Assembly: GCF_010994755.1 (NCBI RefSeq) | Contig: NZ_WHSB02000004.1 | Coordinates: forward strand, 186,001 to 250,000 | DNA from: Shinella lacus | GTDB taxonomy: Bacteria; Pseudomonadota; Alphaproteobacteria; Rhizobiales; Rhizobiaceae | DNA: 64,000 bases | Direction of reading: 5' to 3' | Part shown: positions 1 through 64,000 of the stretch, one piece after another | How positions within the stretch are numbered: position 1 is the first letter of the stretch | Layout: every line of letters starts with the position of its first letter | Program-made: the position numbers and the translations under genes | Notes under the pieces: generated by a model | What the model saw: the letters and a program-made list of their open reading frames with translations, nothing else | Database searches by the model: none | What the model was told of the DNA's origin: nothing

Positions 1-186
1 GAACACGTCGCCAACGGCGCGCCCACCACCGACAGCCGCGTGCTCTCGCTGCTGCCCGCCGAGATCACCGGCAACAAGATCGTCTATCCGGACGAGGCAG
101 CGCTGACCCCGCTGGAGTTCGGCGCAGCCGTGACGCTGACCGACCCGGCGCGCGCGGAGCTGATGGCGCGGTTCAAGTCGGCGTAG
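1..186 (+). CDS. ABC transporter substrate-binding protein, C-terminal fragment (polyamine type)
   Basis: The reading frame enters from the left edge and ends at the TAG at 184-186, giving about 61 C-terminal residues. The tail (VLSLLPAEITGNKIVYPDEA...) resembles the end of PotD/PotF-type periplasmic binding proteins. Two polyamine-type permeases follow on the same strand, so it is probably the binding protein of that transporter. The substrate cannot be judged from the fragment. An inverted-repeat element separates it from the permeases, which may let the binding protein be made in excess. Confidence 0.6.
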   Translation, partial: EHVANGAPTTDSRVLSLLPAEITGNKIVYPDEAALTPLEFGAAVTLTDPARAELMARFKSA

Positions 187-193
187 CGGGAAG

Positions 194-346
194 CCCCTCA
201 TCCGGCTGCCGCCACCTTCTCCCCGCAAGCGGGGCGAAGGGATCAGCGGCGCCGTATCATTCCTTTCCAGAGGGAACGGGACGCAGCCACACATTTCCTT
301 CTCCCCGCTTGCGGGGAGAAGGTGGCCGGCAGGCCGGATGAGGGGC
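194..346. repeat. Large inverted repeat of rhizobial palindromic-element type
   Basis: The left arm at about 194-240 is the near-perfect reverse complement of the right arm at about 297-346. Each arm also carries its own hairpin: 215-240, and 297-322 with CCTTCTCCCCGC facing GCGGGGAGAAGG. Repeats of this build sit between genes in many rhizobial genomes. Here it lies between a binding-protein gene and its permeases, where it could end or attenuate transcription or stabilise the upstream mRNA. I see nothing else in this gap. Confidence 0.75.
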
Positions 347-377
347 GACCCTCTTATGCGCAACAGGACTCGAAACA

Positions 378-1244
378 ATGCCCCTGACGATGACGACAAA
401 GAGACGGCTGGTGACGACGGCGCTGCTGGCGCCGGCGTCCGTCTGGCTGTTCGTCTTCCTCGTGCTGCCCTTCATCGCCATGATGGTGTTTTCCGTCGGC
501 GAGCGCGGACCGGCGGGCGGTTACCAGACGGCGTTCACCTTCGCGCAATATGCCAACCTGCCGGCCCGGTCCGCCGCCTACTGGAACACGCTGATGCTCG
601 CGCCGGTCGGCGCCTTCGTCTGCCTCATCGTCGCGTATCCCACGGCCTATTACCTCGCCGTCAAGGCGAACCCGCGCTACCGGCTGCTGCTGGTCTCACT
701 GGTCGTCGTCCCCTTCTGGACGAGCCTGCTGGTGCGCACCTATGCCTGGATGTACATCCTCGGCTCGCGCGGCATTCCGAACCTGCTGGACATGATCGGC
801 ATCGAAGACGTGCGCCTGCTCAACACGCCCGGCGCCGTGCTGCTCGGCATCGTCTACGGCTACCTGCCGCTGATGATCATGCCGATCTATGTCAGCCTCG
901 AAAAGCTCGACCGGCGCCTGCTGGAAGCCTCGGCCGATCTCGGCGCCAAACCCGTCTCGACCTTCTTCTCCGTCACGCTGCCGCTGTCGCTGCCGGGCGT
1001 CATGACGGGGGTGGCGCTCGTCACCATCCTGCTGCTCGGCGAGTACCTCATCCCGCAGCTCTTGGGCGGCGGCAAGGTGTTCTTCATCGGCAATGCGCTG
1101 GTCGATCTTTTCCTGCAATCGCGCAACTGGCCCTTCGGCTCGGCCATCGCCGTCACGCTGGTCGCCATCGTCGTGGTGGTGCTGATGGTCGCCATGCGCA
1201 TCGCCTGGCGGATTTCCGGCACCAGACAGGTGGATCTCGTCTGA
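378..1244 (+). CDS. ABC transporter permease, PotB/HisM-like (polyamine type)
   Basis: This 288-residue inner-membrane permease has six or so hydrophobic segments. Its binding-protein-dependent transport signature (EAA loop) is EASADLGAKPVSTFF...PLSLPG at about residues 178-205, which docks the ATPase. It would pair with the next permease to form the membrane channel of a spermidine/putrescine-family importer. The stop codon overlaps the next start (ATGA at 1242-1246). A longer frame starting at 338 in another phase is only a shadow. The ATPase gene is not in the window and presumably lies upstream. The substrate is unknown. Confidence 0.9.
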   Translation: MPLTMTTKRRLVTTALLAPASVWLFVFLVLPFIAMMVFSVGERGPAGGYQTAFTFAQYANLPARSAAYWNTLMLAPVGAFVCLIVAYPTAYYLAVKANPRYRLLLVSLVVVPFWTSLLVRTYAWMYILGSRGIPNLLDMIGIEDVRLLNTPGAVLLGIVYGYLPLMIMPIYVSLEKLDRRLLEASADLGAKPVSTFFSVTLPLSLPGVMTGVALVTILLLGEYLIPQLLGGGKVFFIGNALVDLFLQSRNWPFGSAIAVTLVAIVVVVLMVAMRIAWRISGTRQVDLV

Positions 1245-2068
1245 TGCGCGCGCTGATCACGTCCGTCTATCTTTTCCTCTACGCGCCAATCGCGCTGGTC
1301 GTGCTGTTCTCCTTCAATGCGGGGCGCAATGCGAGCGAGTTCACCGGCTTCTCCACGGAGTGGTACGGCAAGGCGCTGGCCAACCCGTTCCTCGTCACGG
1401 CTTTGCAGAACAGCCTGATCATCGCCGTCGTCAGCGCCACGCTCGCCGCCGTCTTCGGCACGATGGCCGCGCTTGGCCTCGAACGGCTGGGCAGCCGCGC
1501 CCGCGCCGTCTTCGATGGCCTGCTCGCCGCCGCGATCGTCGTGCCGGGCGTCGTCATCGGCATCGCGACGCTGGTCGCCCTCGTTGCTGTCTTCGGCGCC
1601 ATCAACCCGGCCATCGCCGCCATCTGGCCCGGCGAGAAACCACCGCAGCTCGGCCTCGGCTACGGCTCGATCATCGCCGCGCACGGTCTTTTCACCATGG
1701 CGCTCGTCACCATGATCGTGAAGGCGCGCATCGCCACGCTGGGGCGCGATATCGTCGAGGCCTCGGCCGATCTTTACGCCACACCGCTCACCACCTTCCG
1801 CCAGATCGTGCTGCCGCAGATCCTGCCGTCGGTGCTCGCCGGCTTCCTGCTTGCGTTCACCTTCTCCTTCGACGATTTTATCGTGGCCTTCTTCGTCGCG
1901 GGCTCGAAGACGACGCTGCCGATCTACGTCTTCGCCTCGATCCGTCGCGGCGTGACGCCGGAGGTCAATGCGATCGCCACCATGGTCCTCGTCGCCTCGC
2001 TCATGCTTATCCTGATCGCCCGCCTGCTGATGCGGGAGAAAACCAGAAAATCGCCTGCCGGGGAGTGA
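1244..2068 (+). CDS. ABC transporter permease, PotC-like (polyamine type)
   Basis: This 274-residue permease begins at the ATG overlapping the stop of the previous permease, so the two are translationally coupled. The first transmembrane segment (ITSVYLFLYAPIALVVLFSF) is typical of PotC. The EAA loop reads EASADLYATPLTTFRQIVLPQ, and the last helices carry the FSFDDFIVAFFVAG motif common in PotC proteins. It is the second half of the importer channel. The short-chain dehydrogenase begins 5 bases after the stop, which suggests that enzyme acts on the imported compound. Confidence 0.9.
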   Translation: MRALITSVYLFLYAPIALVVLFSFNAGRNASEFTGFSTEWYGKALANPFLVTALQNSLIIAVVSATLAAVFGTMAALGLERLGSRARAVFDGLLAAAIVVPGVVIGIATLVALVAVFGAINPAIAAIWPGEKPPQLGLGYGSIIAAHGLFTMALVTMIVKARIATLGRDIVEASADLYATPLTTFRQIVLPQILPSVLAGFLLAFTFSFDDFIVAFFVAGSKTTLPIYVFASIRRGVTPEVNAIATMVLVASLMLILIARLLMREKTRKSPAGE

Positions 2069-2073
2069 GACCG

Positions 2074-2835
2074 ATGATCCTGAAGAACCGTGTCGCCATC
2101 GTCACCGGAGCGGGCTCCGGCATCGGCCGGGCCGGCGCGCGCATCATGGCGCGCGAGGGTGCCACCGTCTGCGTCGCCGACCTCGACGAGACGCGCGCCG
2201 GCGAAACCGTCGATTTCATCAAGGCCGAGGGCGGCAAGGCGGAGGCGGTCATCGTCGACGTCACCGACGACGTGGAGCTGAAGATGGCGGTCGCCGCCGT
2301 GCTCTCGCGCCACGGCCGCATCGATATCCTGCACAATCATGCCGGCGCGCAGGTGGCCGGCGACCTCGAAAGCGTGCCGCTCGACGGGCTGGACCTCTCG
2401 TGGAACCTCAATGTGCGCGCCCACCTCATGGCCGCCCGCCTCGTCATGCCGGCCATGAAGGCGCAGGGCAAGGGCGTCATCCTCAACACCGCGTCCTCCT
2501 CCGGCGTGCTCTACGACCGCGAGATGATCGCCTACACCACGACGAAACACGCCGTCATCGCCATGACCAAGCAGATGGCCGGCGACTATGCGCGCCACGG
2601 CGTGCGCGTCAACGCGCTCTGCCCCGGCTGGGTCGATACGCCCTTCAACCGGCCCTTCATCAGCCAGATGGGCGGGCGCGAGGCGATCGAGGCCTATATC
2701 AAGGAAAAGGTGCCGATGGGCCGATGGGCGGATGTCGAAGAAATCGCCGAGCCGATCCTCTTCCTCGTCTCCGACCGGTCAAGCTACATGACCGGCCAGA
2801 TTCTCGTGGTCGACGGCGGCGAAACCGTGACTTAG
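2074..2835 (+). CDS. Short-chain dehydrogenase/reductase (SDR)
   Basis: This 253-residue classical SDR is a cytoplasmic NAD(P)-dependent oxidoreductase. The cofactor motif TGAGSGIG lies at residues 11-18. The active site is visible as the serine of NTASSSGV and the YTTTK pair. The usual NNAG is replaced by NHAG. The ATG at 2074 follows the upstream permease stop by 5 bases and has GGGAGTGAGA before it. The gene closes the transporter operon and ends at a 44-bp palindromic repeat. The substrate cannot be named; oxidation of a secondary alcohol taken up by the transporter is an inference. Confidence 0.9.
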   Translation: MILKNRVAIVTGAGSGIGRAGARIMAREGATVCVADLDETRAGETVDFIKAEGGKAEAVIVDVTDDVELKMAVAAVLSRHGRIDILHNHAGAQVAGDLESVPLDGLDLSWNLNVRAHLMAARLVMPAMKAQGKGVILNTASSSGVLYDREMIAYTTTKHAVIAMTKQMAGDYARHGVRVNALCPGWVDTPFNRPFISQMGGREAIEAYIKEKVPMGRWADVEEIAEPILFLVSDRSSYMTGQILVVDGGETVT

Positions 2836-2848
2836 GCACACTCTTAAC

Positions 2849-2892
2849 GCAATTCCGGACGCAAAACCGCTGCACACTTTTGCTGGAATTGC
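2849..2892. repeat. 44-bp palindromic dispersed repeat, copy 1
   Basis: The element opens with GCAATTCC and closes with GGAATTGC. It lies exactly between the convergent stops of the SDR (2835) and the L,D-transpeptidase (2893). The same 44-bp unit recurs at 13174-13217 (inverted) and 54983-55026. It could act as a bidirectional terminator here, but has no T-run. Confidence 0.8.
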
Positions 2893-3609
2893 TTAGACCG
2901 CCGCGCCCATCGCCCCCTGATGCACGACGATGCGAGCGTGGTAGCCAACACGCTTGTAGAGATCAAGCACATCCTGGTTGATCAGCCGTACGCAGCCCGA
3001 CGACGTCGCCTTGCCGATCGACGCCCATTCCGGCGAGCCGTGCAGGCGGTAGAGCGTATCCTGACCGTTCTGGAAGATGTAGAGCGCACGCGCGCCGAGC
3101 GGGTTCTTGATGCCCGGCTCCATGCCGCCGTTTTCCACGGAGTATTTTGCGAGGCTCGGCGTGCGGGCGATCATGTCCGCCGGCACCTTCCAGCGCGGCC
3201 AGGGCTGGCGCCAGTGGATGATGCCCTCGCCCTCCCAGGCAAAACCGTCGCGGCCGATGCCGACACCATAGCGCATCGCCGTGCCGCCCGGCTCCACCAC
3301 ATAGAGGAAGCGGCCGGGCGTATCGACGACAACCGTGCCGGCCGGCTCGCCGGTCGGGTCCTTGACGCGCTGGCGGTAATATTTCGGGTCGATCTGCGTG
3401 TAGGGAATGGCCGGAATGACGTGCCCGCCGTCTTCCACTGCGGCGTAGCGCGCCTCCAGTTCCTCCACCGTCGCCGGCACGATGGGATAGCTGACCGTCT
3501 TGGGAACCGGTGCGACCTTTACCGATGTCGACGTGGTCGCGCAGCCCGCAAGCGTCGCGGCGGCGCCCAGGAAAAACGCGCGGCGCGACAATGAGCAAAC
3601 CGTAGGCAT
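2893..3609 (-). CDS. L,D-transpeptidase (YkuD domain), lipoprotein or Tat-exported
   Basis: From the ATG at 3609 the protein has 238 residues. The N-terminus has a twin-Arg (SRRAFFLGAAATLAGC) export signal ending in a lipobox LAGC. The YkuD catalytic core is clear: HGSPEW, then SSGCVRL with the nucleophilic cysteine. Such enzymes form 3-3 peptidoglycan crosslinks or attach proteins to peptidoglycan in the periplasm. An alternative start 13 codons upstream (3648) would put extra residues before the signal, so I prefer 3609. It is transcribed away from the YdeI-like gene, with a shared 165-base intergenic region. Confidence 0.9.
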   Translation of the reverse strand: MPTVCSLSRRAFFLGAAATLAGCATTSTSVKVAPVPKTVSYPIVPATVEELEARYAAVEDGGHVIPAIPYTQIDPKYYRQRVKDPTGEPAGTVVVDTPGRFLYVVEPGGTAMRYGVGIGRDGFAWEGEGIIHWRQPWPRWKVPADMIARTPSLAKYSVENGGMEPGIKNPLGARALYIFQNGQDTLYRLHGSPEWASIGKATSSGCVRLINQDVLDLYKRVGYHARIVVHQGAMGAAV

Positions 3610-3774
3610 TCTCGATATGAACTCCAAATGGGGAAAACGGGTTAGCACCGATGGCTAGCCAAAGCGGGAGCAGGCTGGCAAGAAGCGGGGGCATCACATC
3701 TTCGGCATACCCCATCATTGAGGACCGGCAGATGCAAAGCGGCCACGCCGAACGGCAGATCAGGGGAAAACGAG

Positions 3775-4374
3775 ATGGCGCCTGTGGAAATCAATCCCGC
3801 TCATGTCCGGGAATTTCCAGACCCCGAAAGCTTCTACCGCTGGCTCGGCGAAAACCACGACACGGCGCCGGAGGTGTGGATCAAGATCCACAAGCGCGGC
3901 TCAGGCCTCAAGTCCATCACGGCGGAAGAAGCAATCGAAGCGGTGCTCTGCTGGGGCTGGATCGACGCCATCCGCAAGGCCTTGGACGAAAAGAGCTTTT
4001 TCCAGCGCTACTGCCCGCGCGGGCGCAAGAGCGTGTGGAGCAAGAAAAATGTCGACACGGTCGCCCGCCTGGTCGAAGAGGGCCGCATGACGGAACACGG
4101 CCTGAAGCACGTCGAGGCGGCGAAGGCGGATGGCCGCTGGGACAAGGCCTATGGCAGCGGCAAGGACCTGAAAATCCCGCCGGACCTGCAAGCCGCAATC
4201 GACGCAGACCCCGCCGCCAAGGACATGCTCGGCAGGCTCACTGAACAGAACCGCTTCGCGCTCGCCTTCCGCATGCACAACATCAAGACGGACGCCGCCC
4301 GCAAGCGGAACATCGAGGCCTTCGTGGACATGCTGAAGCGCGGCGAGACGATCTATCCGCAGAAACAGAAGTAG
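3775..4374 (+). CDS. YdeI/OmpD-associated family protein
   Basis: This 199-residue cytoplasmic protein has the family hallmarks. These are an N-terminal YRWLGENHDTAPEVWIKIHKRGSG segment, then EEAIEAVLCWGWIDAIRK, and a basic SVWSKKN region. The C-terminal half (LTEQNRFALAFRMHNIKTDAARKRNIEAFVDML) matches the family's DUF1801-like helical tail. The ATG at 3775 follows AGGGGAAAACGAG, a good ribosome site. Members have been tied to bacteriocin resistance or stress, but no biochemical activity is established. It stands alone, convergent with the GH25 gene 34 bases away. Confidence 0.85.
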   Translation: MAPVEINPAHVREFPDPESFYRWLGENHDTAPEVWIKIHKRGSGLKSITAEEAIEAVLCWGWIDAIRKALDEKSFFQRYCPRGRKSVWSKKNVDTVARLVEEGRMTEHGLKHVEAAKADGRWDKAYGSGKDLKIPPDLQAAIDADPAAKDMLGRLTEQNRFALAFRMHNIKTDAARKRNIEAFVDMLKRGETIYPQKQK

Positions 4375-4408
4375 ATCGTCCCGATTATCCGCGGGATCTC
4401 ATCGGCAA

Positions 4409-5455
4409 TCAGTCGCGGCTCGCCGTTTTTGTACCCGACTGACCGTTCAGCCAGTTGTGCCAATCGCTCTCGCTGCCGGCAAAGACGTTGAGGTCGATCT
4501 TCCCCGTTACGCCGTGCGACAGGCCGGAACCGGAATACTGCCAGAACATCCAGCGGCGGTTCGGGTAGCGCTTCGACGGGTGCGCGGCAACCGAGCGCAG
4601 CCAGAACGGATGGTTCTTGAGTTCACCCGAAAGGTTGTCCTCGTAAAAATCCGGCGCCGTATAGATGATCGGCCGCTTGCCATAATGGCGTTCCAGCATA
4701 TCGGAGAAGACCTGGATCTTCTCGACATATTGCGCGCGGGTGAGACGCCGCTTGCAGCTCGATTCGCCGTTATATTCCGCGTCGATCACCGGCGGCAGCG
4801 CATCCGGATCCTTCGGAACGTTGCGGATGAACCATTCGGCCTGCGAGCTCGCGACGCGGCACCAGTAAAAGAAGTGGTACGCGCCGCGCCGGATGCCAGC
4901 TTCCTTGGCCCTGCGCCAGTTCTTCTGGAACATCGGGTCGAGATGGTCGCCGCCGTCGGTCGCCTTGATGAAGGCGAAGTTGGCGCCCTGCGTGCGCAGC
5001 TTCATCCAGTCGATATCGCCCTGCCAGCGCGACACGTCGACGCCGTGCACCTGGTAATGCCGCGGCGCGCGCTTGCCGAAATTGATCGGATGCGCATCGC
5101 GGAACTGCTGGCTGTAGATGCGCGACCGTTTTTTCGAGCGACCTTCTGAGGGCGTCTCGACGGCCGTCAGCGCCTCTTCCGGCCGTTCAGAGGGAATTGC
5201 CGATTGTTTGGTGACGCTTTCGAAAACGTGGGAATCCGCACCCGGCCCTGCCCAGGCGAGCATTTCGGCACCTTCCGCCGTCACCTTGCTTTCGCCGACC
5301 GCAACTTCCGGAACGGGATTGCTGCCCTTGGAAACGGAGCTCGTGATTTCCGCCGACGGCTTGATCGACAGCGCCGCCGTGGGATTCGAGCTCGACGCAC
5401 AGCCGGCCATCGAGGCACAGCCGAGGAGGATCGCTGAAAGGATCGAAAGACGCAT
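4409..5455 (-). CDS. Glycoside hydrolase family 25 lysozyme, lipoprotein
   Basis: The product is 348 residues from the ATG at 5455; a GTG at 5467 adds four residues. A lipoprotein signal (LLGCASMAGCASS) is followed by about 100 residues of low-complexity linker and then the GH25 barrel. The barrel shows DVSRWQGDIDW near its start, the catalytic region PPVIDAEYNGE, and near the end QYSGSG and DLNVF. GH25 enzymes are muramidases cutting the MurNAc-GlcNAc bond. A lipid-anchored form suggests cell wall remodelling. The nearby L,D-transpeptidase also acts on peptidoglycan but is not in the same operon. Confidence 0.9.
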   Translation of the reverse strand: MRLSILSAILLGCASMAGCASSSNPTAALSIKPSAEITSSVSKGSNPVPEVAVGESKVTAEGAEMLAWAGPGADSHVFESVTKQSAIPSERPEEALTAVETPSEGRSKKRSRIYSQQFRDAHPINFGKRAPRHYQVHGVDVSRWQGDIDWMKLRTQGANFAFIKATDGGDHLDPMFQKNWRRAKEAGIRRGAYHFFYWCRVASSQAEWFIRNVPKDPDALPPVIDAEYNGESSCKRRLTRAQYVEKIQVFSDMLERHYGKRPIIYTAPDFYEDNLSGELKNHPFWLRSVAAHPSKRYPNRRWMFWQYSGSGLSHGVTGKIDLNVFAGSESDWHNWLNGQSGTKTASRD

Positions 5456-5577
5456 TGGCACTCGCACGCAAAACTAACCGAAGGCCCGCCCTTTCGACAC
5501 AGGGACGGAATTACTAACGGAAGATTACCGCGAAATGTTAAATGCGAGGTTTACGGAGGACTCGACATTTCAGGTAC

Positions 5578-6165
5578 TTAGCCCTGGGAGCTGTCACGAT
5601 CCTTGACGACGCCCTTCACGAAAGCGTGTCCACGCGGCGAAAGCCGATAGCCGACGGCAAGGCTCTCCGTCAGCCCCAACTCCTTGAGCTGGCGTATCTT
5701 TCGCTTGAGCGCCAGTTTCTCCACGCCGAGCCGCTCAGCCATCTCCGCCGCCGTCCGGCCGTCCTTTTCCGCAATCATGGAGAGCACCGAACCGGTCCAT
5801 GGCTGGTCGCGGTCGAGCCTTTCCAGCCGGGCTTTCAGTGCCGCCATATCGTCAGCGTCAAGCGTATCGTTTTCGCGCAGGTTTTCCCGCGGGTCCGCGC
5901 CCGCGACATGGAAGGCGATGCGGTAGAGATCGCCCGCCGGCCGAAGGTCGCGCTCGAGCGCCTCCCGCGACGCATAGCCCGCCGCACGGATATCGGCCTC
6001 GGAAAACGCCGCCAGGTCCACCGGCTCGACGCTGTCGATGGCAAGCACGCCGGCCGCGGTGCGAAGCGTGCCGCCGGCCCTGACCGTCGGCTTCGTCCAG
6101 CGGCGAAAGGCGAGTGTCACCTCACCCCGCCCGATCCTCTCCAGCACCGCCGCCTTGAACAGCAT
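5578..6165 (-). CDS. ASCH-like domain protein with C-terminal winged helix
   Basis: This 195-residue protein has two parts. Residues 1-75 (LFKAAVLERIGRGEVTLAFR, RWTKPTVRAGGTLRT) look like an ASCH/PUA-like domain, a fold that binds RNA or small heterocycles. Residues 125-190 (WTGSVLSMIAEKDGRTAAEMAERLG...LKELGLTESL) form a winged helix. It begins 15 bases after the stop of the urocanase-like gene and is the last gene of the presumed ergothioneine operon, so it may have a regulatory or ligand-binding role there. The role is inferred from position only. Confidence 0.65.
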   Translation of the reverse strand: MLFKAAVLERIGRGEVTLAFRRWTKPTVRAGGTLRTAAGVLAIDSVEPVDLAAFSEADIRAAGYASREALERDLRPAGDLYRIAFHVAGADPRENLRENDTLDADDMAALKARLERLDRDQPWTGSVLSMIAEKDGRTAAEMAERLGVEKLALKRKIRQLKELGLTESLAVGYRLSPRGHAFVKGVVKDRDSSQG

Positions 6166-6180
6166 CGCACCCTTCCGGGT

Positions 6181-7842
6181 TTACCCAACCCTGACGTAGC
6201 CGATGCTCTTCTTTTCGATCTCGTCGAGCGACTCGTCATAACCGGCATCGGCGTAGCGGATCACACCGAGCGAGGTGTCGTTCGTCAAGGCATGGTCGAG
6301 CCGTTCCGCGCCCGCTTCCGTGCCATCCGCGACCAGCGTCACGCCGCAGCTCGTCATGTAGCCCGCATAACCACCGCCGCCGGAATGGATGACGACGAGG
6401 TCGGCCATCGAGGAGGTGAGCAGCATGGCATCGAGCAGCGGCCAGTCGGCAATGGCATCCGACCCATCCTTCATGCGCTCCGTCATGATGTTCGGATGCG
6501 CCATGGCCCCGGCATCGAGATGGTCACGCGAAAAAGCGATCGGCCCCTTGAGTTCACCCGCCGCGACCAGCTTGTTGACCGCCAGTGCAAGCTCCGTGCG
6601 CTCGCCGTGACCGAGCCAGGCAATGCGCGCCGGCAACCCCTCGAAGGGCACGTTTTCGCGGGCAAGCCGGATCCAGTTGGTGACGATCCGGTTGTCCGGA
6701 AACATCTGCAAGACAAGATCATCGATGCGCGCGATATCGCTTTCCTCGCCGGACAGCGCCATCCAGCGGAACGGCCCGATGGCGCGCGCAAACAGCGGCC
6801 GCAGATAGGCTTCGGTGAAAATCGGAATGTCGAAGGCATTGGCAACGCCGCCTTCCCGCGCCTGCGTGCGGATGAGGTTGCCATTGTCGAAGACTTCCGA
6901 GCCTTGCTTCTGGAACTCCAGCATCGCCGAGACGTGCTCGACGATCGAGGCCCGGCTTGCCGCCATCAGCTGCCCCTGCCCGTCATCGCGCAGCCCCTTC
7001 ACCTGGTCGAGGCTCATGCCCTTCGGCACATAGCCGTAGACGAGATCATGCGCCGAGGTCTGGTCGGTGACGATATCCGGCACGATGCCGCGCCGCGCGA
7101 TCTCCGGGTAGATTTCCGCAGCATTGCCGACGAGGCCGATCGAGGTCGCGCGTTTGTCCTTCACCGCCTCGTCGATCATCGCCAGCGCCGTGTCGAGATC
7201 CGGCGCCACATGTTCGAGATAGCCGACCGCCTTGCGCGCCGCCGCGCGCGCCGGATCGATATCGACGCAAAGGATGGCCGCCCCCGCCATGCGGCCGGCC
7301 AGCGGTTGCGCGCCGCCCATGCCGCCGAGGCCGGCGGTGAGGATGAATCGGCCGGCAAGGCTGCCGCCAAACCGCTTTTCCGCGATGCGCATAAAGACTT
7401 CATAGGTGCCCTGGATGACGCCCTGGCTGCCGATATATTGCCAGGCCCCGGCCGTCAGCCCGCCCCAGCAGATCAGCCCCTTGCGCTGAAGTTCATAGAA
7501 CACCTCGGCCTTGGCCCATTGCCCGACGATGTTGCAGTTCGCCATGATGACGAGCGGCGCCTTCGCATGGGTCCTGAGCAGCCCGACCGGCTTGCCGGAC
7601 TGGATGACCAGCGTCTGGTCCTCGTCCATGTCAGTCAGCGCCTTGACGATCGCTCGATGCGCCGCCCAGTTGCGCGCCGCCTTGCCGAGGGCCGCGTAGA
7701 CTATGAGATTGTCCGGATCCTCACCAACCGACAGCACGTTTTCAAGCAACCGCAACAACCCCTCCTGCCGCCAGCCCTTGGCGCGCAGCACGTCGCCGCT
7801 GGGGATCGGATAGTTCGGATGGCGCGGATTGGGTTTGGGCAT
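6181..7842 (-). CDS. Urocanate hydratase family protein, probable thiourocanate hydratase
   Basis: The 553-residue protein has the normal urocanase length and the NAD-binding GLGGMGGAQP at 171-180. Positions that are constant in true HutU are changed here. The ARICW cysteine (Cys410 of the Pseudomonas enzyme, from memory) is Ala408. PNRETE is PNIMTE (450-455), and HHGGGVGMG is HSGGGGYAG (486-494). There is no hutI, hutF, hutG or hutC nearby, whereas a desulfurase and a hydantoinase are. I therefore infer hydration of 2-thiourocanate to 3-(5-oxo-2-thioxoimidazolidin-4-yl)propionate. Plain urocanate hydratase remains the alternative. Confidence 0.8.
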   Translation of the reverse strand: MPKPNPRHPNYPIPSGDVLRAKGWRQEGLLRLLENVLSVGEDPDNLIVYAALGKAARNWAAHRAIVKALTDMDEDQTLVIQSGKPVGLLRTHAKAPLVIMANCNIVGQWAKAEVFYELQRKGLICWGGLTAGAWQYIGSQGVIQGTYEVFMRIAEKRFGGSLAGRFILTAGLGGMGGAQPLAGRMAGAAILCVDIDPARAAARKAVGYLEHVAPDLDTALAMIDEAVKDKRATSIGLVGNAAEIYPEIARRGIVPDIVTDQTSAHDLVYGYVPKGMSLDQVKGLRDDGQGQLMAASRASIVEHVSAMLEFQKQGSEVFDNGNLIRTQAREGGVANAFDIPIFTEAYLRPLFARAIGPFRWMALSGEESDIARIDDLVLQMFPDNRIVTNWIRLARENVPFEGLPARIAWLGHGERTELALAVNKLVAAGELKGPIAFSRDHLDAGAMAHPNIMTERMKDGSDAIADWPLLDAMLLTSSMADLVVIHSGGGGYAGYMTSCGVTLVADGTEAGAERLDHALTNDTSLGVIRYADAGYDESLDEIEKKSIGYVRVG

Positions 7843-7862
7843 GGTTGTCTCCTCAAGTCTCT

Positions 7863-8951
7863 TCAGGCCAGCGCGTAGCTCACCAGATCGATCCCCATCG
7901 CCTTCTCCACAGACGGATACACCGTCGGATCGAGCACGCTGGAGGCGAGCGGGATGATGGTCTTGGGCACATGCAGCACGAAGAGCTTCATGCCGACTTC
8001 GAGCTGGCCGACGCTGAGCGGCTCGCCTTCCGGCGAAAGCGTGGTGATGACATCCGGGAAGGTCGCGAGGCGTTTGCCCGCGGCCGATTCCACCGCCATG
8101 TATTCGTTCATGACATGCAGCACCGTCGCGCTGTCGCCCTTGCCGAGCGTCACGGTGCCGATGTCGAAGGCTTCCTTGGTATAGACCACCGACTTGTCGG
8201 TGATCGTGCCTTCGGAAAGGATCGCGCCGCCCGTCGTCTTGACGATCGCGTCGATGATCGCCGAGCCGCCCTTGCCCTCCGCCGCGAGGATCGCCTCACC
8301 GAGGGTCAGCGCCAGTGAAATGCCGCCGAGCGCCGCATTCTTGCGCACATAGGAGGCCCGCAGCGGATTGCGGCAGGAGGCGATGAAGCCGCCGGACATG
8401 TCGGAGGCGGTTCGCAGGATGGGCGAGACCTTTGCGGTCGCGCCGCGCACGACGAGCTCGATATAGCGGTTCTCGTCGCGGTTTCCGCCGACGGCCGTCT
8501 GGATCATCTGTTCGGGGGAGCCGGCCATGCCGATCGACCCCATGTCGCCGGTCGGGTGCGCGCGCATGTCACCCACGGCATCCAGCACCTTGGTGCCGAG
8601 GATGGCCGACGGCAGCCAGCCATTCAGCGTCGACGACTTGCCGTTCTGGCCGACCATCAGCGCGGCGACCTTCTCGCCAAGCGCCTCCTGCAAAAGCTCG
8701 ACGGCCTTCACGTAATCGACGCCGCGCATCTCCCACGGTGTGGTCGAGGCCGGGGCGCCAATGGCCGCCGCCGTCGCCACCCAGTCGTCGTCGGAAAGCT
8801 CGTCGATGGAGACCAGTTCCGGCTTGCCGATCGACACTGCGGCATAGCCGAGCATGCGGCCATGATCCGCCCAGCCGCCACCGCCGGCGGCATAGACCGA
8901 GCCGCCCTTGACCGCCGCCTCGACGTCTTTTTCCTTTAGAATCCGGCCCAT
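7863..8951 (-). CDS. DUF917 / S-methyl-thiohydantoin desulfurase family protein
   Basis: The 362-residue protein matches the DUF917 family, now named S-Me-THD, with a glycine-rich N-terminus (GGSVYAAGGGGWADHG), NPLRASYV and a late VPKTIIPLASS. The family is linked to desulfuration of thiohydantoins. In this operon it fits removal of the C2 sulfur from 3-(5-oxo-2-thioxoimidazolidin-4-yl)propionate to give hydantoin-5-propionate. Its start overlaps the stop of the M20 hydrolase (ATGA at 8948-8953), and the urocanase-like gene starts 20 bases after it. The reaction is inferred from the family name and gene order. Confidence 0.8.
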   Translation of the reverse strand: MGRILKEKDVEAAVKGGSVYAAGGGGWADHGRMLGYAAVSIGKPELVSIDELSDDDWVATAAAIGAPASTTPWEMRGVDYVKAVELLQEALGEKVAALMVGQNGKSSTLNGWLPSAILGTKVLDAVGDMRAHPTGDMGSIGMAGSPEQMIQTAVGGNRDENRYIELVVRGATAKVSPILRTASDMSGGFIASCRNPLRASYVRKNAALGGISLALTLGEAILAAEGKGGSAIIDAIVKTTGGAILSEGTITDKSVVYTKEAFDIGTVTLGKGDSATVLHVMNEYMAVESAAGKRLATFPDVITTLSPEGEPLSVGQLEVGMKLFVLHVPKTIIPLASSVLDPTVYPSVEKAMGIDLVSYALA

Positions 8952-10222
8952 CAGACGTCCTCCTGACTCAAGATCTTATCCAGCTGAATCACTGCGTTAA
9001 AAAGCACCGCCGCGCCGAGCGCGATGTCGTCCGTTTCGGCGAACTCTTCGGGCGCATGGCTGCGACCGCCAAGGCAGGGCACGAAGATCATCGCCGAGCG
9101 CGTCACCCGCGCCATCCAGGCCGTGTCGTGACCGGCACCGGACGCCATGCGGCGATGCGTGGCGCCCGCAACCTCGCAAGCGGCGTCCAGCACGTCGAGC
9201 AGCATCGGATCGCCGGGCGTCGGTGGGTTGTCGGAGATGCGGCGCGGCGCTTCGATGACGGTGCCCGTCTCGCGCCCCAGTTGCTCGGCCATCAGGTCCA
9301 GCGATGCCGCGAAGAGGTCCATCGCGGCGCGATCCTCCGCCCGCGCATCGATCAGCAGGCGCACGCGGGAGGGAACGACATTGGCGGCATTCGGCTCGAT
9401 GGAGAACTCGCCGACCGTCGCCGTGAAATGGCTTGGCCCGTCGGAGAGCGATTTCGCCAGCGCCTCGATGCCCGTCACCAGCCGCGCGGCCGCCGCGAGC
9501 GCATCGGCACGATTGCCCATCGGCGTGGTGCCGGCATGGTCCGCGCGGCCCTGCACGATGATCTCGATGCGCGTAATGCCGGCGATTGCCGTCACCACGC
9601 CGATATCGCGCTTTTCGGTTTCGAGCACCGGGCCTTGCTCGATATGCAGTTCTAGAAAGGCCGCGATATCCTTGCGCGCTTCGACGGCAATGCGCGCCGG
9701 ATCGCCGCCGGCATCGCGAATGCCCTGTTCCAACGTCAGCCCGTTGCTTTCGCGCGAAAACCACTCCTCCGGCAACACGCCGGCCATGCCGCGGCTGCCG
9801 ATGCAGGACACGCCGAAGATCGACACTTCCTCGGCGAGGAAATCGACGACCTCCAGGTCGTGGTCGAGCTCGATGCCCTGGTCGGCGAGCGACCGGGCCA
9901 CTTCCAGCGCCACTGCCACGCCGGCAATGCCGTCATAACGCCCGCCATCCGGCACCGTGTCGGAATGGGAACCGAGCATGATCGTGCCGAGGCCGGGCTT
10001 TTTGCCCGCGCGCCGAGCGACGAGATTGCCCGCGGCATCCACGCGTGTCTCAAGCCCCGCGGCCTGAAATTTTTCGAGAAGAAAATCCCGCCCCGCCGGG
10101 AACAGAGCGGTAAAGGCACGCCGCGTATAGGGCCGGCCGGGCTCGGTGAGCCGGGCGAGGCCGTCGATCACATCCTGTATGCGGGCGGGATCGACCGGCA
10201 GATTGGTTTTTGGCGCGGCCAT
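8951..10222 (-). CDS. M20 amidohydrolase: N-carbamoyl-L-amino acid hydrolase / allantoate amidohydrolase family
   Basis: From the ATG at 10222 the protein has 423 residues; this start overlaps the hydantoinase stop as ATGA. Metal-binding motifs of the family are present: GSHSDTVPDGGRYDG, FLAEEVSIFG, LELHIEQGPVLE and the late GAGHDTAWMA histidine. These dinuclear metalloenzymes split N-carbamoyl groups from amino acids to give CO2 and ammonia. After a hydantoinase acting on hydantoin-5-propionate, the expected substrate is N-carbamoyl-L-glutamate, yielding glutamate. Purine (allantoate) breakdown is less likely because no other purine gene is present. Confidence 0.85.
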   Translation of the reverse strand: MAAPKTNLPVDPARIQDVIDGLARLTEPGRPYTRRAFTALFPAGRDFLLEKFQAAGLETRVDAAGNLVARRAGKKPGLGTIMLGSHSDTVPDGGRYDGIAGVAVALEVARSLADQGIELDHDLEVVDFLAEEVSIFGVSCIGSRGMAGVLPEEWFSRESNGLTLEQGIRDAGGDPARIAVEARKDIAAFLELHIEQGPVLETEKRDIGVVTAIAGITRIEIIVQGRADHAGTTPMGNRADALAAAARLVTGIEALAKSLSDGPSHFTATVGEFSIEPNAANVVPSRVRLLIDARAEDRAAMDLFAASLDLMAEQLGRETGTVIEAPRRISDNPPTPGDPMLLDVLDAACEVAGATHRRMASGAGHDTAWMARVTRSAMIFVPCLGGRSHAPEEFAETDDIALGAAVLFNAVIQLDKILSQEDV

Positions 10223-11598
10223 CAGGCGCGGCCCGAAACGAGCGTCGGCAGCGGGCGCACGAAGGCGCCGGTGCCGGGCTCGGCCAGCACCTTGGTGCCG
10301 TCGAAGGCGAGCTTGCCGCGCAGATAGGTGGCGGAAACGCGCCACGGCAGGCGAATGCCGTTATAGGGCGACCAGCCGACGACGTTGTGGCCGCTGGCGA
10401 CCGAGTCGTAGGTGTAGGGCTCGGGCGTCAGCACGGTGATGTCGGCATCCTTGCCGGCCTCCAACGCACCCTTGACGTGGTCAAGCCGGAAATGGCGGGC
10501 CGGGTTCAGCGTCATCAGCTCGGCGGCACGGGTCAGCGGAATGCCGCGCTCCAGCGCACCCTTGACGAAGAGCGGCACCATAACCTCCAGCCCCGGCACG
10601 CCCGACGCGTTCGCCAGCATGTCCGGATTGGTCTTGCGGTCCTCCGACCAGCTGACATGGTCGGTGGAAACCAGCGTGACATTGCCTTCGGCGACATGGC
10701 GCCAAAGCTTTTCCACCTCGACGCGCGGGCGGATCGGCGGGTTGATCTTCGCCTTGCCGCCGAGGCGGGCGACGTCGTTCTCCTCGTCGAGCGTCAGGTA
10801 GTGGATGCAGCATTCGATGGTGGCGCGGTGCCCTTGCGCGCGGTAGGCGGCGGCGATCTCGTAGCCGCGGCCGAGCGAGCAATGCACCACATGCGCCGGG
10901 CAGCCGGTTTCGGCGCCGGTCTCGTAGATCTGGTTGGAGGCCAGCAGCTCCGTCAGCGGCGGGCGCGACAGGCCGTGGGCGCGGTAGTCGGTGATGCCCA
11001 GGGCTTTGACCTTGGCGATCGCCGCACGCACCGCCTCGTCATCCTCGTTGTGCACGCCGGCCGTCAGCCCCGTCGGAGCGATGGCGCGGAAGCAGTCTTC
11101 CAGGAGGGCGGCGGGAATGCGTGGAAACCGCTTCGGGTCGGTGCCGAAGGTGGAGAACTTGAACGCGGCGACGCCGGCCTCGACCATCTCGCTGATACGC
11201 GCCGGCCCCTCCTCCGGATCGACCGTGCCATAGAGCGCGAAATCGACGCGGGCCTGCGGCGACGCATGGTCGACCTTGATTTTCACGGCCTCGGCTGAGC
11301 AGACGAGATTGCCCTCGTCATAGGGCATGTCGACGATGGTCGTCACACCACCGGCCGCCGCCGAGCGCGTCGACCAGAGGAAATCCTCCTGGTTCTTCTG
11401 CGACAGCGAATGCACCTGCGCGTCGATGGCGCCAGGCAGGATCAGCGCGCCGGAAAGGTCGTGCCGTTCCTTGGCTGCCGGCATCGCGCCCTGCCCGACA
11501 TGCACCACCTTGCCATCACGGACGGCGACATGGCCGCCCTCGACGACGCGGTTCGCGAGCACCACGGTGCCTTTCAGAACGAGATCGAAATCGGCCAT
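10222..11598 (-). CDS. Hydantoinase/dihydropyrimidinase-family cyclic amidohydrolase
   Basis: The 458-residue protein belongs to the hydantoinase-allantoinase-dihydroorotase family. The carboxylated lysine position (AAFKFSTFG, Lys147), the histidines of GVHNEDDE and AHVVHCS, and the STDHVSW aspartate region are all visible. The first metal motif, normally D-x-H-x-H, reads DAQVHS, with Gln61 in place of the first histidine. Proposed role: ring opening of hydantoin-5-propionate to N-carbamoyl-glutamate. It lies 12 bases after the ergothionase-like gene and overlaps the M20 gene. An allantoinase role cannot be excluded, but the context speaks against it. Confidence 0.8.
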   Translation of the reverse strand: MADFDLVLKGTVVLANRVVEGGHVAVRDGKVVHVGQGAMPAAKERHDLSGALILPGAIDAQVHSLSQKNQEDFLWSTRSAAAGGVTTIVDMPYDEGNLVCSAEAVKIKVDHASPQARVDFALYGTVDPEEGPARISEMVEAGVAAFKFSTFGTDPKRFPRIPAALLEDCFRAIAPTGLTAGVHNEDDEAVRAAIAKVKALGITDYRAHGLSRPPLTELLASNQIYETGAETGCPAHVVHCSLGRGYEIAAAYRAQGHRATIECCIHYLTLDEENDVARLGGKAKINPPIRPRVEVEKLWRHVAEGNVTLVSTDHVSWSEDRKTNPDMLANASGVPGLEVMVPLFVKGALERGIPLTRAAELMTLNPARHFRLDHVKGALEAGKDADITVLTPEPYTYDSVASGHNVVGWSPYNGIRLPWRVSATYLRGKLAFDGTKVLAEPGTGAFVRPLPTLVSGRA

Positions 11599-11610
11599 CT
11601 GGTTCTCCCG

Positions 11611-13149
11611 TCAGAATTTAAGGGCGAAGAAAGTGTCGATGCCCGCCATCGGCGCCGCCTCGACGAAGGCGGCGAGCGCCTCGGGGCTCGCCAGGTCGCG
11701 GTCGAGCGCCTCGATCTCGGCGGAAAGCGGCCGGTCCTTGCGATAGAACGGGCTCACCGCCCGCGTGCGGGCATAGGCAACGGCAACCACGCCCTCGACA
11801 TTGTCGCCGGCAAGGTCGATTGCCTGTGCGGACAGCATGGCTTCGAGGGCGGCGAGCTGGCGGAGGTCGCGCACCTGGCTTTCCATGCGCTCGACGATGA
11901 GAGGCAGGAAGGTCGCCTCCTCTTCGAGGCCGCCGGCAACCACGATCGACTGCGCCGAGATCGGCACCGCCAGCGACTGGATGCGCATGTAGAGTTCGAC
12001 GGCGAGTTTCAGCAGCGGGCCGAACCCCGTCGCCGCCTCGCCGGGCGCCACGAGATTGACCGGCAGGTTGCGTCGCACCCCGTTCGCCAGCAGCACACAG
12101 CGGTTCAGCACGTTGCGGGCGAGATGGGCAAAGCCCGTCTGCGCCGCCTCGACATAGAGCGTGGTCGAGAGCGGCAGCGAACCGCCGGAGGCCATGACGT
12201 GGTTGTCCATCACCACCGGATTGTCGTCCGACTGCGCGGTCGCCTCGACGATGCGCTCGGCGGCCAGCAGCAGCGTATCGAGGCAGGCGCCGAACACCTG
12301 GGCGGTCATGCGCAGGCTGAGCGGATCGTGGATGGCGGACGGTTTCGGCCAATGGCCGGAAGAAGCCTGCGCCTCGAACCAGCAGCCGGCCAGCGCCTCG
12401 CCATGGGCGGAGAGCCGGGCGGCCACCCGCCAAGGATCGGCCGAGGCGCCGAGCGCCAGCGAAGAGAGCAGGCCCGTCACCATGAGATTGCGGATGGCCT
12501 TTGCCGCCTCGCGCACCACATTGGCGGCGGCGGCATGCGAGATGGCATTGACGCTGAGCGCCGCCAGCGCATCGCGCGGCTGCATGCGATAGGGGGCGAG
12601 GCCGGCGCGCTTCAGCGCGTCCGCGGCCGGCAGGCGCTCGCCGCCATACCAGGCCTCGCCGTCGCCGGTTATCACCGAGGCGATCTGCCCCATCAGGCCG
12701 ATATCGGCGCAGCCCATCGAGCCATGCCGGCGCACGACGGGCACGACATCCTTTTCGAGCAGCGCGAGGAAGGCGTCGATCAGCTCCGGGCTGCAGCCGG
12801 AATAGCCGCCGAGCGCGGTGTTGACGCGGATCGCCATCGCCTTGCGCACGATCGGCAAGGTGAAGGGCTCGCCGGTGCCGAAATGGTGGGCCTTCACCAG
12901 GTTGTTGTTGAACTCCACCAGGTCGTCGGCCGTCCAGAGCTTGTCCTTCATCGAGCCGACGCCCGTATTGGCGCCGTAGATCGGCAGGCCCGTGGCAAGA
13001 CGATCCGTGATGACGAGGCGCGAGGCGCCGACGCGGCCCATGCCGATCTCGCAGGCGACCGGCCGTCGCGTGGCAGCGCCGATCGCCTCCAGCGTTGCGA
13101 AGTCGAGCGGTTGACCGGTGAGATAGAGCGTATCGGCGGAAGCGAGCAT
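11611..13149 (-). CDS. HutH/PAL-superfamily lyase lacking the MIO triad, probable ergothionase
   Basis: The 512-residue protein aligns end to end with aromatic amino acid lyases. It has the catalytic-tyrosine loop IYGANTGVG (Tyr58), HDPLSLRMTAQVFGACLD and a DDNPVV segment. The Ala-Ser-Gly that cyclises to the MIO electrophile in HutH is replaced by Cys147-Ala148-Asp149 (GSMGCADIG). Ergothionases eliminate trimethylamine, a good leaving group, from ergothioneine and are known not to need MIO (from memory), so the loss fits. The product would be 2-thiourocanate. It is the first gene of the operon, reading away from the tandem-HTH regulator. Confidence 0.8.
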   Translation of the reverse strand: MLASADTLYLTGQPLDFATLEAIGAATRRPVACEIGMGRVGASRLVITDRLATGLPIYGANTGVGSMKDKLWTADDLVEFNNNLVKAHHFGTGEPFTLPIVRKAMAIRVNTALGGYSGCSPELIDAFLALLEKDVVPVVRRHGSMGCADIGLMGQIASVITGDGEAWYGGERLPAADALKRAGLAPYRMQPRDALAALSVNAISHAAAANVVREAAKAIRNLMVTGLLSSLALGASADPWRVAARLSAHGEALAGCWFEAQASSGHWPKPSAIHDPLSLRMTAQVFGACLDTLLLAAERIVEATAQSDDNPVVMDNHVMASGGSLPLSTTLYVEAAQTGFAHLARNVLNRCVLLANGVRRNLPVNLVAPGEAATGFGPLLKLAVELYMRIQSLAVPISAQSIVVAGGLEEEATFLPLIVERMESQVRDLRQLAALEAMLSAQAIDLAGDNVEGVVAVAYARTRAVSPFYRKDRPLSAEIEALDRDLASPEALAAFVEAAPMAGIDTFFALKF

Positions 13150-13173
13150 GTTTGGAAGCCTGTTTTTCCCTAA

Positions 13174-13217
13174 GCAATTCCAGGAAAAGTGTGAAGCGGT
13201 TTTCCGTCCGGAATTGC
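13174..13217. repeat. 44-bp palindromic dispersed repeat, copy 2 (inverted)
   Basis: The reverse complement matches the copy at 2849-2892 nearly throughout, with the same 44-base length and GCAATTCC/GGAATTGC ends. It lies in the 180-base divergent region between the ergothionase-like gene and the regulator, close to where a promoter is expected. Confidence 0.8.
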
Positions 13218-13240
13218 GTAGAAACTAGAGATGGATGTTA

Positions 13241-13256
13241 TGCGCATCGTGGCGCA
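13241..13256. promoter_or_regulatory. Candidate operator between the ergothionase operon and its regulator
   Basis: TGCGC-ATCGTG-GCGCA is an inverted repeat with five-base arms, midway in the divergent region 13150-13329. It is a plausible LysR-type site, but the spacing is one base off the usual T-N11-A frame, so the call is weak. Confidence 0.3.
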
Positions 13257-13329
13257 AACAGATATCCCAAAATCCGTACGGTCCATGTTATAAACCGAAC
13301 GGAAGACGGCAGCGCGAAGGACCGCACCC

Positions 13330-14487
13330 TTGGATCTATCCACCCTCTGCCTTGTGCACAGCATTCTTGAAGAACGCGGCATCCGCAGGGCGGCCGCCGC
13401 GATGGGCCGCCCGGCCTCCAGCGCCAGCGCGGCGCTGCGGCGCGTCGAGGCCAGCCTGTCGGTGCCGCTGGTGCGCCGTGACGGGCAGGCGCTGGTGCCG
13501 ACGCTGGAGGCCGAAACCCGCCTGCCGCGCTTTGCAGAGATCGCCGGATCCGCCGCCGCCCTTGCCGCGCTCGGCGAAGGATCACGAGACGCCATCTCGC
13601 TCTCCGCCCTCGCCCGTTTCGCCACCGTTGCCAGAACCGGCAGCATCAACGGCGCCGCCAAAAGCCTCGGCCTCGGCCAGCCGCAACTCACCCGCCAGCT
13701 CAGCCATCTGGAAGAGGCGCTTGGCTGCAAATTGCTGGAGCGTTCGGCGACGGGGATCAGCTGCACGCCGGCCGGCCTCGAGGCGCTGGCGCTTGCCGAG
13801 CGCATCGGCGCGGCCTGGGAGGCGCTGTCGGCCGCCTCGGCGGAACGGTTTCGCCGCAGCGCCGCCACCTGGCGGCTCGGCACGATCATCCCCTTCGGCC
13901 ATGAAAGCGAGATCGCCGCCATGCTCGCCCGCCTGACGGTCGAATGGCGGGCGGCGCGGCCGCGCCAGCCGCTCTTCCTCTCCTCCACCACGGCGGATGA
14001 TCTTATCTCCGGCCTGAAGAACCGCCGTTTCGACCTGATCCTGCTCGACACCGACCACTACCCCGCCGAATTCGAGGGCCAACTGATCGGCCGCTCGCAA
14101 CTGGCGCTCGCCGGCCCGCGCTCACTGGACGAGGCGGAACGGCAGGATTTCGCAGCCCTGCTGCGGCGCTATCCCATTGCCGTGCCGAGCCCGCGGAGCG
14201 GCCTGCGGCAGATGACGGACCGCTTCCTCGAAGCGACGCTGACCCCGGCGGAACGCTCGCGCCTGACGCTGGTCGAAGTTGATTCGATCCCGGTCATCAT
14301 CAACCTCGTGCTCCGCCACGGCCATCTCTCCGTGCTGCCGGAACATTCCGTCGCCAACATCAACCCGCCGCCGACGCTGCTGCCGCTCTACCCGGCCTAC
14401 CAGCAATCGCTGAGCCTCGTCTGGCCGCGCGATGCGCTCTCCCGGCAGGCGGCCGAGACGATGCTGCCTTTGCTCGCGAAGACTTAG
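13330..14487 (+). CDS. LysR-family regulator with two tandem HTH domains
   Basis: The 385-residue protein (TTG start, preceded by GAAGGAC) is about 80 residues longer than a normal LysR protein. Residues 3-58 form one LysR-type HTH (LVHSILEERGIRRAAAAMG...). Residues 92-150 form a second, more canonical one (LARFATVARTGSINGAAKSLG...LTRQLSHLEEALG). The effector-binding domain then follows from about 165. It is divergent from the ergothionase operon and presumably controls it, perhaps binding ergothioneine or thiourocanate. The stop overlaps the convergent GlxA-type gene by four bases. Confidence 0.85.
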   Translation: MDLSTLCLVHSILEERGIRRAAAAMGRPASSASAALRRVEASLSVPLVRRDGQALVPTLEAETRLPRFAEIAGSAAALAALGEGSRDAISLSALARFATVARTGSINGAAKSLGLGQPQLTRQLSHLEEALGCKLLERSATGISCTPAGLEALALAERIGAAWEALSAASAERFRRSAATWRLGTIIPFGHESEIAAMLARLTVEWRAARPRQPLFLSSTTADDLISGLKNRRFDLILLDTDHYPAEFEGQLIGRSQLALAGPRSLDEAERQDFAALLRRYPIAVPSPRSGLRQMTDRFLEATLTPAERSRLTLVEVDSIPVIINLVLRHGHLSVLPEHSVANINPPPTLLPLYPAYQQSLSLVWPRDALSRQAAETMLPLLAKT

Positions 14488-15458
14488 CCCTTCGCCCCAG
14501 CCCTCAGCCGCCGCCGGGTCTCCGTCGGGCTTTCGTGATAGTGCGCCCGGTAGCTGCGCGAGAAGGCGGAGGAGGAGTTGAAACCGGTCAGCGCGGCGAT
14601 GTCGGCGAATTCCGATTTGGTCTCGATCACCTTGCGCCGGGCCGCGTTGAGCCTGAGCGCCAGATAATGCTGGTGCGGCGCCACGCCCATCGATTCCTGG
14701 AACAGGTCCTGCAAATGCCGCGCGCTGATGCCGACGCGTTTGGCAAGCCGCGTCAGCGTCAGCGGCGCGTCCACCGTCTCCTCCATCAGCCGCACCGCCT
14801 GGCTGACGCGCTGGTCGGCGACACGCATATTGCCCAGCGCCGGCACCTGAAGCAGGCCGCCGGTGCGCTCGTGCTCGTAGATGAAGAGCCGCGACACTTC
14901 GAGCGCCAGCGAATAGCCCTGCCGGCGGCGGATGATCTCCAGCATCAAATCCAGCGTTGGCAATGAGCCGCCCGTCGTGATGCGCTTGCCATCGATCACA
15001 TAACGCTCGCGCACCACGCCGATCTGCGGAAAGGCGGAGGCGAATTCCTCCATGTCCTCCCAGTGGATCGTCACCGAATGGCCGTCGAGCAGGCTCGCCT
15101 GCGCCAGCAGCCAGCTGCCCGATTCGATGCCGGCCATCATGCTGCGATAACGCGCCGTCTGCGAAAGCTGGCGCCGCAACAGAGGCGTCGCACTCATCTG
15201 CCATTGATAGGAGGAAAGCACGAAAAGCGGCTGGGTCTCCTTCTCCGGCCGGAACAGGCCATCGACCGGCACGGGAATGCGGCTGCGCGTCTCGATCGGC
15301 TGGCCATCCGGCGAGAAGATGCGCCAGCAGTAGAGGTCCTGCCCGGAGATGCGGTTTGCCGCGCGCAAGGGTTCGATGACCGAGGCGACGAGGATGAGGT
15401 TCGTCTCGGGCAGGACGAGGATATCGATGTCGAGTGTCTCGGAGGATGGATCCAGCAT
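14484..15458 (-). CDS. GlxA/AraC-family regulator, CdhR-like
   Basis: From the ATG at 15458 the protein has 324 residues. The N-terminal DJ-1/PfpI-like domain starts LDIDILVLPETNLILVASVIEPLRAANR. The C-terminal AraC HTH pair (LTLTRLAKRVGISARHLQDLFQESMG and ADIAALTGFNSSSAFSRSYRAHY) is complete. A start at 15572 would run into the start of the divergent BKACE gene, so I use the internal ATG. Divergence from carnitine catabolic genes and the domain build both match Pseudomonas CdhR, the carnitine-responsive activator, so carnitine-dependent control of 15573-22111 is likely. Confidence 0.85.
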   Translation of the reverse strand: MLDPSSETLDIDILVLPETNLILVASVIEPLRAANRISGQDLYCWRIFSPDGQPIETRSRIPVPVDGLFRPEKETQPLFVLSSYQWQMSATPLLRRQLSQTARYRSMMAGIESGSWLLAQASLLDGHSVTIHWEDMEEFASAFPQIGVVRERYVIDGKRITTGGSLPTLDLMLEIIRRRQGYSLALEVSRLFIYEHERTGGLLQVPALGNMRVADQRVSQAVRLMEETVDAPLTLTRLAKRVGISARHLQDLFQESMGVAPHQHYLALRLNAARRKVIETKSEFADIAALTGFNSSSAFSRSYRAHYHESPTETRRRLRAGAKG

Positions 15459-15572
15459 GGCGAAAGCATGCGTGCTCACCTCTCGAATTGTCAAGGATAG
15501 ATCCGAAAAGTGAAAGCACTGCGCCTCCTCTTGGCTCGTAATGTCCCCCACAAGAATTCTGGGAGAGACCAC

Positions 15573-16484
15573 ATGCCCTTAGCCATGAACCGTGATGTCT
15601 TCATCACCTGCGCCGTCACCGGCTCCGGCGACACCGCCGGCAAATCGCCCCACGTACCGCGCTCGCCCAAGCAGATCGCCGAATCGGCGATCGACGCCGC
15701 CAAGGCCGGCGCCGCCGTCGTGCATTGCCACGTCCGCGATCCGGAGACCGGCGCGCCGAGCCGCCGCAACGATCTCTATCGCGAAGTGACCGAGCGCATC
15801 CGCGATGCCGAGGTGGACGTGGTGCTGAACCTCACCGCCGGAATGGGCGGCGACATGATCTTCGGCAACACCGAACAGCCGCTGCCGCTGAACCCCAACG
15901 GCACCGACATGGTCGGCGCCACCGAGCGTGTTTCCCACGTCGCCGAATGCCTGCCGGAAATCTGTACGCTCGATTGCGGCACGATGAACTTTTCGCTCGG
16001 CGACTATGTGATGACCAACACGCCGTCCATGCTGCGCGCCATGGGCAAGATGATGACGGACCTCGGCGTCCGCCCGGAAATCGAGGCCTTCGACACCGGT
16101 CATCTCTGGTTCGCCAAGCAGCTCGTCGAGGAAGGCATCATCGAGGACCCGGTGCTCATCCAGCTCTGCATGGGCATTCCGTGGGGCGCGCCCGACGACC
16201 TCAACACCTTCATGGCGATGGTCAACAACGTACCGTCGTCCTGGACCTTCTCCGCCTTCTCGATCGGCCGCAACGCCATGGCCTATCCGGCCGCGGCCGT
16301 GCTCGCCGGCGGCAATGTCCGCGTCGGTCTTGAAGACAACCTCTATGTCGGCAAGGGCCAGCTCGCCACCAATGCGCAGCTCGTCGAAAAGGCCGTCAAC
16401 GTCGTCGAAAGCATGGGCGCACGCATCATCGGCCCGGCCGAAGTGCGCGAAAAGCTGAAACTCCAGAAGCGGGCACCGAAATGA
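15573..16484 (+). CDS. Beta-keto acid cleavage enzyme (BKACE, DUF849), probable 3-dehydrocarnitine cleavage
   Basis: The 303-residue TIM-barrel enzyme shows the metal-binding HCHVRDPETG near residue 50 and the family motifs NLTAGMGGD and LDCGTMNF. BKACE enzymes condense a beta-keto acid with acetyl-CoA and split it into acetoacetate and a new acyl-CoA. Next to carnitine dehydrogenase the substrate is most likely 3-dehydrocarnitine, giving betainyl-CoA. GGGAGAGACCAC precedes the ATG at 15573. The stop overlaps the dehydrogenase start by four bases. Confidence 0.9.
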   Translation: MPLAMNRDVFITCAVTGSGDTAGKSPHVPRSPKQIAESAIDAAKAGAAVVHCHVRDPETGAPSRRNDLYREVTERIRDAEVDVVLNLTAGMGGDMIFGNTEQPLPLNPNGTDMVGATERVSHVAECLPEICTLDCGTMNFSLGDYVMTNTPSMLRAMGKMMTDLGVRPEIEAFDTGHLWFAKQLVEEGIIEDPVLIQLCMGIPWGAPDDLNTFMAMVNNVPSSWTFSAFSIGRNAMAYPAAAVLAGGNVRVGLEDNLYVGKGQLATNAQLVEKAVNVVESMGARIIGPAEVREKLKLQKRAPK

Positions 16485-17974
16485 GCACGATCAACAAGGC
16501 GGCCTGCGTCGGCGGCGGTGTCATCGGCGGGGCCTGGGTCGCGCGTTTCGCGCTCGCCGGCATCGACGTCAATATTTTCGATCCGCATCCGGAAGCCGAG
16601 CGCATCATCGGCGAAGTGATGGCGAACGCCGAGCGTGCCTATGGCATGCTCACCATGGCGCCGCTGCCGCCAAAGGGTAAAATCACCTTCTGCAAAAGCT
16701 TGGAAGAAGCCGTCCAAGACGCTGACTGGATTCAGGAAAGCGTGCCCGAGCGGCTGGAAATGAAGCGCGGCGTCCTCACCCAGATCGACGCGGCCGCAAA
16801 GCCCGAAGCCCTGATCGGCTCCTCCACCTCCGGCCTCATGCCGACCGATCTGCAGCGCGACATGAAGCACCCCGAACGCCTGTTCGTGGCGCATCCCTAC
16901 AACCCCGTCTACCTGCTGCCGCTGGCCGAGCTCGTCGGTGGCGAAAAGACCAGCAAGCAGACGCTCGAAGACGCCAAGGCGAAACTGGCGCCGATCGGCA
17001 TGAAGGGCGTGATCATCAAGAAGGAGATCGAGGCCTTCGTCGGCGATCGTCTGCTCGAAGCCGTCTGGCGCGAGGGCCTCTGGCTCATCAAGGACGACAT
17101 CTGCGACACCGAGACGCTCGACGACGTGATCCGCTATTCGTTCGGCATCCGCTGGGCGCAGATGGGCATGTTCGAGACCTACCGCATCGCCGGCGGCGAG
17201 GCCGGCATGCGCCACTTCCTCGCCCAGTTCGGCCCCTGCCTCTCCTGGCCCTGGACGAAGCTCACCGACGTCGTCGATCTCAACGACGAGTTGGTGGAAA
17301 AGATCGCCCAGCAGTCGGACGACCAGTCCGGCGCCCGCGGCATCCGCGACCTGGAGCGCATCCGCGACCAGAACCTCGTCGGCATCATGCATGCGCTGAA
17401 GGCCGGCGACGACGGCAAGGGCTGGGGCGCAGGCAAGCTGCTCGCCGAGTTCGAGGAACATCTCTGGTCGAAGGCCGGCAAGGCGAAGGTCGAGGTCTCG
17501 GCCGCCGAACCGCTACGCCTTGTCGACACCAAGGTCAACGCCGCCTGGGTCGATTACAACGGCCATATGACCGAGCACCGCTATCTCCAGCTCTTCGGCG
17601 ATACGATGGATGCGCTGCTCCGGCTGATCGGCGTCGACTTCGCCTATGTTGAGGCCGGCCACAGCTACTACACGGTGGAAACCCACATCCGCCATCTCGG
17701 CGAAGGCAAGCTCGGCCAGGCGCTCTACACCACGCTCCAGCTTCTCTCCTCCGACAACAAGCGGCTGCACTTCTTCACCCGCATCCACGACGCCGCGACC
17801 GGCGACGTTATCGCGACGGCCGAGCAGATGGCGCTGCACGTCGACAGCAAAGCAGGCAAGAGCGTCGATGCGCCTGCGGACGTGCTGGCGAAGGTTGCGG
17901 AGATTGCGCAAGCCCATGCCAAGCTGCCGGCGCCGGACGGTGTCGGGCGGCATGTCGGGCAGAAGCGCGCCTGA
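16481..17974 (+). CDS. lcdH: L-carnitine dehydrogenase fused to betainyl-CoA thioesterase
   Basis: The 497-residue protein has a 3-hydroxyacyl-CoA dehydrogenase-like half with the NAD motif GGGVIG at 11-16 and the AHPYNPVYLLPLAELVGG substrate region. A hotdog thioesterase domain runs from about 343 to 480 (VDYNGHMTEHRYLQLFGD). This fusion is the rhizobial form of carnitine dehydrogenase (EC 1.1.1.108); the pseudomonad enzyme lacks the tail. It oxidises carnitine to 3-dehydrocarnitine with NAD, and the tail probably releases glycine betaine from the betainyl-CoA made by the adjoining BKACE. The start overlaps the BKACE stop (ATGA). Confidence 0.92.
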   Translation: MSTINKAACVGGGVIGGAWVARFALAGIDVNIFDPHPEAERIIGEVMANAERAYGMLTMAPLPPKGKITFCKSLEEAVQDADWIQESVPERLEMKRGVLTQIDAAAKPEALIGSSTSGLMPTDLQRDMKHPERLFVAHPYNPVYLLPLAELVGGEKTSKQTLEDAKAKLAPIGMKGVIIKKEIEAFVGDRLLEAVWREGLWLIKDDICDTETLDDVIRYSFGIRWAQMGMFETYRIAGGEAGMRHFLAQFGPCLSWPWTKLTDVVDLNDELVEKIAQQSDDQSGARGIRDLERIRDQNLVGIMHALKAGDDGKGWGAGKLLAEFEEHLWSKAGKAKVEVSAAEPLRLVDTKVNAAWVDYNGHMTEHRYLQLFGDTMDALLRLIGVDFAYVEAGHSYYTVETHIRHLGEGKLGQALYTTLQLLSSDNKRLHFFTRIHDAATGDVIATAEQMALHVDSKAGKSVDAPADVLAKVAEIAQAHAKLPAPDGVGRHVGQKRA

Positions 17975-18103
17975 AACATCCGCCAGGGCGCCGAAGAGGA
18001 ACGGCGCCGGACGCGAAACTCGGTCTCTCCCGGCAATCGGGGGAGACGCCCGCAAAGGGCATCAGGCCGCCACGCGGCCCGCAAAAATACGAGGGGGACT
18101 GCC

Positions 18104-19264
18104 ATGAATTTCGCATTGACCGACGAACAGCAGATGATCGTGGACACGGTCCGCTCCTTCGTCGAAACGGAAATCTATCCGCACGAAAACGAGGTCGAGC
18201 GCACCGGCCATGTGCCGCCAGAACTCGGCCGGGAAATCGCCCGCAAGTGCAAGGAAATCGGCTTCTTCGGCTGCAACATGCCGGAAGAGGTCGGCGGCGC
18301 CGGCCTCGACCACGCCTCCTTCACCCTCGTCGAGCGTGAACTCGGCCGCGGCTCCATGGCGCTGACGGTCTTCTTCGGCCGCCCCTCCGGCATCCTGATG
18401 GCCTGCAACGACGAGCAGCGCGAACGCTACCTGCTGCCCGCCGTCAGCGGCGAAAAGTTCGATGCGCTCGCCATGACCGAGCCGGATGCCGGCTCCGACG
18501 TGCGCGGCATGAAGTGTTTCGCCCGAAAGGACGGCGACGACTGGATCGTCAACGGCACGAAGCATTTCATCAGCCACGCCAACATCGCCGATTTCGTCAT
18601 CGTCTTCATCGCGACCGGCGAGGAAGACACGCCGCGCGGCAAGAAGAAACTCATCACCTGCTTCCTCGTCGACCGCGGCACGCCCGGCTTCGAAATCCGC
18701 GACGGCTACGAATCCGTCTCGCACCGCGGCTACAAGAACTGCATCCTGAACTTCGACGATTGCCGCCTGTCCTCCGCCCAGATCCTCGGCGAGGTGCACA
18801 AGGGCTTCGACATCGCCAACGACTGGCTCTATGCGACCCGCCTCACCGTCGCCGCCACCTCTGTCGGCCGCGCGCGGCGCGCCTTCGACTACGCGCTCAA
18901 CTACGCCGCCGAGCGCAAGCAGTTCGGCAAGCCGATCGGCGCCAACCAGGGCGTCTCCTTCAAACTCGCCGACATGATCACCGAGATCGACGCCGCCGAC
19001 CTGCTCACGCTGTCGGCCGCCTGGCGCCTCGATCAGGGCCTGCCGTCGAACCGCGAGATCGCATCCGCAAAGGTCTACGCCACGGAAATGCTTGCCCGCG
19101 TCACCGACGAGGCGATCCAGATCTATGGCGGCATGGGCCTGATGGACGACCTGCCGCTCGCCCGCTTCTGGCGCGATGCCCGCGTCGAGCGCATCTGGGA
19201 CGGCACGTCGGAAATCCAGCGGCACATCATCAGCCGTGATCTGCTCAGGCCGCTCGGAGCGTAA
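18104..19264 (+). CDS. Acyl-CoA dehydrogenase, probably gamma-butyrobetainyl-CoA/crotonobetainyl-CoA
   Basis: This 386-residue flavoprotein is of standard ACAD length. ALAMTEPDAGSDV, RKQFGKPIGANQGVSFKLADM and IQIYGGMGL are typical FAD- and substrate-binding motifs. The position of the catalytic base in medium-chain enzymes (YEGT) is Asp366 here (IWDGTSEIQ). With CaiD and a CoA ligase downstream, oxidation of gamma-butyrobetainyl-CoA to crotonobetainyl-CoA is the likely task. GAGGGGGACTGCC precedes the ATG. A 129-base gap separates it from lcdH, so it may have its own promoter. Confidence 0.88.
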   Translation: MNFALTDEQQMIVDTVRSFVETEIYPHENEVERTGHVPPELGREIARKCKEIGFFGCNMPEEVGGAGLDHASFTLVERELGRGSMALTVFFGRPSGILMACNDEQRERYLLPAVSGEKFDALAMTEPDAGSDVRGMKCFARKDGDDWIVNGTKHFISHANIADFVIVFIATGEEDTPRGKKKLITCFLVDRGTPGFEIRDGYESVSHRGYKNCILNFDDCRLSSAQILGEVHKGFDIANDWLYATRLTVAATSVGRARRAFDYALNYAAERKQFGKPIGANQGVSFKLADMITEIDAADLLTLSAAWRLDQGLPSNREIASAKVYATEMLARVTDEAIQIYGGMGLMDDLPLARFWRDARVERIWDGTSEIQRHIISRDLLRPLGA

Positions 19265-19271
19265 TGTCGAC

Positions 19272-21332
19272 ATGACACGATCCCTCGACCGTCTGATCCG
19301 GCCCCGCTCCATCGCCGTCTTCGGCGGCAAGGAAGCGCGCCGCGTCATCTTCCAGTGCGACAAGATGGGTTTTTCCGGCGAGATCTGGCCGGTGCATCCG
19401 CGCGAGGAGGAAATCCTAGGGCGCAAATGCTACCGCTCCGTCGCCGACCTGCCGGGCGCGCCCGACGCCTCCTTCGTCGGCGTCAACCGCGAACTGACCA
19501 TCAGCATCATCCGCGACCTCTCGGCCCGTGGTGCCGGCGGCGCGGTCTGCTACGCCTCGGGTTTCCGCGAGGCCGTCAGCGAGCTTGCCGATGGCGACGA
19601 TTTGCAGAAGGCGCTGGTGGAGGCCGCCGGCGATATGCCGATCCTCGGCCCGAACTGCTACGGCTTCATCAACATGCTGGACGGCGCCCTGCTCTGGCCC
19701 GACCAGCACGGCATGCTGCGCATCGACAAGGGCGTCGCCGTCCTCACGCAGTCCTCCAACATCGCCTGCAACATTTCCATGCAGCAGCGTGGCCTGCCGC
19801 TGGCCTATATCCTGACCGCCGGCAACCAGGCGCAAACCGGCCTCGCCGACCTCGCCTGCGCCGTGCTGGAAGACCCCCGCGTCACCGCCGTCGGCCTGCA
19901 TATCGAGGGTTTTGACAGCCTTGAATCGCTGGAGCGCCTGGCGCTTCGTTCCCGCGAACTGAAGAAGCCGGTCGTCACCCTGAAGGTCGGCAAGTCCGAG
20001 CAGGCGCAGCTTGCCACAGTCTCGCACACGGCCTCGCTCGCCGGAAACGACGCGGTCTCCTCCGCACTGCTGTCGCGCCTCGGCATCGGCCGCGTCGAAA
20101 CGCTGCCCGAACTGCTCGAAACGCTGAAGCTGCTGCATGTCGCCGGCCCGCTCACAAATTACGACATCTCGTCGATGAGCTGCTCCGGCGGCGAAGCCTC
20201 GCTGATGGCGGATGCCGGGGTGAAGCGGAAGGTCAACTACCGCGAGCTGAAGCAGGAGCAGCGCCAGCCGCTGCGCGAGACGCTCGGCCAGATGGTGACG
20301 ATCTCCAATCCGCTCGACTACCACACCTTCGTCTGGGGCAACCGTGAGAAGCAGACTGCCGCCTTCACGACCATGATGCAGGGCGGCTATGCGCTGAACC
20401 TCGTCGTGCTCGATTTCCCCCGCCTCGACCGCTGCGACGCCGCCGACTGGATCACCACCTGCCACGCCGTCATCGACGCCTCGAAGGCGACCGGGGCGAA
20501 TGCCGGCATCGTCGCCAGCATGGGCGAAAACATGCCGGAAGCGACGGCCGAAATGCTGATGCAGAACGGCGTCGTGCCCTTCTACGGTATCGAGGAGGCG
20601 CTCGCCGCCGCGGAAGCCGCCGCCGGCATCGGCGAAATCTGGGCAAAACCCCTGCCCGCGCCGCTGCTGAAGACCGCGGTCGGCGAAGGTGAAGCCGTCA
20701 CGCTCACCGAACACGAGGCCAAGCAGGCACTCGCCGCGCACGGCCTGCCCGTGCCGAAGGGCCTCACCGCCGAGACCGCGGAAGCCGCGGCTGATGCCGC
20801 GCAAGATCTCGGCTTTCCGGTGGTTCTCAAGGGCCTTGGCGTCGCGCACAAGACCGAGGCCGGCGCGGTCAAGCTCAACCTCGCCAGTCGCGAGGCCGTG
20901 CTCGATGCGGCCAAGGCCATGGCGGGCGTCGCCTCCGGTTTCCTCGTCGAAAAGATGGTGGGCAAACCCGTCGCCGAACTCATCGTCGGCGCGATGCGCG
21001 ATCCCGTTGCCGGTCCGGTCCTGACCATCGGCGCCGGCGGCATCCTGGTCGAACTGCTCGAAGATTCCGCCATCCTGACCCTGCCGACGGACGAGAAAAC
21101 CATTCGCGCGGCCATCGCCGGATTGAAGATTTCGAAGCTTCTCGGCGGTTATCGCGGCGCTGCGAAGGGCGATATCGACGCTCTTGTCGCCGCCGTCGCA
21201 TCAGCGGCATCCTATGTCGTTTCAAACGCTTCAATAATCGAAGAACTGGACGTTAATCCCGTAATGGTGCTGCCAGCTGGCGACGGTGTCGTCGCAGCCG
21301 ACGCGCTGATCCGTCTAAGGAAAAACCCATGA
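19272..21332 (+). CDS. NDP-forming acyl-CoA ligase (CoA-binding plus ATP-grasp), probably for carnitine or gamma-butyrobetaine
   Basis: The 686-residue single-chain protein has the CoA-binding domain first (RPRSIAVFGG). The succinyl-CoA-ligase-like flavodoxin domains follow, with the phosphohistidine loop TVSHTASLAG. The ATP-grasp domain from about 475 (LTEHEAKQALAAHGLPVPKG, VVLKGLGVAHKTEAGAV) is last. It belongs to the acetate-CoA ligase (ADP-forming) family. Sitting between an acyl-CoA dehydrogenase and CaiD, it probably activates a trimethylammonium acid, taking the place of the AMP-forming CaiC of enterobacteria. The start is 7 bases after the previous stop. Confidence 0.82.
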   Translation: MTRSLDRLIRPRSIAVFGGKEARRVIFQCDKMGFSGEIWPVHPREEEILGRKCYRSVADLPGAPDASFVGVNRELTISIIRDLSARGAGGAVCYASGFREAVSELADGDDLQKALVEAAGDMPILGPNCYGFINMLDGALLWPDQHGMLRIDKGVAVLTQSSNIACNISMQQRGLPLAYILTAGNQAQTGLADLACAVLEDPRVTAVGLHIEGFDSLESLERLALRSRELKKPVVTLKVGKSEQAQLATVSHTASLAGNDAVSSALLSRLGIGRVETLPELLETLKLLHVAGPLTNYDISSMSCSGGEASLMADAGVKRKVNYRELKQEQRQPLRETLGQMVTISNPLDYHTFVWGNREKQTAAFTTMMQGGYALNLVVLDFPRLDRCDAADWITTCHAVIDASKATGANAGIVASMGENMPEATAEMLMQNGVVPFYGIEEALAAAEAAAGIGEIWAKPLPAPLLKTAVGEGEAVTLTEHEAKQALAAHGLPVPKGLTAETAEAAADAAQDLGFPVVLKGLGVAHKTEAGAVKLNLASREAVLDAAKAMAGVASGFLVEKMVGKPVAELIVGAMRDPVAGPVLTIGAGGILVELLEDSAILTLPTDEKTIRAAIAGLKISKLLGGYRGAAKGDIDALVAAVASAASYVVSNASIIEELDVNPVMVLPAGDGVVAADALIRLRKNP

Positions 21333-22111
21333 CCGGACCGATCCTGCAACGCCGCGAAGGCGGCATCCTGGAAATCACGATCGATCGCCCGAAGGCCAAC
21401 GCCATCGACCTCGTGACGAGCCGCCTCATGGGCAAGATCTTTGCCGATTTCCGCGACGACGACAGCCTGCGCGTCGCCATTATCACGGGTGCGGGGGAAA
21501 AATTCTTCTGTCCAGGATGGGACCTGAAAGCGGCGGCCGCGGGCGATGCGGTCGACGGCGATTACGGTGTCGGCGGCTTCGGCGGCATGCAGGAACTGCG
21601 CGACCTCAACAAGCCGATCATCGCGGCCATCAACGGCATCTGCTGCGGCGGCGGACTCGAAATCGCGCTCTCCACCGACCTCATCCTCGCCGCCGAACAC
21701 GCGACCTTCGCGCTGCCGGAAATTCGCTCCGGCACCGTGGCGGATGCCGCCTCGATCAAGCTGCCGAAGCGCATCCCCTACCACATCGCCATGGACATGC
21801 TTCTGACCGGCCGCTGGCTCGACGTGCAGGAGGCGCATCGCTGGGGTTTCGTCAACGAAATCCTGCCCGCCGACAAGCTGCTCGACCGGGCGTGGGAGCT
21901 TGCCCGTCTGCTCGAAAGCGGCCCGCCGCTCGTCTATGCCGCCATCAAGGAAGTGGTGCGCGCCGCCGAGGGCGAGACCTTCCAGGCGACCATGAACAAG
22001 ATCACCCGCCGGCAGTTCAAGACGGTGGATATTCTCTATTCCAGCGAGGATCAGCTCGAAGGCGCGCGCGCCTTCGCCGAAAAACGCGATCCCGTCTGGA
22101 AGGGACGATAG
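21329..22111 (+). CDS. caiD: Carnitinyl-CoA dehydratase (crotonobetainyl-CoA hydratase)
   Basis: The 260-residue crotonase is close to E. coli CaiD along its whole length, including ILEITIDRPKANAID, VAIITGAGEKFF, GWDLKAAA and the final AFAEKRDPVWKGR. Glu111 and Glu131 sit where the two crotonase catalytic glutamates belong, and GICCGGGLE supplies the oxyanion region. It interconverts crotonobetainyl-CoA and L-carnitinyl-CoA. The start overlaps the ligase stop by four bases. Its presence is the strongest sequence evidence that the operon handles carnitine-type betaines. Confidence 0.93.
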   Translation: MTGPILQRREGGILEITIDRPKANAIDLVTSRLMGKIFADFRDDDSLRVAIITGAGEKFFCPGWDLKAAAAGDAVDGDYGVGGFGGMQELRDLNKPIIAAINGICCGGGLEIALSTDLILAAEHATFALPEIRSGTVADAASIKLPKRIPYHIAMDMLLTGRWLDVQEAHRWGFVNEILPADKLLDRAWELARLLESGPPLVYAAIKEVVRAAEGETFQATMNKITRRQFKTVDILYSSEDQLEGARAFAEKRDPVWKGR

Positions 22112-22114
22112 CGT

Positions 22115-22137
22115 CCGCGCCCCTGCATCGGGCGCGG
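22115..22137. terminator. Hairpin after caiD
   Basis: CCGCGCCC and GGGCGCGG form an 8-bp stem with a 7-base loop four bases after the caiD stop. A second weaker hairpin (AGGGCGT/ACGCCCT) is at 22184-22202. Neither has a strong T-run, so termination or mRNA protection is possible rather than certain. Confidence 0.5.
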
Positions 22138-22311
22138 CCTGCATCCTTCCATAAGCCAGGCTTTTGGAAGACCAAGATAAATTAGGGCGTTACAGACGCC
22201 CTGCATTTGAATAGCTTTATGGAACAGGGCCGCTGCTCGGCAGGAAGAGGAGGCTTTCGGAAGACGAGGACATGCACCGCCACCGTCACAAATCTCGGAC
22301 GGGAGGTTGCC

Positions 22312-22392
22312 ATGGAGGCCAAAAACAGAAATTCTGCCAATCACAATAACAATTGCCCACTTCAGGGCCAGCAAAAGGGAACAGGGGAATGA
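22312..22392 (+). CDS. Possible 26-residue leader peptide coupled to the binding-protein gene
   Basis: An ATG at 22312 preceded by GGGAGGTTGCC, a stronger ribosome site than that of the next gene, opens a 26-codon frame. Its TGA at 22390-22392 overlaps the ATG of the binding-protein gene (22389). The peptide is Asn-rich and hydrophilic with no recognised motif. The overlap suggests translational coupling or a leader control device. It could also be chance. Confidence 0.4.
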   Translation: MEAKNRNSANHNNNCPLQGQQKGTGE

Positions 22393-23978
22393 CTGATTAC
22401 ACCAAATACCTCACCAGCCAGGTCACGCTCGGCCAGATGAACCGCCGCGAATTCATGGGCCGTGCCGCTGCATTCGGCATCACGCTCGCCGTCGCCGGCA
22501 CCATGTTCGACACTGCCGCCAAGGCGCAGGAGCCGAAGCGCGGCGGAGCCCTCAAGCTCGGCCTCGAAGGCGCTGCCGCGACCGACTCGAAGGACCCGGC
22601 CAAGGCGCTTTCGCAGTTCATGTTCGTCGTCGGCCGCAACTGGGGCGACATGCTTGTCGAATCCGAGCCGCTGACCGGCAAGCCGGTTCCGGCACTTGCC
22701 GAATCCTGGGAGCCGTCCGCCGACGCCTCGACCTGGACCTTCGCCATCCGCAAGGGCGTGAAATTCCACGACGGCAAGGAACTGACGGTCGACGACGTCA
22801 TCAAGACGCTGCAACGCCACACCGACGAGAAGTCGGAATCGGGCGCGCTCGGCGTCATGAAGTCGATCAAGGAAATCAAGGCCGACGGCGACAAGCTCGT
22901 GCTCGTGCTGACGGAAGGCAATGCCGACCTGCCGCTGCTGCTCACCGACTACCACCTCGTCATCCAGCCGAATGGCGGCCTCGACGATCCGAATGCCATG
23001 ATCGGCACCGGCCCCTACAAGGTCACGAGCTTCGAGGCCGGCGTACGCGCCACCTTCGAGCGCAATGCGGACGACTGGCGCCAGGACCGCGGCTTCGTAG
23101 ACTCGATCGAAATGATCGCGATGAACGACGCGACGGCCCGCATCGCGGCCCTGTCCTCCGGCCAGGTGCACTATATCAACCGCGTCGATCCGAAGACCGT
23201 CGACCTCCTGAAGCGCGCGCCGACCGTGGACATTCTCTCCACCTCCGGCCGCGGCCACTACGTGTTCATCATGCATTGCAACACGGCGCCGTTCGACAAC
23301 AACGACCTGCGTCTGGCGCTGAAATATGCGATGGACCGCGAGACGATGCTGGAAAAGGTGCTCGGCGGCTACGGCAAGATCGGCAACGACTTCCCGATCA
23401 ACGAGACCTATGCCCTCTTCCCGGAAGGCATCGAGCAGCGCGCCTATGACCCGGACAAGGCGGCCTTCCACTACAAGAAGTCGGGCCACAGCGGCTCTGT
23501 CCTGCTGCGCACGTCCGACGTCGCCTTCCCGGGTGCAGTCGACGCCGCCGTTCTCTACCAGGAGAGCGCCAAGAAGGCCGGCATCGAGATCGAAGTGAAG
23601 CGCGAGCCCGGCGACGGCTACTGGTCGAACGTCTGGAACGTCCAGCCCTTCTCGACCTCCTACTGGGGCGGCCGCCCGACCCAGGACCAGATGTACTCGA
23701 CCGCCTACCTCTCGAAGGCCGACTGGAACGACACGCGCTTCCTGCGCGAAGACTTCGACAAGATGGTTCTCGAAGCCCGCTCGGAACTCGACGAGGCCAA
23801 GCGCAAGGAAATGTACCGCACCATGGCCATGATGGTGCGTGACGAAGGCGGCCTGATCCTGCCGATGTTCAACGACTTCGTGAACGCCTGCGGCAAGAAC
23901 GTGAAGGGCTACGTGCACGATATCGGCAACGACATGTCGAACGGCTATGTCGCAACCCGCGTGTGGCTCGACGCCTGA
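22389..23978 (+). CDS. ABC transporter substrate-binding protein, family 5 (peptide/opine/betaine)
   Basis: The 529-residue periplasmic protein carries a twin-arginine-like signal (NRREFMGRAAAFGITLAVAG...AKAQ). The family 5 body includes PVPALAESWEPSADASTWTFAIRKGVKFHDGKELTVDDV. It feeds the two permeases and the double ATPase that follow as one operon. Family 5 proteins bind peptides, opines and other larger solutes; the position behind caiD suggests carnitine, gamma-butyrobetaine or a related betaine, but peptides remain possible. The next gene overlaps its stop (ATGA at 23976-23980). Confidence 0.9.
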   Translation: MTDYTKYLTSQVTLGQMNRREFMGRAAAFGITLAVAGTMFDTAAKAQEPKRGGALKLGLEGAAATDSKDPAKALSQFMFVVGRNWGDMLVESEPLTGKPVPALAESWEPSADASTWTFAIRKGVKFHDGKELTVDDVIKTLQRHTDEKSESGALGVMKSIKEIKADGDKLVLVLTEGNADLPLLLTDYHLVIQPNGGLDDPNAMIGTGPYKVTSFEAGVRATFERNADDWRQDRGFVDSIEMIAMNDATARIAALSSGQVHYINRVDPKTVDLLKRAPTVDILSTSGRGHYVFIMHCNTAPFDNNDLRLALKYAMDRETMLEKVLGGYGKIGNDFPINETYALFPEGIEQRAYDPDKAAFHYKKSGHSGSVLLRTSDVAFPGAVDAAVLYQESAKKAGIEIEVKREPGDGYWSNVWNVQPFSTSYWGGRPTQDQMYSTAYLSKADWNDTRFLREDFDKMVLEARSELDEAKRKEMYRTMAMMVRDEGGLILPMFNDFVNACGKNVKGYVHDIGNDMSNGYVATRVWLDA

Positions 23979-25087
23979 TGACCGGCCGCGGACCGGCGCA
24001 CGGTCCGGAGCTGACAGCAACGACGACTGCGGGCGAAGCCCCGCAGTCTGTCGGCGTTGCCGGGTCGGTTGCGTCCACTGGAGCCCCCTTCAACGAAGGG
24101 TCGCCCTCGTTCTGGGCGAAACTCAGCAAGAGCAGCCCCCTCGCTGCGCTCATCCTGCAACGCCTCGCGCTCAGCGTGGCCTTGCTCTTCGCCGTGTCCC
24201 TGATGATCTTCGGGGGCGTGGAAGCCCTGCCCGGCGACTTCGCCACCACCTATCTCGGCCAGTCCGCAACGCCGCAGGCCATCGAGAACATCCGCAAGGA
24301 TCTCGGCCTCGACCAGCCGGCCACCACCCGCTACTTCAAATGGCTCGGCGGCGCCGTCCAGGGTGATTTCGGCAATTCCTGGGCGTCGAAAAACTCGGTC
24401 AGCGAGCAGATCGGCAAGCGCCTCGGCAATTCGCTGTTCCTCGCCTTCTTCGCGGCCATCATCTCCGTGCCGCTCGCCGTCGGCCTCGGCATGCTCGCGG
24501 TGCAATATCGAAACCGCCTGCCGGACAAGATCATCAACGTCATCTCGCTTGCGGCGATCTCGCTTCCCGAGTTCTTCGTCGGTTACCTGCTGATCCTGTT
24601 CTTCGCCGTGCAGATGGGCGTCGCGACCTTCCCCGCGACGGTCTATGAATCGATGACCATCGGCCAGCGCCTCTCCGCCATCGCATTGCCGACGGCAACG
24701 CTGGTGCTCGTCGTGCTCGCCCACATGATGCGCATGACGCGGGCCGCGATCCTCAACGTCATGTCGTCTGCCTATGTGGAGACGGCCGAACTCAAGGGTC
24801 TCGGCAGCCTTCGCGTCATCGCGAAACATGCCGCCCCGAACGCGCTGGCGCCGGTCATCAACGTCATCGCGCTCAACCTCGCCTATCTCGTGGTCGGCGT
24901 CGTCGTCGTGGAAGTGGTCTTCGTCTATCCCGGCATGGGCCAGTACATGGTCGACGCCGTGACGGTGCGCGACATGCCGGTGGTGCAGGCCTGCGGCCTG
25001 ATCTTCGCCGCCTTCTACATCTTCCTCAACATGTTCGCCGATATCCTTGCGATCATCGCGAACCCCAGATTGAGGCACCCGCGATGA
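23978..25087 (+). CDS. ABC transporter permease, DppB-like
   Basis: The 369-residue permease has DppB motifs: LPGDFATTYLGQSATPQAIENIRKDLGLD after the first membrane helix and the EAA loop VETAELKGLGSLRVIAKHAAPNAL. About 55 polar, Ala/Gly/Thr-rich residues precede the first helix, longer than usual. A later start would remove the extension, but the ATGA overlap with the binding-protein stop favours 23978. Together with the next permease it forms the channel of the importer. Confidence 0.88.
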   Translation: MTGRGPAHGPELTATTTAGEAPQSVGVAGSVASTGAPFNEGSPSFWAKLSKSSPLAALILQRLALSVALLFAVSLMIFGGVEALPGDFATTYLGQSATPQAIENIRKDLGLDQPATTRYFKWLGGAVQGDFGNSWASKNSVSEQIGKRLGNSLFLAFFAAIISVPLAVGLGMLAVQYRNRLPDKIINVISLAAISLPEFFVGYLLILFFAVQMGVATFPATVYESMTIGQRLSAIALPTATLVLVVLAHMMRMTRAAILNVMSSAYVETAELKGLGSLRVIAKHAAPNALAPVINVIALNLAYLVVGVVVVEVVFVYPGMGQYMVDAVTVRDMPVVQACGLIFAAFYIFLNMFADILAIIANPRLRHPR

Positions 25088-25911
25088 GACTTTCCTCCAT
25101 TCCTGTCAGCGCCTGGGTCGGCATCCTGGGCATCGCGCTCTCCCTCTTCTGTGCCGTCTTCGCCCCCCTCATCGCGCCTTATGGCGAAAGCCAGATCGTC
25201 GGCTCCGTCTGGGAGCCGATGGGTGGCGCCTATCTTCTCGGCACCGACAATCTCGGCCGCGACCTCTTCTCGCGGCTGATCTTCGGCGCCCGCACCACGA
25301 TCTTCGTGGCGCTGGCGGCAACCGTGCTTTCCTTCTCGCTGGGCATGCTGCTCTCCTTCATCGCGGCGGTGACGGGCGGGCTGATCGACCAGATCTTCTC
25401 GCGCTTCAACGACCTGATGATGGCGATCCCGACGCTGATCTTCGCACTCGTCGTGCTCGCCGTGCTGCCGCAGCAGCTCTGGATCCTCATCCTCGTGATG
25501 GCGGTCCTCGACTCAACCCGCGTCTACCGCATCGGCCGCGCCGTAGCACTCGACGTGGCCGTCATGGAGTTCGTGGAAGCGGCGCGGCTTCGCGGCGAAG
25601 GCACGGGCTGGATCATCTTCCGGGAAATCCTGCCCAACACGCTCTCGCCGCTGCTCGCCGAATTCGGCCTGCGCTTCGCCTTCTCCATCCTGTTCCTCTC
25701 CACCCTCTCCTTCCTCGGCCTCGGCATCCAGCCGCCGGCAGCGGACTGGGGCGGCATGGTGAAGGACAACAAGGACGGCATCATCTTCGGCATTTCGGCC
25801 GCCCTCATTCCGGGCGGTGCGATTGCGGGGCTGGCCATCTGCGTCAACCTCGTCGTCGACTGGCTGATGAAACGCACCTCGAGCCTCAAGGGAGGGCGCG
25901 GCGATGCCTGA
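25084..25911 (+). CDS. ABC transporter permease, DppC-like
   Basis: The 275-residue permease overlaps the previous gene by four bases. DppC signatures are present: YLLGTDNLGRDLFSRLIFGARTTIFV early on, and the EAA loop VEAARLRGEGTGWIIFREILPNTLSPL later. The end includes LSFLGLGIQPPAADWGGMVKDN, typical for the family. It is the second channel subunit. Its last bases overlap the ATPase gene, so the whole transporter is probably one transcript. Confidence 0.9.
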   Translation: MRLSSIPVSAWVGILGIALSLFCAVFAPLIAPYGESQIVGSVWEPMGGAYLLGTDNLGRDLFSRLIFGARTTIFVALAATVLSFSLGMLLSFIAAVTGGLIDQIFSRFNDLMMAIPTLIFALVVLAVLPQQLWILILVMAVLDSTRVYRIGRAVALDVAVMEFVEAARLRGEGTGWIIFREILPNTLSPLLAEFGLRFAFSILFLSTLSFLGLGIQPPAADWGGMVKDNKDGIIFGISAALIPGGAIAGLAICVNLVVDWLMKRTSSLKGGRGDA

Positions 25912-27535
25912 TCTGCTGTCTGTCAAGAACCTCAAGATCGAGGCGACCAGCTACCCGCCGGGCGAGCCGCCGCGCACCGTCACCCTCGTCGAAGGCGTGT
26001 CCTTCGACGTCGAAAAAGGCAAGGTGCTCGGCCTCATCGGCGAATCCGGCGCCGGCAAGTCGACGATCGGCCTCACCGCGCTCGCCTATGGGCGCGGCGG
26101 GGTGCGGATTACCGGCGGCGAGGTGCTGCTCAACGGGCAGGACCTGCTGAAGCTCGGTCCGAACGGCATCCGCAAGGTGCGCGGCGCCAAGGTCTGCTAC
26201 GTCGCGCAATCGGCGGCAGCGGCCTTCAATCCTGCCCACCGGCTCGGCGAACAGGTGATCGAAGCGTCGCTGAAACACGGCATCATGAGCCGTGCGGACG
26301 CGGAAAAACGTGCGCTCTACCTCTTCAAGGTGCTCGGCCTGCCGAACCCCGAAACCTTCGGCCAGCGCTACCCGCATCAGGTCTCGGGCGGCCAGCTCCA
26401 GCGCGCCATGACCGCCATGGCGCTCTGCCCGAACCCGGAACTCATCGTCTTCGACGAGCCCACCACCGCGCTTGACGTGACGACGCAGATCGACGTGCTT
26501 GCCGCCATCAAGCATGCGATCGAGGAAACGAATACGGCCGCGCTCTACATCACCCACGACCTCGCCGTCGTGGCGCAGATCACGGACGACATCCTCGTGC
26601 TCCGGCACGGCAAGATGGTGGAATACGGCTCGGTGAAGCAGATCATCGAGGCGCCGACCCAGGACTATACCCGCGCGCTGGTCAACGTGCGCGGCACCAA
26701 GCGCGAGGAAGCCCCCGACCAGTCGGACACACTTTTGAAGGTGGAGAACATCACCGCTGGTTATTCCAACGGTTTCAAGGTGTTGCAGAACGTCTCGCTG
26801 CACCTGCCGAAGGGCCAGACGCTGGCGGTGGTGGGCGAATCGGGCTCTGGAAAATCCACCCTCGCCCGCGTCATCACCGGCCTGCTGCCGCCACAGGAAG
26901 GCACGATCAGCTTCGACGGCAAGCCCTTGCCGAAGGCGCTGAAGGGCCGGTCGAACGACGAGCTGCGCCGCGTTCAGATGATCTACCAGATGGCCGACAC
27001 GGCGATGAACCCGCGCCAGACGGTGCGCGACATCGTCGGCCGTCCACTCACCTTCTATTATGGCCTGCGTGGCGCAAAGAAGACCGAGCGGGTGAAGGAA
27101 CTGCTGGAGCAGATCGAAATGGGCGGCCGCTTCGCAGATCGGTATCCGGCCGAGCTTTCCGGCGGCCAGAAGCAGCGCGTGGCGATCGCGCGCGCGCTTG
27201 CGGCCAAGCCGGAACTCATCCTCTGCGACGAGCCGACCTCCGCCCTCGACCCGCTGGTGGCCGAAGGCATCCTGAAGCTGCTGCTCAAACTCCAGGACGA
27301 AACCCACGTCTCCTACATGTTCATCACCCACGACATCGCTATCGTGCGCGCCATCGCCGACTCGGTGGCGGTGATGCACCGGGGAAAACTCGTCCGCTTC
27401 GGCCCGAAATCGAAGGTGCTGTCACCGCCCTTCGACGACTACACCGACCTGCTGCTCAAGTCGGTTCCCGAGATGGAAATCGGCTGGCTGGAAAAGGTGC
27501 TGACGACCCGACGCATGGAAAGCGCCGGCAACTGA
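25904..27535 (+). CDS. Fused double ATPase of the peptide-type ABC importer (DppD-DppF)
   Basis: The 543-residue protein contains two full ABC cassettes. The first has Walker A GESGAGKST, signature VSGGQLQR and Walker B LIVFDEPTTALD. The second has GESGSGKST, LSGGQKQR and LILCDEPTSALD. In many systems these are separate proteins (DppD and DppF); the fusion is common in rhizobia. It drives uptake of the solute bound by the 22389 gene product. The start overlaps the DppC-like gene by eight bases. A GC-rich hairpin follows the stop. Confidence 0.92.
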   Translation: MPDLLSVKNLKIEATSYPPGEPPRTVTLVEGVSFDVEKGKVLGLIGESGAGKSTIGLTALAYGRGGVRITGGEVLLNGQDLLKLGPNGIRKVRGAKVCYVAQSAAAAFNPAHRLGEQVIEASLKHGIMSRADAEKRALYLFKVLGLPNPETFGQRYPHQVSGGQLQRAMTAMALCPNPELIVFDEPTTALDVTTQIDVLAAIKHAIEETNTAALYITHDLAVVAQITDDILVLRHGKMVEYGSVKQIIEAPTQDYTRALVNVRGTKREEAPDQSDTLLKVENITAGYSNGFKVLQNVSLHLPKGQTLAVVGESGSGKSTLARVITGLLPPQEGTISFDGKPLPKALKGRSNDELRRVQMIYQMADTAMNPRQTVRDIVGRPLTFYYGLRGAKKTERVKELLEQIEMGGRFADRYPAELSGGQKQRVAIARALAAKPELILCDEPTSALDPLVAEGILKLLLKLQDETHVSYMFITHDIAIVRAIADSVAVMHRGKLVRFGPKSKVLSPPFDDYTDLLLKSVPEMEIGWLEKVLTTRRMESAGN

Positions 27536-27541
27536 CAAAGC

Positions 27542-27564
27542 GGCGGGTGGCTTTGTCACCCGCC
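27542..27564 (+). terminator. Hairpin terminator after the importer operon
   Basis: GGCGGGTG and CACCCGCC pair across a 7-base loop seven bases after the ATPase stop. The stem is strong but is followed by only a short non-T stretch. Confidence 0.55.
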
Positions 27565-27588
27565 GCCGCCTGTCAAAAACCCGAAAAC

Positions 27589-27678
27589 CTCTCCTCCGTC
27601 ATCCTCGGGCTTGACCCGAGGATCCATCACTCGACGCAAACAGTGGATCCTCGGGTCAAGCCCAAGGATGACGGAGAG
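27589..27678. repeat. Inverted repeat of rhizobial palindromic-element type
   Basis: The left arm at 27589-27628 and the right arm at 27642-27678 are near-perfect reverse complements around CTCGGGCTTGACCCGAGGAT. The element occupies the gap between the ABC operon and the convergent PAAR-like gene. It could form a bidirectional terminator. It differs in sequence from the elements at 194-346 and 31745-31873. Confidence 0.75.
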
Positions 27679-27722
27679 GATAGGGTTGGCCTCGCCAACA
27701 AACTCCGGCGGGCTTCAATCCC

Positions 27723-28076
27723 TCAATTCTGCGTGCAGGTCACATCCCCAAGCCGGCTGGCAGAGCCGCCTTCGACGCTCACCGTCTCATCACCCCGCGC
27801 CGTGCAATTGCCCTTCTCGCCGACGCCCGAGCGGAATTTCACCATGGGCTGGCCTTCGATCATGATGCTCGGCACGATCTCGTAAAGCTCCGGCGGGCAA
27901 TTCACCACGTCGGAGAGGCGCAGCGCCGGGGCGCCGCCGATGAAGACGCTTTTCGAACCGGAGAGGGCGCAGGCCGGGATGGGCACGGCCGCATCCTCGG
28001 CAAAGGACATCAACGGCACCGCCGCAAACATACCGAACGCCAGGGCGACACCGGCAAACCGCAGAACCTTCATCAT
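27723..28076 (-). CDS. Small secreted PAAR-like protein
   Basis: The 117-residue product has a signal peptide (FAGVALAFGMFAAVPLMSFA) and two motifs reminiscent of PAAR repeats: FIGGAPALRLSDVVNC and SVEGGSASRLGDVTC. Four cysteines could form disulfides. PAAR proteins normally cap type VI spikes. A freestanding form with a Sec signal does not fit that role, and no type VI gene is nearby, so I give no function. It is the last gene of a three-gene operon and overlaps the ACT gene by four bases. Confidence 0.7.
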   Translation of the reverse strand: MMKVLRFAGVALAFGMFAAVPLMSFAEDAAVPIPACALSGSKSVFIGGAPALRLSDVVNCPPELYEIVPSIMIEGQPMVKFRSGVGEKGNCTARGDETVSVEGGSASRLGDVTCTQN

Positions 28077-28489
28077 GCTTCTCCCTTTTCACGCGCCGCG
28101 CGGGACAAGGCCCGCAAGGTTTCGAGCGCCCGTTCGGCATCCCGCTCCGGCACGAATATATGGTCGTGATGGTAGCCGGCAACCACGTTGGCGCTGATGC
28201 CGTCCACGGTCAACGCCGTGGCAAAGGCCGCCGTCAGGCCGACGGCCTCCAGCGAGGAATGCACGGTGAGCGTGATCATCCGCATCGGCGAACTTGCGGC
28301 AAGGCCATCCGCAGCGTCGGCGGGCAGGATCAGCGTGATGCCCTCCTCCTCGCGGAAAAGCCCGATCGGTCCGCGCGACAGATGCGCCGCAAGCTCGCCA
28401 GCCGGCACGCTGGCATAGACGAAGCCGCCCTCCACCAGCGCCGGCTCCATGGTCGCGAGCAGCACGTCGAGATTGGTGATGCCGCTCAT
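28073..28489 (-). CDS. ACT-domain protein (COG3602/DUF2241 type)
   Basis: The 138-residue protein from the ATG at 28489 consists of two ACT-like halves, ending GISANVVAGYHHDHIFVPERDAERALETL. Proteins of this group are thought to bind small ligands; no enzyme activity is known. Its start overlaps the hydrolase stop (ATGA), and its stop overlaps the PAAR-like start, so the three genes are translated together. The link between their functions is not apparent. Confidence 0.8.
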   Translation of the reverse strand: MSGITNLDVLLATMEPALVEGGFVYASVPAGELAAHLSRGPIGLFREEEGITLILPADAADGLAASSPMRMITLTVHSSLEAVGLTAAFATALTVDGISANVVAGYHHDHIFVPERDAERALETLRALSRAAREKGEA

Positions 28490-29397
28490 GGCCGTGCCAT
28501 CCGGCGGACTGCATCGCACAGCGCCGCAAAGCCGACCCTCGCCCCCTCGCTCATGAAGCGCGCCCGTAGCCAGGCATGGATCATCTGCTTCTCCTCGCGA
28601 AATTCCACCGGCACGCCGGCCAGCGCCAGCCGCGCCGCATAGGCCCGCGCATCGTCACGCAGCGGATCGAAAAAAGCGCCGGTGATGAAGGCGGGCGGCA
28701 GGCCGGCCAGGTTTTCCGACCGGAGCGGAAAGGCGTGTGCCGCATCCTCCGGCGCCTTGTAGATCTCGCGGTAATAGCTGGTATCGGCCGTCGAAAGCCC
28801 CGGCGCCTCGGCCATCTCCTCAAAGGAGCCCGACACCAGATCGCCGCCAAGGCCGGGATAGACCAACGCCTGCCCGACAATGCCTTCCAGCCCCTCGTCG
28901 CGCGCCCGCAGCACGATGCCGGCCGCAAGATTGCCGCCCGCGCTGTCGCCGATCACGACGACGGGATGCGGCTCCAGCAGGAGATCGATCAGCACCGCCC
29001 AGCAATCGTCGAAGGCCGCGGGCCAGACGTGCTCCGGCGAAAGCCGGTAATCGACGGAGACGAGTTCGGCCCCCGCGGCCTCGGAAATCTCCGCGCAGAT
29101 CGCATCATGGCTCTCAAGCGACCCGACGACGAACCCGCCGCCATGGATGTAGAAAAGCCGCGTCTCGGTCGAGACCGTGGCCGGCCGGTAGCGGCGGATC
29201 GGGATGCGCTCCGCGACAAGCCCGTCGACCTTGACCATGCCCGCCGGCGCCGGCGCATCGAAGACGGCGCAGAGCGCGTTGTACCAGGCGCGCTGCTGCA
29301 CGATATCCGCATCGACGGCATCGGCGGGATAAAAATCCTCGCAGCGCTGGTGGAAGGCAAGAATGCCCGCTTCGCTGGGCATGGGACGTCCGGTCAT
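28486..29397 (-). CDS. Alpha/beta hydrolase, HSL-type esterase
   Basis: The 303-residue protein has the HSL-family oxyanion motif HGGGFVVGS and the nucleophile GDSAGGNLAAG. The acid and histidine lie in the C-terminal part (TGAFFDPLRDDA, MIHAWLRARFM). These are cytoplasmic carboxylesterases or lipases acting on short acyl esters. It is the first gene of an operon with the ACT and PAAR-like genes and is divergent from a LysR gene 123 bases away. The natural substrate is unknown. Confidence 0.88.
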   Translation of the reverse strand: MTGRPMPSEAGILAFHQRCEDFYPADAVDADIVQQRAWYNALCAVFDAPAPAGMVKVDGLVAERIPIRRYRPATVSTETRLFYIHGGGFVVGSLESHDAICAEISEAAGAELVSVDYRLSPEHVWPAAFDDCWAVLIDLLLEPHPVVVIGDSAGGNLAAGIVLRARDEGLEGIVGQALVYPGLGGDLVSGSFEEMAEAPGLSTADTSYYREIYKAPEDAAHAFPLRSENLAGLPPAFITGAFFDPLRDDARAYAARLALAGVPVEFREEKQMIHAWLRARFMSEGARVGFAALCDAVRRMARP

Positions 29398-29520
29398 GGC
29401 AACTCCTCGTCGATTGCCGGCATCATAACCATGCTACGCAACAAGACCTGTCCCGTCAGCGGCTTTCCCACGGAATTTTCGCCGCTTGCCTCGCCCGACC
29501 CGGCCATATTAACTGCCGCC

Positions 29521-30429
29521 ATGGCATTCACCTTCCGGCAATTGCAATATTTCGTCGCCGTCGCAGAGCAGGGTTCGGTGACGCGCGCGGCGCAAAACCT
29601 CTCGATCTCGCAATCCTCGATCACCGAGGCGATCAAGGAACTCGAATCCGATCTCGGCGTCGAGCTGTTCGATCGCCACCCGCGCGGCCTGACCACGACG
29701 CATAACGGCCACCAGTTCCTGCGCCACGCGACAAAGATCCTCGCCGACGTCTCCGATGCGCGCCGTTCCTTCTCCGACAACCGCACGGCCGAAAAGGGCC
29801 AGCTCAATCTCGGCGTCACCTCGCTCGTCGCCGGCTACGTGCTCTCGGACCTGCTCTCGCGCTACCGCCGCGGCTTCCCCGGCATCGATGTCAGCGCCAT
29901 CGAGGACAACGGCTCCTATCTCGAACACCTGCTGGTCGGCGGCGAGCTCGACGTCGCGGTCATGGTCATCTCGAATCTCCGCGACCGCATGGCGCTCCAG
30001 GCGGAAATCATCGAGACCTCGCCCTATCGGCTCTGGCTGCCGATCGGCCATCCCCTCGTCTCCGCCGATATCATCTCCGTCAGCGATATCGCCAAGGAAC
30101 CGCTGATCATGCTGACGGTCGACGAAATCGAGGAGAACACGGGAAAACTGCTCTCCGCACTCGGCGCCCGCCCGCACGTCGCCTTCCGCACGCGCTCGGT
30201 GGAAGCCGTGCGCAGCTTGGTCGCCACCGGCGCCGGCATCGCGCTGCTGCCCGATCTCGTCTACCGCCCCTGGTCGCTGGAAGGCGACCGCATCGAAAGC
30301 CGCGACGTTTCCGGCGCGCTGCCCGTCGTGCAGGTCGGCATGGTCTGGCGCAAGGGCTCCAGCCTGCCGCAGGCGGCGCGGGATTTCGTCGGGCTGGCGG
30401 AGGCATTGCGCAGCGGGCGTGGGCGATAA
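29521..30429 (+). CDS. LysR-family transcriptional regulator
   Basis: The 302-residue protein starts with a standard HTH (FRQLQYFVAVAEQGSVTRAAQNLSISQSSITEAIKELE), followed by a normal-length effector domain. The ATG at 29521 is chosen because the frame upstream has no LysR homology and overlaps the divergent hydrolase. It lies 126 bases before the YdcS-like binding-protein gene on the same strand and could control either that transporter or the divergent hydrolase operon. The intergenic region 30430-30555 holds a short palindrome CGGAA-T-TTCCG at 30443-30453. Confidence 0.88.
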   Translation: MAFTFRQLQYFVAVAEQGSVTRAAQNLSISQSSITEAIKELESDLGVELFDRHPRGLTTTHNGHQFLRHATKILADVSDARRSFSDNRTAEKGQLNLGVTSLVAGYVLSDLLSRYRRGFPGIDVSAIEDNGSYLEHLLVGGELDVAVMVISNLRDRMALQAEIIETSPYRLWLPIGHPLVSADIISVSDIAKEPLIMLTVDEIEENTGKLLSALGARPHVAFRTRSVEAVRSLVATGAGIALLPDLVYRPWSLEGDRIESRDVSGALPVVQVGMVWRKGSSLPQAARDFVGLAEALRSGRGR

Positions 30430-30555
30430 ATGCCGCCGGTTTCGGAATTTCCGATAGCGACATTCTGATTAATGAATTTGCGAAAGCGGCGAAAGCGCGG
30501 CACCTTTTCTTTCGGGAACAATACCGCACGAAGCGGATCACACCGGGAGACTGAC

Positions 30556-31716
30556 ATGAAGCGACTTCTGCATTCCTGCACCGCGCTCACCCTTTCGCTC
30601 GCCTTCACCGCATCCGCCCTCGCCCAAGAGCCGCTGAAGGAGCTTGGCGCCGGCGAAGGCGAAGTGTCCATCGTCGCCTGGGCCGGCTATATCGAGCGCG
30701 GCGAGACGGACAAGAACTACGACTGGGTCACCGAATTCGAGAAGAAGACGAGCTGCAAGGTCACCGTGAAGACCGCCGCCACCTCCGACGAAATGGTCGC
30801 CCTGATGAACGAAGGCGGCTTCGACCTCGTCACCGCCTCGGGCGACGCGTCGCTGCGCCTCGTTGCGGGCAAGCGCGTGCAGCCGATCAACACCGACCTC
30901 ATTCCGAGCTGGAAGACCGTCGACGAGCGCCTGCAGAACGCACCCTGGCACACGGTGAACGGCGTGCACTACGGCACCCCCTATCTCTGGGGCCCGAACG
31001 TGCTGATGTACAACACCGATGCCTTCAAGGACGAAGCGCCGAAGAGCTGGAACGTCGTCTTCGAGGAAATGACGCTGCCGGATGGCAAGTCGAACAAGGG
31101 CCGCGTGCAGGCCTATGACGGCCCGATCCACATTGCCGACGCCGCGCAGTACCTGATGGCGCACAAGCCGGATCTCGGCATCAAGGATCCCTACGAGCTC
31201 AACGAAGACCAGTACAAGGCCGCCCTCGACCTGCTGCGCGTCCAGCGCACGCTCGTCGGCCGCTACTGGCACGATGCGATGATCCAGATCGACGACTTCA
31301 AGAACGAAGGCGTCGTGGCGTCCGGCTCCTGGCCGTTCCAGGTGAACCTGATGCAGGCGGAAAAGCAGAAGATCGCCTCGACCTTCCCGGAAGAGGGCGT
31401 GACGGGCTGGTCGGACACGACAATGCTGCATGCCGAAAGCCAGCATCCGAACTGCGCCTATATGTGGATGGAACATTCGCTTTCCGCCAAGGTGCAGGGT
31501 GACGCGGCCGCCTGGTTCGGCGCCGTGCCTTCGGTTCCGGCAGCCTGCAAGGGCAATGCGCTGCTGACCGACGAAGGCTGCAAGACCAACGGTTTTGAGA
31601 ACTTCGAGAAGATCCACTTCTGGCGCACGCCGGTTGCCAAGTGCGAAAGCCAAAGCGAATGCGTGCCCTACCACCGCTGGGTCTCCGACTATATCGGCGT
31701 GATCGGCGGACGTTGA
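30556..31716 (+). CDS. Polyamine-type ABC substrate-binding protein (YdcS-like)
   Basis: The 386-residue protein has a Sec signal ending ASALAQ and the spermidine/putrescine-binding fold (VSIVAWAGYIERG...DWVTEFEKKTSCKVTVK). Four cysteines in the C-terminal third (CKGNALLTDEGCKTNG, KCESQSEC) may form disulfides. With the ATPase, two permeases and patD downstream the set mirrors E. coli ydcSTUV-patD, a putrescine-linked locus. Putrescine or a similar amine is the probable ligand. An inverted repeat separates it from the ATPase gene. The ATG at 30556 follows CGGGAGACTGAC. Confidence 0.88.
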   Translation: MKRLLHSCTALTLSLAFTASALAQEPLKELGAGEGEVSIVAWAGYIERGETDKNYDWVTEFEKKTSCKVTVKTAATSDEMVALMNEGGFDLVTASGDASLRLVAGKRVQPINTDLIPSWKTVDERLQNAPWHTVNGVHYGTPYLWGPNVLMYNTDAFKDEAPKSWNVVFEEMTLPDGKSNKGRVQAYDGPIHIADAAQYLMAHKPDLGIKDPYELNEDQYKAALDLLRVQRTLVGRYWHDAMIQIDDFKNEGVVASGSWPFQVNLMQAEKQKIASTFPEEGVTGWSDTTMLHAESQHPNCAYMWMEHSLSAKVQGDAAAWFGAVPSVPAACKGNALLTDEGCKTNGFENFEKIHFWRTPVAKCESQSECVPYHRWVSDYIGVIGGR

Positions 31717-31744
31717 TTTAGAACGGCGCGGCCTACACCAACCG

Positions 31745-31873
31745 ATCTCCCCCTTGTGGGGGAGATGTCACCGAAGGTGACAGAGGGGGGTGGCCGCGAA
31801 GCGGCACATCGAAACGCGGGCGGTAGATACCCCCCTCTGCCCTGCCGGGCATCTCCCCCACAAGGGGGGAGAT
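31745..31873. repeat. Inverted repeat of rhizobial palindromic-element type
   Basis: The arms at 31745-31791 and 31829-31873 are near-perfect reverse complements, each containing a CTCCCCC-TTGT-GGGGGAG hairpin. It fills the gap between the binding-protein gene and its ATPase, the same position relative to a transporter as the element at 194-346. Such placement could protect the binding-protein mRNA. Nothing else is visible in 31717-31958. Confidence 0.78.
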
Positions 31874-31958
31874 TGACGAGTTGCGCCGTCTTCTACCCAT
31901 GACGACGATTTGCGATGGGCGCTCGCTGCCCTTGCCCAAAATAACACCCGGAGCCCCC

Positions 31959-32957
31959 ATGACCGCCGTCCTGTTCCAGCAAGTCTCCCGCCATTTCGGT
32001 GCCGTGCGCGCCGTAGATAGTGTGGATTTGGCGATTGCCGAGGGCGAGTTCTTCGCCATGCTGGGGCCGTCGGGGTCCGGCAAGACGACGTGCCTGCGCC
32101 TGATGGCGGGCTTCGAGCAGCCGACGTCCGGCCATATCGAGATCTTCGGCGAGACGGCGGAGGGCGTGCCGCCCTACCGGCGCAACGTCAACACGGTGTT
32201 CCAGGACTATGCGCTGTTCCCGCATCTCTCGATCCTCGAAAACGTCGCCTATGGGCTGATGGTCAAGGGCGTCGCCAAGGCCGAACGGCTGAAGGCGGCG
32301 GAAGAGGCGCTCGCCATGGTGAAGCTGCCCGGCTACGGCACGCGCCGGCCCGGCCAGCTTTCCGGCGGCCAGCGGCAGCGCGTGGCGCTGGCACGAGCCC
32401 TCGTCAACCGCCCCCGCGTGCTGCTGCTCGACGAACCGCTCGGCGCGCTCGACCTCAAGCTGCGCGAACAGATGCAGGAAGAGCTGAAATCGTTGCAGAA
32501 ATCGCTCGGCATCACCTTCGTGTTCGTCACGCACGACCAGGGCGAGGCGCTCTCCATGGCAGACCGTATCGCCGTGTTCAACGACGGCAAGATCCAGCAG
32601 CTCGGCACGCCGGAAGAGGTCTACAAGCGACCGAAGACGCGTTTCGTCGCGGATTTCGTCGGCTCCTCCAATGTGCTGCCGCCGGATTTCGTGGCAGGCC
32701 TCGGCTTCAGCAAGGGCTATGCGAGCCTGCGCCCGGAGGCGATCACGCTTGGCGAGAGCGGGCCGGGCCGCAAACATTTCACCGGCCGCGTCGTCGCCGC
32801 GAGCTTTTTGGGTGCCGCGAACCGCGTGACAGTCGAGGCGGCGGGCGCCCGGGTCGCCGCTATGGTGCCGGCCTCGCTTGCGGTGCCGGCCGAGGGCGAG
32901 ACCGTCACCTTCTCCTTCCTAGCCGACGACCTGCATCAGATGGACGGCGCCCAATGA
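31959..32957 (+). CDS. ABC transporter ATPase (PotA/YdcT-like)
   Basis: The 332-residue ATPase has Walker A GPSGSGKTT, signature LSGGQRQR, Walker B LLLDEPLGALD and the switch THDQGEALSM. A C-terminal TOBE-like domain (about 240-330) is typical of polyamine importers. It couples ATP hydrolysis to the two permeases encoded next. The ATG at 31959 follows CCCGGAGCCCCC. The stop overlaps the first permease start (ATGA). Confidence 0.92.
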   Translation: MTAVLFQQVSRHFGAVRAVDSVDLAIAEGEFFAMLGPSGSGKTTCLRLMAGFEQPTSGHIEIFGETAEGVPPYRRNVNTVFQDYALFPHLSILENVAYGLMVKGVAKAERLKAAEEALAMVKLPGYGTRRPGQLSGGQRQRVALARALVNRPRVLLLDEPLGALDLKLREQMQEELKSLQKSLGITFVFVTHDQGEALSMADRIAVFNDGKIQQLGTPEEVYKRPKTRFVADFVGSSNVLPPDFVAGLGFSKGYASLRPEAITLGESGPGRKHFTGRVVAASFLGAANRVTVEAAGARVAAMVPASLAVPAEGETVTFSFLADDLHQMDGAQ

Positions 32958-33904
32958 CGATCGCCGCCGACACCTCCATCCTCGCGCGCCGCGAAAACAC
33001 CTCCGGGCGGCTTTCGGATTTCTTCTGGCGCAACCCGAAGATTCTGCTGCTGCTGATGCTGACGCCGCCGCTGCTCTGGCTCGGCGTCATCTATCTCGGC
33101 TCGCTGTTCGCGCTGCTGTTGCAGAGCTTCTTCTCGATCGACGATTTCTCCGGGCTGATCAATTACGAGTTTACGCTCGCGACCTATCGCCAGCTCCTCA
33201 TCCCATCGAATTTCGACATCATCCTGCGCACCGTCGTCATGGCCGTGCTGGTGACGCTCGCTTCCGCCGTTATCGCCTTCCCGATCGCCTATTATGCGGC
33301 GCGGTACGCCAGGGGAAAGTGGAAGGTCATCTTCTATCTCGGCGTCATGCTGCCGCTGTGGTCGAGCTATCTGGTGAAGGTCTATGCCTGGAAGCTGATC
33401 CTCGCCAAGGAGGGCATCGTCACCTGGGCGCTCGCTAAGCTGAACCTGCTCTGGGTGCTGGATGCCTGGCTGTCGCTGCCGGTCGTCGGCGGCACGTCGC
33501 TGTCGATCAGCTACACCGGCACCTTCATCGTCTTCATCTATGTCTGGATGCCCTTCATGATCCTGCCGATCCAGGCGGCGCTGGAGCGCGTGCCGGGCAA
33601 CCTCATCGAGGCCTCCGCCGATCTCGGCGGCCACCCGGCGCAGACCTTCCGCTACGTGCTGTTTCCGCTCGCGCTGCCCGGCATCATCGCCGGCTCGATC
33701 TTCACCTTCTCGCTGACCTTGGGCGACTACATCATCCCACAGATCATCGGCTCGTCGCGGCTCTTTATCGGCCAGGCGGTCTATGCCCAGCAGGGCACGG
33801 CCGGCAACATCCCGCTCGCCGCCGCCTTCACCGTCGTACCGATCGTCATCATGGGCCTCTATCTCTGGATGGCCAAGCGACAGGGGGCCTTCGATGCGCT
33901 CTGA
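32954..33904 (+). CDS. ABC transporter permease (PotB/YdcU-like)
   Basis: The 316-residue permease has six predicted helices. The EAA loop [25 protein letters not shown] is near residue 220, followed by [17 protein letters not shown], typical of PotB. Its start overlaps the ATPase stop by four bases. The last 11 bases overlap the next permease. It forms half of the channel of the YdcSTUV-type importer. Confidence 0.92.
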
Positions 33905-34709
33905 CCGGAACAACGCCGCGCCGCTGGGCCTGAAGATCGCCGCCGGTGCCGGCCTCGCCTTCCTGCACCTGCCGATCCTGCTGATCTTCCTCTATGCGTT
34001 CACCACGGAGGAGAAGAGCTACCAGTTCCCCCCGCCGGGCTATACGTTGCAATGGTTCGCCGTCACCTGGAACCGGCCGGACGTCTGGGCGGCGATGGGC
34101 CTTTCGGTGCGCGTCGCCGCGATCTCCACGGCCATCGCGCTGGTGCTCGGCACGCTCTGCGCCGCCGCCGTCAGCCAGACGAAATTCTTCGGCCGCGAGA
34201 CGATCTCGCTGCTCGTCATCCTGCCGATCGCGCTGCCCGGCATCATCACCGGCATCGCACTGCGCTCGGCCTTTTCCTTCGCGGAAATCCCCTTCTCGTT
34301 CTGGACGATCGTGCTCGGCCACGCGACCTTCTGCGTCGTGGTCGTCTACAACAATGCGGTCGCCCGCTTCCGCCGCGTCTCGGGCTCGCTGATCGAAGCG
34401 TCGATGGACCTTGGCGCCGATGGTTTCCAGACCTTCCGCTACATCATCCTGCCGAATATCGGCACGGCACTGCTTGCCGGCGGCATGCTCGCCTTCGCGC
34501 TCTCCTTCGACGAGGTGATCGTGACGACCTTCACCGCCGGCCAGCAATCGACCCTGCCGATCTGGATGCTGGAGGAGCTGGTGCGCCCGCGCCAGCGGCC
34601 GGTGACGAACGTCGTCGCCATGGTCGTCGTGCTGCTGACCTTCCTGCCGATCCTCGGCGCCTACTACCTCACCCGCGACGGCGACCAGGTCGCCGGCGGC
34701 GGCAAATGA
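33894..34709 (+). CDS. ABC transporter permease (PotC/YdcV-like)
   Basis: The 271-residue permease has the EAA loop [23 protein letters not shown] and the PotC-type [16 protein letters not shown]. The start at 33894 lies inside the last codons of the previous gene in another frame. It completes the polyamine-type importer. The dehydrogenase patD begins 20 bases downstream, as in E. coli where ydcV is followed by patD. Confidence 0.92.
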
Positions 34710-34729
34710 CGACACAAGGGAGAACATCG

Positions 34730-36157
34730 ATGGACACCCAAATGCTGATCGGCGCGCGCTTCGAGGCCGGCACGGAAGTCGAGGAGCACATCCTGAACCC
34801 GAAGACCGGCGCCAAGATCGTCGACCTGCCGGAAGCCTCCTATGCGCAGATCGACGCTGCGGTGGATGCCGCCGAAAAGGCCTTCGTCTCCTGGGCCACC
34901 ACCACGCCCGCCGAACGCTCGGGCTACCTCTTGCGGATCGCCGACGCGATCGAGAAGGACGCCGACGCCTTCGCGGCACTGGAATCGCTGAATTGCGGCA
35001 AGCCGATCAACGCGGCGCGCAATGACGAACTGCCGGCCATCGTCGATTGCTGGCGCTTTTTCGCCGGGGCCATCCGCTCGCTCAATGCCCCCGTCGCCGC
35101 CGAATACCTGCCCGGCTTCACATCCATGGTGCGCCGCGACCCGATCGGCATCGTCGGCTCGATTGCGCCGTGGAACTATCCGCTGATGATGATGGCCTGG
35201 AAGCTGGCGCCCGCCATTGCCGGCGGCAACACGGTGGTCTTCAAGCCCTCCGAGCAGACGCCGCTGACGGCTCTGAAGATGGCCAAGCTGCTTGCCGATA
35301 TACTGCCGGAGGGCGTGGTCAACATCGTGCTCGGCCGCGGCGAGACGGTCGGCAATGCGCTGATCAACCATCCGAAGATTAACATGGTCTCGATCACCGG
35401 CGATGTGGCGACCGGCAAGAAGGTGCTGGCGGCGGCGGCAAAGACCGTGAAACGCACCCATCTGGAACTCGGCGGCAAGGCCCCGGTCGTCGTCTTCGAC
35501 GATGCGGACCTGGAGGCCGTCGTCGCGGGCATCCGCGCCTTCGGCTATTACAATGCCGGCCAGGACTGCACGGCGGCCTGCCGCATCTATGCGCAGGACG
35601 GCATCTACGAAAAGCTCGTCGCCGATCTTTCGGCGGCCGTCTCGACCATCAAGTACAACGACCCGGACGACTCGCTGAACGAGATCGGCCCGCTGATCTC
35701 CAAGCGCCAGCGCGACCGGGTGGCGAGCTTCGTCGAGCGCGCATCCGAACTCAAACATGTCGAGATCACCACGGGCGGCCGCGCGGGCAGCGACGAGGGC
35801 TATTTCTTCCAGCCGACGGTGGTTGCCGGCGCCACGCAGGACGACGAGATCGTGCGGCGCGAGGTGTTCGGCCCCGTCGTCTCCGTCACCCGCTTTTCCG
35901 AGGCCGACCAGGCGGTCGCCTGGGCGAATGACAGCGATTACGGCCTCGCCTCCTCCGTCTGGACCAAGGACATCGGAAAGGCGATGAAGGCCGCCGCCCG
36001 CCTGCAATATGGCTGCACCTGGATCAACACGCATTTCATGCTGACGACCGAAATGCCGCATGGCGGCGTCAAGCAGTCGGGCTATGGCAAGGACATGTCG
36101 ATCTATGCGCTGGAGGACTATACCGCCGTGCGCCACGTCATGATCAGCCACGGCTGA
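34730..36157 (+). CDS. patD: Gamma-aminobutyraldehyde dehydrogenase
   Basis: The 475-residue aldehyde dehydrogenase resembles E. coli PatD (YdcW) closely throughout. Shared stretches include [39 protein letters not shown] and the C-terminal [11 protein letters not shown]...[14 protein letters not shown]. Catalytic Cys280 and Glu246 are in place. It oxidises 4-aminobutyraldehyde to GABA with NAD and may also accept betaine aldehyde-like compounds. AAGGGAGAACATCG precedes the ATG. The gene order after the YdcSTUV-type transporter supports putrescine catabolism, although the transaminase partner is not in the window. Confidence 0.9.
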
Positions 36158-36218
36158 CGGAAACTTTTGGCCGCTCCGGCGGTTCCGCTCTCGGGATGTG
36201 ATGTCCCGGGAGAACGGC

Positions 36219-36737
36219 ATGAGGATTTTGTCCCGCACCGCGACTGCAACCGCCGCCTTAGTCGGCGCGCTCGCCTTTTCGCAGGCGCCGGAATTCGCGC
36301 AGCAATACCAGCAGCGCCTCGGCGGCGCGCTCGATGAACTGCGCATCATCGTCGCCGATTTCGACCGCGACGCCACGCTTGCCGGCATCGACCGCACACA
36401 GGCGCTCGCGATCTATGACGGCGCCGGCGAACCCTTCCTGCGCAATCGCGGCCAGTCGATGCGCCGCACCCTCACCCGCTTCGAGACGATCGCCCGCCAA
36501 TCCGCCGGCATGGCCCGGACGTCGCCCTTCGCAAAACCCTTCGCGCTCCTGCGCAATGCCGACGACATGATCCTCACCAATGCGTGGCGGGATTTCCAGC
36601 CGGCCGTTCCCGTGACACCGGCCGGCCTCCTCTGGGCCACGACAGGCGCGTGCCTCGGCTGGGGGCTGGTGGGCGCGGCGAGAATGCTGCGCCGCTTCCG
36701 CCGCCATCGCCCAGTCCCGGCTGATCAACTCACCTAG
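36219..36737 (+). CDS. DUF2937 family protein
   Basis: The 172-residue protein has an N-terminal hydrophobic stretch, then PEFAQQYQQRLGGALDELRIIVADFDRDA, which marks the DUF2937 family, and a C-terminal membrane segment (AGLLWATTGACLGWGLVGAARM). It is probably an inner-membrane protein of unknown role. The start follows CCCGGGAGAACGGC. It stands between patD and the small DUF1328-like gene, without clear operon partners. Confidence 0.8.
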   Translation: MRILSRTATATAALVGALAFSQAPEFAQQYQQRLGGALDELRIIVADFDRDATLAGIDRTQALAIYDGAGEPFLRNRGQSMRRTLTRFETIARQSAGMARTSPFAKPFALLRNADDMILTNAWRDFQPAVPVTPAGLLWATTGACLGWGLVGAARMLRRFRRHRPVPADQLT

Positions 36738-36794
36738 ACGGGAACTTTTTTTGCCCTCGCGCGTCCTTCTGTCCATACATCTGGAGACAACGCC

Positions 36795-36968
36795 ATGCTG
36801 AAATGGGCACTGATTTTCCTCGTCATCTCGCTGATCGCCGGCTTCCTCGGCTTCTCCGGCGTCTCGGCGGCAACGGCGACGATCGCCAAGATCCTGTTCG
36901 CGATCGCCATCGTCATCTTCTTGATTTTCCTAGTGCTTGCACTGATGGCCGGCAGCCTCGCCTTCTGA
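36795..36968 (+). CDS. Small DUF1328/YtjA-type membrane protein
   Basis: A 57-codon frame starts at an ATG after CTGGAGACAACGCC. It encodes a protein made almost entirely of two hydrophobic helices ([24 protein letters not shown] and the C-terminal [21 protein letters not shown]). This matches the DUF1328 family of tiny inner-membrane proteins found in most rhizobia and enterobacteria. The function is unknown; a stress link has been proposed for some relatives. Confidence 0.85.
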
Positions 36969-36982
36969 GTGCAATTCATCCC

Positions 36983-37014
36983 CAGCCTGTGTTGCACGTT
37001 GGCAACACAGGCTG
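36983..37014. terminator. Strong hairpin after the DUF1328-type gene
   Basis: CAGCCTGTGTTGC pairs perfectly with GCAACACAGGCTG (13 bp) across a six-base loop, 14 bases after the stop of the small membrane protein gene. A T-run is lacking. It probably insulates the iron-controlled promoter that follows. Confidence 0.6.
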
Positions 37015-37019
37015 AATCA

Positions 37020-37034
37020 TGACTGTTCTAGTCA
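37020..37034 (+). promoter_or_regulatory. IRO/RirA-type iron box overlapping the siderophore receptor promoter
   Basis: TGA-CTGTTCTAG-TCA fits the TGA-N9-TCA consensus used by the rhizobial iron regulator RirA. It is a perfect palindrome with arms ATGACT/AGTCAT (37019-37035). A TATAAT hexamer follows directly at 37035-37040, so a bound repressor would cover the promoter. It lies 75 bases before the receptor start. Confidence 0.7.
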
Positions 37035-37109
37035 TATAATATGTTGCAGCGAGCTGAATCCTGATAAAAACGGTCATCTTATTGATCCGCTTCGTCAGAA
37101 AGACCCCGC

Positions 37110-39284
37110 ATGCACAACTCTTCCCGCACGATGTACCGCCTGGCGCTCGCCGGCACGTCCCTCCTCACGCTCGCCACGGTCGCCCTTGCACAGGACCAGG
37201 CGACGGCGACGCAGGGCGGCGCGACCGTTCTCGAAGACATCGTCGTGGATGGCGGCAGCGGCGGCGTCATCACCGCGGATGGCTATGTCGGCAAGAGCAG
37301 CGCGACGGGCGCCAAGATCGATACGCCCTTCATCCAGACCCCGCAGTCGATCTCCTCGGTCACGCAGCAGCAGCTCGAAGACCGCAACCCGCAGACCCTG
37401 CTCGACACGCTGGCCTATACACCCGGCACCCGCGTCGGCGGCTACGGTTTTGACCCGCGCTTCGACAGTTTCACGGTGCGCGGCTTCGACGTGACCTATA
37501 CCGGCGTCTTCCGCGACAACCTGCGCCAGCCGGGCGCCGGCTCCTCGCTGTTCAAAACAGAGCCCTACGGCCTCGAAGGCGTGTCGATCCTGCGCGGCCC
37601 CTCCTCGGCGCTCTACGGCGCCTCCGGTGCCGGCGGCCTCTACAACCTCATCAGCAAGCGCCCGACGGAAGAGGCGCTGCGCGAAGTGCAGGTGCAGTAC
37701 GGCAGCCACGACCGCTACCAGGGCCAGTTCGACCTTTCCGGCCCGATCAACGACGAAGACCCCTTCTACTACCGCCTGACCGGCCTCATGCGCAGCGCCG
37801 ACACCGAGCAGGTCGGCGTGCCCGACGACCGCGCCTATATCGCGCCGGCCTTCACCTGGAAGCCGGACGAGGACACGCGCCTCACCATCCTCGGCGAATA
37901 TTCGCGCACCAAGACGGGCGGCACGGCGGCCTATTATTATGATCCGGCCACCGGCAAGGTCAGCGATTTCTTCGCCGGCAACCCGGCCTATAACGACTCC
38001 ATCCAGAACCAGGGCCGCATCGGCTACGAGTTCGAGCGTCGCCTGAACGAGACCTTCACCTTCCGCCAGAACGCTCGCGCCTCCTGGCTCAACGTCGATG
38101 CCGACTGGGCCTTCGCCTACCAGCCGAACGCCGCCGACCCGACGCTACTCGACAGCAGCGCCGGCACATTCGAGGAGTGGCTGAACACCTACACGATCGA
38201 CAACCAGCTCGAAGCCAAGTTCGAGACCGGCGCGCTGGAACACACGCTGCTCACCGGCGTCGATTTCACCAAGGTCTATTGGAAGTCGTTGAACGGCTAT
38301 GGCGTCTCGCCGCCGCTCGACATCAACGACCCGACGCGCGGCCGCCCGGTCGATCCGATCGCCTTCCAGACGAAGAGCGTGCAGGACCAGTTGATCACCG
38401 GCCTCTACATGCAGGACCAGATCCGCTACGACGCGCTGACCTTCACGCTCGGCGGCCGCTACGACTGGGTCTCCACCGATACCGACAACACGGACCTCGC
38501 CTCCGGCGCCCTCGACACGATCAGCCAGGACGACCGCGCCTTCACCTGGCGCGCCGGCGTGACCTATGAGACCGAATGGGGCATCACGCCCTATGCCAGC
38601 TACTCGACCGCGTTTTCGCCCAATGCCGGCGTGAACATGGCGACCGGCAACCCCTTCAAGCCGACCGAGAGCGAACAACAGGAAGTCGGCGTGAAATACC
38701 TGCTGCCGGACAGCAACACGCTCATCACCGCCGCGCTCTTCAACATCGACCAGACGAACGGCCTCTATTACGAAGTCGTCGATCTGCCGACCGGCCCGGC
38801 CAACATCCAGGTGCAGCGCGGCAAGCTCCGCTCGCGCGGCCTGGAACTCGAAGCCTCCACCAGCCTCGACAACGGCCTGTCGCTGATCGCCTCCTACACC
38901 TATACGCAGGCGAAGATCATCGACGGCCCGGCCGGCACCATCGGCAACGACGTCTCCTCCATCCCGCGCCACATGGCCTCGCTCTGGGCGCATTACGATA
39001 TGCCGGAAGACGGCGCGCTTGCCGGCCTCGGTTTTGGCGCGGGCGTGCGCTTCACCGGCTCCAGCTACGGCAGCGACGAAAATGTCTCGAAGAACGCCTC
39101 GCGCGCCTTTGTCGACGCGTCGATCGACTACGATTTCGCCGCGATCAACAAGGAGTTCGAGGGCCTGAAGCTGCAGGTCAACGCGACGAACCTGTTCGAC
39201 CGTCAGGATGCCGTGTGCTCGGCCGGTTTCTGCTACCGCGACCAGGGCCGCACGGTCATCGGCAGCCTGAAATATTCGTGGTAA
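37110..39284 (+). CDS. TonB-dependent siderophore receptor (FhuA-like)
   Basis: The 724-residue outer-membrane protein has a signal peptide ending VALAQ and a plug domain (DTPFIQTPQSISSVTQQQLEDRNPQTLLDTLAYTPG, VSILRGPSSALYGASGAGGLYNLISKRP). A beta-barrel ends in the aromatic KYSW. It belongs to the ferrichrome/hydroxamate receptor group by its plug motifs. It imports ferric siderophore with TonB energy. FhuF-like reductase and binding-protein genes follow at 4 bases and by overlap. The iron box upstream predicts repression when iron is plentiful. The exact siderophore cannot be told. Confidence 0.92.
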   Translation: MHNSSRTMYRLALAGTSLLTLATVALAQDQATATQGGATVLEDIVVDGGSGGVITADGYVGKSSATGAKIDTPFIQTPQSISSVTQQQLEDRNPQTLLDTLAYTPGTRVGGYGFDPRFDSFTVRGFDVTYTGVFRDNLRQPGAGSSLFKTEPYGLEGVSILRGPSSALYGASGAGGLYNLISKRPTEEALREVQVQYGSHDRYQGQFDLSGPINDEDPFYYRLTGLMRSADTEQVGVPDDRAYIAPAFTWKPDEDTRLTILGEYSRTKTGGTAAYYYDPATGKVSDFFAGNPAYNDSIQNQGRIGYEFERRLNETFTFRQNARASWLNVDADWAFAYQPNAADPTLLDSSAGTFEEWLNTYTIDNQLEAKFETGALEHTLLTGVDFTKVYWKSLNGYGVSPPLDINDPTRGRPVDPIAFQTKSVQDQLITGLYMQDQIRYDALTFTLGGRYDWVSTDTDNTDLASGALDTISQDDRAFTWRAGVTYETEWGITPYASYSTAFSPNAGVNMATGNPFKPTESEQQEVGVKYLLPDSNTLITAALFNIDQTNGLYYEVVDLPTGPANIQVQRGKLRSRGLELEASTSLDNGLSLIASYTYTQAKIIDGPAGTIGNDVSSIPRHMASLWAHYDMPEDGALAGLGFGAGVRFTGSSYGSDENVSKNASRAFVDASIDYDFAAINKEFEGLKLQVNATNLFDRQDAVCSAGFCYRDQGRTVIGSLKYSW

Positions 39285-39288
39285 GCCC

Positions 39289-40047
39289 TTGACGAACCTT
39301 TCCTCCCAGGACGGCGAAACCGCTTTCAGGCCCCAGGGCCTGAAAGCGGTCTTTACCGGCGAGCACGCCTGGTGCGGCGAGAAGATGATGCTCTCGTCCG
39401 ACCTTGACGGCGCCGTGCCGCTCGGCGATTTCCTGGCGGGGGACGGGTTTTCGCAAACGCTCGACCGCTATGCCGCGGTCCACGGCAGCGCGGACCGACG
39501 CGCGGTCGCCTCCTTCTGGTCACTCTACTATTTTTCCGCGCTGACCATCCCCTATGTCGTCGCGCGCCGGGCGGAGATTACGCCGCCCATCGCCCTTGAC
39601 GAGATGACCATCGCCATCGGCGAAGACGGCCTGCCGCGTGCCTTCGGCCTGCCGCATGAGGGCGACTGGAGCGAAAGCAAGGACCTCGTCGACGTCATCA
39701 CGCCGCTGGTCGACTGCCACCTCGCCCGCGTCGTCGCGCTGTTCAAGGAAAAGACCGGCATTGCGCCGAAACTCGCCTGGAACAATGCGGCCGTCTATAT
39801 CGACTATGCCTTCAACGCGACGGACCGGTCGCCCGCCGAAGGCGACGACCATTGGCCGTCGCGCCAACTCTTCGATTGCCCGCAACTGGCAAATGGCAGC
39901 CGCAATCCCTTCCACGGCTGCCTGCGCCATGAGATGGAATACGGCGCGGTCCACTGTCGCCGGAAAGTCTGCTGCCTGCGCTACATGCTGCCCGGCATTC
40001 CCGGCTGCGGCGAACTCTGCGCCCTGCCGGAACTGAGAAAACAATGA
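39289..40047 (+). CDS. fhuF: Siderophore ferric-iron reductase, FhuF-like
   Basis: The 252-residue protein starts at a TTG four bases after the receptor stop; no good ATG exists upstream of the conserved AVFTGEHAWCGEKMML region. The C-terminus has a cysteine cluster, CC-x10-C-x3-C, for a 2Fe-2S centre. E. coli FhuF has C-C-x10-C-x2-C, so one spacing differs. Such proteins reduce iron in imported hydroxamate complexes in the cytoplasm. The stop overlaps the next start (ATGA). Placement in the iron-boxed operon supports the call. Confidence 0.8.
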   Translation: MTNLSSQDGETAFRPQGLKAVFTGEHAWCGEKMMLSSDLDGAVPLGDFLAGDGFSQTLDRYAAVHGSADRRAVASFWSLYYFSALTIPYVVARRAEITPPIALDEMTIAIGEDGLPRAFGLPHEGDWSESKDLVDVITPLVDCHLARVVALFKEKTGIAPKLAWNNAAVYIDYAFNATDRSPAEGDDHWPSRQLFDCPQLANGSRNPFHGCLRHEMEYGAVHCRRKVCCLRYMLPGIPGCGELCALPELRKQ

Positions 40048-41147
40048 CCATGCGCCTCCTCGCCCTCGCCGCCTTCCTGATCCTCGCCGCGCTGCCGGCC
40101 CGCGCCGAGGTGCAGTACCCGTTGACCGTCACGGACGCGCTCGGCCGCGAAGTCACCATTCCGGCCGAGCCCAAGGCCGTGCTGCTTGGCAGCGGCTTCA
40201 ACCTGGTGGCGCTGTCGCTGGTGCATCCCGATCCTGTCAGCATCCTTGCCGGCTGGGCGAGCGACATGAAGGGCGACAACCCGGAAATCTATGCGCGCTT
40301 CAAGGACAAGTTCCCGAAGATCGAGGAGGTGCCGATCATCGGCGACGGCATCACCGTGTCCTTCGAGGCAGCACTTTCGCTCAAGGCCGACCTCGCCATC
40401 CTCGCCAACTGGCAGGCCGATACCGAGCTTGGCAAGCAGGCGATCGGCTATCTGGAACAGACCGGCGTGCCCGTCGTCGTCGTCGATTTCAACAGCGACG
40501 CGCTGAACAACACCGCCGGCAACATGCGCCTGCTCGGCCAGGTGATGAACCGCGAGGAGCAGGCGAACGCGTTTGCCGATTTTTACGAGGCGCGCGTCAA
40601 GCGCATCCGCAACCGGGTGGCCGAACACAAGGAACCCGGCCCGACCGTGCTGATGGACGCCTTCCCCAATCCGGAAAAGTGCTGCTATGCCTATGGAACC
40701 GGCGGGCTTGGCGCCTTCATCGCCATCACCGGCAGCCGCAACATCGCCGAAAGCTTGCCGGCGCAGGGCGGCATCATCAGCTCGGAATTCCTCGTTGCGG
40801 CCAATCCGGACGTCTATATCGCCACCGCCTCGCCGGGCGGCACCTACAGCGCCTTCTCCATCGGCCCCGGCGTCGATCCGAACGAGGCGCGCGAGACGCT
40901 GGCACGCGCCGTCTCCAGCCCCTTCCTCACCAATCTGAAGGCGGTGAAGGACGAACGCGTCCATGGCCTGTGGAATTTCTTCAACGCCGTGCCGCTCAAT
41001 ATCCTCGCCGCCGAGGCCTTCGCGCACTGGCTGCGCCCGGAGATTTTCGGCGATATCGATCCCAATCAGACGATGAAGGAAATCAACGAGCGCTTCGCCG
41101 CCGTGCCCTTCGACGGCGCCTATTGGATCAGCCTCAAGGCAAAGTGA
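40044..41147 (+). CDS. Iron-siderophore ABC substrate-binding protein
   Basis: The 367-residue protein has a Sec signal (LLALAAFLILAALPARA), then YPLTVTDALGREVTIPAEPKAVLLG, the start of class III iron/cobalamin-binding proteins. It would receive ferric siderophore from the outer-membrane receptor. No cognate permease or ATPase gene follows; these must be encoded elsewhere. It is the third gene of the iron operon and overlaps fhuF by four bases. A second in-frame ATG at 40050 is also possible. Confidence 0.87.
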   Translation: MTMRLLALAAFLILAALPARAEVQYPLTVTDALGREVTIPAEPKAVLLGSGFNLVALSLVHPDPVSILAGWASDMKGDNPEIYARFKDKFPKIEEVPIIGDGITVSFEAALSLKADLAILANWQADTELGKQAIGYLEQTGVPVVVVDFNSDALNNTAGNMRLLGQVMNREEQANAFADFYEARVKRIRNRVAEHKEPGPTVLMDAFPNPEKCCYAYGTGGLGAFIAITGSRNIAESLPAQGGIISSEFLVAANPDVYIATASPGGTYSAFSIGPGVDPNEARETLARAVSSPFLTNLKAVKDERVHGLWNFFNAVPLNILAAEAFAHWLRPEIFGDIDPNQTMKEINERFAAVPFDGAYWISLKAK

Positions 41148-41205
41148 GGGGAGCGGCCTTTCGACGGGCCGCCGCGCACGCTATATGATGCCCAGGAGGA
41201 CCTGA

Positions 41206-41721
41206 ATGATCTGGGCATTCGCAGTCGCAGCGGCGGCAATTCTTTATCTCGCACTGCGCTTCCGGCGCTTTCAGAGCTGGGTCGAGCCCGCACTCACCAT
41301 CGTGGTGGCCATCGGCCTTGCCGCGGCACTGCTCATATGGTTCGTGGAAGAGCGAGCTCCCTCCGGCGAGGTCGTGGTGCAGGACGCTGCGGCACCGGCG
41401 CTTTCGGCGGACAATGTCGAGCTCTCCGAAACGGAGGCCATTGCCGGCCAGACGAAGACGAGTTTTCGGGTAACGGGCCGCATCACCAACAAGGGCACCG
41501 TGCCCATGCAGTCCTTCCGCCTCGACGTCGTGCTCTCCGATTGCCCGAACGGCACCTGCCGGGAGGTCGGCCGCGACGACGCGCTGATCGTGCTGCGCGT
41601 GCTGCCGGGCGAAAGCCAGGCCTTCAGCACCTTCGCCGTCTTCCCCGGCAGCGACATCACCCCCGTGACCACGCCCGAATGGGATTTTGGCGTGCGCGAC
41701 GTGCGGGCCTACGGGCGCTAG
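41206..41721 (+). CDS. Membrane-anchored protein of unknown function
   Basis: The 171-residue protein has two N-terminal hydrophobic segments (residues 1-17 and 27-46), then a soluble part. The soluble part resembles FxLYD-type beta-sandwich domains (TSFRVTGRITNKGTVPMQSFRLDVVLSDCPNG). It is probably anchored in the inner membrane with a periplasmic domain. It overlaps the convergent PEP-mutase-family gene by four bases. AGGAGGACCTGA precedes the ATG, an excellent ribosome site. No function can be given. Confidence 0.7.
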   Translation: MIWAFAVAAAAILYLALRFRRFQSWVEPALTIVVAIGLAAALLIWFVEERAPSGEVVVQDAAAPALSADNVELSETEAIAGQTKTSFRVTGRITNKGTVPMQSFRLDVVLSDCPNGTCREVGRDDALIVLRVLPGESQAFSTFAVFPGSDITPVTTPEWDFGVRDVRAYGR

Positions 41722-42554
41722 GCTTCGTCGGCACCTTCATCGAGCATCGCGTTGACCCGGTCGCCGGAGATTGCAGCGGACAATTTGACGAAGCTGCCAT
41801 CCTTGACGATGGCCTCCATCTGCTCGGCGATCGCCGCATGGGTGACGCGGGCGATGGTCGAGCCGAGCGAGATGCGGCGCACGCCCATCTCCGCGAATTG
41901 CGGCACCGTAAGCTGGCGCAGCGGCCCCGCGGCGAGCGCATTGACCGGTTTCGAAACCGACTGCACGACGCGACGCAACTCATCCGCACCCGGCGGCACT
42001 GGCACATAGACGAGATCGGCGCCGGCCTTTTCGAAGGCCTGGATGCGCCGGATGGCCTCATCCAGATCGTAGACGCCGTTCATCACGCCATCGGCACGCG
42101 CACAGAGAATGAAGGGTTGGCCGAGCGACCGGGCGGCATCGGCCGCCGCGCGGATGCGCTCCACGGCGAGGTCGAACCCATAGGCCGGGTTGCCCTCGAC
42201 CATCTGCGTATCCTCGATCGAGCAACCGGAAAGGCCCACCCCGGCCGCAAGCCGGATGGTTTCGGCAACCTCGTCCGGCGCATCGGCAAAACCGTTCTCG
42301 AAATCGCCGGAGACGGGCAGCGGCGTGGCGCGCACGAGGTCCTCGGCATGTTTCAGCGCCTCCTCGCGGGTGACGCGGCCCATGTCCGGCCGGCCGAGCG
42401 TGAAGGCGAAGCCGGCGGAGGTGGTGGCAAGCGCCACGGCGCCGGCAGCCGCCATCATGCGGGCGGAGCCGATATCCCAGGGGTTCGGGATGACGAAGCA
42501 GCCCGACTGGTGCAGCGCGTAAAAGCGTTCGTGGCGTTCGGCAAGTGTCGTCAT
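41718..42554 (-). CDS. Isocitrate lyase/PEP mutase family protein
   Basis: The 278-residue TIM-barrel protein has the family layout: NPWDIGSARMMAAAG, SGDFENGF, GCSIEDTQ and ILCARADG. The KKCGH cysteine loop of isocitrate lyase is missing, so it is not a normal isocitrate lyase. Members cleave or rearrange C-C or C-P bonds of 2-hydroxy or 2-oxo acids. Its start overlaps the stop of a dimethylglycine dehydrogenase-like gene (ATGA), so it is the last gene of that operon. The substrate is unknown. Confidence 0.82.
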   Translation of the reverse strand: MTTLAERHERFYALHQSGCFVIPNPWDIGSARMMAAAGAVALATTSAGFAFTLGRPDMGRVTREEALKHAEDLVRATPLPVSGDFENGFADAPDEVAETIRLAAGVGLSGCSIEDTQMVEGNPAYGFDLAVERIRAAADAARSLGQPFILCARADGVMNGVYDLDEAIRRIQAFEKAGADLVYVPVPPGADELRRVVQSVSKPVNALAAGPLRQLTVPQFAEMGVRRISLGSTIARVTHAAIAEQMEAIVKDGSFVKLSAAISGDRVNAMLDEGADEA

Positions 42555-44998
42555 GCCCTTACCCTTTCCGACTTTGGATCGTACATCGGAACAAGCGAGG
42601 CTTCAGCCTTCACCCGCACGCCGGCGATCTCGATCTCGTAGCGGGAGGCAAGTATATCCGCCTCGCTCTCGCCGGCGCAGGGAACATAGCCCATGCCGAT
42701 CGCGCCGCCGAGATGGTGGCCGTAATTGCCCGACGTGATGGTCGAGACGATCTTGCCGTCGCGCACCAGCGCCTCGTTGTGGAAGAGCAGCGGCTGCGGA
42801 TCGGTAAGCCGGAACTGCACCATGCGGCGCTTCAGCCCCTCCTCTTCCTTCCGCAACACCGCGTCGCGGCCGAGGAAGTCGCCCTTCTTGGTGCGCACGG
42901 CAAAGCCGAGGCCGGCTTCGAGCACATGGTCCTCGTCGGTGATATCATGGCCGAAATGGCGGAAGGCCTTTTCGATGCGGCACGAATCGAGCGTGTGCAG
43001 GCCGCAGAGTTTCAGCCCCACATCCACGCCGGCTTCCTCCAACGCCCCAAAGACATGCGCCGTCTGGTCGGTGGAGACATAAAGCTCCCAGCCGAGTTCG
43101 CCGACATAGGTGACGCGGTGGGCGCGGGCGAGGCCCATCCCGACCTCGATCTGCCGGGCGGAGGCGAAGGGATGCGCCGCATTGGAAAAATCGTTCGGGC
43201 TCACCTTCTGCATGAGGTCGCGCGCCTTCGGACCCATGACGCAGAGCACGCTTTCAGCCGCCGTGACATCGGTGATGACGACGAACTCGTCATTGAGATG
43301 CTTGCGCAGCCAGGCAAGGTCGCGCTGGAGCGTAGCGCCCGGCACGACGAGGAAGAAGGCGGTTTCCGACAGGCGCGTCACCGTCAGGTCGCTCTCGATG
43401 CCGCCGCGTTGGTTCAGCATCTGGGTATAAACGATCTTGCCGGGCGCGACGTCCATCTGGTTGGCGCACAGACGTTGCAGGAAGGCGAGCGCATCGCGGC
43501 CCTCCACGCGGATCTTGCCGAAGGACGTCATGTCGAAGAGGCCGACGCCGTTGCGGACCGCGAGGTGCTCTTGCCTCTGGTTTTCGAACCAGTTCTGCCG
43601 CTTCCACGAATAGCGGTATTCCCGCTCCTGCCCCTCTTTGGCGAACCAGTTGGCGCGCTCCCAGCCCGCCACCTCACCGAAGACGGCACCGCGGGCCTTC
43701 AGGTGCTCATGCAGCGGCGAGCGCCGCACGCCGCGGGCCGTCGCCATCTGACGATAGGGGAAGTGGTCGGCATAGAGCAGGCCAAGCGTTTCGGAGACGC
43801 GGTCCTTGAGATAGGCGCGGTTCTTCTGGAACGGTTGCGCGCGGCGGATATCGACCTCCCACAGATCGAACGGCGCCTCGCCGTCATTCATCCATTGCGC
43901 CAGCGCCATGCCGGCGCCGCCGGAGGAGACGATGCCGATGGAATTGTAGCCGGCGGCAACCCAATAGCCCTTCAGCTCCGGCGCCTCGCCGAGATAGTAG
44001 CGGTCGTCCGGCGTAAAGCTTTCCGGGCCGTTGAAGAAGGTATGGATGCCGGCAGTTTCCAGCATCGGCATGCGGTTGATGGCGTTTTCGAGGATCGGCT
44101 GGAAGTGATCGAAATCCTCCGGCAACTGGTCGAAGCAGAAATCTTCCGAGATGCCTTCCATGCCCCAGGGCTTGGCCTTCAGCTCGAAAGCGCCGATCAG
44201 CATCTTGCCGGCGTCTTCCTTGTAGTAGGTGCACTCATCCGGCACGCGCAGCACCGGCAACCGTTGCAGGTTCGGGATCGGCTCCGTGACGATGTAGAAA
44301 TGCTCGCAGGCATGCAGCGGCAGCGTGACGCCCGACATGTCGGCGAGCGTGCGCCCCCACATGCCGGCGGCATTGACGACGTTGTCGGTCTCGATGGTAA
44401 AGGTCTCGCCGTTCTGCTCGCAGGTAACGCCCGTCACGCGACCGTCCTTGGTCACGACCGACGTCACTTTGACGCCCTCGATAACCGTCGCGCCGTTCTG
44501 CCGCGCCCCCTTGGCGAGCGCCATGGCGATGTTCGCCGGGTCGCACTGGCCGTCGAGCGGCAGCTGCACGGCTGCCTTCACATCCGCCGTGTTGAGGTGC
44601 GGATACATCGCCTTCACCTCGTCGACGGTGATTTCGCGCACGTCGATGTCGAAGGCGCGGGCGAGCGAGGCCTGGCGGTAGATCTCCTCCTTGCGCTCCT
44701 CGGTGAGCGCCACGGTCATCGAGCCGCACTGGCGCATGCCGGTGCCGATGCCGGTCTCCGCTTCGAGCTTGGTGTAGAGGTCGGCTGAATATTTCGCGAG
44801 CCGCGTCATGTTCTGCGAGGCGCGCAGCTGGCCGATCAGGCCCGCCGCATGCCAGGTGGTGCCGGAGGTAAGCTGCTTGCGCTCCAGGAGCACCACATCC
44901 GTCCAGCCGAGTTTGGCGAGATGATAGGCGACCGAACAGCCGGAGACACCGCCGCCGATGATGACGGCTCTCGCCTTCGAAGGGATGGGCTTGCTCAT
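42551..44998 (-). CDS. FAD-dependent dimethylglycine/sarcosine dehydrogenase-like protein, copy A
   Basis: The 815-residue protein combines an N-terminal FAD-binding oxidoreductase (VIIGGGVSGCSVAYHLAKLGW) with a C-terminal GcvT-type folate domain from about residue 430. His50 in SGTTWHAAG is the site of covalent FAD attachment in dimethylglycine dehydrogenase. Such enzymes strip methyl groups from N-methyl glycines and pass formaldehyde to tetrahydrofolate. The neighbouring gene upstream is a paralogue, overlapping by four bases. With glycine betaine produced by the carnitine genes, a demethylation role is plausible but not proven. Confidence 0.87.
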   Translation of the reverse strand: MSKPIPSKARAVIIGGGVSGCSVAYHLAKLGWTDVVLLERKQLTSGTTWHAAGLIGQLRASQNMTRLAKYSADLYTKLEAETGIGTGMRQCGSMTVALTEERKEEIYRQASLARAFDIDVREITVDEVKAMYPHLNTADVKAAVQLPLDGQCDPANIAMALAKGARQNGATVIEGVKVTSVVTKDGRVTGVTCEQNGETFTIETDNVVNAAGMWGRTLADMSGVTLPLHACEHFYIVTEPIPNLQRLPVLRVPDECTYYKEDAGKMLIGAFELKAKPWGMEGISEDFCFDQLPEDFDHFQPILENAINRMPMLETAGIHTFFNGPESFTPDDRYYLGEAPELKGYWVAAGYNSIGIVSSGGAGMALAQWMNDGEAPFDLWEVDIRRAQPFQKNRAYLKDRVSETLGLLYADHFPYRQMATARGVRRSPLHEHLKARGAVFGEVAGWERANWFAKEGQEREYRYSWKRQNWFENQRQEHLAVRNGVGLFDMTSFGKIRVEGRDALAFLQRLCANQMDVAPGKIVYTQMLNQRGGIESDLTVTRLSETAFFLVVPGATLQRDLAWLRKHLNDEFVVITDVTAAESVLCVMGPKARDLMQKVSPNDFSNAAHPFASARQIEVGMGLARAHRVTYVGELGWELYVSTDQTAHVFGALEEAGVDVGLKLCGLHTLDSCRIEKAFRHFGHDITDEDHVLEAGLGFAVRTKKGDFLGRDAVLRKEEEGLKRRMVQFRLTDPQPLLFHNEALVRDGKIVSTITSGNYGHHLGGAIGMGYVPCAGESEADILASRYEIEIAGVRVKAEASLVPMYDPKSERVRA

Positions 44999-47445
44999 GC
45001 ACGCAGTCTTTCATTGTTGGGATCGAAGAGCGGGCCGTCGGGCTGGACCACCGCCTTGAAACGGTCGCCATAGATCTCGACCTCGATTTCCGTGCCGGGC
45101 ACGGTGAGGTCGGCCCTGAGCATGCCGAGCGCAATGGACTTGCCGGTTCGATAGCCCCAGTTGCCCGAGGTCGTCTCGCCGACCACTTTCCCGTCATGCC
45201 ACAGCGTCGACATGTAGGGCGCGTCGCACTCGCCGGCCTCCACGGTCAGCGTCACGAAGCGTTTTGTCACGCCCTGCTGCTTCTCCCGCTCCAGCGCCGC
45301 CTTGCCCTTGAAGTCAGGCTTGGTCCAGTCGACGAAGCGGTCGAGGCCGCCCTGAAGGATGGTGTAGTCGGTCGAAAGGTCCCCCTTCCAGGAGCGATAG
45401 CTCTTCTCGATGCGCAGCGAATCCAGCGCTTCCATGCCGAAAGGCCTGAGCCCGTGCTTCTGCCCCGCCTCCCAGACGGCATCGAAGATCGTCGCCGTGT
45501 CCTCGACCTTGGTGTGGATTTCCCAGCCGAGTTCACCGGCAAAGGAGACGCGCACGAGCTGGCACCAGCGGCCGGCGATCTGGCAGCTCTGGTGGGTGAG
45601 CCAGCCCTTCTGGAGATCCGCATCCGTCACGTCGGCGAGGATGGCGCGGGACTTCGGGCCGGAAAGGATCTGGCAGGAAAAACTTTCCGTCACGTCGTCG
45701 ATGGTGAAGGCGGCATCCTTGGGCAGGTGCTTTTGCAGCCATTCGAAATCGTGCCACTGCGCGGTCGCGGCCGTGATCAGGAAGAAGAAATCCTCGTCCA
45801 GCATCATCACGGACATTTCCGTGACGATGCGGCCCTTGTCGTCGGAGAAATAGGCAAGGCCGATGCGGCCGGGTTTCGGCAGCTTGCCGGTGGTCAGCGT
45901 CGAGAGCCATGCTGTCGCCCCCTCGCCCTTCACGCGGAAGCGCGAGAAGCCGGGCAGGTCGAGAATGCCGGCTGCCTCGGTGACGGCACGGCATTCCGCT
46001 TCGATGCGCGCCCGCCAGGGGCCTTCGCGGTTCCAGGTCTGGGTCGATTCTTCCGAAAGGTCGTCGCCAGGCTGGGCATACCAGTTGGCGCGCTCCCAGC
46101 CGTTATAGGGCTTGAACTGTGCGCCCAGCGCCTTGATGCGATCATGGATCGGCGAAAGTTTCCGGTCGCGTCCGGCCGGCCAGGCGTGTTTCGGGAAATG
46201 CATGGCATATTCGTGGCCGTAGATTTCCATGCCCTTGGCGACGCAATAATCCTTGTCGGCTGCGAAGCTGGTGTAGCGGCGCGGGTCGCAGGACCACATG
46301 TCCCACTCCGTCTCGCCTTCGGTGACCCATTCCGCCAGCACCTTGCCCGCACCACCCGCCTGGCAGATGCCGAAGGTGAAGACGCAGGCTTCAAAAGCGT
46401 TCGGCACGCCCGGCATCGGCCCGAGCAACGGGTTGCCGTCCGGCGCATAGGGGATCGGCCCGTTGATCATGCGAGACAGGCCGGCGGTACCGAGGATCGG
46501 CACGCGCTCGACGGCGTCGTTCAGATACCATTCCAGCCGGTCGAGATCGTCCGGGAAGAGCTGGAACGAAAAATCGTCCGGCATCGGATCGTCCGGCGTC
46601 ACCCAATGCGCCTTGCAATTGCGCTCGTACGGGCCGAGGTTCATGCCGGTCTTTTCCTGCCGCAGATAGTAGGAACTATCCACATCGCGCAGCAGCGGCA
46701 GCTTGTGGCCGGCTTCGCGCGACCAGGCGGCGAGTTCGGGAATTTCCTCGAACAGCATGTACTGATGGCTCATCACCATCATCGGCACGTCACGGCCGAA
46801 CCATTTGCCGACCTCCCGCGCATAATAGCCGGCGGCATTGACGACCTTCTCGCAGCGGATTTCGCCCTGCGGCGTGGAAATCACCCATTCATCCCCCTCC
46901 CGGCGTGCGCCGGTGGCGGGACAGAAGCGGAAGATTTTCGCACCCATGTCGCGCGCGCCCTTGGCCAGCGCCTGGGTGAGCTGCGCCGGGTCGATGTCGC
47001 CGTCGTAGGGGTCGTAGAGCGCGCCGGTCAGGTCGTGCGTTTCGAGGAAGGGATACTTTCCGCGCATCTCGTCGGGCGAGAGGATGTCGAGGTCCATGCC
47101 CTGGTAGCGGCCCATGCCGACGACGCGCTTAAACTCCTGCAACCGCTCCTTCGAATGGCCGAGGCGGATCGAGCCGGTGACGTGGTAGTTCATCGGGTAA
47201 TCGACCAGCGCGCCCAGTTCCCGGTAGAGCGAGGCCGAATAGCGCTGCATGTTCATGATCGACCAGGACGAGGAAAACGTCGGCACGTTGCCGGCGGCGT
47301 GCCAGGTGGAGCCGGCGGTCAGCTCGTTCTTTTCCAGCAGCACGCAATCCGTCCACCCGGCCTTGGCCAGGTGGTAGAGCGCCGAGGCGCCCACGGCGCC
47401 TCCGCCGATGATGACGACACGGGCATGGCTAGGCAGTGCGGACAT
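44995..47445 (-). CDS. FAD-dependent dimethylglycine/sarcosine dehydrogenase-like protein, copy B
   Basis: The 816-residue protein has the same two-part build as the next gene: FAD motif VVIIGGGAVGASALYHLAKAGW, covalent-FAD histidine His49 (TAGSTWHAAG), and a C-terminal GcvT-like folate domain. The two proteins end alike (FDPNNERLRA and YDPKSERVRA) and are of almost equal length, so they arose by tandem duplication. They may act on successive substrates (dimethylglycine, sarcosine) or different ones. It is the first gene of the operon, divergent from a LysR gene. Confidence 0.87.
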   Translation of the reverse strand: MSALPSHARVVIIGGGAVGASALYHLAKAGWTDCVLLEKNELTAGSTWHAAGNVPTFSSSWSIMNMQRYSASLYRELGALVDYPMNYHVTGSIRLGHSKERLQEFKRVVGMGRYQGMDLDILSPDEMRGKYPFLETHDLTGALYDPYDGDIDPAQLTQALAKGARDMGAKIFRFCPATGARREGDEWVISTPQGEIRCEKVVNAAGYYAREVGKWFGRDVPMMVMSHQYMLFEEIPELAAWSREAGHKLPLLRDVDSSYYLRQEKTGMNLGPYERNCKAHWVTPDDPMPDDFSFQLFPDDLDRLEWYLNDAVERVPILGTAGLSRMINGPIPYAPDGNPLLGPMPGVPNAFEACVFTFGICQAGGAGKVLAEWVTEGETEWDMWSCDPRRYTSFAADKDYCVAKGMEIYGHEYAMHFPKHAWPAGRDRKLSPIHDRIKALGAQFKPYNGWERANWYAQPGDDLSEESTQTWNREGPWRARIEAECRAVTEAAGILDLPGFSRFRVKGEGATAWLSTLTTGKLPKPGRIGLAYFSDDKGRIVTEMSVMMLDEDFFFLITAATAQWHDFEWLQKHLPKDAAFTIDDVTESFSCQILSGPKSRAILADVTDADLQKGWLTHQSCQIAGRWCQLVRVSFAGELGWEIHTKVEDTATIFDAVWEAGQKHGLRPFGMEALDSLRIEKSYRSWKGDLSTDYTILQGGLDRFVDWTKPDFKGKAALEREKQQGVTKRFVTLTVEAGECDAPYMSTLWHDGKVVGETTSGNWGYRTGKSIALGMLRADLTVPGTEIEVEIYGDRFKAVVQPDGPLFDPNNERLRA

Positions 47446-47520
47446 TCTCGTTCCCCTTCTTTGCGCCCCGAATTTGTGTCAACCAAAGCGCTGCGCAGCA
47501 AGCCGCGGAATTCCCTTTAT

Positions 47521-47539
47521 TAATCGATACCTTCGATTA
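47521..47539. promoter_or_regulatory. Perfect 19-bp palindrome in the LysR/dehydrogenase divergent region
   Basis: TAATCGA-TACCT-TCGATTA has 7-bp arms and a 5-base centre and contains T-N11-A, the layout of LysR-type sites. It lies 37 bases before the LysR start and 76 bases before the dehydrogenase start, where a regulator controlling both would bind. Confidence 0.6.
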
Positions 47540-47575
47540 CACTTGCGCCAAACACTGGGAAAAAATGGCGCATCC

Positions 47576-48424
47576 ATGCAGATTATCCTGATCGAGACGT
47601 TCCTGGACCTCATGGAAACCCGGAATTTCAACCGCACGGCGGAGCGCCTGAACATCACGCAATCGACCGTCACCCACCGCATCAATGCGCTGGAAGCCAC
47701 GTTCGCGCGAAAACTCTTCGCGCGCAACAAGGGCGGCACGCAGCCAACCGCCGCGGGCCTGCGCTTCCTCGATCACGCCAAGGCGCTGCAACACCAGTGG
47801 CACGAGGCGGCGCGCGCAGTGGAAACGGCCGGCGCCTACGAGCGCTCCATGCGCATCGGCCTGCAGCACGACCTCGCCGCCCACTATGCCGGCGACTGGC
47901 TTTCGGCGGTGCGCAAGGAACTGCCGGGCACCTCGATCTACCTGGAGGTCGACTATTCCAACCAGATGAACCGTGATCTCGACGCGGGCGACCTCGACCT
48001 CGCCATTCTCTTCACGCCGCATTACCTGCCGGACCTGCACTATGAGCGCATCGGCGACGTGATCTACGAGATGGTGAGCAACAGGGTGGCTGATATCGCG
48101 GAGGTGAAGCCGGAGGACTATATCCAGGCGGTCTATTCGCCGGCCTTCGACCGGCTGCACCGGCAGGCCCATCCGGGGCTCTCCACCGCGCCCATCGCCA
48201 GCGGCGAGACGACCGCCATCCTGGCGCTGATGCAGAAGCTCGGCGGCTCCGCCTATGTGCCGGCCGCCGATGCCAGGCGGCTCATCGGCACCGGCACGGC
48301 AAGCCGGGTCGCCGGCGCCGAGCCGATCGCGCAGGCCGTCTATGCCGCCGTCAACGTGCGCACGCGCCACGCCCACCAGCACCGGCGCATCATCGCCATC
48401 CTTCAGGCGCTGCTTGCGCCCTGA
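47576..48424 (+). CDS. LysR-family transcriptional regulator of the dehydrogenase operon
   Basis: The 282-residue protein begins with a typical HTH (LIETFLDLMETRNFNRTAERLNITQSTVTHRINALEATFARKLF). A slightly short effector domain follows. It is divergent from the tandem flavoprotein operon with a 130-base region containing a perfect LysR-type palindrome. It probably regulates that operon in response to an N-methylated substrate. The chosen ATG at 47576 is the one in frame with the HTH; the ATG at 47565 is out of frame. Confidence 0.87.
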   Translation: MQIILIETFLDLMETRNFNRTAERLNITQSTVTHRINALEATFARKLFARNKGGTQPTAAGLRFLDHAKALQHQWHEAARAVETAGAYERSMRIGLQHDLAAHYAGDWLSAVRKELPGTSIYLEVDYSNQMNRDLDAGDLDLAILFTPHYLPDLHYERIGDVIYEMVSNRVADIAEVKPEDYIQAVYSPAFDRLHRQAHPGLSTAPIASGETTAILALMQKLGGSAYVPAADARRLIGTGTASRVAGAEPIAQAVYAAVNVRTRHAHQHRRIIAILQALLAP

Positions 48425-48502
48425 GCCATTGAAACCACCGGGCACCATGCCTATTAACGGCGAACCAGCATCTGACGCCAGAATCTCACAAAGGAGTCGT
48501 CC

Positions 48503-48760
48503 ATGGCCGCCCGTGACCGCTACTCGCGCAAGCTCGAATGCGCCATGTGCGGCAATTCCGGCTATGCCGAAGTCTCCGAAGACGACATGCCGAGCCGGAA
48601 GAACCCGGATTTCGCCGTCGATTCGCTGCCGCGCGGCTTCCTCACGGAACGCCCGTCGAAATATCCAGACAAGCACATGATCCGCTGCCGCTGCGGCCAC
48701 GTCTTCAAGTTCCAGCAGAAGACAGTCTACGCCGAAGGCGGCGAGCCACGGCGGCGGTAG
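48503..48760 (+). CDS. Small zinc-ribbon-like protein
   Basis: The 85-residue protein carries CAMC at residues 13-16 and CRC at 62-64, a two-knuckle arrangement suited to binding one zinc ion. The rest is polar. AAAGGAGTCGTCC precedes the ATG, a strong ribosome site. Similar conserved small proteins in rhizobia have no known function. It stands alone between LysR and a convergent SDR gene that ends 4 bases after it. Confidence 0.72.
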   Translation: MAARDRYSRKLECAMCGNSGYAEVSEDDMPSRKNPDFAVDSLPRGFLTERPSKYPDKHMIRCRCGHVFKFQQKTVYAEGGEPRRR

Positions 48761-48764
48761 CGCC

Positions 48765-49541
48765 CTACCCGCGCCCGACGAAGGGCATCGCCGTCGCCAT
48801 CACCGTCATCGTCAGCACATTGGCGTCGAGCGGAAGGCTGGCCATGTAGATCACGGCATCGGCGACGTGTTTGACCGACATGGTCGGTTCGCTGGCGATG
48901 TCGCCATTCGCCTGGAGCACGCCGGCGTTCATCCGCGCCGTCATGTCGGTCGCCGCGTTGCCGATATCGATCTGGCCGCAGGCGATGTCGTATTTGCGGC
49001 CGTCGAGCGCAATCGACTTGGTGAGGCCGGTGATGGCGTGTTTCGTGGCGGTATAGGGCGCGGAATTGGGCCGCGGCGCGGTGGCGGATATCGAGCCGTT
49101 GTTGATGATGCGCCCGCCCCGCGGGTTCTGGTCCTTCATGAGCTTGAAGGCCTGCTGAGTGCAAAGGAAGGCGCCCGTCAGGTTGGCCGCAAGGATGTTG
49201 CTCCACTCCGCGAAGGGAATGTCTTCCAGGAGCGCCGGCGAGACGTTGGAGCCGGCATTGTTGACCAGCACGTCGAGCCGGCCGAACTCCTGCTTCACCT
49301 GTTCGAAGGCCGCCGCGACCTGCGCGGGGTCGCCAACGTCGCAGGCGATGGCGCGCACCGGATTGCCCGTTTCAGTGGAAATCTCCGCCGCCGCCGTCTC
49401 CAGCACCGCGGCCCGGCGGCCGGTGATGATGACGGCATAACCCTCGGCGCTGAGGCCGCGCGCGACCGCCAGCCCAATGCCCGTGCCGCCACCCGTGACC
49501 AGTGCGATCCTGTCCTTGCCGGTCCTGCCCCATTCGGTCAT
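48765..49541 (-). CDS. Short-chain dehydrogenase/reductase (SDR)
   Basis: The 258-residue classical SDR has TGGGTGIG for cofactor binding, NNAGSN, the catalytic serine in NNGSISA and YTATK. It resembles 3-oxoacyl-ACP reductase-like proteins but sits outside any fatty-acid cluster. It is read in the same direction as the MFS carrier, but a strong terminator lies between them, so it must have its own promoter at 49542-49603. The substrate is unknown. Confidence 0.88.
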
Positions 49542-49603
49542 ACCATCCTCCTCGTGTCTGCAACCCCTCTCGTTTGGTCGAAATGCAAGAACGCCGCAAG
49601 GGC

Positions 49604-49637
49604 AAAAAAGAAAGCCCCCGGCGCGAACCGGGGGCTT
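49604..49637 (-). terminator. Rho-independent terminator of the MFS carrier gene
   Basis: On the minus strand AAGCCCCCGG-TTCGCG-CCGGGGGCTT forms a 10-bp GC-rich stem followed by TTCTTTTTT. It lies 21 bases after the carrier stop and is a textbook intrinsic terminator. Confidence 0.9.
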
Positions 49638-49658
49638 CGAAGCGTTCCTTGAAGGCTC

Positions 49659-51308
49659 TTAGAACAACGCGGCGGTGTTCTTGACCGTCACCCAGATGCC
49701 CCAGATGAGCGGAATGCCGACAACGGCCCAGGCGAGCGCCGCCTTGCCGTCGAAGCCACCCTTGCCGATGCCGAAGGAGCCGGTCGGGCCGGCATTCGCG
49801 GCAGCCGTCTTCGCCTGTAACGACGCGACCTCTTCGTCCGACATGAACCATTTCTCCGCAAGGGGCCGCACCAGCGAATTGGCGACGAGCCCCACCGCCA
49901 GCATGCCGGCGAGGATATACATCGTGCCGGTATAGAGCGACGGCCCCGGCTCGACGCCGGCGGCGATCTGCGCCTCGCGGATATAGTTGACCACGACGGG
50001 GCCGACGATGCCGGCGGTCGCCCAGGCCGTCAGCAGGCGGCCGTGGATTGCGCCCACGAACTGCGTGCCGAAAATGTCGGCGAGATAGGCCGGGATAGTG
50101 GCAAAGCCGCCGCCATACATCGACAGGATGATGCCGAAGGCCAGCACGAAGAGCGCCTTGTTGCCCATGTCGGCGAGCGTCGGTGCGGCGGCATAGAGCA
50201 CGATGCCGAGCACGAAGAAGGTGTAATAGGTGTTCTTGCGGCCGATCTTGTCGGAGAGCGATGCCCAGAAGAACCGCCCGCCGATGTTGAAGAGCGACAG
50301 CAGGCCGGTAAAGCCCGCCGCGATCGCCGCGATGGCCGCCTTCTGGTCGGTGCCGAGCTGGCTGAAGGTCAGGTCCGGCTGGCCGATCAGGCGGCCACCG
50401 AAGATTTCCTGCAGCATGGGCGAGGCCATGCCGATCACGCCGATGCCGGCCGAGACGTTGAGGCACAGCACCAGCCAGATCAGCCAGAACTGCGTGGTCT
50501 TGTGCGCATCGCGCAGGTGAACGTGCTTGGTGGTGATCATCGTCGACTTGGAGGCCGGCGGCGTCCAGCCTTCCGGACGCCAGCCGGCCGGCGGGATGCG
50601 GTAGCCAAAGGCGCCGCCCATCATGAAGCAGAAGTAGATCGCCGCCATCACGAGGAAGGTCTGCCACACGCCGGCGGTGACGTCCGTCTTGAAGGCGTTC
50701 ATCAGCAGGTTGGCGAGCGGCGCACCGATCATCGCGCCGCCGCCAAAACCCATGATCGCCATGCCGGTCGCCATGCCGCGCCGGTCTGGGAACCACTTGA
50801 TCAGCGTGGAAACGGGGGAGATATAGCCGAGGCCGAGGCCGACGCCGCCGATGACGCCCGCACCGAGCCACATCAGCCACAATTGATGGCTCATGACGCC
50901 GAGCGCTGCGACGACGATGCCGCCGCACCAGCAGCAGGCCGAGACGAAGCCCGCCTTGCGCGGGCCGACGCGCTCCAGCCAGCCGCCCCAGATGGCGGCG
51001 GAGCAGCCGAGCAGCACGAAGAACAGCGTGTAGATCCAGCCGAGATCGGCGACACGCCAGTTGCAGCTCGTGGTGAAGAGCGCGGAGATGAGGTTGAGAT
51101 CGGCGCAGGCCGGATCCGTTACCGGAATGGCTTTGGACAGCGGCAGCCAGAACACGCTGAAGCCATAGGCCATGCCGATACAGAGATGGATGGCAAGGGC
51201 TGCCGGCGGAACGAGCCAGCGGTTGAAGCCGGGTTTCGCGATAATGCGCTCCCGGTCGAGGATGCTGCCGGAATAAGTTCCGGCATAGGTCTCGGTCGAT
51301 GCAGTCAT
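49659..51308 (-). CDS. MFS transporter, oxalate/formate antiporter (OFA) family
   Basis: The 549-residue protein has about 12 hydrophobic segments and OFA traits (GMAYGFSVFWLPLSKA, PDRRGMATGMAIMGFGGGAM). The C-terminus has an extra pair of helices after a polar linker, making it longer than typical OFA carriers. The ATG at 51308 follows GGAGGAGACCCA; frames further upstream run through the promoter. Transcription is from a sigma-54 promoter with two activator sites, under the adjacent kinase and regulator. The solute is unknown; a carboxylate is likely for the family. Confidence 0.88.
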   Translation of the reverse strand: MTASTETYAGTYSGSILDRERIIAKPGFNRWLVPPAALAIHLCIGMAYGFSVFWLPLSKAIPVTDPACADLNLISALFTTSCNWRVADLGWIYTLFFVLLGCSAAIWGGWLERVGPRKAGFVSACCWCGGIVVAALGVMSHQLWLMWLGAGVIGGVGLGLGYISPVSTLIKWFPDRRGMATGMAIMGFGGGAMIGAPLANLLMNAFKTDVTAGVWQTFLVMAAIYFCFMMGGAFGYRIPPAGWRPEGWTPPASKSTMITTKHVHLRDAHKTTQFWLIWLVLCLNVSAGIGVIGMASPMLQEIFGGRLIGQPDLTFSQLGTDQKAAIAAIAAGFTGLLSLFNIGGRFFWASLSDKIGRKNTYYTFFVLGIVLYAAAPTLADMGNKALFVLAFGIILSMYGGGFATIPAYLADIFGTQFVGAIHGRLLTAWATAGIVGPVVVNYIREAQIAAGVEPGPSLYTGTMYILAGMLAVGLVANSLVRPLAEKWFMSDEEVASLQAKTAAANAGPTGSFGIGKGGFDGKAALAWAVVGIPLIWGIWVTVKNTAALF

Positions 51309-51443
51309 TGGGTCTCCTCCGCGACGCACCCCTCGGTGCGAAGATTTTCGTGATGGGGAGCCGGGCGAAAACCGCCCCTTCGGCACCGCCCGCCCGCATC
51401 CTCCGTGCGAAACGCCAGCCACCGAACCTCCCGCGCGAAACCT

Positions 51444-51459
51444 TGCAAGGCACGTGCCA
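51444..51459 (-). promoter_or_regulatory. Sigma-54 (-24/-12) promoter of the MFS gene
   Basis: Read on the minus strand the site is TGGCACGTGCCTTGCA, identical to the consensus TGGCAC-N5-TTGCA with the invariant GG and GC. It is 136 bases before the carrier ATG. The NtrC-type regulator encoded two genes upstream has the sigma-54 contact motif. Confidence 0.85.
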
Positions 51460-51511
51460 AAGCGGATTTCCTGAAAAATCAAAGATTTGAGGGAAAGAGC
51501 GGAATCAGAAT

Positions 51512-51546
51512 GGACAGTTTGTCCGGATGCGACGGACAAACTGTCC
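51512..51546. promoter_or_regulatory. Paired upstream activator sites for the NtrC-type regulator
   Basis: Two 13-bp sites, GGACA-GTT-TGTCC and GGACA-AAC-TGTCC, face each other as a larger perfect inverted repeat with 14-bp arms and a 7-base centre. They lie about 55-90 bases upstream of the -24 element and just before the kinase stop codon, the usual enhancer distance. Confidence 0.78.
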
Positions 51547-51548
51547 GG

Positions 51549-53558
51549 TCAGTCGACCTCGGGCAGCCAGACCGTGAAGGTCGCGCCCTCGCCCGGACGG
51601 CTGGCGACGGATATGGCGCCGCCCTGCCGCGTCACCAGCGTCTGGCTGATGGAAAGACCGAGGCCGGTCCCCTCCTGCCGCTTGGTGGTGAAGAACGGAT
51701 CGAAGACCTTGGCGACGAGGTCCGGGTCCATGCCGACGCCCGTATCGCTGACGACGAGCTCGACGCCCGGCCGCCCCTCGCGATCCCGATCGCGGGTCGC
51801 AATCGTCAGCCGTCCGCCATCCGGCATGGCGTGGATGGCGTTGACGACGAGGTTGACGACGACCTGTTGCAGCTCGGTGCGGTTCATCAGCACCAGTCGC
51901 TCGGCGGTGTTTTCCAGCCGCACCTCGATGGCCGCTCTCGCCAGCAGGTGCTGGACGAGCGGCATGCAATCCGCCACCGCAAGGCCCGGCGCATGCCGAT
52001 CGACGAAGCCGGCGAACTCTTCCGGCTTGGCGAATTGCAGGAGTTTCGTGACGATCTGGCTGATGCGCTGGATCTGTTCGTCGAGAAGCTGGAATTCCAC
52101 CTTCGCCAGTTCCGCCCGGTCGCCCACCACGGCGCGCACGACCTCCAGATTGCCCTGCATCACGGCGATCGGGTTGTTGATCTCATGCGCGACGCCGGCC
52201 GTGATCTCGCCGATGGCCGCGAGTTTTTCCGAGAGGATGAGCTGCTTGGTCGTCGCCTCAAGCTGGCGGTTGGCGAGTTGCAGCTCGCGGGTGCGCTCGT
52301 CGACACGCGCGTTCAGCTCCTCGTTCCAACGCCGCAGTTCCTGGTCGCTTCGTTCGAGCTGGTTCAAGAGGTCGTCGAGATGCACGGCGACGCGGCCGAT
52401 CTCGTCCTGGCTGTCGACGGGGCCGGTGCGCGCGCCGAGATCGCCGCTCTCCACCCGCGCGATAGTGGCGTCAACCCGTTCCAGCGGCTCGAAGATACCG
52501 CGCGCCCAGCGCAGGAAAATCGGCACGCTCGCCGCGGTGATGGCGAAGAAGGCAGCGACGATGGTGAGCACGGTCTGGTATTTCGCTGCCGTGAAGGGCG
52601 CTTCCAAGAAGCCGACATAGAGCATGCCGACGCGCTTGCCGTGGCTGTCCGTGATCGGTTCGTAGGCGGAAATATACCAGTCGTTGACGACGAAGGCGCT
52701 GTCGAGCCAGGTGCGCCCCTCGCCGAGCACGGCCGAGCGCACGGCGGCGGAAACGCGCGTGCCAAGCGCACGCCGCCCCTCGAACAGCCGAACATTGGTG
52801 CTGATGCGCACGTCGTCAAGGAACAGCGTCGCCGTGCCCTGGCTGCCCTCAGGCAGGCTCGCCTCGCGGTAGACGAGGTCGTTGATCGTGTCGATGAAGA
52901 CGAGGTTCTGGTTGAGCAGGATGCCGCCGACAAGCACCGCCTGGCGCCCCTCGCCGAGCGTGACGGGGCTGGCGCTCTGTATGACCATGCCGCGCGCCTC
53001 CTCCTTGCGCTCGGTCGGCACCGCATTCGGCGTCGAGACGAGCGGCAGCTTGGCGCGGGCGGCGAGGTCCGGGGAGAGCTTTTCGAGGTCGGCATTCTCG
53101 AAGATATCGACCCCCGTCGAGGGTTTTCCCGCGAGTGCGTCGCGAATGACCGGCCAGTCGGTGCGGAGCGCACCCGCGGTCTCCTCCGTCACCGAAGCGA
53201 CGAGACCTCCATCCGGCGCGATCACATAGAGGAAATCGAGTTCCAACCGCGCGCGGGCGTCGTTCAAAAGGGTCTTCAGCGCCGCACCGTCATTCGCGAC
53301 ATCGCGGAACCGCGCCGAGGCGCCGAGCGCGGTGACGTGCTCGCCGGTATTGTCGAGGATGTGCGCGAGATACTGGTGCGCGATCGTCAGGTCGCCATTG
53401 ACCTTGGAGATCAGCGTCGCATCGAATTTCTCGTTCCAGCGATAGACGGTGACGCCGAGCAAGAGCGGCAGGATCACCAGCATGGGCAGGAGGGCGATGG
53501 CGAGCAGCCGGTAGCGCACCGAGCGCGCCGGCCGGATGGCGTGCCTGCCGTCAGCCAT
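51549..53558 (-). CDS. Sensor histidine kinase with periplasmic Cache-like domain
   Basis: The 669-residue protein has a transmembrane helix at 18-40, a large periplasmic sensing region (about 45-330, single-Cache-like) and a second helix near 345. HAMP, a coiled coil, the H-box AGVAHEINNPIAV and the ATPase domain (DTGVGMDPDLVAKVFDPFFTTK) follow. The build resembles DctB-type kinases that pair with NtrC-type regulators. The start overlaps the regulator stop by eight bases. The signal is probably the solute carried by the downstream MFS protein. Confidence 0.9.
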   Translation of the reverse strand: MADGRHAIRPARSVRYRLLAIALLPMLVILPLLLGVTVYRWNEKFDATLISKVNGDLTIAHQYLAHILDNTGEHVTALGASARFRDVANDGAALKTLLNDARARLELDFLYVIAPDGGLVASVTEETAGALRTDWPVIRDALAGKPSTGVDIFENADLEKLSPDLAARAKLPLVSTPNAVPTERKEEARGMVIQSASPVTLGEGRQAVLVGGILLNQNLVFIDTINDLVYREASLPEGSQGTATLFLDDVRISTNVRLFEGRRALGTRVSAAVRSAVLGEGRTWLDSAFVVNDWYISAYEPITDSHGKRVGMLYVGFLEAPFTAAKYQTVLTIVAAFFAITAASVPIFLRWARGIFEPLERVDATIARVESGDLGARTGPVDSQDEIGRVAVHLDDLLNQLERSDQELRRWNEELNARVDERTRELQLANRQLEATTKQLILSEKLAAIGEITAGVAHEINNPIAVMQGNLEVVRAVVGDRAELAKVEFQLLDEQIQRISQIVTKLLQFAKPEEFAGFVDRHAPGLAVADCMPLVQHLLARAAIEVRLENTAERLVLMNRTELQQVVVNLVVNAIHAMPDGGRLTIATRDRDREGRPGVELVVSDTGVGMDPDLVAKVFDPFFTTKRQEGTGLGLSISQTLVTRQGGAISVASRPGEGATFTVWLPEVD

Positions 53559-54942
53559 CCCAGGCAGCCAGTTTTCTGTCGATCGTCTTGCGCGAAATGC
53601 CGAGCTGGCGCGCCGCCTCGTCGCGCTGGCCGTTGCAGGCGGAAAGCACCGCCAGGATGTGGCGCCGCTCGACATCGGCAAGCGACCCGCCCGCCTCAGC
53701 GGCCAGTGCCGGCGCGCCGGAGCCGAACCCCTCCGGGAAGCGGCCGAGGATCAGCGTGCGCTCGATGAGGTTGCGCAATTCGCGCACATTGCCTGGCCAG
53801 TCATAGGCGGAAAGCGCCCGGCGCACCGTCGCGTCGATCGGCACGACCGGCATGGCGAGCTGCGCCGAGAGCTTCTTCATGAAGAGCGTCGCAAGCTCCA
53901 CCGCGTCGCCATCCCGCTCCTTCAGCGGCGGAAGATGGATCTGCATGACATTGATGCGGAAGAACAGGTCGGCGCGGAAGCGCCCGGCCTGCACTTCCTT
54001 CTCCAGCTCCGCATTGGTGGCGAAGACGAAACGCAGGTCGACCGGCACCTCGCGCTCGGAGCCGACCGGGCGCACCTTGCGGTCCTCCAGCACGCGCAGC
54101 AGCTTGCTCTGCGTCGCCGGCGGCATTTCGCTGATCTCGTCGAGGAACAGCGTGCCGCCCTGCGCATGCAGGAACAGACCCTCGCGCGCCCGTTCCGCGC
54201 CGGTAAAGGCGCCCTTGAGATGCCCGAACAGCTCGCTTTCGATCATGTCCGGCGGGATCGCCCCGCAATTGACCGGCACGAAGGGTTTCGCCTCCCGGTC
54301 GGAGAGCGTGTGCAGTGAGCGCGCCGCCACCTCCTTGCCGGTGCCGGACTGGCCGGTGAGCAGCACCGTCGTCGGCAAAGGCGCAACGCGGGCGATGGTG
54401 TCGCGCACGCGGGCGATGGCGGAGGATTCGCCGATCAGCCGGTCGCGCAGCAGGATATGATCGGAGGTCGCCTTCAGCTCGTAGCGCAGCACATAGTTTT
54501 CGCGTTGCAGGCGGATACGGTCGAGGCAGCGCGCCACCGCGTTGAGCAGCTGGTTGGAGCGGAAGGGTTTCAGCACGAAATCGACCGCGCCGGCGCGCAG
54601 CGCCTGGATGGCGGTTTCGAGATCGGCATAGGCCGTCATCAGGATGGCGTCGGCGAAGAAGCCGATGGCGCGCTGTTCGGCAAGCCATTCGACGCCGTTC
54701 TTGCGTGGCATGATGTTGTCGAGGATCACCACGTCGAAATGGTGCTGGTCGAGCTTGCGCGAGGCCTCGTCCGTATCGGCGGCCAGCTCCAGCCGCTTGC
54801 AGCGCGGCGAAAGCGTTCGCATCAGGAAGTTGCGCATGCCCGGCTCGTCATCGACGACGAGGATCGAGGCCTGCGCCAGCCACGGCCCGAATTCCGGGTC
54901 GGCGGACGTATCGCGCACCACGCGCGCGGCTTCAGTCGGCAC
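53551..54942 (-). CDS. NtrC/DctD-family sigma-54-dependent response regulator
   Basis: The 463-residue protein has a receiver domain ([11 protein letters not shown]; phospho-Asp in VILDNIMP) and an AAA+ domain with Walker A GQSGTGKE and the sigma-54 loop GAFTGA. A Fis-type HTH ([19 protein letters not shown]) is at the C-terminus. A GTG start at 54942 with GGGAGGAGACGAG before it gives a slightly long N-terminus. It heads an operon with the kinase, and presumably binds the GGACA-N3-TGTCC pair to activate the MFS gene. Confidence 0.92.
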
Positions 54943-54982
54943 CTCGTCTCCTCCCGATGGTCAGGCGCGTTTGACGTATCGC

Positions 54983-55026
54983 GCAATTCCGAACGCAAAA
55001 CAGCTCAACACGTTTGCTGGAATTGC
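54983..55026. repeat. 44-bp palindromic dispersed repeat, copy 3
   Basis: Same ends (GCAATTCC...GGAATTGC) and length as the copies at 2849 and 13174, with several internal differences. It lies between the regulator gene and the small gene at 55094-55315. Confidence 0.75.
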
Positions 55027-55093
55027 TAGCACCTACCATAAAAAGCCGCCGCCGCGAGCACAAGCACACACGGCGGCGCAGACTGGAGAGACG

Positions 55094-55315
55094 TCAGGAA
55101 TGTAAATGTATGCGTTCGCGGCGTTCGAGCAACGCCGCATGTTCCTGATCTATTTGAATTTTCCGGGCATCTTCCATCGCCGCGGCGATGGTTTCGCTGA
55201 TCACCCGCACACTGTCTTCAGAGATGAGGGGCGATGCCCCACGGCATTCCGCTGCATGCAACTTGCAAAGCGCGCTGGCGAGCAGCCGCGCGTAGTCTTC
55301 CGGTTTGCGACCCAT
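55094..55315 (-). CDS. Small hypothetical protein
   Basis: The 73-residue protein from the ATG at 55315 is preceded by GGTGGGGAAC, a good ribosome site. It is helical and charged, with SEDSVRVISETIAAAMEDARKIQIDQEHAALLERRERI in its second half. No family is recognised. The upstream region is AT-rich and has a tandem repeat of ACCACAGAA at 55340-55358. Confidence 0.55.
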   Translation of the reverse strand: MGRKPEDYARLLASALCKLHAAECRGASPLISEDSVRVISETIAAAMEDARKIQIDQEHAALLERRERIHLHS

Positions 55316-55491
55316 GTTCCCCACCTTTTCTTGATTATGACCACAGAAAACCACAGAATAAGTCAGAAAGCCACATATTTCTCACATGCTAATAGAAAAA
55401 ATTGTGAGTATCCGCCTGCCCCTGCGGAAGGCGGGAATGCTGGAAAACGAGACTGTTCGGAAATGGCGCAGATGGTGCCGCAATGATGCGG

Positions 55492-56850
55492 TCAGCGGGC
55501 GTCCGGAAACATGACGTCTGCCTGGAATCCATCAACACGCCCGGGAATGGGCGAGGTCAGGACAAGGCTTGCGCGCATCTGCGCAAGCAGCCGGTCGGCG
55601 ATGGACAGGCCGAGCCCGGAACCGGCGGCAAGCGTCTTGCCGCGGGAGAACCGTTTGCGCACGGTTGACAGCTCCGCATCGGACAAACGGGCCGCCCCGT
55701 TTAGGATCCGTACATTGCCTTCCCCCGTCAGGAGGATCTCGACCGGTTCGTCTACCCGCCCATGCAGCAGGGCATTTTCGACGAGGTTGCGCAGCACGAT
55801 GGCAAAGGCATCGGCTGTGCCTTCGCGTTGTCCCTGCCCGGCGAAATCGTTGCGGAAGCGGATGCGGCCCGCATCTTCCGATGCACGCTGGAAATCCGTC
55901 ACGACGACCCCGACCACATCGGCGACGTCGAAGGTGGTTTCGCTGACGCCGATGCCGGCCTCGGCGCGGGCGAGTTGGAGCAGCTTTTCGGTGAGTTTTG
56001 TGAGTTTTTGCAACGATGCCTCGATCTGCTGGGCACGGGCGCGCACCGGCGCGTCCTTCAGCTCGGAGAGGAGAAGCTGCGTCTGCGCCAGCGCGCCGGC
56101 AATGGGCGTGCGCAGCTCATGCGCACTGTTCGAGGTGAATTCCCGCTCGGCGGCGAGCACCGAACGCAGGCGCGCCAGCAGTAGATTGACCGAACGCAGG
56201 ATCGGCTGAAGCTCTTGCGGCAGGCTGACGGCCTCGATCGCTGCGAGATTGCCACCGTCCTTTTCGCCGATCGCCGCCCGCAGCGTCTCGACGGGCGACA
56301 GCACGCGCCGCACGACGAACCAGACGGCGAGGACCGTCACCGGCACGATGAGCAGCACCGGCAGTAGCAGCGCGAGCGTGCCTTCGAACATCGCCTCCTG
56401 CCGCTCGGCGGCAGAATCCTTCACCTGCACGAAGATGGAACCGTCCGGCGTCGAGGCCGTGTAGAACCGCCCCGTCTCCCCATCGCGGAAACCGACCTTC
56501 AGCGGTGCCTCGAAGGGCTGTTCGGATGCCGTGTGGGAATGCAGCAGCACATGACCACTCGCGTCGCGCACCTGGTAAGTCAGGTATTCCTCGCCCGGCT
56601 GCGACGGCGAGCGCTCGATGCGGCGCGGCTCGTTGATGTCGTTGCGCCGGCGTAGGTCGTCGACGACCAGCGGCACCAGCCGCTCCGCCGTTTCCTGCAA
56701 CGAGCTGTCGAAGATCTCGCCGAACTCGTCATGCATGACCAACGCGCCAAAACCCACGGCGACAAGCCACAGCGCCGTGACGCTCGCAGTGATCCACAGC
56801 ATGAGCTGGCCGGCCAGGCTCTTCGGCGGGAAGGCGAAGGGCTTCCTCAT
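55492..56850 (-). CDS. Sensor histidine kinase, PmrB/QseC-like
   Basis: The 452-residue kinase has a first transmembrane helix (about 18-40), a periplasmic part of about 120 residues, a second helix (about 165-190) and the H-box NSAHELRTPIAG. The ATP-binding G-box GSGLGLSIADRLLAQ follows. The ATG overlaps the regulator stop (ATGA). The order phosphoethanolamine transferase, regulator, kinase matches pmrCAB, so it may sense metal ions, cationic peptides or envelope damage. The ligand is not predictable from the sequence. Confidence 0.88.
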   Translation of the reverse strand: MRKPFAFPPKSLAGQLMLWITASVTALWLVAVGFGALVMHDEFGEIFDSSLQETAERLVPLVVDDLRRRNDINEPRRIERSPSQPGEEYLTYQVRDASGHVLLHSHTASEQPFEAPLKVGFRDGETGRFYTASTPDGSIFVQVKDSAAERQEAMFEGTLALLLPVLLIVPVTVLAVWFVVRRVLSPVETLRAAIGEKDGGNLAAIEAVSLPQELQPILRSVNLLLARLRSVLAAEREFTSNSAHELRTPIAGALAQTQLLLSELKDAPVRARAQQIEASLQKLTKLTEKLLQLARAEAGIGVSETTFDVADVVGVVVTDFQRASEDAGRIRFRNDFAGQGQREGTADAFAIVLRNLVENALLHGRVDEPVEILLTGEGNVRILNGAARLSDAELSTVRKRFSRGKTLAAGSGLGLSIADRLLAQMRASLVLTSPIPGRVDGFQADVMFPDAR

Positions 56851-57521
56851 CGGCCGAGCCTGTAGCCGATGCCGCGCAGCGTCTCGACGCAATCCTTGCC
56901 GAGCTTCTTGCGCAGCCGGCTGACATAGACTTCCACCGTGTTGCTCTCGATCTCCGAGCCGAAGGCGTAGAGCGCCTCCTCGATCTGCCCCTTGGAAACG
57001 ATGGCGTCGGGCCGTGCGGCGAGCCGCGCCAGCACCGCCCATTCGCGGCTGGAGAGATCGACCGGCGTGCCTTCGCGCAGCACGCGGCGGTCGGCCAGCT
57101 GGATGGTCAGCGGCCCTGCCTCAAGAACAGGAACGGCGGCACCGGCATAACGCCGCGCGACGGCGAGCATGCGCGCGCCGAGTTCACCGAGATTGAACGG
57201 CTTGACGAGATAGTCGTCCGCCCCGCTGTTCAGCCCCTCGATGCGGTCGGAAATCTGGTCATGCGCGGTGAGGATGATGACGGGCGTGACGGCGCCTGCC
57301 CGGCGCAGGTCCTTGAGCAGGCTGAGCCCGCTGCCATCCGGCAGGCGCAGGTCGAGCAGTACGAGGTCGTAATCGACCGTGCCGGAGGCCGTGCGGCCAT
57401 CATCGAGCGTCTGCATCCAGTCGACGGCATGGCCGAGCCCGGCGACGTAGTCACGCACCGCCTCGCCCAGCACGGCATCGTCCTCGATCAGCAGAATTCT
57501 CAAATGCCCGTCTCTCCGCAT
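56847..57521 (-). CDS. OmpR-family response regulator, PmrA/QseB-like
   Basis: The 224-residue protein has a receiver domain (LLIEDDAVLGEAV; phospho-Asp in LVLLDLRLPDGSG; KPF lysine) and an OmpR winged helix ending TVEVYVSRLRKKLG. A TTG at 57503 with GGAGAG before it would begin the protein with the common RILLIEDD and is a credible alternative start. It lies 95 bases after eptA and overlaps the kinase gene. It probably controls its own operon including eptA. Confidence 0.88.
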   Translation of the reverse strand: MRRDGHLRILLIEDDAVLGEAVRDYVAGLGHAVDWMQTLDDGRTASGTVDYDLVLLDLRLPDGSGLSLLKDLRRAGAVTPVIILTAHDQISDRIEGLNSGADDYLVKPFNLGELGARMLAVARRYAGAAVPVLEAGPLTIQLADRRVLREGTPVDLSSREWAVLARLAARPDAIVSKGQIEEALYAFGSEIESNTVEVYVSRLRKKLGKDCVETLRGIGYRLGR

Positions 57522-57616
57522 CGCTGCGACGGTTTTCGCAGGCGCCCTTCGGCGCCGATCACCGTCCGAAGCGGGAGAATACACGGGACAGTTCCCGTTG
57601 CCAGCACCCTTGCCGA

Positions 57617-59263
57617 TCAGGAGAGCGCCCCCGACCGGCAACGGGAAACGAGATCGAGCGCCGGATCACGCACTTTCGTCTCCACCCGCATCAGGCCGAG
57701 CACGGTGTGGAAGAGGTTATCGTGCGATTGCGGCTTCGTGGTCTCGGCATCGAGGCAGGCGGCGGAATAGGCGGCCTTGGCATCCTTGCCGAGCCAGAGC
57801 ACGAAGGGCACATGGGTCTGCTGGCTCGGCGCGATCATATAGGGCGCGCCATGCAGGTACAGGCCGAATTCGCCGAGCGATTCGCCGTGGTCGGACATAT
57901 AGAGCATGGAGACGTCGAGCCGGCCCTGCTCCTTCTCCAGCCGGTCGATCACGCCGGCAAGAATGTGGTCCGTATAGAGGATCGTGTTGTCATAGGCGTT
58001 GACGATTTCCTCGCGCGTGCAGTCGGAAAACTCGGCGGTGCGGCAATCGGGCGTGAACCGGCGGAATTCCTGCGGATAACGCTCGAAATAGGCCGGGCCG
58101 TGGCTTCCGATCTGATGAAGAACCAGCACGGTGTCCTTCTGGACCGAGCCGATCCAGCCGTCGAGATTGTCGAGCAGCACCTGGTCCCGGCACTCGCCGC
58201 CCGAACAATAACGCGGGTCGCCGCCTTCGATCAGCGAGCGTTCCTTGACGCGTGCGGCGATCTTCTTGCTGCCGGTATTGTTGTCCCACCACTCGACGTC
58301 CACGCCCGCATGGGAGAGCACGTCGAGCAGGTTCTGCGTCGCCAGCCCCTTGTCATGCGAATAGGCGCTGCGGGTATAGACGGAGAACATGCAGGGCAGC
58401 GAGACGGCCGTCGCGGTGCCGCAGCTCGTCGTGTCGGAAAAATAGCGAATGTCCTTCGCCTTCAGTTCCGGATTGGTCTCGCGACCGTAACCGCCGAGCG
58501 AAAAATTGTCGGCCCGCGCGGTCTCGCCGGCAACGACGATCATCAGCCGCGGCTTGCGCACGCCAAGCGGTGCGTCGCCGATCCGGGCATCCTCGCCGAT
58601 GGGCGCGGCGACCACATTGCGGTCCGCCGTCTGGCGGACCGCGAAGCGGGCGGCGGTGACGAGCGGGATGACGGGGTTCAGCGTCTGGAACCAGTCGCGA
58701 TGCGTGCGCGCGGTTGCGGCATAGACCCGGGCATGGGAGAAGCCGGCCACCAGCGCGATGATGAGCGCCGGCACGATGACGACGAGATTGGCCCGCAGTT
58801 TCCAGAAGAACGTGTAATGCTGAACGTTCACCCAAACGAGAAGCGCCGAGGGCAACACGCCGAAGACCAGCATGTGGAAGAGAAAGCCCGGCGTGATCAG
58901 GTGTCCGGCCTCGGCACTGTTCGTCTCGGCCGCGTTGCGCAGCATCTCCATGTCGATGATCGTCCCGTAGCTGTCCATGAACCAGGCGCCGGACGCGCTC
59001 GTCAGGATCAGCAGGATGAAGATCGGCTTCATCACATATTTCACCGATACGGTGACGCAGAGCGCGATGTAGAGGCAGGCGATGCCGATGACGATGGAGG
59101 CGAAGGTCGTCGCCCGGCCATCGAGATAGAGCCAGCCCTTTTCCCAGAAGCTCCGGTTGGTCAAGGCCAGCAGATAGATCGCCGTCAGGATGCTGACCGC
59201 AATGCTGCCGAGTTGCGGCCGCCAGAAAACGGCTCTGCCGGCCGGGCCGGTTCTTTCGCGCAT
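57617..59263 (-). CDS. eptA: Lipid A phosphoethanolamine transferase
   Basis: The 548-residue inner-membrane enzyme has five N-terminal hydrophobic segments and a periplasmic sulfatase-fold domain. The domain shows the nucleophilic threonine in GETARADNFS, TTSCGTATAVSLPCMFS and the metal site region SDHGESLGEFGLYLHG. Family members add phosphoethanolamine to lipid A phosphates, reducing binding of cationic peptides. It is the first gene of a pmrCAB-like operon. The ATG at 59263 follows GAAAGGACATCCG. Rhizobial lipid A is often poor in phosphate, so the acceptor could be different. Confidence 0.88.
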   Translation of the reverse strand: MRERTGPAGRAVFWRPQLGSIAVSILTAIYLLALTNRSFWEKGWLYLDGRATTFASIVIGIACLYIALCVTVSVKYVMKPIFILLILTSASGAWFMDSYGTIIDMEMLRNAAETNSAEAGHLITPGFLFHMLVFGVLPSALLVWVNVQHYTFFWKLRANLVVIVPALIIALVAGFSHARVYAATARTHRDWFQTLNPVIPLVTAARFAVRQTADRNVVAAPIGEDARIGDAPLGVRKPRLMIVVAGETARADNFSLGGYGRETNPELKAKDIRYFSDTTSCGTATAVSLPCMFSVYTRSAYSHDKGLATQNLLDVLSHAGVDVEWWDNNTGSKKIAARVKERSLIEGGDPRYCSGGECRDQVLLDNLDGWIGSVQKDTVLVLHQIGSHGPAYFERYPQEFRRFTPDCRTAEFSDCTREEIVNAYDNTILYTDHILAGVIDRLEKEQGRLDVSMLYMSDHGESLGEFGLYLHGAPYMIAPSQQTHVPFVLWLGKDAKAAYSAACLDAETTKPQSHDNLFHTVLGLMRVETKVRDPALDLVSRCRSGALS

Positions 59264-59320
59264 CGGATGTCCTTTCACGTCTTGTGTCCGGCGCTTCCTG
59301 GCGGAGCAAACTGACAGCCG

Positions 59321-59339
59321 GCTGAACGCGACGTTCAGC
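59321..59339. promoter_or_regulatory. Candidate regulator site upstream of eptA
   Basis: GCTGAACG-CGA-CGTTCAGC is a perfect palindrome with 8-bp arms, 58 bases before the eptA ATG. A GTCAG copy follows eleven bases after TTCAG, a spacing used by OmpR-type regulators. Binding by the adjacent PmrA-like protein is a guess. Confidence 0.4.
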
Positions 59340-59391
59340 GCGGCGTCAGGTTCGGCGTGGATAGATCGGCCATTCGAGTATGAGGTGACGC

Positions 59392-59535
59392 GTGAAATCG
59401 AGATTGCTGCATCCGGGAATGCTGTTCGTGACGGCGCTGGTCGTTCTGGTTCTGGCAATCCCGGTCGCCCAGATGCAATTTTCCAGGCCGCATGGCGAGA
59501 GCCTGCGGCAGGTGCTGCTGCTGCGCGCCGGCTGA
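59392..59535 (+). CDS. Possible small membrane peptide
   Basis: A GTG preceded by GAGGTGACGC opens a 47-codon frame whose middle is a hydrophobic helix (MLFVTALVVLVLAIPVA). It is divergent from eptA. No family is recognised and expression is unproven. Confidence 0.35.
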   Translation: MKSRLLHPGMLFVTALVVLVLAIPVAQMQFSRPHGESLRQVLLLRAG

Positions 59536-59601
59536 CCTCAAAATCCGATTGCAATTTGCAAGCAGATTTGCGACAACCGTTCCGCAGACGCGGAGGTTGC
59601 C

Positions 59602-60261
59602 ATGAAACCCGTTCTCTACGCCCATCCCTTCTCGAGCTACTGCCAGAAGGCGCTGATCGCGCTTTATGAAAACGGCATCGATTTCGAATACCGCATGCTC
59701 GACCACAACGATCCCGATACGCTTGCGGATTTCGAGGCGCGCTGGCCGATCAAGCGCTTTCCGATCCTCGTCGACGGCGAGCGCACCGTCATGGAGGCGA
59801 GCGTGGTCATCGAATATCTCGGGCTCTATTATCCGGGACCGGTCAAACTCGTTCCCGACGATCCGAAGGTGGCACTCGACGTGCGCATGCTGGACCGCTT
59901 CTTCGACAACTATGTCTCGACGCCGCAGCAGCGCATCGTCTTCAATGCCATCCGGCAGGAAAAGGACCGCGATCCCCTCGGCGATGCCGAGGCGCGAAAG
60001 ATGCTGGAATGCGCCTATGCCTGGCTCGACCAGCACATGGAGGGCAGGCTCTGGGCCTGCGGCGATGCCTTCACGCTCGCCGACTGCGCCGCCGCACCCT
60101 TCCTGTTCTACGCGGACTGGACGCATGCCATCGACCCGGCCTTCGAGCGCGTGCACGCCTACCGCAGGCGCCTGCTCGCCCGCCCCTCCTTCGCCCGCGC
60201 CGTGGATGAAGGGCGTCCGTACCGCGCGTATTTCCCGCTCGGTGCGCCCGACCGCGATTAA
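59602..60261 (+). CDS. Glutathione S-transferase family protein
   Basis: The 219-residue protein has a thioredoxin-like N-terminal domain (LYAHPFSSYCQKALIALYENGI, RFPILVDGERTVMEASVVIEYL, with the conserved Pro and the E-S-like MEAS site). An all-helical C-terminal domain with LADCAAAPFLFY follows. It would conjugate or reduce small molecules with glutathione in the cytoplasm. The start is preceded by GCGGAGGTTGCC. It is convergent with a small secreted protein gene, overlapping by four bases. The substrate is unknown. Confidence 0.88.
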   Translation: MKPVLYAHPFSSYCQKALIALYENGIDFEYRMLDHNDPDTLADFEARWPIKRFPILVDGERTVMEASVVIEYLGLYYPGPVKLVPDDPKVALDVRMLDRFFDNYVSTPQQRIVFNAIRQEKDRDPLGDAEARKMLECAYAWLDQHMEGRLWACGDAFTLADCAAAPFLFYADWTHAIDPAFERVHAYRRRLLARPSFARAVDEGRPYRAYFPLGAPDRD

Positions 60262-60626
60262 CCGGCGCGGCAGTGCCGCCGCTCGGCGGCCGTGGATTCG
60301 CGCGCGATACCGGTGATGACGAGGACCGGCAGGCTCTGGCGCTTGCCCGCAATATCCTGCTCGCGGTTTTCCGTGTGCCCGCTCAGCACGAGCCTGCCGT
60401 AATAGAGTGCATCCGTTTCACGGATACGTTGCTGGTCGGCGTCCGAAAGCCCGGCGATATCGGGAGCCACGCCCCTGAATTCCTCGCCGGTTTCGAGATT
60501 GCGCATGGTGGAGGACGGGCACGGCGCCTTCACGCAGCGAAGGCCGTTGTCGCAGACGACATAGAGGTTTTCCGCCGCGGCGACCGGCGAGACAAACAGG
60601 GCAAAGATGAGAAACCCGAGACGCAT
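60258..60626 (-). CDS. Small secreted protein of unknown function
   Basis: The 122-residue product has a signal peptide (RLGFLIFALFVSPVAAA) and three cysteines around VVCDNGLRCVKAPC. The ATG at 60626 is favoured over 60635 because GGGGAGG is nine bases before it. I do not recognise the family with confidence. It follows the TPR gene of the cellulose locus by 37 bases on the same strand and may belong to that transcript. Confidence 0.65.
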   Translation of the reverse strand: MRLGFLIFALFVSPVAAAENLYVVCDNGLRCVKAPCPSSTMRNLETGEEFRGVAPDIAGLSDADQQRIRETDALYYGRLVLSGHTENREQDIAGKRQSLPVLVITGIARESTAAERRHCRAG

Positions 60627-60663
60627 GGCCCACATCCTCCCCGGCGATTGCGGCCAAATCGCG

Positions 60664-62832
60664 TTACTGGCGCCCGTCCCGTTCCCGGCGCATCTCGGCA
60701 AGCGCGCGGATGGCGTCCTGCCGGCCGGTCTCGCTGAGCGCCTCGAAGAGCCGCTGGGCGTCGATGCGCATGCCGAGGTTCTTATAGGCATAGGCGCGCA
60801 GCACCATCAGGTCCGTCGGCTCGGCGCGGAACTGCGCCCGCTGGTCGAGATAGACCAGGGTCTCGCGAAACCGTTTCGCCCGGAAACTGCTGACGGCGCG
60901 GTCGGAGAGGATGGCGGTCTGCAGTTCGGCGCCGCGGCTCTGGTCGAGCGTCGCCTTGGTGGCCGCCACGGCGGCGTCGCTGGTCAGCCCGGCGCGCAGG
61001 TAGGCGAGGCTCTGGCCATAGGCGGCGTCGCTGCGCGTGCGGCCCTCGCCGGAGAGCGCGGCCTCGAAGGCCTGCGCGGCTTCCAGCGGCCGGTTGATCT
61101 CCATCAGGCACCAGCCGAGCGACAGCGCACTTGCGGGAGAAAGGCTGCGCGGATCACGCGTGCTGCGGCAATCGACGGCGCCTTCCGCCCGGCGCGCCGT
61201 GCGCACGATGCGCTGCGGCTTCAGCGCGACCTCCTCGACCGCCGTCTCACGCGCCGGCAGGCGCCGCTGGGTGCGGGCGACGAGCGCCTCGCGCCCGCGC
61301 CGCACGGGGGCCGCGTCGTCGCTGGTGTCACGCTCGCCAAGCAGCGCGATACGTTCCGAGCGCTCGCCCCAGGCCTGCTTGACCGCGGCAAGGCCGGCAA
61401 GGTCCTCCAGCCGCAGGCGCACCACGCCGAGGCCATAGGCGGCGGGCTCGTAATCGGCCTTCCACTTCAGCACCTGGGCAAACCACTCCTCGGCCGTCGT
61501 CGGCTGGTCCATGGCGAGCGCATACCAGCCGAACTGCTCGCCGGTCTCCGGGTGCTTTTCTTCAAGCGTCACCTGCGCGATGCGGTTCAGCACCTTGGCG
61601 TCAAGTTTCGGCGGCGGATCGAGCGCGAGCAGGTTGGCGGTCGCGGCGAGATAGGTCGCCATCGCCTGGTCGGATGTGGTGCGCCAGGCATACATCACAT
61701 CCTCCGCCTCGATCGGCATCTTGCGGGCGAGCAGGATGAGCGCCAGGCCCTGCGAGGCCGAGGCTGAATCCTCGACGGCACGCGCCTTGCGGAAGAAAGG
61801 TTCGGCGGCGGCGTTCTGCTCGCGGCGCAGGTGATACCAGCCGAGCAGCAGCGCATCGGAGGCAAGCCCCTCGTCCGCCACCAGCTTTTCGACGATCTTC
61901 AGATAGGCCGGCGCCACTGTGATCGCGGCATCCTCGTCGCCCTCGCCGACGAAGCGCCGGGCAAGGTCGCCGCGGATCGTCTCGAATTCCTTCACGCCGT
62001 CCGTGCCGGTGCGCTCGCGGGCGATGAGATCCTGCATGTCGCCGTATTTCAGCAGAGTCGAAGCCTTCTGCACGGTCGCGATGCGCACCGGCCCGTCCGT
62101 GCAATTGTCGAGCATGTAGCCATAGGCATCCTTGCCGCGCTGCATGCGGTCGGTCTTCACGAAGGCCTCGGCGACGCGCCAGAGCACGTCGGCATCGCTG
62201 CATGTGAGCAGGCTCGGCGTCTCCGCGCCGAGGCGCACGACATCCTCGCTCTTGCCGGCATTGGAGGCGGCGACGAGGGCCGCGCGCTTCTCCGCCACGT
62301 CGAGGCGATCGACTAGGTCGGCGGGCGGCGTCCATTGCGGGTCTTCCTGCTGGCGCTTGGCGATCGCCGCGCGCACGTCGGCATACCGCGACTGGCTGTA
62401 GAGCGCCCACATCTCCTCGAGCTGCTTGTCTTCGTTGACCGGAACGGCGAGCGGATTTTCCGGCGGTATCCAGGTGGGATAGAGCGTGCGCAGCCGGGCG
62501 ATCTCTGCGTTCAGCCGGGCGGTATCGCCGCGGGCCGCGAAGTAGCGTAGCGCACTTTCGTCGACGACCGGCTTGTTCGCGGTGACCGCCGTAACCGGCG
62601 TTTGCTCCGTACCCGTCGCCTGCGCCGTCTGCTGGGCTTGCGCGATTTCCACGCGGTCCTGCTTGGCGAGGCGGGGAAGGCTTTCCTGCGTGCTGCTGGT
62701 GGCGAAATCGTCGGTTCCCGCGCTAAGGCGCGGCAAACCCTTCCGCAGCCCTTCAGGCACGCCGAACGACACGCCTGCGACGCTTGCCACGCCGGCGGAG
62801 ACGAGGACGAACGCAAGAAGGATCGACTTCAT
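60664..62832 (-). CDS. TPR-repeat protein of the cellulose synthase locus
   Basis: The 722-residue protein starts with a signal-like segment (ILLAFVLVSAGVASVAGVSFG), followed by many degenerate TPR-like helical repeats to the end. There is no BcsC outer-membrane barrel at the C-terminus. It lies 157 bases after bcsB on the same strand. A periplasmic scaffold for polymer export, analogous to the TPR part of BcsC, is likely from position. A start seven codons upstream (62853) is also possible. The gene for endoglucanase BcsZ is not found next to it. Confidence 0.78.
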   Translation of the reverse strand: MKSILLAFVLVSAGVASVAGVSFGVPEGLRKGLPRLSAGTDDFATSSTQESLPRLAKQDRVEIAQAQQTAQATGTEQTPVTAVTANKPVVDESALRYFAARGDTARLNAEIARLRTLYPTWIPPENPLAVPVNEDKQLEEMWALYSQSRYADVRAAIAKRQQEDPQWTPPADLVDRLDVAEKRAALVAASNAGKSEDVVRLGAETPSLLTCSDADVLWRVAEAFVKTDRMQRGKDAYGYMLDNCTDGPVRIATVQKASTLLKYGDMQDLIARERTGTDGVKEFETIRGDLARRFVGEGDEDAAITVAPAYLKIVEKLVADEGLASDALLLGWYHLRREQNAAAEPFFRKARAVEDSASASQGLALILLARKMPIEAEDVMYAWRTTSDQAMATYLAATANLLALDPPPKLDAKVLNRIAQVTLEEKHPETGEQFGWYALAMDQPTTAEEWFAQVLKWKADYEPAAYGLGVVRLRLEDLAGLAAVKQAWGERSERIALLGERDTSDDAAPVRRGREALVARTQRRLPARETAVEEVALKPQRIVRTARRAEGAVDCRSTRDPRSLSPASALSLGWCLMEINRPLEAAQAFEAALSGEGRTRSDAAYGQSLAYLRAGLTSDAAVAATKATLDQSRGAELQTAILSDRAVSSFRAKRFRETLVYLDQRAQFRAEPTDLMVLRAYAYKNLGMRIDAQRLFEALSETGRQDAIRALAEMRRERDGRQ

Positions 62833-62989
62833 CCCGAATATCCTTCGGTACATCACCAACACCAAGCTCCGGCTTGAACCGCGACGACACCATGCGCCAT
62901 GAACGTGGAACGCGTCGCCGCGTCCCCCAAGAAGAGCCAACCAGTTGTGATAAAACCCTGTTACGGTTAACCGCCGGTAAACGGGCGGC

Positions 62990-64000
62990 TCAGCCGCCCC
63001 GTCCGAAGCGGCGAAGCAGACCCGAAGTCGCGATGCCGAGCAGGATCGCCAGCGCGCAGAACAGCACGGCATAGGCGAGGATATTGGAGGACAGCCAGTT
63101 CGCCGCGACAAGCCGCATGTTGGCAAAGGTCCAGGGCTGCGTGGCGACGAAGCGGGTGCGGCTCACCGCGCGCGTATCGAGCGCTTGCACGCCCTTGCTG
63201 TCGAGGCTCACATAACCGTCGAGCTGCTGCCAGCGATCGTCCTGCGCCATTGCCACCATGCCGGCCTTGAGATCGACGCCGGTGGGCGCGGAAAGCACGG
63301 TCCAGGTCGCGCTCTCCTCCGGGCTGTTACCCTGTGCGACGAGGAAGCGCGCGGTGTCGTCCGGCACGACGAGTTCCTCTTCGCCGGGAAGCAGGCGCAA
63401 CGAAGAAAGAGAAATGTCGAACGTTTCCTGCAACCAGGTTTCGAGCGCCGAAATCTGCCCGCGCCAAGAGCCGCCACGCACGCGCGACTGCCATTCGTCG
63501 AAGGCTTCCTGCGTCGCACCGCGTTCGCCGCCGCCATCGGCCGGACCGCCCCAGGAGGAGGCGCTTTCGGCGGCAATATGCGTCTGGCCGAGGACCAGAG
63601 GCGGAAGCTGCGAAATGGTGCCGACGAGAATGGCGTTGCGCTCGCCGATCGCCAGCGCCGAGGATTCCGGCCTCACCAGCAGCGCCCGCCCGCTCGAAAC
63701 CGCCATCTTGCCAAGGAAGGTCGCGCTCGTCGAAAGCGTGTCCGCGTCGAGACGGTCGAGGTAGAGCGCCGTCGGATCGACCTGGCCGTTATAGGGAAAA
63801 CCCGTGCCGGACAGAGCGGACAGGTTCGGCAGGCGCGCGACGCGGGCGAAGCGCGGCATGCGGAATTCGGACGAATCGAACAGCGCGAACCGCGGCTCCT
63901 CGCTGGCGCTGGCGCCCGGCGCGCAGATCTTGTCCGCCTCCGTCATCAGCACGGTCTCGATGTCGACGCGGTTCGGCCCCGGCCGGAAATGCCGCATGGT
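62990..64000 (-). CDS. bcsB: Cellulose synthase subunit BcsB, C-terminal part
   Basis: The frame enters from the right edge; 336 residues are visible. HFRPGPNRVDIETVL...CAPG, then RFALFDSSEFRMPRFARVARLPNL, are typical of the carbohydrate-binding domains of BcsB. The C-terminal membrane anchor (ILAYAVLFCALAILLGIATSGLLRRFG) is present. BcsB guides cellulose through the periplasm and activates BcsA, whose gene should lie just outside the window. The rest of the gene and its start are not visible. Confidence 0.88.
   Translation of the reverse strand, partial: TMRHFRPGPNRVDIETVLMTEADKICAPGASASEEPRFALFDSSEFRMPRFARVARLPNLSALSGTGFPYNGQVDPTALYLDRLDADTLSTSATFLGKMAVSSGRALLVRPESSALAIGERNAILVGTISQLPPLVLGQTHIAAESASSWGGPADGGGERGATQEAFDEWQSRVRGGSWRGQISALETWLQETFDISLSSLRLLPGEEELVVPDDTARFLVAQGNSPEESATWTVLSAPTGVDLKAGMVAMAQDDRWQQLDGYVSLDSKGVQALDTRAVSRTRFVATQPWTFANMRLVAANWLSSNILAYAVLFCALAILLGIATSGLLRRFGRGG

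Follow-up and report, generated by a model that had tools for sequence, protein, structure and literature searches.

Genes for the breakdown of ergothioneine, an antioxidant of mushrooms, can pass for histidine-degradation genes and carry generic names in public records. Which of the two breakdown routes, then, is encoded by five clustered enzyme genes in a 64,000-nucleotide stretch of the genome of Shinella lacus, a soil bacterium (the window), among them a lyase and a urocanase-like protein? We consider it very probable that this operon serves ergothioneine utilisation, leading from ergothioneine to glutamate. A five-step bacterial pathway of ergothioneine catabolism was reportedly described by Beliaeva, Leisinger and Seebeck in 2021, and since this pathway is already in print, the operon belongs to a known kind. 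The five enzyme classes are alike, and the proteins for steps two to five match NCBIfam equivalogs named for such steps, while a divergent lyase and a LysR protein with tandem DNA-binding domains set the present locus apart, a distinction drawn independently of the proteins of that study. The pathway is already known, and it is the lyase clade and the tandem-HTH regulator that are its less usual features here.

In the proposed route, a lyase devoid of the MIO cofactor would split ergothioneine into thiourocanate and trimethylamine, the urocanase-like enzyme would hydrate thiourocanate, the DUF917 enzyme would strip the thiohydantoin of its sulfur to leave hydantoin-5-propionate, ring opening by the hydantoinase would yield N-carbamoyl-glutamate, from which the M20 enzyme would produce glutamate. 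Ergothioneine itself may enter through a transporter encoded outside the operon. We infer these reactions, and likewise the import step and the fate of the trimethylamine.

Layout of the operon

Gene content and order can be read directly from the list of open reading frames and its translations: five abutting enzyme ORFs, all open, occupy the minus strand from 6181 to 13149 (Table 1), which bears out the tight packing described in an earlier note on this DNA. In transcript order, these are the lyase, hydantoinase, M20 hydrolase, DUF917 protein, and urocanase-like protein. TGATG overlaps join the hydantoinase to the M20 gene and the M20 to the DUF917 gene, and the remaining gaps between the enzyme genes measure 12 and 20 bp; this spacing suggests one transcript for all five. 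The ORF list starts the M20 gene at 10345, yet 10222 is the likelier start because this ATG overlaps the hydantoinase stop codon in TGATG. A simple scan of positions 5400-13400 returned no sigma-70 site. Fifteen bp downstream of the operon lies a small ORF with a weak HTH_20 match (28.5 bits vs a cut-off of 27), which the span given in the earlier note, beginning at 5578, includes as a sixth ORF. Among 16 related cluster loci of the Shinella group, seven gave a match to it, as did five of the 80 named loci described below, all five from Shinella, the only genus among the searched loci in which it was seen; its product probably stands outside the pathway.

Table 1. Features of the operon and its flanks, with window coordinates and the basis of each assignment.
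Feature	Position	Strand	Basis
Predicted ergothionase, MIO-free HAL-fold lyase (step 1)	11611..13149	-	PF00221, residues, trees
ErtD-type hydantoin-5-propionate amidohydrolase (step 4)	10222..11598	-	NF058538
ErtE-type N-carbamoyl-L-glutamate amidohydrolase, M20 (step 5)	8951..10222	-	NF058540
Thiohydantoin desulfurase, DUF917/S-Me-THD family (step 3)	7863..8951	-	NF058529
Thiourocanate hydratase, urocanase-like (step 2)	6181..7842	-	NF058530, tree
Small HTH protein	5578..6165	-	HTH_20
Presumed promoter region between lyase and LysR genes	13150..13329	.	Position only
Divergently encoded LysR protein, DNA-binding domain in tandem duplicate, candidate operon regulator	13330..14487	+	HTH_1 x2

Ergothioneine or histidine: steps two to five

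The proteins of steps two to five were scored against curated NCBIfam equivalog models with their cut-offs, a match to which confers a family name, not a tested function. On NF058538, the ErtD model, the hydantoinase scored 796 bits (cut-off 600), and on NF058540, the ErtE model, the M20 protein scored 592 (cut-off 520), the latter protein scoring higher on a generic Zn-dependent hydrolase model (PRK12893.1-5; 663 vs 486). The desulfurase reached 603 bits on NF058529 (cut-off 440) and 285 on its S-methyl version (cut-off 450). The hydratase scored 1045 bits on the thiourocanate hydratase model NF058530 (cut-off 930), against 734.5 on the S-methyl model (cut-off 880). These pairs of scores bear on whether the substrate might be an altered ergothioneine, i.e. 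S-methyl-ergothioneine or ergothioneine sulfonate, instead of ergothioneine itself. Such related routes exist, as witnessed by the S-methyl models in NCBIfam and by a sulfonate pathway paper among the references in the accessible part of PMC13405746. However, with desulfurase and hydratase both under the S-methyl and over the thio cut-offs, a comparison in which the sulfonate route has no model, we regard an altered substrate as very unlikely.

The hydratase passes the hutU model as well (TIGR01228, 688 vs 375), and the lyase has the HAL fold, its best curated matches being named histidine ammonia-lyase. Both observations would suit a paralogous histidine-utilisation locus with histidine and urocanate as substrates. 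Yet it is the more specific NF058530 on which the hydratase scores higher, and in a tree of 36 rows, 17 cluster hydratases together with PDB 7ned lay opposite 18 HutU rows from this and related genomes (100/100). The lyase, in turn, falls far below the cut-off of the hutH model TIGR01225 (215 vs 539 bits), lacks the MIO triad, and is separated from true HutH in our trees. The earlier note had staked its reading on lyase and hydratase keeping apart from HutH and HutU, and both do. Besides, a desulfurase would have no use at such a locus, since to our knowledge it plays no role in histidine breakdown.

The genes for histidine degradation were found elsewhere in the same genome. While none of hutI, hutF, hutG, and hutC was seen in the window, as the earlier note had stated, a model search recovered a separate hutHUGI locus on another contig (C48), with HutU at 974, HutG at 392, HutH at 737, and HutI at 465 bits (cut-offs 375, 279, 524, and 298, respectively). 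This locus shares its lyase and hydratase superfamilies with the operon, but its four proteins exceed their cut-offs and it has the MIO triad that the operon lyase lacks. Taken with the absence of hutI and hutG from the operon itself, this leaves the histidine reading barely credible, and we retain ergothioneine as the substrate. A lower-scoring match to the hydratase model (666-704 bits) was also present in all 21 Shinella-group genomes and presumably represents HutU; in the window's genome, the HutU model itself identifies it as such. Across 385 genomes of the class, five, including the window's own, passed the thiourocanate hydratase cut-off (963-1045 bits), and the best match below it scored 722. 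In the window's genome, we obtained no match to PF10017, the family that includes EgtD.

A lyase predicted to be an ergothionase

The earlier note had assigned a matching gene to every step of ergothioneine degradation. Four of the five proteins pass curated NCBIfam cut-offs, and the lyase (PF00221, 272 bits) is predicted to be an ergothionase from its residues and phylogeny rather than from a curated model: no ergothionase model was among the NCBIfam matches of this lyase or of the Burkholderia lyase, and the hutH match of the operon lyase stays far below cut-off, as mentioned above. Its best solved relative was the Treponema denticola ergothionase (6s7j, 187.5 bits), with the next HAL at 143. 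That ergothionase (6s7j/6s7q) has the HAL fold, no MIO triad, and matching tyrosine, glutamate, and two lysine positions, but is only 27% identical and falls into another clade; the stretch that lost the triad reads GSMGCADIG in the operon lyase and SSIGEGDI in the T. denticola protein. The accessible part of PMC13405746 likewise gives ergothionase as free of MIO and cites the enzymes from Burkholderia and T. denticola, along with other ergothioneine routes.

The A-S-G triad was missing from all of 100 cluster lyases, a set that counts ten Shinella genomes twice, vs its presence in 21/21 Shinella-group HutH proteins. Lysines at positions 68 and 381 (window numbering) occur in 98 and 99 of these 100 lyases, respectively, and both are found in the T. 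denticola ergothionase but in 0/21 HutH and 0/9 second HALs. Y58, K68, K381, and E409 are common to the operon, T. denticola, and Burkholderia lyases; they were picked by conservation, and Y58 and E409 occur in HutH too. Being MIO-free is insufficient by itself to define an ergothionase, as other MIO-free HAL types exist, yet looking for a missing triad combined with both lysines would be a helpful test for naming this lyase. Phylogeny agrees with the residues: in unrooted trees with long branches, 28 cluster lyases were set apart by a 100/100 branch and, joined by the T. denticola ergothionase, stood opposite all 15 HutH/HAL rows (100/98), with a like branch (99/96) once the Burkholderia cluster lyase was added.

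The alphaproteobacterial lyases form a separate clade, with 27-30% identity to their T. denticola and Burkholderia counterparts, which leaves room for another trimethylated imidazole, e.g. hercynine or selenoneine, as the main substrate of the lyase. On the other hand, the operon lyase has the tyrosine, the two lysines, and the glutamate in common with both of these enzymes, and the hydratase and desulfurase share 69.7% and 66.3% identity, respectively, with the corresponding proteins of the Burkholderia cluster; the lyase product should therefore be thiourocanate. We give the alternative imidazoles a very small chance and take ergothioneine as the predicted substrate of the lyase. The Burkholderia arboris cluster in question (plasmid pla_1, L204) has ErtD, ErtE, desulfurase, and hydratase over cut-off and an MIO-free lyase nearby, but its genes lie on both strands and its lyase is 29.5% identical to that of the operon.

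Conservation of the cluster, its regulator and its neighbours

Lyase, hydratase, and desulfurase co-occur in the same 17 of 21 Shinella-group genomes and are missing from the same four, the lyase type being told apart by score, in agreement with a search using a cluster-lyase profile; one of the 17 carries an internal stop in its lyase. A scan of a contig collection gave 294 pattern matches and 263 lyase relatives, 80 of which were kept as named loci from Rhizobiaceae genera, unclassified Rhizobiales, Martelella, Devosia, and one record named Marinicella. In 72 of these 80 loci, the fetched stretch held all five enzyme genes, with order and strand identical in all 72, so the arrangement is not due to chance. 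As for the remainder, two loci stop at a contig end (L112, L137) and one before the hydratase (L131), L130 (Martelella alba) is missing the hydantoinase and M20 genes, and four (L138, L142, L151, L154) have the lyase alone, none of the other enzyme genes being nearby. The genomes of these four and of a control locus (L134) all (5/5) encode a hydratase over cut-off, elsewhere or nearby.

In five of the 80 loci (Martelella, Marinicella sp. W31, Devosia), an ABC importer is inserted between lyase and hydantoinase, as it is in two further genomes of the class, and the binding protein of one such locus is OpuAC by Pfam, i.e. of the glycine-betaine type. This operon-embedded importer likely takes up ergothioneine. 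The Shinella operon holds no importer genes, and a 68% homologue of the binding protein is encoded on another contig.

On an annotated Rhizobium plasmid, the lyase is called 'aromatic amino acid ammonia-lyase', the hydantoinase 'amidohydrolase family protein', and the other three 'Zn-dependent hydrolase', 'DUF917 family protein', and 'urocanate hydratase'. Such a lyase is easily overlooked. According to the accessible part of PMC13405746 (2026), a search with the Burkholderia enzyme gave only HAL/PAL/TAL similarities, and the authors concluded that only a few genera possess ergothionase and that it is not common in the gut. The relatives found here are soil and plant bacteria, not gut bacteria.

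The LysR protein matches HTH_1 in each of its halves (40.3 and 63.1 bits, cut-off 26.6), and its predicted model contains two winged-HTH units with a long helix after each of them (mean pLDDT 87.6, pTM 0.55). At E <= 1e-60, it was matched in 16 of the 17 cluster genomes (all except G019) and in none of the four genomes without the cluster. Among the named loci, 56/80 had a match, in five of which the best local match begins after or within the first domain; in Martelella, the gene is still found next to that of the lyase, and most of the Rhizobium loci L133-L158 lack it. The LysR protein adjacent to the B. arboris cluster (296 aa), by comparison, matches only the second DNA-binding domain of the protein encoded in the window. 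We infer that the divergent LysR protein probably regulates the operon, responding to ergothioneine or an intermediate. In the literature covered, which included few subscription papers, we found no LysR protein described as having such a doubled DNA-binding domain. It is conceivable, at slightly less than even confidence, both that the alphaproteobacterial lyases represent a separately evolved class of MIO-free ergothioneine trimethylamine lyases and that control of the operon lies with a novel type of LysR protein, which would have two complete DNA-binding domains and sense ergothioneine or thiourocanate.

The LysR gene is adjoined by a gene for an AraC-type regulator (14484-15572). Next to it, at 15510-17974, lie genes that we take to be linked to carnitine, encoding a beta-keto acid cleavage enzyme and a 3-hydroxyacyl-CoA dehydrogenase/thioesterase fusion. 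Carnitine genes were not found at the Martelella loci; across the 80 named loci, the cleavage-enzyme gene sits beside the cluster in 50.

Other MIO-free lyases of the HAL family

The window genome carries a second HAL-family lyase that lacks the A-S-G triad of true HutH and reads GSVGYLTH (L043). Judged by score, such a second lyase occurs in 12 of the 21 Shinella-group genomes, nine of these 12 having been inspected. Two further MIO-free lyases (L206 and L207) read GSIGAGDL at the triad site, with a lysine at 381 and none at 68 (window numbering). Alongside both lie ABC transporter genes, two LLM flavin oxidoreductases and an ornithine cyclodeaminase homologue, and a glycine betaine binding protein is among the ABC transporter genes of L206. 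It is possible that these two lyases act on another betaine.

Features in the window and in fetched loci of other contigs or genomes
Locus	Position	Feature
L043 (window genome, contig C24)	9124-10659	second HAL-family lyase
L206	5992-7467	MIO-free lyase, annotated hutH
L207	5995-7497	MIO-free lyase, annotated hutH
L076	6017-10806	MIO-type lyase (GSVGASGDL), desulfurase, thiourocanate hydratase
L205 (Paracoccus aminophilus plasmid pAMI4)	6043-12805	steps 2-5, LysR
L029 (G009)	8617-10146	lyase with internal stop
L130 (Martelella alba)	8962-17306	lyase, importer, desulfurase, hydratase
Window	13330-14487	LysR
Window	14484-17974	AraC-type regulator, carnitine-type genes

Variation in lyase, gene content and spacing

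At L076, the lyase adjoining the desulfurase and hydratase genes is of the MIO type, and this gene set perhaps acts on a non-methylated thiohistidine. The plasmid-borne cluster of P. aminophilus has no lyase match within the fetched 21 kb. In one Shinella-group genome, G009, the lyase is interrupted by a stop at residue 251, the remaining cluster genes being present. In M. alba, hydantoinase and M20 genes were not found within the fetched stretch. Desulfurase and hydratase genes are 20 bp apart in the window, as against 36 to 574 bp between matches at 16 Shinella-group loci (L026-L041).

Regulatory and carnitine-type neighbours

The LysR protein has two tandem DNA-binding domains and is kept next to many predicted ergothioneine clusters; that of pAMI4 is 47% identical to it. 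The genes adjoining the cluster together with the AraC-type regulator are of carnitine type, and the cleavage-enzyme gene of this set adjoins the cluster in 50 of the 80 named relatives (kept from 263).
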